Shown here piece by piece: positions 1 to 40,418 of a stretch of DNA of 40,418 bases (positions are counted from its first letter, which is position 1; each line of letters starts with the position of its first letter). This DNA is from Armatimonadota bacterium (lineage in GTDB: Bacteria; Armatimonadota; UBA5829; DTJY01). The notes under the pieces are model-generated. The model was not told the DNA's origin. It did not search any database and saw only the letters and a program-made list of their open reading frames with translations. The translations under genes were made by a program, and so were the position numbers. The stretch spans positions 1 through 40,418 of the forward strand of contig JANYKG010000152.1 in assembly GCA_025358205.1 (NCBI GenBank), read 5' to 3'.

Positions 1-60
1 AGTCTTGATGTTCCGTTCCCTAATCAGTTCCTTGATCTGTTCTCTGCTCAGTAGTGCCAT
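1..60 (-). CDS. 5' end of a gene cut by the contig edge, possibly a transposase
   Basis: Only the first 20 codons are present, reading leftward off the window from an ATG at 60-58. A good ribosome binding site (AGGAAAGGA) lies about 10 bases upstream. The peptide begins MALLSREQIKELIRER and is charged and helical. N-termini of this kind occur in IS256/Mutator-type transposases, and assemblies often break inside insertion sequences, so a transposase is a fair guess. Twenty residues cannot prove it. That this is the start of a real gene is likelier than the family assignment. Confidence 0.4.
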   Translation of the reverse strand, partial: MALLSREQIKELIRERNIKT

Positions 61-125
61 GTTGCGCTTTCTGTCCTTTCCTTCGTAAGTATATCCTACG
101 ACCGAAGGTTAGGCAAAAGCACACT

Positions 126-2612
126 TCATTCTACACACTCCTTGATCTCATCACGATGGACCGCATTGTGCAGGTCTTTCAGTATTGCACGTAGCCTGTC
201 TTCCTCTCGGGTGCGCATCCATATAGCTGTCTGCGCGGTGATCCTCACATTGCAGTCTTCATGCTGCACCAATTCCAGTAATCTTGGATGAGTACCATGC
301 GTGCTCTGTGCCCCCAAGATCTGATTGAGCTGTACCATAACGCCCCAATCGTCCGTAGCCCCAACAATCTCTATGACCTGACTGAGCAGTTCGGAACTTA
401 GTGTTACGTCTGAGTTGGAGATCAATAGCCCTAAGCATGACTCCACTACCACAAGCACAGGATCAGCAGCAACTATGCTGAGCAACTCGTTTACTATGGA
501 TTCTTGGATTTCCCTTCTCGGTCTTACGTCATCGGATAAGCAGTTGGCAGCGAGAAACAGATCCCTGTGCAGAAGTCCTTCGAATTCTGAACCGTTATGC
601 CACACTTGAACAAGCAGATCACTAACCGCCTTCTTATTCGGTGGAACACAGATGACTCCCAGGAAGCCGCAAGCAAGCCTAATAACCTCTTGCCAATGTG
701 GGCTAGAAACATATTCACGCAGTTGAGGGACAAAACCATCATCTGTGTTAATATCCATGGCTGCCAGGTATTCCTGGAAGGTCTGGTGCAGGAATCCGAA
801 TATACCCGGGCCGCGTTCTTGTAGGAGACAGCACTTGTCGCCCCTAACCGTCAGCCACTCATTTGCATCCTCGTCCCGCTCCAGTTCCTTCAGACGAGTG
901 TTGAGCCGAGCCTTCAACTCGCTTTCGTACACCGCACCTGTGCCAACCTCGTGCATCCAGCGTGCGATAGGCGCCCATATCTGGCATGCTTCACTGAAAT
1001 CAACACGGAACTCCTCTCGCTCAGATACTTCGCTTCTTAGGTGATGCCATCTGGTCATCAGCCGTCGCAGAGTCATGTCATATAACTCCACTCGTCGCGC
1101 AGGCAATCTTTTGTCACTGCGTTCTATGACAGCGATCATGCTTAGCATCAAAGGGTTTCTGGCTAGGGCCGTGATTTGTGGCTTTGCAAATAATATCCTC
1201 AGCAACCGCTCGGCATTGTCCAGCGCCACAGAGGGTTCATGTCTATCCGGGTGAAGGTATCCCTCCACCCAAGCGCACCATCGTTTTGCAAAGGTTCTGA
1301 TTTGCTCATCATCGAAAGGCATAATAGCCAAGTGTATTGCCGGTTCGCCAATCGGAGCTTCCTGGAATCCGAAGAAGCGGGATGACACCACAACGCGACT
1401 TCGCTTATCATCGCCAGTGTGAACGGCGATGAAATCCTGAATGCCATGTGCAGCCTTCAGTCGCAGATCGTGCGGCACTTCATCCAATCCGTCCAGCAGT
1501 AGCATCACGCCGCAGCCATCTGGGAGGAGCGCACGCTCAAGCACCTTACCCATGCCATGGTGCTCCGTCTCTAGCCTGTCTGGCAGGTAGTGTTGGAGTG
1601 GAATGAGTAGACCTTTTTCGAGTTTGCTCTCACATGCGTTGGCGTAGTCGCCGATAGGTATGAATACAGGGATTGGCCCGTCGAGGCCCTGCGCGATTGT
1701 CGCAGCGTGTTCCACCATTTGCCACCGTAGCAGTGTGCTCTTACCGCTCCCGGGATCACCGAGTATAACGACAGCTTCTTTTCCCGCCAACGCCTCACGC
1801 GCTGAACATGCGCTATCTCCCTGTCGCATAGATTCCCATGTCTTGCCCTGCAGACCCAATACCCGCCTTCTTGCCTCATCACGTGCAGAACTCGTTTCGT
1901 CTTCATCATGACATTGCTGAAGCAATCCCACAATCTCCGCTCTTGCTTCGAAGAGCGAAGCGGATCGTGCGAGACTTGGCTCGACGAATGTATCCTCGAT
2001 ATCTGGCTCCAGTGGTTTCCCTGCCAGGTTTCCACTCTCGGCACTCATGCCTCCGGCATTCATTCGCGTATAGGAGGGTTTGTTCGCGATAGCTTCTGCA
2101 TAGGCTTTGAGTATCTCCTCGTGGTCGGGTTCGATTGCCACATCGTGTGATAACCGCAGCAGGATAGCATTAAGCTTGGCTATCATCAGGGCAGAAACAT
2201 CGGCACTTTCGGCACGAACCGAGATGACGTTTTCCAGAGTATCTGCTTGGGTCTCCTGTATCTCTGCCAGTCGGAGGTTGGTTTCATCCATGCCAGCCTG
2301 TATGTCTATGCCAAGGTCCTCTAGCACACGGTAGACAGCGTCACCATTCTGTTCCATCAATAAGCGAACGGCCTCTATCTGCTCCGGTGTATCCAGGACC
2401 TGACGCAGTTCTTCATCACTAATGCTTTGTCCGTGAGCGGCGCGATCAAGGATATTAGCAAACACACTGCCGCCCACCATAACAAGAAATGGAAAGAAAG
2501 GCGATACTCCACTGGCACCGGAGTGGGCTGCAGCGATTAGTGCCGCTGCGCATGCGCCGTATACCCCGACAGTTGCCCCACCCTTTACCAGTTTCTCGAT
2601 ATTCTCTCTCAT
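126..2612 (-). CDS. NACHT-domain NTPase with N-terminal membrane segments (candidate defence protein)
   Basis: An 828-aa STAND-type NTPase. The ATG at 2612 is chosen over a TTG five codons upstream because AGGAGG sits 5 bases before it. Residues ~8-50 hold two hydrophobic stretches that probably anchor the protein in the membrane. A helical, coiled-coil-prone part follows to ~160. The NACHT core has Walker A GDPGSGKST near 283-291 and a Walker B-like LLLDGLDEVPHD near 369-380. A winged-helix/helical arm follows (FLHQTFQEYLAA near 630), and the last ~180 residues look like helical HEAT-type repeats. NACHT proteins in bacteria include anti-phage sensors (bNACHT, Avs-like); a defence role is inferred from the family. 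GC content is lower than in the housekeeping genes to the right, consistent with acquired DNA. No partner gene is visible; the only neighbour is the cut gene at the left edge. Confidence 0.85.
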   Translation of the reverse strand: MRENIEKLVKGGATVGVYGACAAALIAAAHSGASGVSPFFPFLVMVGGSVFANILDRAAHGQSISDEELRQVLDTPEQIEAVRLLMEQNGDAVYRVLEDLGIDIQAGMDETNLRLAEIQETQADTLENVISVRAESADVSALMIAKLNAILLRLSHDVAIEPDHEEILKAYAEAIANKPSYTRMNAGGMSAESGNLAGKPLEPDIEDTFVEPSLARSASLFEARAEIVGLLQQCHDEDETSSARDEARRRVLGLQGKTWESMRQGDSACSAREALAGKEAVVILGDPGSGKSTLLRWQMVEHAATIAQGLDGPIPVFIPIGDYANACESKLEKGLLIPLQHYLPDRLETEHHGMGKVLERALLPDGCGVMLLLDGLDEVPHDLRLKAAHGIQDFIAVHTGDDKRSRVVVSSRFFGFQEAPIGEPAIHLAIMPFDDEQIRTFAKRWCAWVEGYLHPDRHEPSVALDNAERLLRILFAKPQITALARNPLMLSMIAVIERSDKRLPARRVELYDMTLRRLMTRWHHLRSEVSEREEFRVDFSEACQIWAPIARWMHEVGTGAVYESELKARLNTRLKELERDEDANEWLTVRGDKCCLLQERGPGIFGFLHQTFQEYLAAMDINTDDGFVPQLREYVSSPHWQEVIRLACGFLGVICVPPNKKAVSDLLVQVWHNGSEFEGLLHRDLFLAANCLSDDVRPRREIQESIVNELLSIVAADPVLVVVESCLGLLISNSDVTLSSELLSQVIEIVGATDDWGVMVQLNQILGAQSTHGTHPRLLELVQHEDCNVRITAQTAIWMRTREEDRLRAILKDLHNAVHRDEIKECVE

Positions 2613-2760
2613 GATTGCCTCCTGCAAACTGACCCGCCATCACTATGTTTCTTAGTATAACATCTCATCCAAAGTCTGTAAATAGCGATTATGGGTGTCA
2701 AATGCCCCTCCGCCAGCCACCACTCAACCTCCGCGTTAGTCTGCTCAAGAACCGCGCTAG

Positions 2761-2836
2761 GCCGCATGATTCACGAACAGCGTGAATGATGCTCTGAAGG
2801 CCCTGGATTATTCATTTCATGGATAATCCAGGCTAG
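2761..2836. repeat. REP-like double-hairpin element, copy 1
   Basis: Two hairpins in tandem. The first has arms GCATGATTCACG and CGTGAATGATGC around AACAG. The second has arms CCTGGATTATTCAT and ATGGATAATCCAGG around TTC. They are joined by a short linker. The element is about 91% identical by eye to copy 2 at 9088-9163 and related to copies at 26966-27023 and 27778-27853. It lies between the NACHT gene and ahcY and encodes nothing visible. Confidence 0.8.
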
Positions 2837-2916
2837 GGATGAGTCTCCGCCGAAACGGTATGATGATTCCGGTCAGCGTTCCTGCTGTCAGCGCCAAGGG
2901 CGCGTAACATCGGCAG

Positions 2917-3105
2917 CCTGGGTTGAAGGCCCAGGACTAGCAGGTACAACGAGAACAAGGGCTGTAAGCCCGGCCTATCTCTATGGCTAGGATAGATCGA
3001 GCCTTCAGCCCTTCGGGTTCTCTCTGTCCTGGCCATAGGGCGTTGCCCTATGCTGACAATGTGTCGGGGCGTTGCCCCTGTCCAGATGCGGACGAGGACG
3101 TCCGC
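2917..3105. repeat. Cluster of small perfect hairpins in a non-coding stretch
   Basis: The 653-base gap between the NACHT gene and ahcY holds no convincing gene. This part carries at least five short hairpins in a row: CCTGG/CCAGG around 2917-2935; GGGCTGTAAGCCC at 2959-2971; CATAGGGC-GTT-GCCCTATG at 3034-3052; GGGGC-GTT-GCCCC at 3066-3078; and GCGGAC/GTCCGC at 3088-3105. Two of them share the loop GTT. They look like degenerate interspersed repeats and not terminators, since none is followed by a T-run. Apart from the REP copy, this cluster and the ahcY promoter, I see nothing else in the gap. Confidence 0.6.
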
Positions 3106-3173
3106 GCTCCCGTTTTTGCCGTGCTGTCCAAATGCGGACTGCGCTCCCGTTTCCCCACGCAATGCTCCCGCCA

Positions 3174-3202
3174 TTGAAAAACCTCGGCGGAAAGGGTATA
3201 GT
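3174..3202 (+). promoter_or_regulatory. Sigma-70-type promoter of ahcY
   Basis: A -35 box TTGAAA (3174-3179) is separated by exactly 17 bases from a -10 box TATAGT (3197-3202). Transcription should start near 3209, giving a leader of about 57 bases before the ahcY ATG at 3266. No SAH riboswitch could be recognised in the leader. Confidence 0.7.
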
Positions 3203-3265
3203 ATTGGCATCCTGAGGGGCGCGGTCCGCACGCGCTCGTCTACCACGCGAAAGGACTTACTCGAC

Positions 3266-4681
3266 ATGAGCATCATATCACCCGCTACGGACTACTTCGT
3301 GAAGGATATCACCCTGGCAGATTTCGGGCGCAAGGAGATCAACATCGCCGAGAAGGAGATGCCCGGGCTGATGGCCACCCGCGAGAAGTACGGCCCCCAG
3401 AAGCCGCTGAAGGGCGCGCGCATCATGGGTTCGCTGCACATGACCATCCAGACCGCGGTGCTCATCGAGACGCTGGTGGAGCTTGGCGCGGACGTGCGGT
3501 GGGCTAGCTGCAACATCTTCAGCACCCAAGACCACGCGGCGGCGGCCATCGCTCAGTCGGGCGTCCCGGTCTTCGCGTTCAAGGGCGAGACGCTGGACGA
3601 GTACTGGGATTTCACCAAGCGCGCGCTCACCTGGCCGGACGGAAACGGCCCGACCCTGATAGTGGACGACGGCGGCGATGCGACCCTGCTGATCCACCGC
3701 GGCTACTTCGCGGAGAACGACGCGGCCATCCTGGATGAGCCGACCGACAACGAAGAGCTGGCCATCGTGAACAAGACGCTGAAGCAGTGCCTGGCGGAGG
3801 ACAAGACGTTCTTCCACCGCATCGTAGCGAGCATCAAAGGCGTGAGTGAAGAGACCACCACCGGCGTTCACCGCCTCTACCAGATGATGGAGAAGGGCGA
3901 GCTGCTCTTCCCGGCCATCAACGTGAACGACAGCGTGACCAAGAGCAAGTTCGACAACATCTACGGCTGCCGAGAGTCGCTGGTGGACGGCATCAAGCGC
4001 GCGACGGACGTGATGATAAGCGGCAAGATCGCGCTGGTCTGCGGCTATGGCGATGTGGGCAAGGGGTCGGCTGAGTCGCTGAACGGCCAGCATGCGCGGG
4101 TGTGGGTGACGGAGATTGACCCGATCTGCGCGCTTCAGGCCTGCATGGCGGGGTACACGGTTACCACGGTTGAGGATGCTCTCCCCCACGCGGACATCTA
4201 CGTGACGTGTACCGGCAACTGCGAGATCATCACGGCGGAGCACATGAGCAAGATGAAGGACCAGGCGATTGTGTGCAACATTGGTCACTTCGACAACGAG
4301 ATTCAGGTGAAGCAGCTTAAGGAGTGGCCGGGGATTGTGCATCTGAACATCAAGCCGCAGGTGGACGCGTTCACATTCCCGGACGGCCACACGATCTTCC
4401 TACTGGCCGAGGGGCGCTTGATCAACCTGGGCTGCGCGACGGGGCATCCGAGCTTCGTGATGTCGAACAGCTTCACGAACCAGGCGCTGGCACAGATGGA
4501 CCTGTGGAGCAAGGAGCATCCGGTCGGCGTGTACATGCTGGACAAGAAGCTGGACGAGGAAGTTGCGCGGCTGCACCTGGGCAAGCTGGGCGCGAAGTTG
4601 ACGAAGCTCTCGACCAAGCAGGCGGACTACATCGGGGTCCCGGTCGAAGGGCCGTTCAAGTCGGAGCACTACAGATACTAG
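3266..4681 (+). CDS. ahcY: Adenosylhomocysteinase (S-adenosylhomocysteine hydrolase)
   Basis: Cytoplasmic NAD-dependent enzyme that splits S-adenosylhomocysteine into adenosine and homocysteine, completing the activated methyl cycle. The 471-aa product has the expected length and motifs: the substrate-domain start [16 protein letters not shown], the [14 protein letters not shown] segment, the Rossmann NAD site [13 protein letters not shown] near residue 259, [17 protein letters not shown], and the C-terminal KSEHYRY in which Lys and Tyr contact NAD in the partner subunit. The ATG at 3266 is chosen because family homology begins there and AAGGA lies upstream; the reading frame stays open further upstream but only through hairpin repeats. 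It has its own promoter and is monocistronic, with a convergent gene downstream. A second, divergent SAH-hydrolase-like gene lies at 32874-34004. Confidence 0.97.
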
Positions 4682-4826
4682 GGAGATGGTCGGATGGGGA
4701 AATGGTCAGATGGTCGTTGGGGAAATGGTCGGATGGTCAATGGCTGACTTGTCCGCCGAAGTCCGCTGAAGCGGACGAAGGAGGATGGCTGCGGGGGAAT
4801 GGTACTTGGGAGAATGGTTTGTCCGC
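4682..4826. repeat. Short tandem low-complexity repeats between convergent genes
   Basis: Degenerate direct repeats of the type GGAAATGGTCGGATGGTC fill 4682-4745. A perfect hairpin GTCCGC-TGAA-GCGGAC follows at 4761-4776. The stretch separates the convergent ahcY and GH15 genes. The hairpin could act as a weak terminator in either direction, but there is no T-run. Confidence 0.45.
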
Positions 4827-6884
4827 CTAGGCCGGTTCTGGCTTGCGAGATGAGAACTCCTGTACCCGTTCGCGGTACTTGAGGAACGCGGTCACATACT
4901 GCGCGTGGCTCCACGTCAGCGGCATCACGCTCAGCGGCTCACCGGTGAACGGGTTGATCTGCTCCGCCAGCAGCCCGGCTTCCGATGCATAGCGCGCGGT
5001 CCACTGCAGCAACTCTCTCGCAGGCTCCAGGTCTCTGAGACTCTCGGCGACGGCGATGTACCACTCCGCCATCCACAGCGTGGAGATGAACCACGGGTTT
5101 CCGGGCACGTTCCGCACGTCTGACGAGACGCGGAAGTAGTAGTCGTCCTCGTGCCGCGCCATCCCGCCGATGGGCGTGCGCACCCAAAGCCGGTCGTAGA
5201 TCGCCTGCATGGTGGCCTTCACGCGCTCATCGTCCGGTGCGAGCAGACCGAACAGCCACACTCCGCACATGCTGACATCCAGCGTGGGGTCGGGCTGCAA
5301 ACTATTTCGGATTGCGGATTGCGGATTTCGGATTTCAGATTCGGGATTTTCCATTTCGGATTGCGGATTGCGGATTTCGGATTTTCCGTCCACCGGTGCG
5401 AGACTGCGCACGAAGCGGCCTAACCGCTCATCGTAGAACCGCGCAAGGACCGCCTTCTTCAGGTCGTCCTTCGCCGTGCGGTACCAGTCCACACGCGGCG
5501 GATCGAGCTGTTTCGCCAGCTTCATCGCCTCGTTCAGCGCGCCGTACACCGCACCTGATGTGAACAAGTGGATGGAGTTCGACTGCTCCCACAGGTCATA
5601 GCTCCGTCTCGGTAGATTGGTCTGCGGGTCCAGCGTGTGAACCATCTGGTCCGCAGCCGGCGCTATCAAGTCCTCGTAGATCGAGCACATGAACTCGCGC
5701 TCCTTGTACTGCTGACAGTGTCTGGCCGCCGACCATACCACCAGCGCGGAACCGTCCTGCTGGCACGGAATCTCCGGCTTGCCGTCCACAATCCACGGAT
5801 GCCAGGTTGCGCCAAGTGTGCCGTCCGGGCAGTACTTGTGCAGAAAATAGGGTCGTTCCGGAGGCAGAATACCGGCGCAGAACGAGAAATACCTGCGCGC
5901 AGGGTCAGGGTGTCCAGCCATGTCGAGCGCTCTCGCGACCAAAGCCCCATCACGGGGCCAAATGTAGCTGTAGTGAGCCCGCGCTGTTTGCATGATATCG
6001 GTATCGTTCGCCGCCAGTATCCCGCCACATCGGTCAATTTGTGTTTGCAGCGTTAGCAGGCTGCGTTCGTATAGCTCCGTAAGGTTCGGGTCAATCTCAG
6101 TTTCAGACGCCTCTCCTTTCTTCAACCACGTCGCCCAATGCCGCTCAGACTCGGCGATCAACTCATCGGAAGAAGCCCGAAGCGTCCTCGCGTTTAGGTC
6201 CGTCACCTCGTCCAGCGACCGGCCGACGACCAGCCAGCAGTCCACGGTCGCCCGACCTTCGCCGGGGACCCAGACCCTGAAGCTGATAGTGCTGTCAACG
6301 GAACCCTGATCTATCGGATGCTTGCTCAGGTGACCGTCCTCCGCATCCCGCCATGTTCCCTCGGCTCCACCAAACTCCTTGATCCCGGCCGTGTATTCGT
6401 AAATGCCCTCTTTTGAGGTTCGGCCGCTCATTAGGATCCAGCAGTCTCGCTTGAAATGAATCATCGAATCGGTGAAAGGGTGGAAGAAGACGGTGTCTCC
6501 AATATCGGTCTCATTTATGCGGAAGTCATGGTGGAAGAACAGCCTGATCTCTCTCTCCGTGGTGTGGAGATTCTCGACCGTCACCCTACGGAGAAACAGG
6601 TTGTACTCGGGATGAACGATGTCGTTGAACCTGAGGCTCACGCCAAGCCGTCCGTTGGAGGCGTGGCATTCGGTAGTCAAGGTGCCAGGCCGGTACCCCA
6701 GGCTGATCGCCCAGGTATTATCCAACCAGGAAAACTGCCCGTCCACCCACACGCCAATGCGGTGTACGTGGCCGTTCACATGATTGTGAAGACCCACGTG
6801 CGGGTAGTACAGGTCCCTGACCCACAGGTTCCTATCCATGTTCACCAGGAGCGTTCCGTTCCCAACCACCAAGTCCCTGGGCAT
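4827..6884 (-). CDS. Glycoside hydrolase family 15 (glucoamylase-type) protein
   Basis: A 685-aa GH15 enzyme expected to release glucose from the non-reducing ends of alpha-glucans or related oligosaccharides. No signal peptide is visible, so it is probably cytoplasmic. The ATG at 6884 is preferred to one five codons upstream because AAGGAGG lies 5 bases before it. An N-terminal beta-sandwich domain (VVGNGTLLVNMD at the start) precedes the (alpha/alpha)6 barrel. The barrel carries YIWPRDGALVARALD near 305, DLWEQS near 430 (where the family's general acid Glu lies) and AEQINPFTGEP near 636 (general base Glu), then the usual WSHAQYV. Around residues 500-527 the protein reads an in-frame DNA repeat giving repeats such as SEIRNPQS; this is not part of the family fold and probably forms a surface loop. 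The enzyme should still be active. Confidence 0.9.
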   Translation of the reverse strand: MPRDLVVGNGTLLVNMDRNLWVRDLYYPHVGLHNHVNGHVHRIGVWVDGQFSWLDNTWAISLGYRPGTLTTECHASNGRLGVSLRFNDIVHPEYNLFLRRVTVENLHTTEREIRLFFHHDFRINETDIGDTVFFHPFTDSMIHFKRDCWILMSGRTSKEGIYEYTAGIKEFGGAEGTWRDAEDGHLSKHPIDQGSVDSTISFRVWVPGEGRATVDCWLVVGRSLDEVTDLNARTLRASSDELIAESERHWATWLKKGEASETEIDPNLTELYERSLLTLQTQIDRCGGILAANDTDIMQTARAHYSYIWPRDGALVARALDMAGHPDPARRYFSFCAGILPPERPYFLHKYCPDGTLGATWHPWIVDGKPEIPCQQDGSALVVWSAARHCQQYKEREFMCSIYEDLIAPAADQMVHTLDPQTNLPRRSYDLWEQSNSIHLFTSGAVYGALNEAMKLAKQLDPPRVDWYRTAKDDLKKAVLARFYDERLGRFVRSLAPVDGKSEIRNPQSEMENPESEIRNPQSAIRNSLQPDPTLDVSMCGVWLFGLLAPDDERVKATMQAIYDRLWVRTPIGGMARHEDDYYFRVSSDVRNVPGNPWFISTLWMAEWYIAVAESLRDLEPARELLQWTARYASEAGLLAEQINPFTGEPLSVMPLTWSHAQYVTAFLKYRERVQEFSSRKPEPA
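5305..5384. repeat. Exact 31-bp direct repeat inserted in the GH15 gene
   Basis: A 31-base unit built from GGATTGC/GGATTTC steps occurs identically at 5305-5335 and 5354-5384, with a degenerate third part between. On the coding strand the insert keeps the reading frame and encodes Asn-Pro-Gln-Ser/Glu-Ile-Arg repeats. Insertions of this kind are scattered through some environmental bacterial genomes; here it sits inside a barrel-domain loop. Confidence 0.8.
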
Positions 6885-7037
6885 TAAAGCCTCCTTCATT
6901 CCAGATTTTCGTCATTTTGGGGCATAAGCCTCACTGTGACGAATACGGTAGTTTGCTTGATCTATCGTTCGCCTCTCCGTCCCCCAGGCACAGTAGCAAC
7001 GTATGTATCCTTTCTCTTCCCATCTGGCGTGTACCTA

Positions 7038-7046
7038 TGCTATACT
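7038..7046 (+). promoter_or_regulatory. Possible extended -10 promoter for the URO-D-family gene
   Basis: TGC-TATACT is an extended -10 element about 70 bases before the ATG at 7116. No good -35 box is present at the right distance, which extended -10 promoters tolerate. The region 6885-7115 is a divergent intergenic space; no clear promoter was found for the leftward GH15 gene. Confidence 0.4.
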
Positions 7047-7115
7047 CATGCACGTTACCGAGGGGCGGATTTGTGGTTTTCGCCGATGCCCACGGTTCAC
7101 ACCCAGGAGTCGCGC

Positions 7116-8189
7116 ATGAACCCCAAACCAAATTTCGACCGCCTGCTCACCGCGCTCACGTGCTCCGGCGAACCGGACCGAGTTCCGTTGGTCGAACTTG
7201 GCATCAGCTATGAGGTGATCGCCGGTTTCATGGGCCGCAAGACCGAGAGTTTCGCGGACGTCGCTGAGTTCTACAAGACCGCCGGGTATGACTACCTCAA
7301 GGTCACTCCGATGTACAACTGGAACCCCGAGAAGCGCACGCCCAAAGAGGGCAACCGCAACGCGACCGGCAAGTTCAGCGCCAACACCGAGCAGGACATA
7401 GACATCCACTACGCCACCGAGGGCAAGGGCATCATCACCACCTGGGAGGACTTCGAGACCTACCCTTGGGTTGACCCTAAAACCCTGGACTACAGCATCT
7501 ACCAGCGCGGGAGCAGTCTGCTCGACCCCGGGATGAAGCTCATCGGCCACCAGGGCGATATCTTCACGCAGTTGTGGATACTCATGGGCTTCGAGACCTT
7601 CTCCTACGCATGCGCGGAGGAACCGGAGTTGGTCGAGGCCTTGGCGCAGAAGATCGGCGAGATCGTATACACCATGTTCGAGATCATTGCTGACCAAAAA
7701 GACATCGGCGCGCTCTGGATATCGGACGACATAGCGTATACCGAGGCGTTGATGGTCTCCCCGGCGTTTCTGAGGGAGCATATCTTCCCGTGGTACCGAA
7801 AAATCGGGAACCTTGCGCGCGCGAAAGGCGTCCCATATATGTACCATTCCGACGGTGATCTCTGGCAGGTTATGCCTGATCTCATTGACGACATCGGCTT
7901 CAACGCGCTCCATCCCATCGAACCAAAGGGTATGGACATCAACGAACTGAAGGCGAAGGTCGGCGACAAGGTCTGCCTCATTGGTAACATTGATCTAGGT
8001 TACACACTGACTAGAGGCACCCCGGCGGAAGTGGACGCGGAAGTAAAGCAGCGCATAAGGGACGTGGCGCCGGGTGGCGGGTACTGCCTGGGTTCAAGCA
8101 ACTCAATCCCGTATTATGTGCCAACAGCCAACTACAGGGCGATGGTGGAAGCCGGTCTGAAGTACGGCCAGTATCCAATCACAGTATAG
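7116..8189 (+). CDS. Uroporphyrinogen decarboxylase (URO-D) superfamily protein, methyltransferase-like
   Basis: A 357-aa TIM-barrel protein of the URO-D/MtaA-CmuA superfamily. The ATG at 7116 has CAGGAG 6 bases upstream. Typical features are the N-terminal RLLTAL...PDRVPLVELG, YHSDGDLWQVMPDLIDDIG near residue 250, the LHPIEPKGMDI segment, GNIDL near 290, and GGGYCLGSSNSIPYYVP near the C-terminus. Many relatives outside heme synthesis are zinc-dependent, corrinoid-linked methyltransferases; the His near 247 and the Cys near 328 fit a metal site. There is no corrinoid protein or heme gene beside it, so the substrate is unknown. True HemE is unlikely given the divergent N-terminus and context. 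Confidence 0.85.
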   Translation: MNPKPNFDRLLTALTCSGEPDRVPLVELGISYEVIAGFMGRKTESFADVAEFYKTAGYDYLKVTPMYNWNPEKRTPKEGNRNATGKFSANTEQDIDIHYATEGKGIITTWEDFETYPWVDPKTLDYSIYQRGSSLLDPGMKLIGHQGDIFTQLWILMGFETFSYACAEEPELVEALAQKIGEIVYTMFEIIADQKDIGALWISDDIAYTEALMVSPAFLREHIFPWYRKIGNLARAKGVPYMYHSDGDLWQVMPDLIDDIGFNALHPIEPKGMDINELKAKVGDKVCLIGNIDLGYTLTRGTPAEVDAEVKQRIRDVAPGGGYCLGSSNSIPYYVPTANYRAMVEAGLKYGQYPITV

Positions 8190-8217
8190 AAGTCTCTCAG
8201 TACAAAGGAGTAGTAAC

Positions 8218-8934
8218 ATGAAGCGTCTCTACTTGGCGCTGGTTCTCATGGCGGTGGTCACCGTCGCGCTCACCGGTTGTGGCGGCGGCGGAGGTGGCGG
8301 CGGAGGTGGAACTCCACCAGATACAACACCAAGAACCACACTTTCCGGCCGGGTGTTTGACACCAATGGCACACCGATTAGCGGCGCAACCGTAACGGTT
8401 GACTCCGGTACGGTAAAGGCTATCGTATCAACCACCACCAATGCGAACGGCCAGTACAGCATTGGCAATATACCGAAGGGCGTTTTGCTAAACATCCAGA
8501 TCAGCAAGACCGGAATCACAACTACTATAATGAACGGCCTGACGATAGGCCTGGACGCCGGCTCCGCTGTTGGCATGGACATTGTAGCGAACAGCCAGGG
8601 ACCGCCCGTCGGCAGCACCGTGAGCCTTTCGCCAACGCTGACCGATATCTACACGGGCGACACCTTAAGTTTTGATGTCGTGGTGAAGAACTCAGTCGGC
8701 GACCCGATTTACCCGACTTCCGGCTCAGGCTGGCAGTCTAGTTTGGTGGTTTCTGGTGCGGCTACCGGTCACATCCAGGCTGATTCGCCTGGTACGTTCT
8801 CCATCACCGGCGGGACCGTAGGCCAGACTGCCAAGATAACCGTGCTGGTGATAAGGTCGGACGGCAGCATTGCATCCACAAGCACCACCGTGACCATCAA
8901 GAACATGGAAGGGCCTCCGCCTCCTCCTATCTAG
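8218..8934 (+). CDS. Secreted lipoprotein with carboxypeptidase-regulatory-like beta domain
   Basis: A 238-aa surface protein. The first ~20 residues form a lipoprotein signal ending in the lipobox LTGC, followed by a run of ten glycines that acts as a flexible linker, then PPDTTPRTTLSGRVFDTNG, the start of a CarboxypepD_reg-like/Ig-like beta-sandwich with GQYSIGNIPKG near 82. The second half (from ~140) looks like another Ig-type domain (VSLSPTLTDIYTGDTLSF). AAGGAG lies before the ATG, and the gene starts 28 bases after the URO-D gene, so they may share a transcript; a terminator follows. Role unknown. Confidence 0.8.
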   Translation: MKRLYLALVLMAVVTVALTGCGGGGGGGGGGTPPDTTPRTTLSGRVFDTNGTPISGATVTVDSGTVKAIVSTTTNANGQYSIGNIPKGVLLNIQISKTGITTTIMNGLTIGLDAGSAVGMDIVANSQGPPVGSTVSLSPTLTDIYTGDTLSFDVVVKNSVGDPIYPTSGSGWQSSLVVSGAATGHIQADSPGTFSITGGTVGQTAKITVLVIRSDGSIASTSTTVTIKNMEGPPPPPI

Positions 8935-8958
8935 AATCCACGAAAATCGGTATCATTC

Positions 8959-8994
8959 GAAGCCTCGGCAGACCACTGTCGGGGCTTCTTGTTG
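8959..8994 (+). terminator. Rho-independent terminator after the lipoprotein gene
   Basis: A 13-bp stem (two G-U pairs) with arms GAAGCCTCGGCAG and CTGTCGGGGCTTC around ACCA, followed by TTGTTGT. Confidence 0.85.
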
Positions 8995-9012
8995 TCTGTG
9001 CCAAAACTACGG

Positions 9013-9042
9013 TTGACTGCTGTGCCATCGGTGACTTACAAT
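9013..9042 (+). promoter_or_regulatory. Sigma-70-type promoter upstream of comM
   Basis: TTGACT (9013-9018), an 18-base spacer and TACAAT (9037-9042). The start would be near 9049, so the REP element at 9088-9163 falls inside the 5' leader of comM. Confidence 0.55.
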
Positions 9043-9087
9043 AGTATTCATAAGGCTCGCAGCGCTGGGGCCTGCGTCAGTGCCGGC

Positions 9088-9163
9088 CCGCATCATTCAC
9101 CAACAGCGTGAATAATGCTCAGAAGGCCCTGGATTGTTCAGTTCATGAATAATCCAGGCTAGG
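9088..9163. repeat. REP-like double-hairpin element, copy 2 (in the comM leader)
   Basis: Arms GCATCATTCAC/GCGTGAATAATGC and CCTGGATTGTTCA/TGAATAATCCAGG. It differs from copy 1 at about seven positions. Its right edge (GGCTAGGAGG) runs into the ribosome binding site of comM, so the second hairpin lies directly before the AGGAGG. Confidence 0.8.
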
Positions 9164-9171
9164 AGGATCGC

Positions 9172-10713
9172 ATGCTTGTCAGGGTAGATTCCAGCGCCGT
9201 GCTGGGTGTGGACGCCTATACCGTGGAAGTCGAAGTTGATATCACCCCATCAATGGAGGGTCACTTCAACATCGTCGGGCTGCCGGATGCCGCCGTCCAG
9301 GAATCGAAAGAACGTGTACGCGCGGCTATCAAGAACACGATGCTGGACTTCCCCTACAGCAAGCGCATTACCATCAACCTCGCCCCCGCCGACATCAAGA
9401 AAATCGGCCCCATCTACGACCTCCCAATCGCGATAGGCATTCTGGCGTCCACCGGCCAGGCTTCTACCGAGCATCTGGAGGATATGATGATGGTCGGCGA
9501 GCTCTCGCTCGATGGAGGCGTGCGGTCCGTCCACGGTGTGCTGCCCATGGCGCTGGCTGCTCGGGACGCCGGGAAGAAGTACCTGATCGTGCCTGATTCC
9601 AACACCCGAGAGGCTGCCGTGGTCGAGGGAATCGCCGTGTACCCCGTGGCTAATCTGGTGGACGTGTTGAAGCTGATGGACGACATCGGGTCCGCGCAAC
9701 CTGCCGTGGCCGACCTCGCGAGTTTTGATCTGGACCTACCGGCCTATGATATTGACTTCGCGGACGTGAAGGGTCAGGAGCACGTGAAGCGCGCGCTGGA
9801 GATCGCGGCGGCAGGCGGTCACAACATGCTGATGATCGGCCCGCCCGGCAGCGGCAAGACGATGCTGGCCCGGCGCATTCCCACCATCCTGCCACCGCCG
9901 AGTCTGGAGGAAGCGCTGGAGACCACCAAGCTCTTCAGCGTGTGCGGAATGCTCGATACTGACACTGCACTTCTCACCACGCGGCCCTTTCGGTCACCGC
10001 ACCATACCACATCGAATTCCGGGTTAAGCGGAGGAGGCAGCAATCCAAGACCGGGCGAAGTGAGTCTGGCTCATAACGGCATCCTATTCCTCGACGAGTT
10101 CCCCGAGTTTCGGAGAGATGTACTAGAAGTGCTGCGCCAACCTCTTGAAGATGGGCATGTAACCATCAGTCGCGCTGCCGGTTCGCTGACCTATCCCGCG
10201 AGGTTCATGTTGGTAGCTGCCATGAATCCCTGCCGATGCGGCTTTCACGGCGACCCGACCCGGACGTGCTCGTGCAATCCGGGGATCATCAACCGGTACC
10301 TGCAGAGGATTTCCGGCCCGCTCTTGGACAGGATTGATATCCACATCGAGGTCCCGCGCCTGAAGGACCAGGAGCTTGTGAACCAGCCGAACGGAGAGAC
10401 CTCGTCGGCGATCCGCGAGCGGGTGATGCGCGCCCGGGAAATTCAGTCGCGCCGGTTTGCGAACGACGGCGGCACCCACTGCAACGCGCACATGAACGCC
10501 AAGCAGATTCGCAAGTTCTGCGGCGCGAAGGACGATGTGAAGGATCTGCTCCGCACGGCGATCAACCAGCTCAACCTCTCCGCCCGCGCCTATGACAGGA
10601 TTCTCAAGCTCTCCCGCACGATCGCGGACCTTGAGGGAGTCGAAGCCCTCGCCCTCTCCCACGTGGCCGAGGCGGTGCAGTACCGAAGTCTCGACCGGAA
10701 GTTGTGGGGGTAG
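9172..10713 (+). CDS. comM: YifB/ComM family Mg-chelatase-like AAA+ ATPase
   Basis: A 513-aa hexameric AAA+ helicase-type protein. ComM acts in branch migration during natural transformation in some bacteria, but the gene is widespread and not proof of competence. The N-terminal ChlI-like (Lon protease fold) domain begins MLVRVDSSAVLGVDAY and includes FNIVGLPDAAVQESKERV. The ATPase core has Walker A GPPGSGKT near 223-230, Walker B ILFLDEFPEF near 305-314, and the C-terminal Cys-rich insert NPCRCGFHGDPTRTCSC near 351-367. Length is normal. AGGAGG lies 7 bases before the ATG and abuts a REP hairpin, which could influence translation. Confidence 0.95.
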   Translation: MLVRVDSSAVLGVDAYTVEVEVDITPSMEGHFNIVGLPDAAVQESKERVRAAIKNTMLDFPYSKRITINLAPADIKKIGPIYDLPIAIGILASTGQASTEHLEDMMMVGELSLDGGVRSVHGVLPMALAARDAGKKYLIVPDSNTREAAVVEGIAVYPVANLVDVLKLMDDIGSAQPAVADLASFDLDLPAYDIDFADVKGQEHVKRALEIAAAGGHNMLMIGPPGSGKTMLARRIPTILPPPSLEEALETTKLFSVCGMLDTDTALLTTRPFRSPHHTTSNSGLSGGGSNPRPGEVSLAHNGILFLDEFPEFRRDVLEVLRQPLEDGHVTISRAAGSLTYPARFMLVAAMNPCRCGFHGDPTRTCSCNPGIINRYLQRISGPLLDRIDIHIEVPRLKDQELVNQPNGETSSAIRERVMRAREIQSRRFANDGGTHCNAHMNAKQIRKFCGAKDDVKDLLRTAINQLNLSARAYDRILKLSRTIADLEGVEALALSHVAEAVQYRSLDRKLWG

Positions 10714-10780
10714 AGAGGACCAACCTGCACACAAGCTGGAATGGCGACCAGGAGTCGTCTGGCAGAATTAGGAGGTGACT

Positions 10781-11230
10781 ATGTCAATACGACGAGTTCT
10801 TGTTCTCGAGTCCGTAGATGACGGGATCACGGAGTACCGGAAAAGACGAGCCGAACTCAGCCCAGAGCTGCTGAACTATGAGATTAGGTACTGCTACGCA
10901 GTCGATCTCACGGAGAGACAGCGGGTTATTCCGCCGCAGGTCATGATGCAGGAAGTAGAGGAGGCCGGTCTGGATGTAGCCGAGTTCTCTCGCAAGATGA
11001 AGGCGTGCGTAGATGAGTTCGTACCCGATGCCCTTGTAGTGCACGATGGGTTCGTGTTCCACTGGTTCACGGGGACTATGGTTGCTGGCTTGCGCGACGT
11101 GAAAGTGGCTTTCCCGGCCCTAAGAATCGCAGTTGAGAACGGGCAGTGGCATGCTCGTGGGATTCAGGGCTTTTTTGATGTGTTTGACGATGATACTGAG
11201 TTAGAGGATCTGGCGCGTGCTGTCGTCTGA
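10781..11230 (+). CDS. Hypothetical protein, 149 aa
   Basis: Not recognised. The ATG at 10781 is chosen because AGGAGGTGACT directly precedes it. The product is soluble, starts with a beta-strand-like RRVLVLESVDDG, and has an acidic helical centre and a C-terminal FFDVFDDDTELEDLARAVV, which suggests a small alpha/beta fold. No signal or membrane segment and no catalytic motif stand out. It ends 14 bases before the next gene, so the two are probably co-transcribed. GC is somewhat lower than in comM. It could be an accessory two-gene cassette with the membrane protein downstream. Confidence 0.65.
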   Translation: MSIRRVLVLESVDDGITEYRKRRAELSPELLNYEIRYCYAVDLTERQRVIPPQVMMQEVEEAGLDVAEFSRKMKACVDEFVPDALVVHDGFVFHWFTGTMVAGLRDVKVAFPALRIAVENGQWHARGIQGFFDVFDDDTELEDLARAVV

Positions 11231-11244
11231 GAGGGGGATAGGTC

Positions 11245-11886
11245 GTGGATATGCTGCGTGATATCATTGTTTCGTTACTCACCTCTACCATTGTTATGGG
11301 GTTTGCTGTGCTTGCGGTCAAAGCATGGCTAGAGGGTAGAGTCAAACACGAGTTCGATGTGCAGCTGGAAAACCAGCGCCAAGAGCACAAAGCTGACCTA
11401 GAGAGACTGAAGGCAGAGCTGAAAATCGGAACTGATGCCGCAAATCACATAAGTGACCGAAGGCTTGCCATCTACCCTAGCGTGGTCGAGGTTGTCTACC
11501 GAATCCGCAACTTGGCACGTGGAGTGATAGAGACGGACCAGGCAAGTGACGCACTGGCCGATGAGCTTGCCGCGCGAATGCGGGAGTTGGAGGATGCGGT
11601 CTTCAAGTACAGGATCGACTTTGAGCGGGACGGAGTCTTCGTCGAAATACATTCTTATAAGAACCGCACAAAGATATTCTGCAGAACCGTAGATGACCTC
11701 AGGTACTCTCATCGGCAGGGCACACCCGCCCAGACGGCAGAATTGATGAAGCTGCTAAGGGATCTCTATTCGGAGATTGACGTGCAACACAAGCCTATGC
11801 TCGAACTCCTTGCTCAGAGCACGGGGGCAGACGTCGGGACGCAGACAGGTCCAACTCGCTCACAAGGTCTATCCAAACCAGTCTAG
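11245..11886 (+). CDS. Membrane-anchored coiled-coil protein of unknown function
   Basis: 213 aa. A GTG start at 11245 fits a GAGGGGG site 7 bases upstream; an ATG at 11251 is the alternative. One N-terminal transmembrane helix (residues ~5-27, SLLTSTIVMGFAVLAVKAWL) is followed by a coiled coil (to ~70) and a helical cytoplasmic domain. The order of membrane helix, a KHEFD...L segment, then RLAIYPSVVEVVYRIRN is typical of a widespread uncharacterised family often found in accessory regions. It probably pairs with the preceding 149-aa gene. Function unknown; a hairpin terminator follows. Confidence 0.65.
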   Translation: MDMLRDIIVSLLTSTIVMGFAVLAVKAWLEGRVKHEFDVQLENQRQEHKADLERLKAELKIGTDAANHISDRRLAIYPSVVEVVYRIRNLARGVIETDQASDALADELAARMRELEDAVFKYRIDFERDGVFVEIHSYKNRTKIFCRTVDDLRYSHRQGTPAQTAELMKLLRDLYSEIDVQHKPMLELLAQSTGADVGTQTGPTRSQGLSKPV

Positions 11887-11899
11887 TGTAGCAGCCTAC

Positions 11900-11940
11900 A
11901 CGGCGGCACTGGGGCTATTGGCCCGGAGTCGCCGTTCGTT
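11900..11940 (+). terminator. Probable terminator
   Basis: A large imperfect hairpin with outer arms ACGGCG and CGCCGT and inner GGGC/GCCC pairing, followed by TCGTT. It lies just after the coiled-coil membrane protein gene. Confidence 0.45.
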
Positions 11941-11987
11941 GCACGCCAAGCGGATGACGGCCTTCGGAGGATGTTGGCCTCTTCATA

Positions 11988-11996
11988 TGGTATGAT
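11988..11996 (+). promoter_or_regulatory. Possible extended -10 promoter for the PsbP-like gene
   Basis: TGG-TATGAT lies about 33 bases before the ATG at 12029. No convincing -35 box is visible at the right distance. Confidence 0.3.
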
Positions 11997-12028
11997 AGGC
12001 TACGGCATTTCCACTCCGGGAGGTAAGC

Positions 12029-13384
12029 ATGAAACGGTACACCGCCATCATCATTTGCGTCTTGACCTGCATCACGGCATGCGCGTCGCAGGCCGCGCTG
12101 TGGCAGAAGTTTGTATCCGCCGATAAGTCATATTCGCTTCACTACCCCAACGGATGGAAAGCCATCAAACGGCTCGGCGCAGTCGACATCAGGAACCCTG
12201 CTAATAGTGAGATGCTCCTCATCATCACAATCGCCGAAAACGCCACGGGCACGCCGCACCAGATCGCCGATTTCGCCGTAAAGACACTTAAGCAAGACAA
12301 CCCTGACATGAAGTCCTTTGGCTTCAGAGACGAACCCGAAATGAGCATGTTCCAACTCACATTTACCGACAAGGGCAAGGCCAATCAGGGTGACGTGCTG
12401 GTCGTGAAGTCCGGGGGCGCGGCGTTCTGGTTTTCGTTCACCGGCCAGGCGAAGGGGTACGACAGGGTTCGCGCGCTGAACATCCTCCAGGGCGTGGTGT
12501 CATCGCTTGCTGAGGGAACGGGATCGAAGCCGCCCGCGGACAGTCTGCTCGCCCCGTCGGCCCCGACAACCCCAGACGCCGGGAAGCTAACCGCGGCAGA
12601 CAAGGCGAAGACGAAGAAGAATGCCGATGCGTTCATGTTCGTCCTGGAGTTCGGGCTGGGTACCCCGCTCACCGCCGGCCAGGAGAAGATCATCCTCACG
12701 GAACTGCTGAAGGGCTGGGCGCAGCAAACCCCCGAAGATCTGGCCAAATACGATCTTTACCCCACTCTCGTCAAGGCGATCATGAACGGCGACAAGAACA
12801 AGGTGGAGGAGTTCCGCAAGACCACGGAAGCGACGATGCGCGAGTGGCTTGCGGAAACCGACCAAACGGACCCGGCGGTTAAGATCGTCAGAAACCAGCT
12901 CAACGCAAGCTCAAAAACACTGGCCGAGGGCAATCCGCCGCTCTCCGAGATGGCTGCGTCCGCCTACTCCGAGATGATGGCATATTCCGTTGTCCTGAAG
13001 AAGAACCCTAAGGCGACCCCGGACCAGCTTTCCGCCGCGGTCGTTGCGCAGTACAAGTCGAAGATCATCAAGGCGTGGCCCGGGCTGAGCGCTGAGGGTA
13101 AGTCTGACGCCTGCACCATGCCCGGCGTGTGGATGACCATCCGCCAGCTCATCCGCGCGGGTACCCCGGCTGAGCAGAAGTCGGCCCGCGCCACACTCGC
13201 CAAGGTCGGCGGCTCCCAGCAGACGGCATCGGCAGGCTCGGCAGGTTCGAGCGGGAAGGGCAGTTCTCCCGTCAAGAACATGATCCGCCACAATGTGATG
13301 ATGAACATCCAGCAGCAGACCTTCAACTCCTACATGTGGAGCAGAGGCTACTCCGGCTGGACGCCGTCCGGAAAGATGTGGTAG
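12029..13384 (+). CDS. Exported protein with PsbP/DUF1795-like N-terminal domain
   Basis: 451 aa. A signal sequence covers residues 1-~22. It contains ITAC (Cys18), which could be a lipobox, but a signal peptidase I cut after ASQA is also possible. Residues ~25-155 (LWQKFVSADKSYSLHYPNGW onward) resemble the PsbP/DUF1795-like fold found in many exported proteins. A Pro/Ala/Ser linker near 165-190 leads to an all-helical domain (~190-390). The tail is Gly/Ser-rich and ends in an aromatic SYMWSRGYSGW motif. GGGAGG lies before the ATG. It stands alone; the role is unknown and probably envelope-associated. Confidence 0.7.
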   Translation: MKRYTAIIICVLTCITACASQAALWQKFVSADKSYSLHYPNGWKAIKRLGAVDIRNPANSEMLLIITIAENATGTPHQIADFAVKTLKQDNPDMKSFGFRDEPEMSMFQLTFTDKGKANQGDVLVVKSGGAAFWFSFTGQAKGYDRVRALNILQGVVSSLAEGTGSKPPADSLLAPSAPTTPDAGKLTAADKAKTKKNADAFMFVLEFGLGTPLTAGQEKIILTELLKGWAQQTPEDLAKYDLYPTLVKAIMNGDKNKVEEFRKTTEATMREWLAETDQTDPAVKIVRNQLNASSKTLAEGNPPLSEMAASAYSEMMAYSVVLKKNPKATPDQLSAAVVAQYKSKIIKAWPGLSAEGKSDACTMPGVWMTIRQLIRAGTPAEQKSARATLAKVGGSQQTASAGSAGSSGKGSSPVKNMIRHNVMMNIQQQTFNSYMWSRGYSGWTPSGKMW

Positions 13385-13443
13385 GGGAGGGAGTCGTCGT
13401 GAGTTGTCCGTCGTTCGTGGACCGTTGAGAGGAGAATAGCGGA

Positions 13444-13503
13444 ATGGTCAAGAGTCACAGGGATTTGAGAGTTTGGCAAGCTGGAATGGATCTGACGGGT
13501 TGA
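13444..13503 (+). pseudogene. Remnant of a four-helix-bundle (23S rRNA intervening-sequence-type) gene
   Basis: From the ATG at 13444, with GAGGAGA upstream, the frame reads MVKSHRDLRVWQAGMDL and stops after 19 codons. This matches the conserved start of four-helix-bundle/23S rRNA IVP proteins (HRDL-VW---MDL). The remaining ~100 codons are gone. Downstream (about 13540-13568) lies a degenerate GACGAACGACGAATGACG tract of a kind often seen beside such genes. The 241-base gap between the genes at 13384 and 13627 holds nothing else I can identify. Confidence 0.65.
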
Positions 13504-13626
13504 TCACAACGGTGCGAGCGAAGTGATCTCCGGTGTCCCACGAGCGACGGTCGACGAACGACGAATGACGCCATTCTGCGCTCTAGTTCGGAACCAAGTC
13601 GGCCAGTCTGCCGTCAATGAGTATAG

Positions 13627-14967
13627 ATGTTAGGTTTTTACACAATTCTTCGCCGTGCAGTTCTGTCTACTGCTCTTGCCCTCGCGCTGGTGGCCGGTGT
13701 GCCGTGCAGTGCGGCGGATCAGGTCGTCTCCACGCTCCTGCCATCCGGGCTGAAGGTCATCGTCCGCGAGGGGCATGTGGTCAATCTGGTGGCTGTGGAC
13801 ATCTGGGTGCGCGCAGGAACCGCCACTGAGACCACCGCAAACAGCGGAATCTCACACCTCGTGGAGCACATGATCTTTAAGGGGACGAAGAAGTACGGAC
13901 CCGGCCAGGCCGACCGCGAGATCGAGGGGCTGGGCGCCGAACTCAACGGCGGCACCTCCAGAGACTACGTTCACTTCTACACCACCGTCGCCAGCGAATA
14001 CTTGCCGAAAGCGCTCGATGTTCTCGCCGACGCCATCACCAACGCGCAGTTCCGCCCTGAGGAGATCGAGAAGGAGCGTGGCGTGCTGTCCGATGAGATC
14101 GCCCGAGTTGACAGCGACCCGGTCCGGCGCGCGCTCAACCTATTTGCGCGAACGGCCTATGCGGGACATCCATACGGTCTTCCCGCCACCGGTCTGAAAG
14201 ATTCCATCAACGGCCTGAGCAGGGATGCGCTGCTCGCCTACTATGCGAAATACTACACCCCCGGTAACACCGTCGTGTCGGTCGCCGGTGACGTGTCTGC
14301 GCCTGATGCGGTCGCGCTGGTCGGCAAAGCGTTTGAGGGGTACAAGGGGGCTGCCGCAATGCAGACGGCCCTGCAGGATGTGACGCCAATCACCACGCCC
14401 AGGACTGCGGTAGCGGATTCACCTGACGACAAGACGCACATCGTATTCGGCTACCTCGGTCCGCCGATCTCACGTTTCACCGATTCCTGCGCGCTGGATG
14501 TCGTGCTTGCGCTCTTCGGCGACTCCTACGGTGGACGAATCGCCTCTGCGCTAAACGCCCGCGGGATCGCGTTCGGCGAATTGCAGACCGACTACATGTT
14601 CCTGCGCGGCACAACCACGTTCTCCACGCTTGTTTCTGTGGACCCGAAGGACGAGGACGCGGCGGTCGAGGTTATCAAGTCCGAGTACCTTCGCGTGGCC
14701 GGCGACGCTGTACCCGACGGCGAACTGGAGCAGGCGAAGCGGACGGCGGTGGGCGGCGATCTGTTCGACCAGGAGACGTTCTCCGGCCAGGCGCGCGCGT
14801 TGGGGCTGTACGAATCCATCGGCTCATACGATCTTGCGCTGAAGTACGGCACAACGGTGAGCGGCATCAAGGGCGCGGATGTGCAGGACGCGGCACACCG
14901 GTATTTCGGCGCGGGCAACTACTGCCTGGTGAAGCTGAAGCCCGTGGGGAAGGGGACACCGAAATGA
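13627..14967 (+). CDS. M16 family zinc metallopeptidase, catalytic subunit type
   Basis: 446 aa. The signal peptide covers residues 1-~29 (ending near CSAADQ), so the protein acts outside the cytoplasm. The inverted zinc motif HLVEH is at 77-81, with the third ligand probably Glu157 in ERGVLSDEI; this is a complete M16B active site. The two-lobed pitrilysin fold continues to the C-terminus. The ORF overlaps the next M16 gene by 4 bases (ATGA), so the two are translationally coupled and probably form a heterodimer in which this one is catalytic. No strong ribosome site precedes the ATG. The substrate is unknown; M16B pairs degrade or process peptides in the periplasm. Confidence 0.92.
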   Translation: MLGFYTILRRAVLSTALALALVAGVPCSAADQVVSTLLPSGLKVIVREGHVVNLVAVDIWVRAGTATETTANSGISHLVEHMIFKGTKKYGPGQADREIEGLGAELNGGTSRDYVHFYTTVASEYLPKALDVLADAITNAQFRPEEIEKERGVLSDEIARVDSDPVRRALNLFARTAYAGHPYGLPATGLKDSINGLSRDALLAYYAKYYTPGNTVVSVAGDVSAPDAVALVGKAFEGYKGAAAMQTALQDVTPITTPRTAVADSPDDKTHIVFGYLGPPISRFTDSCALDVVLALFGDSYGGRIASALNARGIAFGELQTDYMFLRGTTTFSTLVSVDPKDEDAAVEVIKSEYLRVAGDAVPDGELEQAKRTAVGGDLFDQETFSGQARALGLYESIGSYDLALKYGTTVSGIKGADVQDAAHRYFGAGNYCLVKLKPVGKGTPK

Positions 14968-16277
14968 AACGATTCCTCCTCCCACTCGTCCTGATTCTGT
15001 TGGCAGCGTCCTCGGCGCATGCGGTCTACAAGACCGGCGGCGTGGTGAAGACCATCCTAAGCAACGGCGTTACCGTCCTCACTCGCAGGGAGCCGGAGTC
15101 CAAGGTCGCGGCAATCGAGGTGTTCCTCCGCATCGGCGCTGAGGATGAAAGCCCGGAAAACGCGGGAATCGGCCAGCTTCTTTCCGGCGCAATCGTATCC
15201 GGTACCGAGACCAGGTCCGCCCTCAAGCTTTCCCGCCTGATACAGCAGGTCGGCGGCAACTTCCAGTCGGTCTGGCAGCCGAACTACGTTGAGATTCACG
15301 CCGTCACCGTGCCCGATATGGCTGATGAGACGATCAGTCTGCTGGCGGACGCGGTCACCAACTCGACATTCGAGCCGGCGGCGGTGGAGTATGCGCGGAA
15401 GGCGGCGCTTCGGGAGTCCGAACGCGCTGACGGTTTGGGCGCAGCATTGGGAGTCGTCCGTCATCTGGTGCAGAAAGGCACGCCATATGACCGTCCCTAC
15501 CTGGGCGACCCGTCCAAGGTGGCAAGTATCACCCGTGCTGAACTGAAGTCATTCTATGAGCAAAACCTTTCGGCAGATCGGATCGTCGTCTCGGTCGTCG
15601 GCGAAATGGATGTCAGGGCGGTGACGCGCAAGATCGAGGTTTGCTTCGGCAGTGTGCCGCGGCATTCGGTGAAACGTGACATGCCGACCATGCCGTCCCC
15701 ATCAGGCGCGAATGTGTCGGTCGAGCGCGCAGGCGCCTCCGCCTACGTCATGGCAGGGTTCCCGCTCCCCGGGGTGGAGAGCGCGGACTACCCCGCGCTG
15801 TGCGTCGCGAACGTGCTGCTTGGCGCGAATAAAAGCTCGCTCCTATTCCGCAACGTCCGCGAGGGGCTAGGCCTGGGATACGAGGTTGGCAGTCTGTACC
15901 CTGACCAGCGGGGATGCAGCTACCTGGCCGCGTATGTGGGACTGGACTCAGCGCGCGCAACCCCCGAAGTTCTTGCCACTGCCCGAAAAGCGATGATGGA
16001 ACAGATAGACACCCTGCGCACAGGCGGCTTCACGGATGACGATTTTGAGCGCGCCAAGCGGTATCTCATCGGCATACGTGCGCTTGACCATGAGCGCACC
16101 GCCGATCGCGCCCGCGAACTCGGGCGATGCGAGGTGATAGGGCTGGGTTACCAGTATGATTTCCTCTACGGAGAGAAGATATCCGCCGTCACCCGCGCAC
16201 AGGTAGAAGAGGCCTGCTTGCGGTACATGCAGAGCCCGGCAGTGGCGGTTATTTCGCCTCCAATTCGGGTTGATTGA
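14964..16277 (+). CDS. M16 family peptidase-like protein lacking the zinc motif (partner subunit)
   Basis: 437 aa, exported (signal peptide ~1-20, cut near SSAHA). It aligns with the M16 fold, but where HxxEH should be it reads NAGIGQLLSGAIVSG, so it cannot bind zinc there. The C-terminal half keeps LGLGYEVGSLYPDQRGCS, the region that in M16 enzymes holds the Arg/Tyr substrate-contact pair; this is the usual split of labour in two-chain M16B proteases and in mitochondrial processing peptidase. Start and stop overlap as ATGA with the upstream catalytic gene. No terminator is obvious after it. Confidence 0.9.
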   Translation: MKRFLLPLVLILLAASSAHAVYKTGGVVKTILSNGVTVLTRREPESKVAAIEVFLRIGAEDESPENAGIGQLLSGAIVSGTETRSALKLSRLIQQVGGNFQSVWQPNYVEIHAVTVPDMADETISLLADAVTNSTFEPAAVEYARKAALRESERADGLGAALGVVRHLVQKGTPYDRPYLGDPSKVASITRAELKSFYEQNLSADRIVVSVVGEMDVRAVTRKIEVCFGSVPRHSVKRDMPTMPSPSGANVSVERAGASAYVMAGFPLPGVESADYPALCVANVLLGANKSSLLFRNVREGLGLGYEVGSLYPDQRGCSYLAAYVGLDSARATPEVLATARKAMMEQIDTLRTGGFTDDDFERAKRYLIGIRALDHERTADRARELGRCEVIGLGYQYDFLYGEKISAVTRAQVEEACLRYMQSPAVAVISPPIRVD

Positions 16278-16375
16278 GGATTCTATAATCCCAACCCCAG
16301 CGCGTAGACAACTGAAGGCAAATGTGTGGTGTTTGTTGCCATGAACAATAAAGTTACAAATCGAGAAAAAAATAC

Positions 16376-16404
16376 TTGACATATACCTAATAAGAATTTA
16401 TACT
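16376..16404 (+). promoter_or_regulatory. Near-consensus sigma-70 promoter
   Basis: TTGACA (16376-16381), a 17-base spacer and TATACT (16399-16404), in a strongly AT-rich stretch. It drives the beta-propeller-like gene and the PEP-CTERM gene behind it. It is the strongest-looking promoter in the window. Confidence 0.85.
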
Positions 16405-16485
16405 TAAGAAACTAGTCCAAACAAGCAGTATCGAGCGGCCAATAAACACGATCAATCTCAGTTCATACAAACCGAGGAGAAGAAC

Positions 16486-17380
16486 ATGACCGTGAGATGC
16501 TGTAGAAGTGGACTATTGATTCTGTGCCTGTGTTTGGTTGGATTCATCTGCAGTTCTGCAGGCGCATCCACGACGCTGCCCTGGCAAACTGCGAACTCCG
16601 TCGGCAATGCGCTACTGCAACAAAACGGGGCAAGCGTGGTATGCGAAGGAGTTGTCGAGCGAATTGCGGCTCGGAACAAACCTGCTTATTTTGTGATGAA
16701 GGACCAACTCGCGGTCGGCAATACGGCGATAAGCAACAGTAGGCTCGAATAGTTACCTGATTGTTGGCTGTGATGATGGTTATCTCTACAGAATCAGGCT
16801 GAGCGACAAGAGCGTTGCTGAGCTGAGCATAGGCGGTTGTGTAGAATCTTCGCCGTCGGTTTCAGGCAACTATGCGTACACAGGTGTTAGCATTTATGGC
16901 GGACAGAACGTCCGAAAGGTAAGCATTGAACCATTCTCCGAAGTTGCCCGTTGGACTCTTGGACCTGCTGGAGAGGAGTCACGCGCAACTGTGAGTTTGG
17001 AGTATGACTTCGCATACAATGGCATTGATACGGGATGGCAATTCCTCAAGATGGATGCAAACGCCACCGGCGTAGGTCATGGTTCGTTGGCCGAGTTTGG
17101 CAACTGGTACACCGAAGGCTATTTTGTGGGATCCGCAGCGCATACTACCGGCGGGATCATCTACACAGGCAATGACAACGGGCACTTGTACGCACTGGAT
17201 GCCAACGATCTACATTCCATAGTATCCGGCGGATATTACGACGAGACCATACAAGATTCCGGCTTCATATGTTCAAGCCCAGCTATCAGCTACAACGTGG
17301 ATACCAGTCACAACCGGTGGGTATTCATCACCACCCGCGCTGATGGAGGGAAGCTCTATGGCTTCAAGACTGTGCGGTGA
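16486..17380 (+). pseudogene. Frameshifted secreted beta-propeller (PQQ-like repeat) protein
   Basis: The gene starts at the ATG at 16486 with GAGGAGAAG upstream and a signal peptide (residues 1-~27, ending SSAGA). The first frame stops at 16752 after AISNSRLE. A second frame, open from 16733 to the stop at 17380, carries SYLIVGCDDGYLYRIRL, GGCVESSPSVSGNYAYTG and IIYTGNDNGHLYALDA. These are blades of a PQQ/WD-type beta-propeller, in which GxxDGxLYAL is the recurring motif. Joining the frames near 16733-16741 with a one-base change would give about 298 codons. It may be a real pseudogene or an assembly indel. It sits behind a very strong promoter and 63 bases before a PEP-CTERM gene. Confidence 0.7.
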
Positions 17381-17410
17381 CAGATTGATGTGTTCGCTGC
17401 AAAATGAGTG

Positions 17411-17430
17411 TCCCACGGTGGTCCGTGGGA
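17411..17430 (+). promoter_or_regulatory. Perfect hairpin abutting the ribosome binding site
   Basis: An 8-bp stem, TCCCACGG and CCGTGGGA around TGGT, ends where the GGAGG of the PEP-CTERM gene begins; the GGGA of the right arm is part of the extended purine tract. It may tune translation or be the end of a processed upstream transcript. There is no T-run, so it is not a standard terminator. Confidence 0.5.
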
Positions 17431-17443
17431 GGAGGAAATGATT

Positions 17444-18061
17444 ATGAAAGTCGCATTGTGCTCGTTGCTTCTGTTGATATGCATATTACAACCTGCATCA
17501 GCTTCAGTCGCCGGGGTATCTGGGTGGGGGTGTTCAGGGACCCTCCGCATGGGTTTGTACACCCGAACTGATGCTACGGATTCACTCGACGGATACGATC
17601 TGCAATCAGGGCCAATCAGTGGGTGGCTCGCCGGCTCTTATAGAATCAGCGGCCAGGATGGGTGGACCGGTGTCACAGGTTTCTATAGTCGCGATGTGCG
17701 GGCGCCGCTGTTGCCTGGAGAAACAAAGACTTGGATGGTGTACGTCTGGGCTGTTCCAGGCAGTTCTGCGCAGGACTTCGGCTCTGAATGGGGTTGGGCG
17801 GTGTCATCCCGTGACCAGTCTGTTGAAGCTAAGCTGGAGTATATTCAAAAGCCGTCTGGAGTTATCGGCGGCCCCTCGCTAGGGACGATATGGACTACCC
17901 CTCCTACCACGCTGATCCTCCCATATTACTCAACATCGAATGGATTGACTGGATATGGGTTTAGGTATACTCTGACAGCCGTCCCCGAGCCGTCCTCGCT
18001 CATCGCCCTGGGTGCGCTGGTGGCGCCGCTCTTCGCACTCAGGCGGCACAGAAGATATTAG
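17444..18061 (+). CDS. PEP-CTERM sorting-domain protein
   Basis: 205 aa. The ATG at 17444 has GGAGG 8 bases upstream; an ATG at 17438 is too close to it. A signal peptide (~1-20, ending QPASA) precedes a beta-rich, glycine-, serine- and tryptophan-rich body. The C-terminus is a textbook PEP-CTERM signal: VPEPSSLIALGALVAPLF followed by the basic RRHRRY. It marks export and cleavage/anchoring by an exosortase, usually in organisms that make exopolysaccharide. No exosortase gene is in the window. It is probably co-transcribed with the frameshifted propeller gene. The function of the body is not recognised. Confidence 0.85.
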   Translation: MKVALCSLLLLICILQPASASVAGVSGWGCSGTLRMGLYTRTDATDSLDGYDLQSGPISGWLAGSYRISGQDGWTGVTGFYSRDVRAPLLPGETKTWMVYVWAVPGSSAQDFGSEWGWAVSSRDQSVEAKLEYIQKPSGVIGGPSLGTIWTTPPTTLILPYYSTSNGLTGYGFRYTLTAVPEPSSLIALGALVAPLFALRRHRRY

Positions 18062-18252
18062 TCAGTCATCAGCCAGACAAGCTACTACACATGGAGACGG
18101 GAGACCACCTCCTTTTGTGTTGACAGGGGAGGTTGCGCAGAATTCCTCCTCCACTTCGATGCACAGGGCGAGCGTGGTGGCACTCCGATATTCTCAGGAC
18201 ACGCTCCCAAAGTTGAGTATTTGTGCTTGTTTGACAGCGGCTCGACCGGCTG

Positions 18253-18281
18253 TTGATTTTGTCTTTCCCCTATGCTATAAT
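18253..18281 (+). promoter_or_regulatory. Sigma-70-type promoter of the M28-FtsX/OPT/ABC operon
   Basis: TTGATT (18253-18258), a 17-base spacer and TATAAT (18276-18281), with TGC just before the -10 (extended -10). The start is expected near 18288, about 47 bases before the ATG at 18335. No other promoter is evident up to 27777. Confidence 0.8.
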
Positions 18282-18334
18282 CGTCTCCGTGCATTCGGCT
18301 GTGTGGTAACCTCAACGCTAGGAAGGTAGGCGCA

Positions 18335-21300
18335 ATGTTCAAGATAAGGGCGTATGCTCTCATTCCCCTTGTTTTCTTGCTTACACTCGGGTCTTGTTAT
18401 GCTGCTCAGAAACTGAAAGTTGACGCTAAGCTTGCGCGTACCTACGAACAGCTAGCTTCAGAGGTCAGCGCTTCGAATCTGGACGCCACTATCGAAAAAC
18501 TGGCATCCATGGGTTCCAGGGTCGCGGGCTATCCCGGGTCCGAAAAAGCAGCAGCCTATGTGGAAGGGCAGTTCCGCAAGATCGGGCTGGAGCAGGTAAC
18601 GGCTGAGTCGTTCACCGCCAGTGTTCCCATTGATGAGGGCGCCAGTCTCAAAGTGGGCGGGAAGTCCTACGCGCTGAAGCCCATGTGGCCGAACCTGGTG
18701 CGCACATCTCAGCTTCCCAAGGGCGGCGTTTCCGGCTCGCTGATCTATGGCGGCAACGGCAGGCTCAACGAGTTCGACGGCTACGATGTAGATGGTAGCG
18801 TAGTGCTCATGGAGTTTAACTCCGGCGCCGAGTGGATGAATGCACCCCGCCTTGGTGCAAAGGCCGTTATCTTCATCGAGCCTGAAAACACCATGCGCGG
18901 CGAGGCCGAAGCGAAGTTTATCTCCATACCCATATCCATCCCTAGATTCTGGATTTCTAAGTCAGATGCCGCCGCCTTGAGGGCGCTTGCGGCTGTTCAC
19001 GCGGCTCCTAAGGTGACTGTTCAGTGCAACATGCACTGGCAGCGCAGGGAATGCAAGAACATCACCGGTATCATCCCCGGCAGCGATCCCAAGCTGCGCG
19101 ATCAGATCATCGTTATTGAATCGTACTATGATTCCGGTTCCATCGTGCCGTCACTCGCGCCCGGTGCGGAGAGCGCATGCGGCATGGCGAGTATGCTGGA
19201 ACTAGCGAAGATCTACAAGAAGCATCCGCCGGCGCGCACGGTATGGTTCGTTGCCACAAGCGCGCACTTCCAGGCTCTGCAGGGCATACGCGAGTACCTT
19301 GAAAGGCATCTGCCAGAGCTTCAGCGACCCACGGCAAGGGAGAAAATAAGCGCGTGGTTTAGTCGCAAACCCGTGCGCAAACCGCCGACTATCTACCTCT
19401 TTGCCGGACTTGATCTCAGCAGCCAGACAAAGGGCGTCGGCATCCTGTACAAGGGATATTTCTACGATATCCGCGAAGACATACAAAACAAGTTTTCGGA
19501 CATAGCCCGCGTCTGCCGTGAGAACTCAGAGAAGATCGGCGCAGTGCTCGGCTTTGATCCTGCCAAGACTTTCGCTGACGGCGTGAACCCGATTGCAGGC
19601 AAGAACTGGCGCAACTTCGTCCCCGGCAAGATCGCGCTTGACGCTGAGGCGGTGACTCTGGCCGGAGCGCGCGGCGTCTCGTTTGTCAGCACGGATGACT
19701 CGCGCTCACTGGTGGATACTCCGTTTGACACGCCGGAGAACGTGAACGTTGCGAATCTGGCCGCGCAAACCAGGCTGCTGGCCTGCCTCTTCACCCACAT
19801 TCTGAATGACACGAACGATCCGCGGATTGTGGACGTGCCGAAGTTCCCAATTACGGAGCCGTCCATCTTCTCGCGCATGACGCTCCAGGGCGGATTCGCT
19901 CTTCTCAAGGGTCAGGTTCTCATCCTGAACCTGAGAAAGGGTTTCATCCCGAACGATCCGGTTCCCGAGAGCCTGGTTGTGTGGCGCGGTTTCAATGCCG
20001 GCGGCGCGGATATTTTCAGCAAGACCCTTATGGGCGTTCGCGGCAGCATGATCGGCATGGTCAATGACAAAGGCCAGTTCCAGTTCCCCGGAGTGGCGCC
20101 GTTAACAGCGCATACCGGCGCTGGACGCCTGACCGTCATGGCGGCGTACAAGCTGGACCCTAACACCGGAGAGATCGCATACTCGCCGGACATGGGTATC
20201 TTCGGCGCGGACTTCTATCCCACCAACGTATCCGTCAGCTCGGGCGTCAAAGATATTCCGCTGGTTGTCTTCAAGTGTCGGCCGACATCCATTTTCAACC
20301 TTATAGACCCGCAGGGACTCCGCACGCTGCCGTTGATTGATGTCTTTGAAGGCGATACAAACGGACGCCCAAGGATGTTCGGCTATTCGCTGGCCGTGCC
20401 TGAGTGGCAAGTTTCGCACGTGGAAGACTGCGCCGTTATCTTTACCCAGCCCAAAACGCTGCTGAAGATAACCATGGCCGCAGGTCCTGCCGCCACCAGA
20501 TTAGTGCTCATCAACTCCACAAAGAAGAACCCAGAGGGCATGGGCTACCTGGTTGGCGATGGCACATCCATCACCAACACATCGCTCAAGGTAGCGAATG
20601 ACATGTGGTCGCTGGATGATTTCCGCATCAAGCGGCTGGCAAAGTACCGCATTATCAACGAGGGCATAGACAAGCTGCACGCCATGGCGAAGGTGGAGAT
20701 AGACCTCGCGGAGAAGGCCCAGCAGGAAAAGATGTATTCCGAACTAGACTCTCATGCCCGCGCGGCATGGGGATACGAGTCACGCGCCTACCCGGACGTG
20801 CAGAAGACCGCGAAAGACGTTGTGAACGGCGTTCTGTTCTACCTGGCGTTGATGCTCCCATTCGCATACTTCTGCGAAAGGCTGTTCTTCGGGTTCTCCG
20901 ACCTGAAGCGCCAGCTTGTTGCGGCGTTCGGCATATTCCTGGTAGTTTTCGCCATGTTCCGTTACTTCCATCCGGCGTTCGATATCACGATGAACCCGGT
21001 AATAGTCTTCATCGCGTTTATCATGCTGGCGTTGAGTGGACTCGTTACGGTGCTGGTCACCAACAAGTTTGAGGAGCAGTTGAAGGCGATGAACCGCCAG
21101 ATGAGCGGAATCCACAAGGTGGATATCGGCCGCATGAGCATCGCCGCCGCTGCTTTCTCGCTCGGCATATCGAACATGAGGAGGCGCAAGGCACGAACCG
21201 TGCTTACCTGCATGACCCTGGTGCTGCTCACGTTCATCGTATTGTCGTTCACCTCGATAGTGCAGACTATGCGCTTCAACAAGGTGCCTGCGCCCGGTAA

Positions 21301-22888
21301 GCCGTCCTACAACGGTCTTATGCTGCGCACGGCAATGTGGGAACCGTTGCAGGAACCGGCCTACCAACTGCTGCGAGATGAGTTCGGCGGTCAGCGTGCC
21401 GTAGCGCCCAGAGCGTGGTACTTCGGCGCAATGATCGGCGAGCAGTCGTTCCTCACCCTCAAGCGAAACGACAAGACCTATGACGCAAAGGGCGTGGTCG
21501 GTCTCACTAAGGAAGAGGTCAAGGTTACGCACGCGGACAAGGCGCTCATAGCCGGCAGATGGTTCCAGGCCGGTGATACCTACGCGACCATCATACCCGG
21601 CGCTATCGCCGACGCCCTTGAGATCACGCCCGAAGACGTTGGCAAGTCGCGCATCATCTTCAGCGGCGTGGAGTATACGGTCATCGGCATAGTGGACAAT
21701 GCGAAGTTCAAGGCGATAACCGATCTGGACCGCGAACCGCTGACACCGGTTGACTTCATCCTTATGCAGAAGCTGAACGCGCAGGGCAAGAGCATGGGCG
21801 AGGCTGGGTTCCGCGAGTACGTACACCTGGAGCCGGACACCTGCTTCTACGTGCCTTATCAGACGCTGATGAACCTCGGCGGCGATATCCGATCAATCGG
21901 TATAGACTTCATAACACCTACCGAGGTGCAGAACGTACTCGACAAGCTGATGCCGAGAATCGGGCTGAACCTATACGCGGGACTGGGTAACAAGACCTTC
22001 CGCTTCAGCTCCATTGCATCAAAATCCAGCAAGGGCTTCACGGTTATCTTTATCCCCATTCTGATAGCCGCCATGATCGTTCTGAACACCATGCTGGGTT
22101 CGGTCTACGAACGCGTGAAGGAGATCGGTATCTTCAGTTCGCTGGGGCTTGCGCCAAACCACATCGCCATGCTGTTCATGGCGGAGGCGATGGTGTACGC
22201 CATCCTTGGCGCGGTGGCGGGATATCTGATAGGGCAGGGCACCTCGAAGCTGATATCCACGTTTAACCTGCTGCCGGGCCTGTACCTGAACTTCAGCTCC
22301 ACATCCGCAGTGCTTGCCACTCTTATCGTCGTGGCTGTGGTGCTGCTTTCCACCATCTATCCGGCGCGGAAGGCCTCTGAGGTTGCGACCCCGGCCATCG
22401 AAAGAAGCTGGAAAGTGGCAGAACCGGTGGGCGACGTGTGGAAGATAAACCTGCCGTTCGCGGTCACAGGTGAGCAGGCCAAGGGCGTTAGCGGATTCAT
22501 AATGGAGTGGTTCCAGGCATACGAGGAATACTCCGTAGGCGACTTCGTGACGCAGGACGTTACCTCGTCTGAGAACACCTATGAGAACGGTATCGGCTAT
22601 GGTGTTGGGTGCCGCGCATGGCTGGCTCCGTTCGACCTGGGCGTAAGTCAGGACGTGATGTTGGAGACCGTGCCCACCGACATGGAAGACGTCTACGATC
22701 TGAAGTTGACCATCAACCGCGAAAGCGGAGACATATCCAACTGGAAACGCGTAAACCGCAGATTCCTCAATACTCTCAGAAAGCAGTTCCTCATCTGGCG
22801 CACCATGAAGGCCGACGAACGCGAACGATATCTAGCTGGTGACGCGGAAGCGCCCGCCGCGCCGACTACAGGAACTGAGCCTGTGTAA
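18335..22888 (+). CDS. Giant fusion: exported M28-peptidase-like domain plus FtsX/MacB-type ABC permease
   Basis: 1517 aa. AGGAAGG lies before the ATG and a signal peptide covers ~1-23. Residues ~30-490 form an M28 (Zn aminopeptidase) fold with a PA-like insert. The metal-binding positions look lost: the usual HYDS reads YYDS near 262, the following Asp region reads APGAESACG, and the usual EE reads AHF. It therefore probably binds peptides and does not cut them. A beta-rich region runs to ~800. Three membrane helices (~828-912) lead to the permease: a helix near 952-975, a MacB-like periplasmic domain (~985-1230), then three helices to ~1345 with VKEIGIFSSLGLAPNHI and TIYPARKASEVATPAIE, typical FtsX signatures. 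The last ~170 residues are a soluble tail. First gene of a six-gene operon whose ATPase is at 27037. Confidence 0.85.
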   Translation: MFKIRAYALIPLVFLLTLGSCYAAQKLKVDAKLARTYEQLASEVSASNLDATIEKLASMGSRVAGYPGSEKAAAYVEGQFRKIGLEQVTAESFTASVPIDEGASLKVGGKSYALKPMWPNLVRTSQLPKGGVSGSLIYGGNGRLNEFDGYDVDGSVVLMEFNSGAEWMNAPRLGAKAVIFIEPENTMRGEAEAKFISIPISIPRFWISKSDAAALRALAAVHAAPKVTVQCNMHWQRRECKNITGIIPGSDPKLRDQIIVIESYYDSGSIVPSLAPGAESACGMASMLELAKIYKKHPPARTVWFVATSAHFQALQGIREYLERHLPELQRPTAREKISAWFSRKPVRKPPTIYLFAGLDLSSQTKGVGILYKGYFYDIREDIQNKFSDIARVCRENSEKIGAVLGFDPAKTFADGVNPIAGKNWRNFVPGKIALDAEAVTLAGARGVSFVSTDDSRSLVDTPFDTPENVNVANLAAQTRLLACLFTHILNDTNDPRIVDVPKFPITEPSIFSRMTLQGGFALLKGQVLILNLRKGFIPNDPVPESLVVWRGFNAGGADIFSKTLMGVRGSMIGMVNDKGQFQFPGVAPLTAHTGAGRLTVMAAYKLDPNTGEIAYSPDMGIFGADFYPTNVSVSSGVKDIPLVVFKCRPTSIFNLIDPQGLRTLPLIDVFEGDTNGRPRMFGYSLAVPEWQVSHVEDCAVIFTQPKTLLKITMAAGPAATRLVLINSTKKNPEGMGYLVGDGTSITNTSLKVANDMWSLDDFRIKRLAKYRIINEGIDKLHAMAKVEIDLAEKAQQEKMYSELDSHARAAWGYESRAYPDVQKTAKDVVNGVLFYLALMLPFAYFCERLFFGFSDLKRQLVAAFGIFLVVFAMFRYFHPAFDITMNPVIVFIAFIMLALSGLVTVLVTNKFEEQLKAMNRQMSGIHKVDIGRMSIAAAAFSLGISNMRRRKARTVLTCMTLVLLTFIVLSFTSIVQTMRFNKVPAPGKPSYNGLMLRTAMWEPLQEPAYQLLRDEFGGQRAVAPRAWYFGAMIGEQSFLTLKRNDKTYDAKGVVGLTKEEVKVTHADKALIAGRWFQAGDTYATIIPGAIADALEITPEDVGKSRIIFSGVEYTVIGIVDNAKFKAITDLDREPLTPVDFILMQKLNAQGKSMGEAGFREYVHLEPDTCFYVPYQTLMNLGGDIRSIGIDFITPTEVQNVLDKLMPRIGLNLYAGLGNKTFRFSSIASKSSKGFTVIFIPILIAAMIVLNTMLGSVYERVKEIGIFSSLGLAPNHIAMLFMAEAMVYAILGAVAGYLIGQGTSKLISTFNLLPGLYLNFSSTSAVLATLIVVAVVLLSTIYPARKASEVATPAIERSWKVAEPVGDVWKINLPFAVTGEQAKGVSGFIMEWFQAYEEYSVGDFVTQDVTSSENTYENGIGYGVGCRAWLAPFDLGVSQDVMLETVPTDMEDVYDLKLTINRESGDISNWKRVNRRFLNTLRKQFLIWRTMKADERERYLAGDAEAPAAPTTGTEPV

Positions 22889-22904
22889 TGGAAAGGGAGA
22901 GGGG

Positions 22905-24905
22905 ATGACAGTCGAGAAAACCTCAATAGAAGAAGAGCGAGAACGATCACTGGAGGCGTCAACGGACGCCGACCAGCCTGTAAAGTTTGAAGAAGGCTTT
23001 ACCATGAAGACCGTCGTCGGCGGTTTGTTCATTGCCTTCATCATGCTGCCGGGTGCGCTTTACCTGGGCCTGGTTGCAGGTCAGGGGCTAGGTGCGGCGG
23101 CTCAGTGGGTTACCATCGTTCTTTTTGCCGAGATAGCCCGCAGATCGTTCATGCCGCTGAAACGGCAGGAGATCTACATTCTCTTCTACGTGGCTGGTGC
23201 GCTGGTACACATGACAATGGCGGACAGAGGCCTCTCCGGCGGATCTTTCGGAACACTGATCTGGAGTCAGTATTTCGTGCAAAGTCCGCAGGCTGCCCAG
23301 GTTGCCAGTCGAATACCGAGTTGGGTAGTTCCGGCTCCAGGGTCTAACGCCCTTATCCACCGCACGTTCTTTGACCGCGCATGGCTGGCCCCTATCGGGC
23401 TGCTACTCTTCGGCGAGGTTGTGGGCAGACTGAACTGGATCGGTCTGGGATACCTGCTTTTCCGCACCACATCAGATGTTGAAAAACTGCCGTTCCCAAT
23501 GGCTCCGGTTGCTGCATCCGGTGCAACCGCCCTCGCAGAGGCATCGTCCAAGGAAGAGTCATGGCGCTGGCAGGTCTTCTCCATAGGTACGATGATCGGC
23601 TTGGTGTTCGGATTCATCTACCTGGCTGTGCCGATCTTCACGGGCGTTGTACTCAGCAAACCACTGATGCTCATACCTATCCCGTTCATTGACTTCACCA
23701 GGAACACCGAGCGCATCTTACCGGCGGCGCTCACAGGCTTCTCGGGCGATCTTGGCAACGTTCTGATCGGGTTTGTCCTGCCGTTCCAGATAGTTGTGGG
23801 GATGTTCATCAGTTCCATCGTCTGCCAGATCGGCATGAACCCGGTGCTTCAGGCTCACGGTATGCTGCCGACGTGGCGTTACGGTATGGGTACCATTGAT
23901 ACGTCGCTTTCGGTCAACCTGGACTTCTGGATGAGCGTTGGTATCGGCTCTGGTGTGGCAATCGCGCTCATAGGTCTGTGGACGGTTATTACAACGCTCA
24001 TACGAAACGCCGGCGCCTCGAAAGGTCGGCGAACCAGTGTGTACTCAATACCTAAGGACAGAGGCGATTTTCCGATCTCGCTTGCAATAGGCGCGTGGGT
24101 ACTGGCCACCATCGGCTACATTACCATGTCGCACCATCTCGTGCCCAAGTTCCCGATGTGGATACTTATCTTCTTCGGAGTCTTCTATTCGCCGATCATG
24201 TCATACGTCTCGGCCAGAATGTTTGGTCTGACCGGTTCCGGCGTTGGCTTCCCGTTCATCCGAGAAGCCACGTTCCTGAAGAGCGGCTACAAGGGTGTGG
24301 ATATCTGGTTTGCGCCAATACCGCTATATGACATGGGCTGGGCTGCGCAGAGATTCCGCGAGGTCGAACTGACTCGCACGAAGTTCACCAGCGTACTGAA
24401 GGCAGAGGCTTTCATGCTGCCTGTTATGCTGATAGCGAGTTTCCTGTTCTGGGCGTTCTTCTGGAACACCAGTCCGATACCGTCGCCTCAGTTCCCATTC
24501 GCGCAGAAGATGTGGCCGATCAGCGCCACGATGCAGAGCATCTGGATATCGTCCAACTCGCAGGGGAGCCAGAGTTTCCTGCTAAAGGCGCTGAAACCGC
24601 CGGTGATGCTCTGGAGTGGTGGAGCTGCAATGGCGCTCTACACGGTGTTGATGGTGTCTAAGGCCCCGATACTCCTGTTCTACGGGCTTGTGGGTGGAGT
24701 GGGCGCAATGCCGCACTATACCATCCCTCAGTTCGGTGGCGCGATGTTGGGCCGGTTCTACTTTGCCCGTCGGTTTGGCGCAGAGAAGTGGAAAATGTAC
24801 GCGCCGGTTGTGCTGGCGGGGTTCTCCTGCGGTATGGGCCTGATGGGCATGAGTTCCATCGCGCTGGCTCTGATTTCGAAGTCGGTGTCATACCTGCCGT
24901 ACTGA
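22905..24905 (+). CDS. OPT-like large polytopic membrane transporter
   Basis: 666 aa with about 14 predicted hydrophobic segments. The ATG at 22905 is chosen because of GGGAGAGGGG upstream and because it starts 16 bases after the previous stop. A charged 40-residue N-terminus precedes the first helix (VVGGLFIAFIMLPGALYLGL). It resembles oligopeptide transporter (OPT) superfamily proteins, including GQGLGAAAQWVTIVLFAEIARR, a repeated GIGSGVAIALIGLW segment and a C-terminal GGAMLGRFYFARRFG. It may belong to the uncharacterised DUF6784/DUF6785-type relatives; I cannot confirm this without a profile search. OPT proteins move peptides or metal chelates by proton coupling. Its place between an M28-like protein and a PqqD-like protein suggests a peptide substrate. 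Confidence 0.75.
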   Translation: MTVEKTSIEEERERSLEASTDADQPVKFEEGFTMKTVVGGLFIAFIMLPGALYLGLVAGQGLGAAAQWVTIVLFAEIARRSFMPLKRQEIYILFYVAGALVHMTMADRGLSGGSFGTLIWSQYFVQSPQAAQVASRIPSWVVPAPGSNALIHRTFFDRAWLAPIGLLLFGEVVGRLNWIGLGYLLFRTTSDVEKLPFPMAPVAASGATALAEASSKEESWRWQVFSIGTMIGLVFGFIYLAVPIFTGVVLSKPLMLIPIPFIDFTRNTERILPAALTGFSGDLGNVLIGFVLPFQIVVGMFISSIVCQIGMNPVLQAHGMLPTWRYGMGTIDTSLSVNLDFWMSVGIGSGVAIALIGLWTVITTLIRNAGASKGRRTSVYSIPKDRGDFPISLAIGAWVLATIGYITMSHHLVPKFPMWILIFFGVFYSPIMSYVSARMFGLTGSGVGFPFIREATFLKSGYKGVDIWFAPIPLYDMGWAAQRFREVELTRTKFTSVLKAEAFMLPVMLIASFLFWAFFWNTSPIPSPQFPFAQKMWPISATMQSIWISSNSQGSQSFLLKALKPPVMLWSGGAAMALYTVLMVSKAPILLFYGLVGGVGAMPHYTIPQFGGAMLGRFYFARRFGAEKWKMYAPVVLAGFSCGMGLMGMSSIALALISKSVSYLPY

Positions 24906-24979
24906 CGTGATGAGTGAGGGGTGATGAGTGAACTACAGGCACCGGAGTGGGCAGTTCACGTATCACTTATCACGCGTCA
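24903..24979. repeat. Imperfect 77-bp inverted repeat inside the operon
   Basis: Arms built from TGACGTGATGAGTGA and GTGATGAGTGAACT (left) pair with AGTTCACGTATCAC and TCACTTATCACGCGTCA (right) across an 18-base loop. It begins at the stop codon of the OPT-like gene and fills most of the 113-base gap to the next gene. There is no T-run. It could be an RNA processing or stability element or an inserted repeat. Confidence 0.6.
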
Positions 24980-25018
24980 TGCCGTGACCGTGTGCCCGCG
25001 TGGGCAAAGAATGGGCGC

Positions 25019-25924
25019 ATGAGCGATAAGAGCAAGGGAACATGGATCGGCTGGCAGGGCATAGTCGCTGAGGCGCCTCAGGACTGGAGTCTGGCAGCCG
25101 TAAGTGGAGACGAGAAGACCGGGTATTTCCGCGTGGACAGCGGTGGCACGCTGATACTGGAAGCCAAGTGGTCTGACGCCGGAAAGAACGTTGATTTACA
25201 GGACAGGCTTCGCGCTTATCTGGATGACCTGAGCCGCAGATCCAAGAAGCGCAAGGTCAAGTTTGAGTCGAAGTCGAAATCAAAGAGTCCAGGGATAGTA
25301 TCCTTTTCCTGGACTTCGGACCGCAAGGCGCACGGGCGATTGTGGTTGTGCGAGAAGTGCAACCGGGTGATTATCGCACAGGTGAGCGGCGAACGGACTG
25401 ACGATGTTTCGGGCGCGGCATCCAGGATTCTGCCGACCTTTGAGGATCATAACGATGACGGTTGGCGGACCTGGGCGGTGTACGATCTGATTGCCGATGT
25501 GCCGCCCGGATACTCGCTGGAAAAGCACAAGATGATGTCCGGGTACATCCAGCTTTCCTTCCGTAACAAGGGCAACAGGCTTGTTATAGAGCGGTGGGGG
25601 CTGGCGGACGTTGCACTGAGGAAGAGCAGCCTGCAGGAGTGGTTTGACGGTAGAGTAGGCGGCGACCTGAAGTCCTATGGCTACACCACGGATGAGATGG
25701 ACTTCGGAGGCGAACCGGGCCTCAAAATCGTCGGCAGGCGCAAGGGCGTTGCGGAATACCTGAAGGCGTTTCGCGAACTGACAGCCTTCCGCACTCCGGC
25801 CATGCATCTGGACGGATATGTGTGGATTTGCGAAGAGACTAACAAGGTTTTCTCTATCCAGTCGCTGCATACGAAGAAAGAAAACATTCTAGACAGTGTG
25901 CTGGAGAGAGTAGAGTGTCACTGA
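25019..25924 (+). CDS. Uncharacterised protein with two related halves
   Basis: 301 aa, soluble, no signal peptide. The ATG at 25019 is the likeliest start though its ribosome site is weak. The two halves share a layout. Each begins with a short strand and an APQDWSLAAV / VPPGYSLEKH element near 18 and 160, followed by a substrate-strand segment ending in EAKW or ERWG, a helix, and a late LWLCEKCNRVI / VWICEETNKV segment near 108 and 280. This looks like an internal duplication of a ~140-aa domain. The first copy has CxxC (CEKC), the second only one Cys. It precedes the PqqD-like gene by one base. I know no function; tight coupling suggests a partner of PqqD and the transporter. Confidence 0.65.
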   Translation: MSDKSKGTWIGWQGIVAEAPQDWSLAAVSGDEKTGYFRVDSGGTLILEAKWSDAGKNVDLQDRLRAYLDDLSRRSKKRKVKFESKSKSKSPGIVSFSWTSDRKAHGRLWLCEKCNRVIIAQVSGERTDDVSGAASRILPTFEDHNDDGWRTWAVYDLIADVPPGYSLEKHKMMSGYIQLSFRNKGNRLVIERWGLADVALRKSSLQEWFDGRVGGDLKSYGYTTDEMDFGGEPGLKIVGRRKGVAEYLKAFRELTAFRTPAMHLDGYVWICEETNKVFSIQSLHTKKENILDSVLERVECH

Positions 25925-25925
25925 T

Positions 25926-26342
25926 ATGAGCGCGATTTACGACACAGTGTCACAGTATATTCCGTTCCTACGCAAGAAGACATCGGTTTCAAGAGATCAG
26001 GCGTTGCATGCCAGGCCGATGAGGAATCCGCTTGTGCAGTGGAGCAGGGAAGCGGATGGCGATGTGCATCTGCGCATACCTCGGCGGGCGGACCGGGTGG
26101 CGAAGATTCTATGCAAGGTCTTTCGCGCTCCTGAGTACAAGGAAATTGTGCTGGACGAGGTCGGCTCGGGCGTGTGGGAACTGTGCGACGGCGACCGGAC
26201 CGTGGAATCCATAGTCAGCGCCACGAGCAAGAAATACAAGCTTACCAGGCGAGAGTGCGAGACCTCCGTGGCCGCATATCTCAAGATGCTGGGTGACAGA
26301 AGATTGATCGGTTTTCAACTAGGAGGCCGTCGGAAGAAATGA
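25926..26342 (+). CDS. PqqD-like protein (RRE-type peptide-binding fold)
   Basis: 138 aa. After a ~60-residue basic extension, the PqqD domain occupies ~70-135: VLDEVGSGVWELCDGDRTVESIV, then a helix and winged part with REC-TSVAAYLKMLGDRRLIGF. The order LDEVGSxVWELCDG...TVxxIV is the hallmark of PqqD. In RiPP pathways this fold is the recognition element that holds the leader of a precursor peptide for a modifying enzyme. No radical SAM or other RiPP enzyme is nearby, so here it may deliver a peptide to the transporter. It starts 1 base after the 301-aa gene and overlaps the next permease by 4 bases (ATGA), so translation is coupled. Confidence 0.8.
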   Translation: MSAIYDTVSQYIPFLRKKTSVSRDQALHARPMRNPLVQWSREADGDVHLRIPRRADRVAKILCKVFRAPEYKEIVLDEVGSGVWELCDGDRTVESIVSATSKKYKLTRRECETSVAAYLKMLGDRRLIGFQLGGRRKK

Positions 26343-26968
26343 AAGAACAAACGGGCGAGAGAATAATCGGAAGACAGGCGAAACTTCCGTTGAGCAAGGC
26401 GTTTGAGATCAGCCTGAACAGCATTAAGATCAGGTTTTGGCGCTCTATGATTACCGGCGCCGGCATCTTCCTTGGTATTGCGTTTCTGGTGTCTGTACTG
26501 GCCACTTCGCTGGTTGAACAGCATCTACCGGGGATCGGCGACTCTGCCGCTATTCAGGCCGCCAAGAATCGCCAGCTCTGGCTGGTCATCATGTCGCTTT
26601 TAGTTTGCACGGTCGGTATCACGAACTCCATGCTCATGTCGGTGACTGAGCGTTTCAAGGAGATCGGCACCATGAAGTGTCTGGGCGCACTGGACAGTTT
26701 TGTAGTGGAGTTGTTCCTCCTGGAGTCCGGCCTGCTGGGTATCATAGCCTCGTTCATGGGTTGGGTGGTAGGTTTCTTCAGCATCATGCTCATAGCGTGG
26801 GCGGGTCACGGGTGGAAGACGGTTGCTGCGGTAGGCGTTGGTCCGGCGATGCTCGTGCTGCTGAAGTCTATGGTAATAGGGTGCGTGCTTACCATAATAG
26901 CCACAATACCGCCTGCCATGCGCGCTGCCAAGATGCCGCCCGCAATGGCTATTAGAACCGAAATCTAG
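26339..26968 (+). CDS. Compact FtsX-like ABC transporter permease
   Basis: 209 aa with four hydrophobic helices near residues 35-60, 78-100, 120-150 and 168-195. It has the FtsX/MacB core signature TNSMLMSVTERFKEIGTMKCLGALDS and the C-terminal IPPAMRAAKMPPAMAIRTEI. The large periplasmic domain that normally sits between helix 1 and helices 2-4 is missing; only about 20 residues remain. It could pair with the permease half of the 1517-aa protein, which has that domain, to form an asymmetric dimer served by the ATPase at 27037. The start overlaps the PqqD-like gene (ATGA), preceded by GGAGG within that gene. Confidence 0.85.
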   Translation: MKEQTGERIIGRQAKLPLSKAFEISLNSIKIRFWRSMITGAGIFLGIAFLVSVLATSLVEQHLPGIGDSAAIQAAKNRQLWLVIMSLLVCTVGITNSMLMSVTERFKEIGTMKCLGALDSFVVELFLLESGLLGIIASFMGWVVGFFSIMLIAWAGHGWKTVAAVGVGPAMLVLLKSMVIGCVLTIIATIPPAMRAAKMPPAMAIRTEI

Positions 26969-27023
26969 CCTGAATAATGCACAGAAAGCCCCGCATTGTG
27001 CGTATTCCGCATAATGCAGGCTA
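26966..27023. repeat. REP-like element, copy 3 (second hairpin complete)
   Basis: Lies between the permease and ATPase genes. It aligns with the right three quarters of copy 2, but the second hairpin has arms CGCATTGTGCG and CGCATAATGC, so bases changed on both sides of the stem while pairing is kept. The outer AGCCTG and CAGGCT also pair. Confidence 0.7.
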
Positions 27024-27036
27024 AATGGAGTGAGAC

Positions 27037-27777
27037 ATGGCAGCGAATGAATATGTAGTCCGAACCAAGAATGTCTGCAAAGAGTTTACAATGGGTGACC
27101 AGTCGTTGCGCGCGCTTGACGGCGTGAATCTGGACATCTACCGAGGCGAGTACATCTCCATTATGGGGCCATCAGGCTCCGGCAAGTCCACCCTGTTCAA
27201 TATGATCGGCGGACTGGACAAGCCGTCGTCAGGATCGGTCTTCATCAATGATGTAGACATGGCCCAGCTTGACGCGCAGGAGCTTGCCTATCTGCGGTGC
27301 CGCACAATTGGGTACATCTTCCAGTCGTTCAACCTGATACCGGTTATGACCGCGCTGGAGAACGTTACACTGCCCATGATCTTTGCAGGAACCTCGACAG
27401 ATGAGTGCATAGACCGCGGCGTGGAACTGCTGGAGTTGGTGGGCCTGGGCGAGCGGCTGCACCACAAGCCGTCCGAGCTATCCGGCGGCCAGCAGCAGAG
27501 AGTCGCCTGCGCCAGATCGCTTGCCAATAACCCGGCTATCATACTGGCGGACGAACCTACGGGCAACCTTGACCTGAAGACCGGCAAGGAGATCATCCTG
27601 CTGCTGAAGAAGCTGAACGTGGAGCAGGGCGTGACCATCATATCAGCCACCCATGACCTCAAGATGCTTGATATTTCGGACCGTATAGTTTGGATCAGAG
27701 ACGGCAACGTGGAGAGGATCGAGCAGAGATCGGATCTGGATCTGAAGGTCGGACAGGTAGAGGGCGACGAAAGCTAG
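27037..27777 (+). CDS. ABC transporter ATPase, LolD/MacB type
   Basis: 246 aa. All motifs are intact: Walker A GPSGSGKST at ~45-53, Q-loop IFQSFNLIP near 95, signature LSGGQQQRVACARSL near 147, Walker B IILADEPTGNLD near 168 with the catalytic Glu, and the H-loop ATHDL near 205. This subfamily powers FtsX-type permeases (LolCDE, MacB, FtsEX), which work by mechanotransmission and do not pass the substrate through the membrane channel. It is the last gene of the operon and the only ATPase, so it should serve both FtsX-type permeases. REP copies 3 and 4 flank it. Confidence 0.95.
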   Translation: MAANEYVVRTKNVCKEFTMGDQSLRALDGVNLDIYRGEYISIMGPSGSGKSTLFNMIGGLDKPSSGSVFINDVDMAQLDAQELAYLRCRTIGYIFQSFNLIPVMTALENVTLPMIFAGTSTDECIDRGVELLELVGLGERLHHKPSELSGGQQQRVACARSLANNPAIILADEPTGNLDLKTGKEIILLLKKLNVEQGVTIISATHDLKMLDISDRIVWIRDGNVERIEQRSDLDLKVGQVEGDES

Positions 27778-27853
27778 GCCGCATTGTTCATGAAAAGCCT
27801 GAATAATGCTCAGAAGGCCGCGGATCATGCTGGACATGCATAATCTGCGCCAG
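27778..27853. repeat. REP-like double-hairpin element, copy 4
   Basis: Directly after the ATPase stop codon. Hairpin one pairs GCATTGTTCA with TGAATAATGC. Hairpin two pairs GCGGATCATGC with GCATAATCTGC with one mismatch. The linker CTCAGAAGGCC matches copy 2. Confidence 0.75.
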
Positions 27854-27886
27854 GACTGTCGCGCATAACTGAAAGAAACCATCAAG

Positions 27887-27916
27887 GGAGCGGACCAGCA
27901 AGTTCGCTCCTTTTTT
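27887..27916 (+). terminator. Rho-independent terminator of the operon
   Basis: Nine-bp stem GGAGCGGAC/GTTCGCTCC (one G-T pair) around CAGCAA, followed directly by six Ts. Confidence 0.9.
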
Positions 27917-27934
27917 CTGCGCCTATGCACGATA

Positions 27935-27973
27935 CACAGAAAGAGAGCCAGGCTCCTGTGAACCTGGCTCTCT
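27935..27973 (-). terminator. Terminator of the leftward PEP-CTERM gene
   Basis: On the minus strand, GAGAGCCAGG and CCTGGCTCTC form a perfect 10-bp stem followed by a TTTCTGTGT tract. It faces the plus-strand terminator at 27887-27916, so the two convergent units are cleanly insulated. Confidence 0.85.
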
Positions 27974-27998
27974 CGGAAGTTTGGACTTGCGGATAGTC

Positions 27999-28733
27999 TT
28001 AGCTTCTGCGTCTGCGGGCCGCGAAGCCAATCAGGCCCATCAGACCTGCGCCCATGGCCATCAAACTGGACGGCTCAGGAACGGCGGACTGAACGAGTTC
28101 CATCTGATAAGCATCAGACCACACATTAGCAACCGTGTTTGCCTGCAACTGCCTGAACGGCAGTTCCAGGGAGAATGTTGCCGGGTTCGTAATAGTCCAC
28201 GTAGTGCCATTTGCGTACAGAGGATCTGTGAGACCCTGGTTGTTCAACATTTTCAGGGTGTACGTGACGGGAACCATCGTCCCAACAGCGTTCGGCAACT
28301 GTGTTGGCCACGTGGTGGTTACTGTTGTGTAGAGCTTGATGATACCGGGAGTAACCCCAGCGTCACCCGCCTGCGCTCCAACATACATGCTCCAGATCTT
28401 CTGTCCACCCGGGTAGACAGAGTTCATCGGACTCAGGGTTGTCTTGTAGTCCTTGTTCAGTGCAAGTGTGGAATCACTCACCCTGAACGCAACGAATCGT
28501 GCGCCGGCAGCAGAGGTAAATGCCATACCATTGCCGTCGAAGTTATCCTTACCGTCCTTAACAACCGTCCCGGTCTTCGTTCCAAACTGTGCGGCCGCCA
28601 AGCCCAAGCTTACGGCGCCATTATCGGCAGTGAACGAAACTGTCCACGCAGGCTGATCCGCTGGCTCAGCTGCATATGCCATTGCTGACACGAGAACTAC
28701 TAACAGAAACACGATTCCCAAAACTTTCTTCAA
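27999..28733 (-). CDS. PEP-CTERM sorting-domain protein under a sigma-54 promoter
   Basis: 244 aa. The start is taken as TTG at 28733 because GGAGGTGA (28747-28740) is a perfect Shine-Dalgarno about 9 bases before it, while the in-frame ATG at 28748 overlaps that site and cannot use it. A signal peptide (KKVLGIVFLLVVLVSAMAYA) precedes a beta-rich domain of ~190 residues without known motifs. The C-terminus is VPEPSSLMAMGAGLMGLIGF then ARRRRS, a full PEP-CTERM signal for exosortase processing. The sigma-54-type promoter at 28836-28851 fits known links between PEP-CTERM genes, RpoN and the PrsK/PrsR regulators. Monocistronic. Confidence 0.88.
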   Translation of the reverse strand: MKKVLGIVFLLVVLVSAMAYAAEPADQPAWTVSFTADNGAVSLGLAAAQFGTKTGTVVKDGKDNFDGNGMAFTSAAGARFVAFRVSDSTLALNKDYKTTLSPMNSVYPGGQKIWSMYVGAQAGDAGVTPGIIKLYTTVTTTWPTQLPNAVGTMVPVTYTLKMLNNQGLTDPLYANGTTWTITNPATFSLELPFRQLQANTVANVWSDAYQMELVQSAVPEPSSLMAMGAGLMGLIGFAARRRRS

Positions 28734-28835
28734 AGCAGTCACCTCCATAAATATTTAAGACACTGCACAGGCAGATCATTGTGCCGTCTTCACTGTGACC
28801 CCGATTTCCGCATACTCGAAGTCACAATACCTACA

Positions 28836-28851
28836 TGCAAGAATCGTGCCA
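28836..28851 (-). promoter_or_regulatory. Sigma-54 (RpoN) -24/-12 promoter
   Basis: On the minus strand the sequence is TGGCACGATTCTTGCA: GG at -24 and GC at -12 with exactly 10 bases between them, a near-perfect match to the sigma-54 consensus. Transcription would start near 28824, about 90 bases before the TTG start. Upstream activator sites cannot be identified by eye. Confidence 0.8.
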
Positions 28852-28950
28852 TTCGCTCAATATAGCCAAAGGTTTTTGCAGAACTGGTAATTTAGCCGGA
28901 CGACTACTCTCTATTGAAGGCCAAATGAGCTTGAATATGCACCGATTCTC

Positions 28951-28980
28951 TTGACACCGAACTCGCGTTCATAATATACT
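28951..28980 (+). promoter_or_regulatory. Sigma-70-type promoter toward the citrate/homocitrate synthase gene
   Basis: TTGACA (28951-28956), an 18-base spacer and TATACT (28975-28980). It lies about 190 bases before the ATG at 29180, leaving a long leader in which I recognise no riboswitch or T-box. The 446-base divergent gap between the starts at 28733 and 29180 holds this promoter, the sigma-54 promoter on the other strand, and no gene I can support. Confidence 0.6.
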
Positions 28981-29179
28981 GACGTGCGGATGATGGTAAT
29001 CCATCTTCCGTGTTCGGTGTCTGTCCAAGTATTCGTAAGAATCCTCGGACTTTCTTGTTTAAGTGTATACCCAATAGTGCCTTTTGTCAAGCTGGTATTT
29101 CTACTGTTTGAGATCAGGACTTGAGGTGACAACCACCCCAGCGCCGTGCAGGGGTGTATTTCGCGAGAGGAGCCTTTCC

Positions 29180-30409
29180 ATGCCCAAGGTTTACATTGTT
29201 GACGTTACAAACAGAGACGGGGTGCAGACTTCCCGAATAGGCGCGTCGAAACTCCAGAAGACTCTTTTCAACGTACTGCTGAACGAGATGGGGATATTCC
29301 AGAGCGAGTTCGGCTTCCCGTTCGTCCCGCACGAAGCGCACTATCTGAACACCAATCTGGAGATGTGGGAGAAGGGCATTCTGCAGCCTCTGCGTCTGGT
29401 CGGCTGGTGTCGCGGCGTGGTGGGCGACGTGAAGAAGAGCCTGGAACTCACGAAGGTGAAGATGCTCAACCTGTCCATCTCCACCTCAGATCAGATGATA
29501 GTCAATAAGTTCCGCGGCAAGTTGGACCGCGAGAGCATAATCGCCGAGATGGAAGATGCCGTCACCTATGCCAAGCAGAACGGCGTAAAGGTGGTGGGAG
29601 TGAACGCCGAGGACGCGTCGAGAACGGAGCTTGACTACCTGGTCAGGTTTGCGATGGCGGCGAAGGCGGTCGGCGCAGACAGTATCCGATACTGCGATAC
29701 CCTGGGCTATGACGATCCGGTTACCATCTACCGCCGCATCAACTTCCTGGCCAAGGAAGTGCAGTTGCCCATCGAGCTTCACTGTCACAACGACCTGGGC
29801 CTTGCAGTGGCTAACTCCATCGAAGGCGCGCGCGGTGCGCTTGAGGCCGGTGTGGACGCATATATCAACACCTGCATCAATGGAGTCGGCGAGCGCGCCG
29901 GCAACGCTGACCTGGTTTCGTGCATCCTGGCGCTCAGGCACTCAAGCGGTTTCAAGGACCTGCACATGCTGGACGAGCGTGTGGACTTGACGAAGGCATA
30001 TCGCTTGGCCAAGTACGCATCGTACGTGTTCGATATTCCTCTGCCCCTGAACCAGCCGGGTACGGGGTCGAACGCCTTTGCGCATGAGTCCGGCATCCAC
30101 GCGGACGGCGCGCTGAAGGATCGCAGGAACTACGAGCTGTACGACTATGAAGACCTGGGTCGCGGCGAAGACGAGATCACGCACACCGGTCGCATCATCA
30201 CAACCGGTGCGTACGGCGGCATCAAGGGTTTCCTGAAGGTGTACAACGACCTCGGCATTACGTTCGAGAGTCATGAGAGGGCGCAGAGGATTCTGGACTT
30301 GGTTCAGTATGCCGACCTGCACACCAGCAAGCCGCTGCATGAGATCGAGCTGCGCTTCCTGGCGGCTTATCCTGACGAGTGTGCTAACATCATGACCGTG
30401 CAGCCGTAG
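29180..30409 (+). CDS. Homocitrate/2-isopropylmalate synthase family enzyme, possible Re-citrate synthase
   Basis: 409 aa. GAGAGGAG precedes the ATG. A DRE-TIM metallolyase barrel condenses acetyl-CoA with a 2-oxo acid: VTNRDGVQTSRI at the start (Arg-Asp of the active site), LNLSISTSDQM near 95, ELHCHNDLGLAVANS near 198 (metal HxH) and INGVGERAGNADLV near 235. It lacks the long C-terminal leucine-regulatory domain of LeuA. The family includes homocitrate synthase, NifV, citramalate synthase and the Re-face citrate synthases of anaerobes. With an aconitase and an isocitrate dehydrogenase downstream, Re-citrate synthase is an attractive reading: oxaloacetate to citrate toward 2-oxoglutarate. 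Homocitrate synthesis is the main alternative; sequence alone cannot decide. Confidence 0.75.
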   Translation: MPKVYIVDVTNRDGVQTSRIGASKLQKTLFNVLLNEMGIFQSEFGFPFVPHEAHYLNTNLEMWEKGILQPLRLVGWCRGVVGDVKKSLELTKVKMLNLSISTSDQMIVNKFRGKLDRESIIAEMEDAVTYAKQNGVKVVGVNAEDASRTELDYLVRFAMAAKAVGADSIRYCDTLGYDDPVTIYRRINFLAKEVQLPIELHCHNDLGLAVANSIEGARGALEAGVDAYINTCINGVGERAGNADLVSCILALRHSSGFKDLHMLDERVDLTKAYRLAKYASYVFDIPLPLNQPGTGSNAFAHESGIHADGALKDRRNYELYDYEDLGRGEDEITHTGRIITTGAYGGIKGFLKVYNDLGITFESHERAQRILDLVQYADLHTSKPLHEIELRFLAAYPDECANIMTVQP

Positions 30410-30426
30410 ACTCGCTGCTCGGCTCG

Positions 30427-30449
30427 AACGGGTATAGTGAAGCCCGTTT
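30427..30449 (+). terminator. Weak terminator after the synthase gene
   Basis: AACGGG/CCCGTT stem followed by a short TTT, 18 bases after the stop codon. Read-through is possible. Confidence 0.4.
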
Positions 30450-30477
30450 GCCCGAAGAGGGCGCAAAATAGTACAAT
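30448..30477 (+). promoter_or_regulatory. Possible promoter of the CYTH/membrane/SAHase-like cluster
   Basis: TTGCCC (30448-30453), an 18-base spacer and TACAAT (30472-30477). The -35 box is poor. It is about 138 bases before the ATG at 30615. Confidence 0.35.
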
Positions 30478-30530
30478 GAAGGTCAGTGGCATGGTTTTCG
30501 GTTGACGTTGAGACTCGCATCACTTGATCG

Positions 30531-30548
30531 CCCCAAGGCACCTTGGGG
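30531..30548. promoter_or_regulatory. Near-perfect palindrome in the leader of the accessory cluster
   Basis: CCCCAAGGCACCTTGGGG, 8-bp arms around CA. It lies between the possible promoter and the first gene of the CYTH cluster, so it could be an operator or an RNA hairpin. No T-run follows. Confidence 0.4.
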
Positions 30549-30614
30549 TTGCCAGATTGTCTCCCATCCTGCGACGCATGTGCTAATCGCAACTGGGAGT
30601 AAGCAGGTGATTGA

Positions 30615-31778
30615 ATGCCATGCGCAACCCGATGTGTGGATGTTTTGGGAGTTGTTGGTGCTATGAGGAAAAATATAGAGCTAAAGGCTCACTGCACGTG
30701 CTTGGAGATCGCGCGTCAAGAGTGTTTGTCCTTGGGCGCGCAACTCATCCGCCATCAAGAGCAGGTGGATACTTACTTCCAGGTTCCTTCAGGGCGACTG
30801 AAGCTTCGGCAGAGCGATCGTCATGGGAGTTGTCTGATCTACTACGTGCGCGCGGATGCATGCACTGCTCGCGAGAGTTCGTTCCAGCTCACGCCTCTTC
30901 AAGACGATCCAAGTGATTTGCTCGCGCTCCTTTCCAGGGCCCTAGGAGTTCGTGCTGTCGTCCATAAGGAGCGCGACACTTACCAGCTGGGTGCAGCGCT
31001 GATTAATCTGGATCAAGTAGATGAGTTGGGAACATTCATTGAGATCGAGGTCATGACGGAAGACATGGCGAATGCTGAGGAAGCTCTAGTCTATGCGCGA
31101 ACACTCGAAGAACGGTTTGGGCTCTCGCAAGTAGATATTTTGCCGTGGTCCTATGCGGACCTGGTTGCCATGAATGCCCATGCTGTTGACTGGCGAGACA
31201 AGTTGCGCAGGGCAGAAACGCCTGGTCGGCTCTTCCTGTTGGACGGGGTCAGTGGCTCTGGTAAGACAACCATCGCTCACAGACTCTTGGCGGATGGCGA
31301 TCCACCCTTAGTTTTTGTGCCCCGATATTCTACCAGAGAGCCTCGAAAGACAGAGGAGACTGAGGCAGAGTACACGTTCGTAACTTGCCAGGCATTCGAC
31401 AGGATGGCGTCATCGGGTGCCTTCATAGAATACCGACACTTCCAGTTCGGCATGAGCTATGGTCTGCCGTGGCAGCAAGCCATTTCTCCGCTGATTGATG
31501 GCAGAGATGCTTTGGGGATAATGGATCTGGGTAACGTTCGCCACGTCAAGCAGATGTTTCCTGAAGCTGTTACCATACTAATAGATGCCCCACTGGAGAC
31601 TATACGTAAGCGCCTGCTCGCACGAGGTTTCCACACATCTGCGCAGGTTGAGGAGCGCCTGGATAACGCAAGGACCGTAGACGCCTATCGGGGTTTCTAC
31701 GACTACGTGGTTCAGAATGACGACGGCATGTTGGACGAAGCGCTTTCCTCACTAAGGTGTGTGATCAAGAGTTGTTGA
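30615..31778 (+). CDS. CYTH domain - guanylate-kinase-like fusion protein
   Basis: 387 aa from the ATG at 30615, which has a well-placed AGGTGAT site; an ATG at 30663 would start right at the domain. Residues ~17-185 are a CYTH (CyaB/ThTPase-type) domain: RKNIELKAHC at the start, LKLRQSD near 57, HKERDTYQ near 115, and FIEIEVMT near 137, giving the alternating acidic/basic tunnel residues that bind triphosphates. Residues ~205-375 are guanylate-kinase-like: P-loop GVSGSGKTT near 213-221, STREPRKTEETEAEY near 237-251, and LIDAPLETIRKRLLARG near 318. CYTH enzymes make cAMP or cleave triphosphates; guanylate kinases phosphorylate GMP. The fusion suggests sequential nucleotide chemistry or sensing. 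First gene of a three-gene cluster inserted in a metabolic locus. Confidence 0.8.
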   Translation: MPCATRCVDVLGVVGAMRKNIELKAHCTCLEIARQECLSLGAQLIRHQEQVDTYFQVPSGRLKLRQSDRHGSCLIYYVRADACTARESSFQLTPLQDDPSDLLALLSRALGVRAVVHKERDTYQLGAALINLDQVDELGTFIEIEVMTEDMANAEEALVYARTLEERFGLSQVDILPWSYADLVAMNAHAVDWRDKLRRAETPGRLFLLDGVSGSGKTTIAHRLLADGDPPLVFVPRYSTREPRKTEETEAEYTFVTCQAFDRMASSGAFIEYRHFQFGMSYGLPWQQAISPLIDGRDALGIMDLGNVRHVKQMFPEAVTILIDAPLETIRKRLLARGFHTSAQVEERLDNARTVDAYRGFYDYVVQNDDGMLDEALSSLRCVIKSC

Positions 31779-31795
31779 AGTCTTTGTTGAGCATC

Positions 31796-32860
31796 ATGAG
31801 GGCACTGGTTCAGGCTGTCATGGAACTCACTGAACGCACTGCGCCAAGCATTACCGAGGTGGTCCAACCGCCTGGTTCTAGCCATGCAAATGGAGATGCG
31901 CTGTTAGCGCTATACACTGAGGTATGGGGCGAAATCCATCACCTGCGTGATTATCAGTGGAAGATCACCTACTACTTCGTGTCTCTTGGTGCTGGACTCA
32001 TTGTTCTGCTGCTCAGCCAGTCGGCCAAGCCATTGCTTTCATTCGGTGTTAGAGTAGTGCTATCGATTGTTCAGGTAGCGGCCGCCATTCTAGGCGTCTT
32101 CTATCTCGAGATGACCCATCGATATCTGACTGTGCAGAGGAATATCCGGGGACACATAGAGGACATCCTGGGCTTCCGTGATCGCGATCTCTACGCACAC
32201 GATTCAGTTCTTCCCCACGAATGGAAGGGCAAGCGGATGTCACATTCATTCCAAAGAATGGGCCTTCTGGTTCCTCTTATGGCAATGCTCCTCGTCGTAC
32301 AAGGTTTTAGTGTGTATCTGATCTGGAAGGTGCCATGGGCAAAGACCTCTGTGCGGCAGACACCCGGGCGTTCCGCTGTTGTACCGAAAGGAGAACTACT
32401 GATGGATGGCAACTCTGTTTCATTTCGCTATGCAGGAATTGTGATCGGTGACGAGGAGATTCCCGGGATTTGTCTGTGCTATGCTACGGAGCATCAGGCA
32501 AGGGAAGTATATGCTGTTTTGCATGAGTACATTACCGCCTCTGGGAACAAGTCAATGCGTGTTTCGTTTTCTGGAGAAGCTGCTGGTACATATTCAATGA
32601 AGATTGACGTGTTGGCACCACGCGCATCCTACAATGCTGAGATATCCGGCATAGAGTCATGCCACGTGCAACGGATCCGCGAATTGCTGGGTCAGGTAAC
32701 CTACTATGTGGTACTTGCCGGATATGAAGAAGGCGGTGAGTACCACTTACTGCCCTGTGATGAATTTCACCTGTTCAAACGTGACGTTGTGATTGACGGG
32801 GAGGTTACCATGGGAAAACCAGGCACCGGTATTGATTGGATGTCGATTTTCGGCACATAG
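31796..32860 (+). CDS. Membrane protein with three transmembrane helices, unknown function
   Basis: 354 aa from the ATG at 31796. A GTG at 31757, overlapping the previous gene by 22 bases, is an alternative start; neither has a good ribosome site, so coupling to the upstream gene is likely. A short helical start (LLALYTEVWGEIHHLRDYQW near 38) leads into three hydrophobic helices near 60-77, 85-105 and 165-185 (MGLLVPLMAMLLVVQGFSVY), with ~60 residues between the second and third. The last ~165 residues are a soluble beta-rich domain without recognised motifs. The arrangement resembles small-helix membrane effectors seen beside nucleotide-signalling enzymes, but I cannot name the family. The neighbours suggest it senses or responds to a product of the CYTH-kinase. 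Confidence 0.65.
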   Translation: MRALVQAVMELTERTAPSITEVVQPPGSSHANGDALLALYTEVWGEIHHLRDYQWKITYYFVSLGAGLIVLLLSQSAKPLLSFGVRVVLSIVQVAAAILGVFYLEMTHRYLTVQRNIRGHIEDILGFRDRDLYAHDSVLPHEWKGKRMSHSFQRMGLLVPLMAMLLVVQGFSVYLIWKVPWAKTSVRQTPGRSAVVPKGELLMDGNSVSFRYAGIVIGDEEIPGICLCYATEHQAREVYAVLHEYITASGNKSMRVSFSGEAAGTYSMKIDVLAPRASYNAEISGIESCHVQRIRELLGQVTYYVVLAGYEEGGEYHLLPCDEFHLFKRDVVIDGEVTMGKPGTGIDWMSIFGT

Positions 32861-32873
32861 GGTCAACCAGTAC

Positions 32874-34004
32874 ATGTTACCTGCAACAAGACAACTCATT
32901 CATAATGCCTGCGGATCTGGCTTTGACACGTCAAGCGTCAGGCTCCTGGTCGTACAACATCTGCGTGATGACACGGCGGAGTTCATTGGCATACTGCTTG
33001 ACCACGGTTTCACAATCACGAAAGTCATCGGAATCGAGTATTCCAGCGATTCGGAACCTGTTAGGCGTATTCAGGAGTACGGTATTGAGGTAATTGTCCC
33101 CGCGTTCAGAGACCTTGAAGCCACGGTTGATCAGGCGCTCACTTCTGAGCTCAGCGCAAATGATCTACGTACCTCTGCCAGATTGCTCATTCAAGAAGTG
33201 GGCGGGTATTGCGCACACTACATACGTCACAACCCTGATGCTCTGCAGGGGGCGTGCAGAGGCATCGTCGAGGAGACAAAGCGAGGTTTGTGGAACTATC
33301 AAGACATTGACAGCCTGCCAATCCCTATCTTATCGATAGCGGATGCTCGCTTGAAGGTAATTGAAGCGAGGCATGTTGGGCTGGCGGTTGCTCGAGCAGT
33401 TGAGAGCGATGTGCTGGAGACAGGATGTGGACTCCACAACTCGGCTGTTGGCGTACTGGGATTTGGTGACATAGGCAGCTCAGTAGCCGTAGGGCTGTTG
33501 TCTAGAGGAGCGACCGTTTCTATCTATGACGCAGACCCCATAAGGGCAATTGATGCCAAGATGCAGGGCTTTGCTCTACCAAGGCGCGCGGGGATCCTAG
33601 CTGAGTCGGACGTCATAGTAGGTGCTTGTGGCTCTCGGTCGATGAGTTTTGATGATCTCTTGCTGATGAGGGATGCAGTGATGCTCGCGAGTGCCAGCTC
33701 AAAGTGCATAGAATTCCCGATCGATCAAATTGAGTCGGTCGCGCTGGGAGTCCATCAGCTTAGCGATCATATCAGCGAATATGCCATGCCGTGGGGCAAG
33801 GCCATTCGTCTTGCAGCCCATGGTTTTCCCGTGAACTTCAGGTCACGAAGTCTCCCCGTTCCTATGTCTGATCTTCTGTTTTGCCAGATTGCGAAGTGTC
33901 TGTTGAAACTTGCTGAGGCTGATATGTCCCCCATAATACATCGGTTGAGTGATGATGAGGAAAAATCCGTGGCGCGGCTCTGGCTCGAGCATTATGCCAC
34001 ATAG
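32874..34004 (+). CDS. Divergent S-adenosylhomocysteine-hydrolase-like NAD-binding protein
   Basis: 376 aa from the ATG at 32874, 14 bases after the upstream stop. The C-terminal two thirds follow SAH hydrolase: EETKRGLWNYQ near 137 (compare [12 protein letters not shown] in ahcY), Rossmann motif VGVLGFGDIGSSVAVGL near 191, then YDADPIRAIDAKMQGF, SDVIVGACGSRSM, a MRDAVMLASAS strand and AHGFPVNF. The N-terminal third, where SAHase binds its nucleoside, has a different short alpha/beta domain (VRLLVVQHLRDDTAEFIGIL), and the catalytic His/Lys/Asp set and C-terminal Lys-Tyr tail are not evident. It is therefore unlikely to be a true SAHase. It probably keeps NAD(P) binding and acts on, or senses, a nucleotide-like ligand. 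Third gene of the cluster. Confidence 0.7.
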   Translation: MLPATRQLIHNACGSGFDTSSVRLLVVQHLRDDTAEFIGILLDHGFTITKVIGIEYSSDSEPVRRIQEYGIEVIVPAFRDLEATVDQALTSELSANDLRTSARLLIQEVGGYCAHYIRHNPDALQGACRGIVEETKRGLWNYQDIDSLPIPILSIADARLKVIEARHVGLAVARAVESDVLETGCGLHNSAVGVLGFGDIGSSVAVGLLSRGATVSIYDADPIRAIDAKMQGFALPRRAGILAESDVIVGACGSRSMSFDDLLLMRDAVMLASASSKCIEFPIDQIESVALGVHQLSDHISEYAMPWGKAIRLAAHGFPVNFRSRSLPVPMSDLLFCQIAKCLLKLAEADMSPIIHRLSDDEEKSVARLWLEHYAT

Positions 34005-34058
34005 ACATGCACGCGCGATTCATGATTCGCCCACTGCAGACCATCCCCAGAGGGACGT

Positions 34059-34083
34059 CCGGCATCGACCGATGGCCTTTTCC
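34059..34083 (+). terminator. Possible terminator of the accessory cluster
   Basis: A short stem, GGCATC with GATGGCC (one bulge), followed by TTTT, about 55 bases after the SAHase-like gene. Confidence 0.4.
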
Positions 34084-34140
34084 GAAGGTTCAATCCGGAT
34101 TCTGGCGAGCGGCCAAACCAGTTGAGACTAGGAGGTACAC

Positions 34141-36069
34141 GTGAACGTTGCACAGAAGATCATAGGCGGCCATCTGGTATCCGGGGAGATGAATCCCGGC
34201 ACAGAGGTAGCCATCACCATAGATCAGACACTTACCCAGGACGCTACCGGTACCATGGCCTACCTCCAGTTCGAGGCGATGGGCGTTCCTCAAGTACGGA
34301 CGAAGCTCTCGGTCAGCTATGTAGACCACAATACTTTGCAGACCGGATACGAAAACGCAGACGACCACCGTTTCCTGCAGAGCATCGCCGCCAAGCACGG
34401 TATTCGGTTCTCCAGACCCGGGAACGGCATCTGCCATCAGGTACACCTGGAGCGGTTTGGCGTTCCCGGTCAGACTCTGCTCGGTTCGGACAGCCACACA
34501 CCTACCGGCGGTGGGATAGGCATGCTAGCAATCGGCGCGGGCGGCTTGGACGTGGCGGTGGCTATGGCAGGCGGACCGTTCTATATGTCCATGCCGAAGA
34601 TCGTGCTTGTGAAGCTTACCGGCAAGCTCGGACCGTGGGTCTCCGCCAAGGATGTCATACTTGAGCTGCTTCGGCGAATCAGCGTGAAGGGAGGCGTGGG
34701 CAAGATCATGGAGTACGGCGGCGAGGGCGTGAAGACACTCAGCGTGCCGGACCGAGCGACCATCACGAACATGGGCGCCGAGCTTGGGGCTACCACATCC
34801 GTCTTCCCCAGCGACGACCTGACCAGGGAGTTCCTGAAAGCCGAAGGACGAGAAGACGCATGGGTGAGGCTGGAAGCGGACGCCGATGCCGAGTATGATG
34901 AAACCATTGAAATTGACCTATCGTCGCTTGAGCCGATGATCGCCCAACCGCATCAGCCGGATCGGGTGGTGAAGGTTACGGAAATAGCCGGTATGAAGGT
35001 GGATCAGGTGCTGGTGGGCAGTTGCACCAACTCCTCCTACCGCGATCTGATGACGCTGGCGGGTGTGCTGAGGGGCAAGAAGGTCCATCCCTCGGTGAGC
35101 GCAGGCGTATCGCCGGGGTCGCGTCAGGTGTTTGAGATGATCTCGCGGAACGGCGCTCTATCTGATCTGATAGCATCAGGCGTGAGGATTCTGGAGGCTA
35201 CGTGCGGCCCGTGCATAGGCATGGGTCAGTCGCCGTGCTCATCGGGCGTCAGTGTGCGAACCTTCAACCGCAATTTCGAGGGACGAAGCGGCACACCCAG
35301 CGCAGGCATATACCTTGCATCGCCTGAGGTCGCCGCTGCTGCTATGCTCACCGGGCGGATTACCGATCCACGCTCACTCGGTCAGCCGGTTGAGGTGAGC
35401 GTGCCGAATGCGTTCCTGGTTGACGACGGCATGGTTATCCTGCCGTCGGACTCTCCGGGCGAGGTGGAAGTCGTTCGCGGGCCGAACATCAAGCCGTTGC
35501 CAATCGCAAGCGAACTGGCCGATGAACTGTCAGGAACGATACTGCTGAAGACGGGCGACAATATAACTACAGACGATATCATGCCCGCAGGCTCGAAAAT
35601 TCTGCCGCTGAGGTCAAACATCCCTGCCATTTCGCAGTATGTGTTTGCGCCGATTGACCCCACGTTTGCCGAGCGAGCGAAGTCCGCCGGTGGTGGATTT
35701 ATAGTTGGTGGTGAAAACTATGGTCAGGGTTCCAGCCGGGAGCACGCCGCGCTGGCGCCGATGTACCTGGGTGTGAAAGCGGTCATCACAAAATCCTTTG
35801 CGCGCATACACAGGGCGAATCTGGTGAACTTTGGGATTCTGCCGCTTACGTTTGCGGACCCGAAAGACTATGAGCGAGTGAATCAGGGTGATGAGCTTCG
35901 GATGATCGGCGTTCGGTCGAGCTTGAAGGAGTTGCCGACGGTCTTAGTTGAGAACAAGACGAGGCCATCGAAGTTCGAGGTGCGACACGATTTGTCTGCC
36001 CGACAGATGGACATCATTCTTGCTGGTGGGATGCTCAACTATGCAAAGAAGAACTCAGAGCAAGAGTAA
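34141..36069 (+). CDS. Aconitate hydratase, single-chain Aquifex type
   Basis: 642 aa, GTG start with AGGAGGT 8 bases upstream. [4Fe-4S] dehydratase interconverting citrate and isocitrate. Domains 1-3 carry [20 protein letters not shown] near 61, the [17 protein letters not shown] loop near 118, and the three cluster cysteines in [11 protein letters not shown] near 298 and [12 protein letters not shown] near 358. A linker leads to the swivel domain with [14 protein letters not shown] near 475 and [18 protein letters not shown] near 520. Its length matches the short single-chain aconitases of Aquifex, Thermus-like and clostridial bacteria, not the ~900-aa AcnA. Homoaconitase cannot be fully excluded. 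It sits 50 bases before an isocitrate dehydrogenase, so the two form an operon. Confidence 0.9.
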
Positions 36070-36118
36070 GAGTAGGAGTAAGAGTACGAGGACGACTGAG
36101 AGGGAGAGGAGAACCGCA

Positions 36119-37189
36119 TTGGCATACACTATTACACTGATCCCCGGGGACGGGGTGGGGCCGGAACAGACCGCAGCCGCGAAGCGCGTGATTGAGGCGA
36201 CCGGTGTGAAGATTGACTGGGAGGTTCATGATGCCGGCGTGGACGTTATGGACAAGTACGGCACGCCGCTGCCTGAGCATGTACTGGAGAGCATCCGTCG
36301 AAACAAGGTCGCGCTGAAAGGCCCCATCACCACGCCCATCGGCAAGGGCTTTCGCTCAGTAAATGTGGCGCTCAGAAAGGAACTGAATCTGTACGCTTGT
36401 CTTCGCCCATGCAAGTACTATCCGGGCATTCGCTCCAAGTACCAGGATGTGGATCTGGTGATTGTGAGAGAGAACACCGAGGACCTGTATGCGGGCGTGG
36501 AGTACGATCTGGGCAGCGACGAGGCAAAGCACATCATAGACATGGCAGAGGGTAAAATCCGCCAGGACTCGGCCATTTCCATCAAGCCGATCTCAGTTAC
36601 CGGCACTCGCCAAATCGTGAAGTACGCCTTCGAGTATGCCGTCAAAAACGGTCGCAAGAAAGTCACAGCCGTCGCCAAAGCGAACATCATGAAGTTCACC
36701 GACGGGCTGTTCTATCACGTGGCTCAGGAAGTTGCCAAGGACTACGAAGGCCGAGTGGAATATGAAGAGCGGCTGGTGGACAACATGTGCATGCAGCTTG
36801 TGCAGAAACCCGAGCTGTACGACGTGCTGGTACTGCCAAATCTGTACGGCGATATTCTGTCTGATCTATGCGCGGGTCTGGTCGGCGGCCTGGGTGTGGC
36901 TCCCGGCGCAAACATCGGCGACGATGCTGCGCTCTTCGAGCCGACCCACGGCAGTGCACCGAAGTACAAAGGTCTGAACGTGGTGAACCCCACCGCGCTC
37001 ATCCTCTCCGGTATGCTGATGCTGAAGCACATCGGCGAGACTGACGCGGCCACCAGGCTGGAAGCCGCCGTGTCAGCCGTCATCGCTGAGGGCAAGGATG
37101 TAACGTACGATATGAAGCCGCACAGGGATGATCCCACCGCTGTGGGCACCCAGGAGATGGCAGACGCCATCATCCGCGCGATGGGCTAG
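36119..37189 (+). CDS. Isocitrate dehydrogenase, NAD-type (isopropylmalate dehydrogenase fold)
   Basis: 356 aa. TTG start at 36119 with GAGAGGAGA upstream; family homology begins right there ([15 protein letters not shown]). Oxidatively decarboxylates isocitrate to 2-oxoglutarate. Visible motifs are the substrate loop [19 protein letters not shown] near 82, RPCKYYPG near 102, [12 protein letters not shown] near 120, the Lys in [12 protein letters not shown] near 186, metal-binding [10 protein letters not shown] near 240 and [12 protein letters not shown] near 280. Size and motifs fit IDH3-like NAD-dependent enzymes; homoisocitrate dehydrogenase is the alternative. It is preceded by purine-rich AAGAGTAGGAGT-type repeats after the aconitase. 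With the aconitase and the synthase at 29180 it would complete a citrate-to-2-oxoglutarate branch. Confidence 0.88.
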
Positions 37190-37221
37190 ATACCCTCGCA
37201 TCAAGCTAATAAAAACAGGAC

Positions 37222-37252
37222 AAGAGCCGGGGTATGGCGCCTCGGCTCTTCG
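37222..37252. terminator. Terminator-like hairpin after the isocitrate dehydrogenase gene
   Basis: AAGAGCCG...CGGCTCTT, an 8-bp perfect stem extended by GG/CC. On the plus strand it is followed by a weak CGTTAT. On the minus strand it is followed by a TTTTTATT tract further out. Confidence 0.6.
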
Positions 37253-37348
37253 TTATACTAGTGGCATTGCCGGTATTGTCGGGCAATCGGTTAAGTCCGC
37301 TCGTATCCATCCGCAGTGTGCCAATATGAGTATTACAGTGATAATGAC

Positions 37349-37377
37349 TTGAAAAGATTCAAGTAAAGTGCTACAAT
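37349..37377 (+). promoter_or_regulatory. Sigma-70-type promoter with a dyad over the -35 box
   Basis: TTGAAA (37349-37354), a 17-base spacer and TACAAT (37372-37377). The -35 box is embedded in ACTTGAA-AAGA-TTCAAGT (37347-37364), a perfect 7-bp dyad that could be a repressor operator. It drives the MEDS-domain gene at 37420. Confidence 0.7.
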
Positions 37378-37419
37378 GACCGGCGTATCGCGAAAATGCG
37401 GGCTGGGGATCATCTGTAG

Positions 37420-38460
37420 ATGGACATACGCGACACAACACCATTCGGCTTTCTCGACACGGACGTTGAGAAAGGCAGCCACATAATGTATGAATACGCC
37501 AGAAAAGATGAGGCTTTCATACGGAATGTAGTTGGTTTCATCACGGCGGGCGTCAGTGCCGGGGAGATGGTTGGTTGTGCCATGGATGCCTCGACTTGCA
37601 GTGAAATCGAGCGTTCCTTGGTCGCCCGCGGTGTCGGTATGGACCCGAGCGACCCGACTACGCAAGTCTTCCTGTCGGATACGAAGAGTGTTTTCCTGCA
37701 CGACGGTCTCTTCTGCGCCGAAAGCACCGCCAGATACTGCAGGCGGCTTCTGTCCGAAGCGGACAGTCGGGGAATGGGACTCAGGATAGTCAGCGATAGC
37801 TTGGACGCATCGGTCAGCAAGGTCACGCGGATGAAGTTGCTTGAATATGAGGCGCTTTGGCCGTCGGATATGGCATTCACGGTGGCTCTGAGCACGTATG
37901 AGGCATCCGCCCCGCTGAAGAGCTTCCTAACCGAGGTCAGGCGCATACACCCGCTCATTGCGACCGACAAAGGTCTGAGGCGCAACCGTACCCATATGGA
38001 TCCTAAGAGGTTTTTGTCGAGCTTTTACCGCTATCAGCGTGTCACAAAGGAATATCCTACGGCGCCGACCAGTGAATGGTCCGTGATAAGCGATTTCGAG
38101 GAGATCGCCGCGCGAACACCACTCTCCGCGGTCGAGATATCCAGTTTTCGCACAGCGCTGGGTCTGTTGCTTGTCCATTCAGTTGGCGGGTTTTCGTATC
38201 ACGGCGTTGCGGCTCCGGTGCTGGGCCGGCGTTTTCAAGTGAGCTACAGCACAGAGTCGGACAAGATGATTGTTGCCGTTCATTATCATGCGCCCGGCAT
38301 TCAGAATGAACGCCCTGACTACCGGCAGTTCATCGAAAACGGTAGAATTCTCTCCGAGGGGTTGGCGGACGATCTACGGATCGAGGTTTGGCCGGATACC
38401 ATCGTTGTTACGATGGTCAAGGCATACACAGACCCGCTTGCTGCAGCCAGGACAGACTAA
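37420..38460 (+). CDS. MEDS-domain sensor with C-terminal RsbW-like ATPase region
   Basis: 346 aa, cytoplasmic. Residues ~8-165 match the MEDS (methanogen/methylotroph DcmR sensory) domain, beginning with the diagnostic GSHIMYEYARKDEAFIRNV near 19 and running to LLEYEALWP. Residues ~170-215 form a helical connector (MDPKRFLSSFYRYQ). The last ~130 resemble a worn-down GHKL/anti-sigma kinase fold of the RsbW type: a helix AVEISSFRTALGLLLVHSVGG where HATPases carry the N-box, and IEVWPDTIVVTMVK at the end; the N-box Asn and G-box are not clear, so ATP binding is uncertain. It is probably a regulator that couples a small-molecule signal to a partner-switching pathway. A paralogue follows directly. 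Confidence 0.75.
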   Translation: MDIRDTTPFGFLDTDVEKGSHIMYEYARKDEAFIRNVVGFITAGVSAGEMVGCAMDASTCSEIERSLVARGVGMDPSDPTTQVFLSDTKSVFLHDGLFCAESTARYCRRLLSEADSRGMGLRIVSDSLDASVSKVTRMKLLEYEALWPSDMAFTVALSTYEASAPLKSFLTEVRRIHPLIATDKGLRRNRTHMDPKRFLSSFYRYQRVTKEYPTAPTSEWSVISDFEEIAARTPLSAVEISSFRTALGLLLVHSVGGFSYHGVAAPVLGRRFQVSYSTESDKMIVAVHYHAPGIQNERPDYRQFIENGRILSEGLADDLRIEVWPDTIVVTMVKAYTDPLAAARTD

Positions 38461-38570
38461 CGGGTCATTATCGTGGGCAGACCAGGTGCAACGTGGAATG
38501 GCCCATTCTATGGATACAGAGCCGGCGCTGTGCAGTATTGCCCTGCGGGTGTCATGGAGACGGATAGCTG

Positions 38571-39598
38571 ATGGTTGAGATTCATACAACGCCAATAGGG
38601 TTCCTTCCCGGCGTTATTTGGGTTGGCAGCCACATTCTGTACACATATAGACATCGGGACGAGAACTACATAAGAAGCGTCGTGGACTATCTTACTGCCG
38701 GGGTTTCGCACGGCGAGTTTCCTGTCTGCCTGGTCGAACGACCTTACCTCGACGAGATAGAAGCCAGGGTTGCCGAGCGTTGCTCGACCATGGCGGAAAC
38801 CGGCAAGCCGTTCTATGCCATGGAGGCTCCGGAGGAGTCGTTTCTCGCAGGCGGGATACTGGACGTGGTTGCGCTCGAGAACTTGTGGCGTGACAAGATC
38901 GTGCCACATTGCCCCGATTTCCGCAAGATCAGGCTCTTCTCCGACGGCGGCACTCTGTTGTCATCAAGTCGCATCGCCCGGCTGAAGCTCATGGAATTCG
39001 AGGCGCGGATGAACTACTCTCTTCCGGCGAGCCTGGCAGTCTGCGCTTACGATGCTGAGGCGACCGGAAGGAGCACACTTACCCAAGCCAGAAGCGTACA
39101 CCCACTCATCGCAAATGCTCGAAGCATACGCATCAATCCGGAATACGTGCAGCCTCGTCAGTTCTTGTCCGCATTCTACCGCTTCACGAGCGTTTCCAAG
39201 GAATACGCTGCACTGCCGTCTCAGTGTGACGCTGTTGCCGAGCATCTCGTTGACATGGCAGTTCGGACGCCTCTCACGATGCCGGAGATAACCGCATTAT
39301 GTCGCGCTTCCACGTGGATATTCACTCATCTGCTGAAAGGAACCATTCGGGTGGCTGTGATGCTGACCGCGTCGGCGTGACATTCGCTTCTGAGTCTGAC
39401 ATGTTCCGCGTTACGATCAAGGATATGACTAAGCCCGGGGTCATTCCTGGGGCAAATGAAGGCAGCCATGCGAGGACTGATGAACTGCTGGCCGATGGAT
39501 TGGTGGACGATATCTCCCTGCAGGTCTGGCAGAACGCCATTCTCATCACTCTGATCAAGCGGTACGTCCCGTTCAATGAATGGGCGGGAGAACCCTAG
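38571..39598 (+). pseudogene. Second MEDS-domain sensor/RsbW-like paralogue, frameshifted
   Basis: Tandem copy of the preceding gene. The first frame (38571-39380, 269 aa) carries the MEDS domain (GSHILYTYRHRDENYIRSV near 18) and the connector (QPRQFLSAFYRFTSVSKEY), but after LCRASTWIFTHLLKG it runs into unrelated residues and stops. The frame at 39299-39598 carries the missing C-terminus: NHSGG, then GVTFASESDMFRVTIKD and DDISLQVWQNAILITLIK, matching FQVSYSTESDKMIVAVHY and DDLRIEVWPDTIVVTMVK of the first copy. A one-base change near 39335-39350 would give ~342 aa, almost the length of its paralogue. No slippery heptamer is present, so programmed frameshifting is unlikely. True decay or an assembly indel. 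Confidence 0.75.
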
Positions 39599-39607
39599 TC
39601 TGCCTGT

Positions 39608-40168
39608 CTAGCGGCTCAATGCCATGATCTCCGCTCCCGTCTCCAGCGCCACCACCTGCACCTTTTCATCCGTAATGAGTCCGACTGTTGGCATAGGAAC
39701 GCCCTCAACCTCCAGCTTCGGATGTGACGGGCTGCCGGGATTGAGGTGGATGGTTTCGCCGATCCGCTGAACGATGGGGATGTGCGTGTGGCCGGTGACG
39801 AACACATCCGCGTGATACTTTGCCGACAGCCGCTCGATATCATTTTCTCCGAGCGTATGCCCATGCGTGACCAAGACCCGCAGGCCGTCCAATTCGACGG
39901 TGGCATAGGGTGACATCACCGGCATGTCAAACAGCTCTTCATACACTTCAGCGTCGCAGTTTCCTCTGGCGATGATGATCGGAATCGCACAGGCATTCAT
40001 GAGCTGAACAAGCTCGGGCAGATCATATCCGCCGGTGATGCCGAGTCTGGGCGGATGGTACAGTACATCGCCCGCGTGCAGGATCATGTCAGCGCCGGAG
40101 AATATCTCCATTGCCTTCTGCCATGCCGTCACTACGCCGTGAGTGTCGCTGATAACCCCGATTTTCAT
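39608..40168 (-). CDS. YfcE/MJ0936-type metallophosphoesterase
   Basis: 186 aa. The ATG at 40168 is chosen over the upstream start because GGGAGG lies 5 bases before it and the family begins MKIGVISDTHG. Cytoplasmic calcineurin-like phosphodiesterase with the metal ligands in order: D8-T-H10 in SDTHG, LHAGDV near 30, ARGNCD near 67, THGHT near 102 and TGHTHIP near 127, all intact. E. coli YfcE hydrolyses phosphodiesters in vitro; the physiological substrate is unknown. It is convergent with the MEDS genes, ends 9 bases from them, and has a minus-strand terminator of its upstream neighbour close before it. Confidence 0.92.
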   Translation of the reverse strand: MKIGVISDTHGVVTAWQKAMEIFSGADMILHAGDVLYHPPRLGITGGYDLPELVQLMNACAIPIIIARGNCDAEVYEELFDMPVMSPYATVELDGLRVLVTHGHTLGENDIERLSAKYHADVFVTGHTHIPIVQRIGETIHLNPGSPSHPKLEVEGVPMPTVGLITDEKVQVVALETGAEIMALSR

Positions 40169-40194
40169 CTTCGCCTCCCACACCCATGTACGAC

Positions 40195-40230
40195 AAAAGA
40201 GCCGGCGCTCCTCTTCTGGAACACCGGCTC
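40195..40230 (-). terminator. Minus-strand terminator of the gene entering from the right
   Basis: GAGCCGG/CCGGCTC stem with inner TCC/GGA pairing, followed on the minus strand by TTTT. It separates the coding fragment at 40251-40319 from the phosphoesterase gene. Confidence 0.7.
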
Positions 40231-40250
40231 CTGTCTTCGTTCAACTAAGC

Positions 40251-40319
40251 CTAGTAGGTCGTGATGTCAGCCTGCTTGCGGACTCTGATCCGCTGGTACA
40301 GCAGGCCGCCGATCTTCTC
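40251..40319 (-). CDS. C-terminal fragment of a leftward gene
   Basis: The last 23 codons of a minus-strand ORF, ending ...YQRIRVRKQADITTY and a TAG at 40253-40251, followed by a good terminator. Going upstream, the frame meets a stop at 40325-40323, exactly where the plus strand begins to read as an unrelated gene. The fragment is basic and not recognised. It is probably the true C-terminus of a gene cut by a false join. Confidence 0.45.
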   Translation of the reverse strand, partial: EKIGGLLYQRIRVRKQADITTY

Positions 40320-40320
40320 A

Positions 40321-40418
40321 CATTACTTGGAATACAACCAGACCGAATCGTTCAGCTTCGACGACGGCCGGCTGAAAGCCGCCACCTTCGACACCAGCCA
40401 GGGTTTCGGGCTTCGCGC
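40321..40418 (+). CDS. tldD: Fragment resembling the N-terminal region of TldD (probable chimeric contig end)
   Basis: The plus strand reads HYLEYNQTESFSFDDGRLK and then AATFDTSQGFGLR to the end. This matches the early part of TldD, a subunit of the TldD/TldE metalloprotease that matures microcin B17 and CcdA; the wording FDDGRLK-A-FDTSQGFGLR is most like proteobacterial TldD. The preceding ~50 residues of TldD are absent: the sequence before 40320 is antisense to another gene. A join of two unrelated DNAs near 40320 is the simplest reading. Confidence 0.5.

Follow-up and report, generated by a model that had tools for sequence, protein, structure and literature searches.

A predicted sigma-54 regulon of PEP-CTERM surface-protein genes in Armatimonadota, with a probable activator that lacks a DNA-binding domain

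The window (the whole stretch of 40,418 nucleotides that was analysed, contig C192 in the 97%-complete draft genome, 4.08 Mb in size, of an Armatimonadota bacterium) carries on its minus strand a PEP-CTERM gene preceded by the sequence TGGCACGATTCTTGCA. This raises the question of whether the sequence is a sigma-54 promoter and, if so, which regulators would act on it. Sigma-54 control of PEP-CTERM genes, with an enhancer-binding activator, is known from the Proteobacteria: Haft et al. (2006; PMC1569441) reported that 99 of 167 proteobacterial PEP-CTERM genes are preceded by a sigma-54 motif together with an enhancer motif upstream of it, introduced the names PrsK, PrsR and PrsT, and found the motifs, among the species discussed, to be common to Proteobacteria only, leaving regulation elsewhere open. 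For pepA of Aquincola, RpoN dependence and a mapped start have been shown (PMC9850573). A 2025 cross-phylum survey of sigma-54 mentions neither Armatimonadota nor PEP-CTERM (PMC12316311), and our literature searches found no work on how PEP-CTERM genes or sigma-54 are regulated in Armatimonadota.

The minus-strand promoter with exact -24/-12 spacing that an initial annotation of this DNA described is real, and its coordinates are right (Table 1). It matches TGGCACGN4TTGCW without mismatch, with a gap of 10 bases between GG and GC, and is the sole such match within the window, where base counting (11 fixed bases plus one W, both strands) gives a chance expectation of about 0.01. The site ends 102 bp before the TTG start codon of a gene whose product scores 29.7 bits against PF07589 (cut-off 20.7) and 23.9 against TIGR02595 (cut-off 16). 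Counting against a dedicated sigma-54 regulon, the reading developed below, is the sigma-70-like site further upstream of this gene, which agrees with the consensus at 10 of 12 bases. Transcription mainly from that site (29090..29062), with the sigma-54 site a relic or a chance match, is nonetheless very improbable in our judgement: other PEP-CTERM genes, in the host genome and in relatives, are preceded by the identical 16-mer, where the reversed control pattern gives none. A divergent gene that starts near 29180 shares the intergenic region and has a strong sigma-70-like sequence of its own (TTGACA-18-TATACT, 28951-28980, plus strand, 11 of 12 bases). At the second PEP-CTERM gene of the window, neither a sigma-54 site nor the dyad described below was found. 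A sigma-70 promoter had been proposed for this gene, with its start given as 17444, and could not be demonstrated; the best site matches at 9 of 12 bases, with about 0.8 expected there by chance, and the upstream ORF ends only 58 bp ahead of the start of the gene.

Table 1. Coordinates of promoter, gene, dyad and candidate small-RNA features. Positions are those of the window unless another contig (C) or locus (L) is named.
Feature	Position	Strand	Remarks
Sigma-54 promoter, class A, TGGCACGATTCTTGCA	28836..28851	-	-24 GG at 28850-28849, -12 GC at 28838-28837
Predicted transcription start, near 28825	28824..28826	-	About 12 nt past the -12 GC; inferred from general sigma-54 promoter geometry
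Ribosome-binding site GGAGGTG	28740..28746	-	Read from sequence
PEP-CTERM gene, 244 aa, TTG start at 28733, signal peptide MKKVLGIVFLLVVLVSAMAYA	27999..28733	-	
PEP-CTERM sorting tail VPEPSSLMAMGAGLMGLIGFAARRRR	28008..28085	-	PF07589 match
Sigma-70-like TTGACA-17-TACACT, possible second promoter of the window gene	29062..29090	-	10/12 bases
Dyad, moderate copy, CAGAACTGGTAATTTA on the plus strand	28879..28894	.	Motif-model scan, score 14.9
Second PEP-CTERM gene of the window	17438..18061	+	
Dyad AAAAACTGGTATTATTACCAGTTTTT	Upstream of C173:28491, C92:69016, C85:7215, C65:11479, C150:7527, C76:35746, C62:4519, C40:15461, C124:2872; many class A sites		
Candidate small RNAs, host genome (G000)	C49:45630 and C49:45783 (tandem; C49:45630-45860 = L090:7631-7876), C96:5178 (L112), C110:13904 (L115)		
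Candidate small-RNA loci, relatives	L211, L213, L227, L231, L234, L242, L243, L263, L264		
Candidate small-RNA loci, relatives (continued)	L417, L418, L421, L424, L426, L443, L444, L445		

Genome-wide, the wide pattern TGGCACGN4TTGCW has 18 exact matches in the host genome, and a narrower form, TGGCACGNNNCTTGCW, has 13, as against none for its reversed control. Matches to the wide pattern with one mismatch are mostly chance (51 vs 35 in the reversed control), and the position of a site therefore matters. When up to two mismatches are allowed, a site precedes 15 of the 43 PEP-CTERM ORFs counted in the fetched stretches (44 were listed, one of which was judged spurious), in most cases 44-120 bp ahead of the start codon, that of the C118 gene being uncertain. 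No sigma-54 site with convincing match and spacing was found before the remaining 28. Among exact sites in relatives, 44 of 102 precede a PEP-CTERM ORF, vs 6.7% for positions drawn at random within the stretches concerned. The earlier suggestion that the window gene belongs to a regulated matrix regulon is thus supported in the form of a sigma-54 regulon of PEP-CTERM genes.

Two forms of the promoter can be told apart. Class A, TGGCACG(A/G)(A/T)TCTTGCA, is the majority form at PEP-CTERM sites, and its spacer is conserved in addition to its boxes; class B, TGGCACGNNAATTGCT, has four exact sites, all on contig C12 in a flagellar cluster. The two differ consistently beside the -12 box (CTTGCA vs AATTGCT).

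The proteins behind these promoters show some regularities of their own. In the host genome the tails of sigma-54-driven PEP-CTERM genes tend to the GxGLxGLxG..RRR type, and those of the other PEP-CTERM genes to ALGALVAPLLALRRR or ALASLMTGFAAVVRRR, even though a single exosortase was found (C127:40363-41127). Large secreted proteins at C62:6724 and C164:16405-22350 (the latter equivalent to L088:405-6350) end in variants of RRSIRTRSN..VV; one has a class A promoter and two lie just ahead of the kinase and activator genes, and they are possibly a second class of surface protein. In relatives, class A sites also lie ahead of proteins with a PDAS-type tail, for example IPDASTWMLFLSGMPAVLMLRRKR (L245 and L250 in G030, L433 in G044), a possible variant of the PEP-CTERM signal, and ahead of a gene resembling rhomboid-type membrane proteases (MIPLRDENPTRTTPV...; L227 and L233 in G017 and G024).

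The host genome contains rpoN, which the initial annotation had linked to PEP-CTERM systems, in two copies (C40 and C12), and both proteins have core-binding and DNA-binding domains. There are only two true sigma-54 activators, four other family matches being weak AAA+ relatives. One, which contains a Fis-type HTH (HTH_8), is encoded in the flagellar cluster on C12 together with a kinase and an rpoN gene of its own. The other, on C164, is a protein of 397 aa in which a receiver is joined to an AAA+ domain whose GAFTGA loop is intact; it ends there, without HTH_8, and so has the domain arrangement by which group 5 activators are recognised, a receiver and a sigma-54 AAA+ domain with no DNA-binding domain. 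Its gene comes after that of a 1041-aa GAF/PAS histidine kinase; behind it lie an inverted repeat, a site resembling class A (TGGCACGGATTGTGCA) and a gene for a REC-PilZ protein. Because the C164 activator ends after the AAA+ domain, it would be unable to bind an enhancer itself, and promoter choice would have to rest on the promoter sequence, on the sigma-54 paralogue or on some other protein.

The truncated form is widespread. Among the best 30 matches to the C164 activator, the host's own included, 27 stop after the AAA+ domain, and the other three are longer, with HTH-like sequence in the added part. Of 61 genomes, 39 contain exact class A sites, while the control pattern gives hardly any match; the sites average 4.1 in the 28 genomes with the HTH-less activator vs 0.67 in the other 33, some of which may have orthologues whose ends could not be checked; the p-value of 3e-6 for this comparison is only indicative, because the genomes are related. 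Three genomes with the HTH-less activator (G018, G022 and G047) have no exact class A site, which counts against the dedicated regulon. In one relative (G021) there are two exosortases, and no activator, rpoN or class A site was detected there, so exosortase sorting does not require the class A regulon. The RpoN proteins fall into two groups, with identities of 44-62% within the class for the C40 type and of 31-36% to C40 for the C12 type. In our reading of the co-occurrence tables, C40-type RpoN accompanies the HTH-less activator, and C12-type RpoN lies within 8 kb of a flagellar-type activator in 13 of 16 genomes. Genomes with a single RpoN and the HTH-less activator only (G003, G005, G007, G009, G024 and G060) have 4-20 exact class A sites.

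On this evidence we consider it likely that TGGCACGATTCTTGCA is the sigma-54 promoter of a dedicated surface-protein regulon, served by an HTH-less activator and a C40-type RpoN. Sigma-54 paralogues can overlap in other bacteria, and the presence of core-binding and DNA-binding domains in both RpoN proteins would allow both of them, with both activators, to serve both promoter classes as one pool, classes A and B then differing by descent and not by function. Such pooling appears unlikely, given the consistent difference next to the -12 box and the co-occurrence of each RpoN lineage with one of the activators, in matching pairs.

No upstream element was expected with an HTH-less activator, an expectation that motif searches overturned. 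With a home-made motif finder, compared with few shuffles, the regions upstream of class A sites in the host genome yielded AAAAaCaGGTATTTtT (293 bits vs 217 +/- 6.5 in shuffles), and the 28 PEP-CTERM genes with no sigma-54 site yielded GGTAnnATTACCAGTTTTTC (364 vs 250 +/- 6.6), which is clear in about 10 of those genes, with TTGACA downstream of it in several. The idealised element is the palindrome AAAAACTGGTATTATTACCAGTTTTT; a weaker, possibly related motif is found in G003. The copy in the window helped to build the motif model and is therefore weak evidence by itself. As sigma-54-free PEP-CTERM genes have the same dyad upstream, we reject it as a sigma-54-specific enhancer. Since the dyad serves both promoter types, it is probably bound by a further DNA-binding regulator, distinct from the sigma-54 activator. 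Some DNA-binding protein would thus act at class A promoters, so that activation without any enhancer is not established.

The dyad also bears on whether this is a classical PrsK/PrsR regulon, as the initial annotation had suggested, in which an HTH-bearing activator on an upstream enhancer loops to the sigma-54 holoenzyme. The logic and target class are those described by Haft et al. (PMC1569441) and a conserved upstream element exists, yet that element is also common to sigma-54-free PEP-CTERM genes. In genome searches the best scores were 420 and 405 bits for the PrsR model TIGR02915 (cut-off 502.6) and 98 bits for the PrsK model TIGR02916 (cut-off 300). No gene exceeds either curated cut-off, and orthology of the host kinase and activator genes with PrsK and PrsR is rejected on that basis. 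The Fis-type HTH required of PrsR is absent from the C164 activator, the likely activator here, and present in the C12 activator, the sole HTH-bearing one, which is located in the flagellar cluster; G003 and G024, whose only activator is the HTH-less one, nevertheless have 20 and 5 exact sites of class A. A PrsK/PrsR regulon is therefore improbable. As a positive control, the enhancer motif was sought in Proteobacteria (Cognatazoarcus and Aquincola), where the clean sigma-54 sites recovered were too few for the control to be used.

The dedicated regulon may extend beyond proteins. Behind some class A sites there is no immediate ORF; a conserved stretch, roughly GGAAACnAAACATCTTTTTCTCCTTC, lies about 10-40 nt past the -12 box and is followed by an intrinsic terminator. 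The candidate small RNAs would be 60-130 nt long and lie behind about one in five class A promoters; in relatives, 20 of 102 exact sites precede one, and tandem arrays comprise three in G003 and two in G017. Allowing up to one mismatch gives 127 class A sites, and 29 of them have a CTCCTTC-type (anti-Shine-Dalgarno) core. Terminators occur at 24 of these 29 sites vs 7 of the other 98 (p = 4.5e-15), the core, like the class A core and the dyad, having been chosen post hoc, with the relatives and the sigma-54-free set as partial independent checks. Its pairing partner would be GAAGGAG ribosome sites, and it is mostly, though not always, unpaired in folds. The C49 RNA folds 6 sd below shuffles, a stability that the terminator may explain. 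Rfam gave no match at the candidate places, and RNAalifold found no common pair on their alignment, for which reason our model of the family is sequence-only; it also retrieves non-seed members at 18-28 bits, vs a best hit of 15.7 bits in 621 kb of loci mostly from other phyla. A rough search for targets gave results hardly better than those of shuffled cores and did not discriminate. We conclude that class A promoters apparently drive a small-RNA family. Among the genes downstream of these RNAs are a bioY-type-like gene in three genomes that belong to one family (L211, L445 and L446 in G003, G002 and G004), a phosphofructokinase-like gene (L443 and L444 in G014 and G015) and, behind the tandem pair at L227, the rhomboid-type-like gene.

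From the observed promoters and the genes behind them, the missing HTH and the co-occurrence, a working scheme can be proposed. The multi-GAF/PAS histidine kinase on C164 probably phosphorylates the adjoining response regulator in a phosphorelay, the signal input of which is conjectural. This regulator, an HTH-less NtrC-type AAA+ activator, would then open closed complexes of RNA polymerase and the C40-type sigma-54 at class A promoters, an assignment of activator, RpoN and promoter that we infer from co-occurrence. The output would comprise the PEP-CTERM subset, the REC-PilZ protein encoded beside the activator (of c-di-GMP-binding type, a presumed link to that messenger) and the candidate small RNAs. 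A flagellar circuit would run separately, using a different RpoN, the HTH-bearing activator and TGGCACGNNAATTGCT promoters, and the regulator at the dyad would act upstream of many promoters of PEP-CTERM genes, irrespective of their sigma factor. In its fullest form, the dedicated sigma-54 and the non-DNA-binding activator would jointly induce exosortase-sorted proteins, the PilZ protein and anti-Shine-Dalgarno small RNAs that repress mRNAs, with the dyad regulator uniting the sigma-54 and sigma-70 PEP-CTERM genes; we put this forward tentatively, at somewhat less than an even chance. A distant phylum would thus use the same regulatory logic with a different activator, and the small RNAs would bring a post-transcriptional arm to a surface-protein regulon. 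Since one genome holds two sigma-54 circuits with distinguishable promoters, the source of promoter choice is testable.

Judged by its sequences, the Armatimonadota case would resemble the proteobacterial PrsK/PrsR/RpoN regulon in its working, while its genes score below the PrsK and PrsR cut-offs. In both, some of the PEP-CTERM genes have a -24/-12 site at a comparable distance ahead of them, the units are single genes, and a kinase adjoins a sigma-54 response regulator. They differ in the phylum, in the lack of a DNA-binding domain in the activator described here, in the GAF/PAS sensor domains of the kinase, in the REC-PilZ gene beside the activator, in the small RNAs among the apparent targets and in the presence of the upstream dyad at sigma-54-free genes as well. 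Sigma-54 activators without an HTH are a small group (group 5), which includes CtcC of Chlamydia and FlgR of Helicobacter (PMC7175178; PMC3162934; PMC7482065). Like these, the C164 activator has a receiver and an AAA+ domain and nothing beyond them; unlike them, it would act on PEP-CTERM genes and not on late or flagellar genes, its host genome also encodes an HTH-bearing activator and another RpoN, and the HTH-less form is phylum-wide. Small RNAs dependent on sigma-54 are found under NtrC-type regulators elsewhere, as with Qrr and LuxO in Vibrio and CrcZ and CbrB in Pseudomonas. Although the candidates described here lack an Rfam match and carry a conserved CTCCTTC anti-Shine-Dalgarno core, they share with Qrr and CrcZ a short RNA directly behind a -24/-12 promoter, an intrinsic terminator and, often, several copies.
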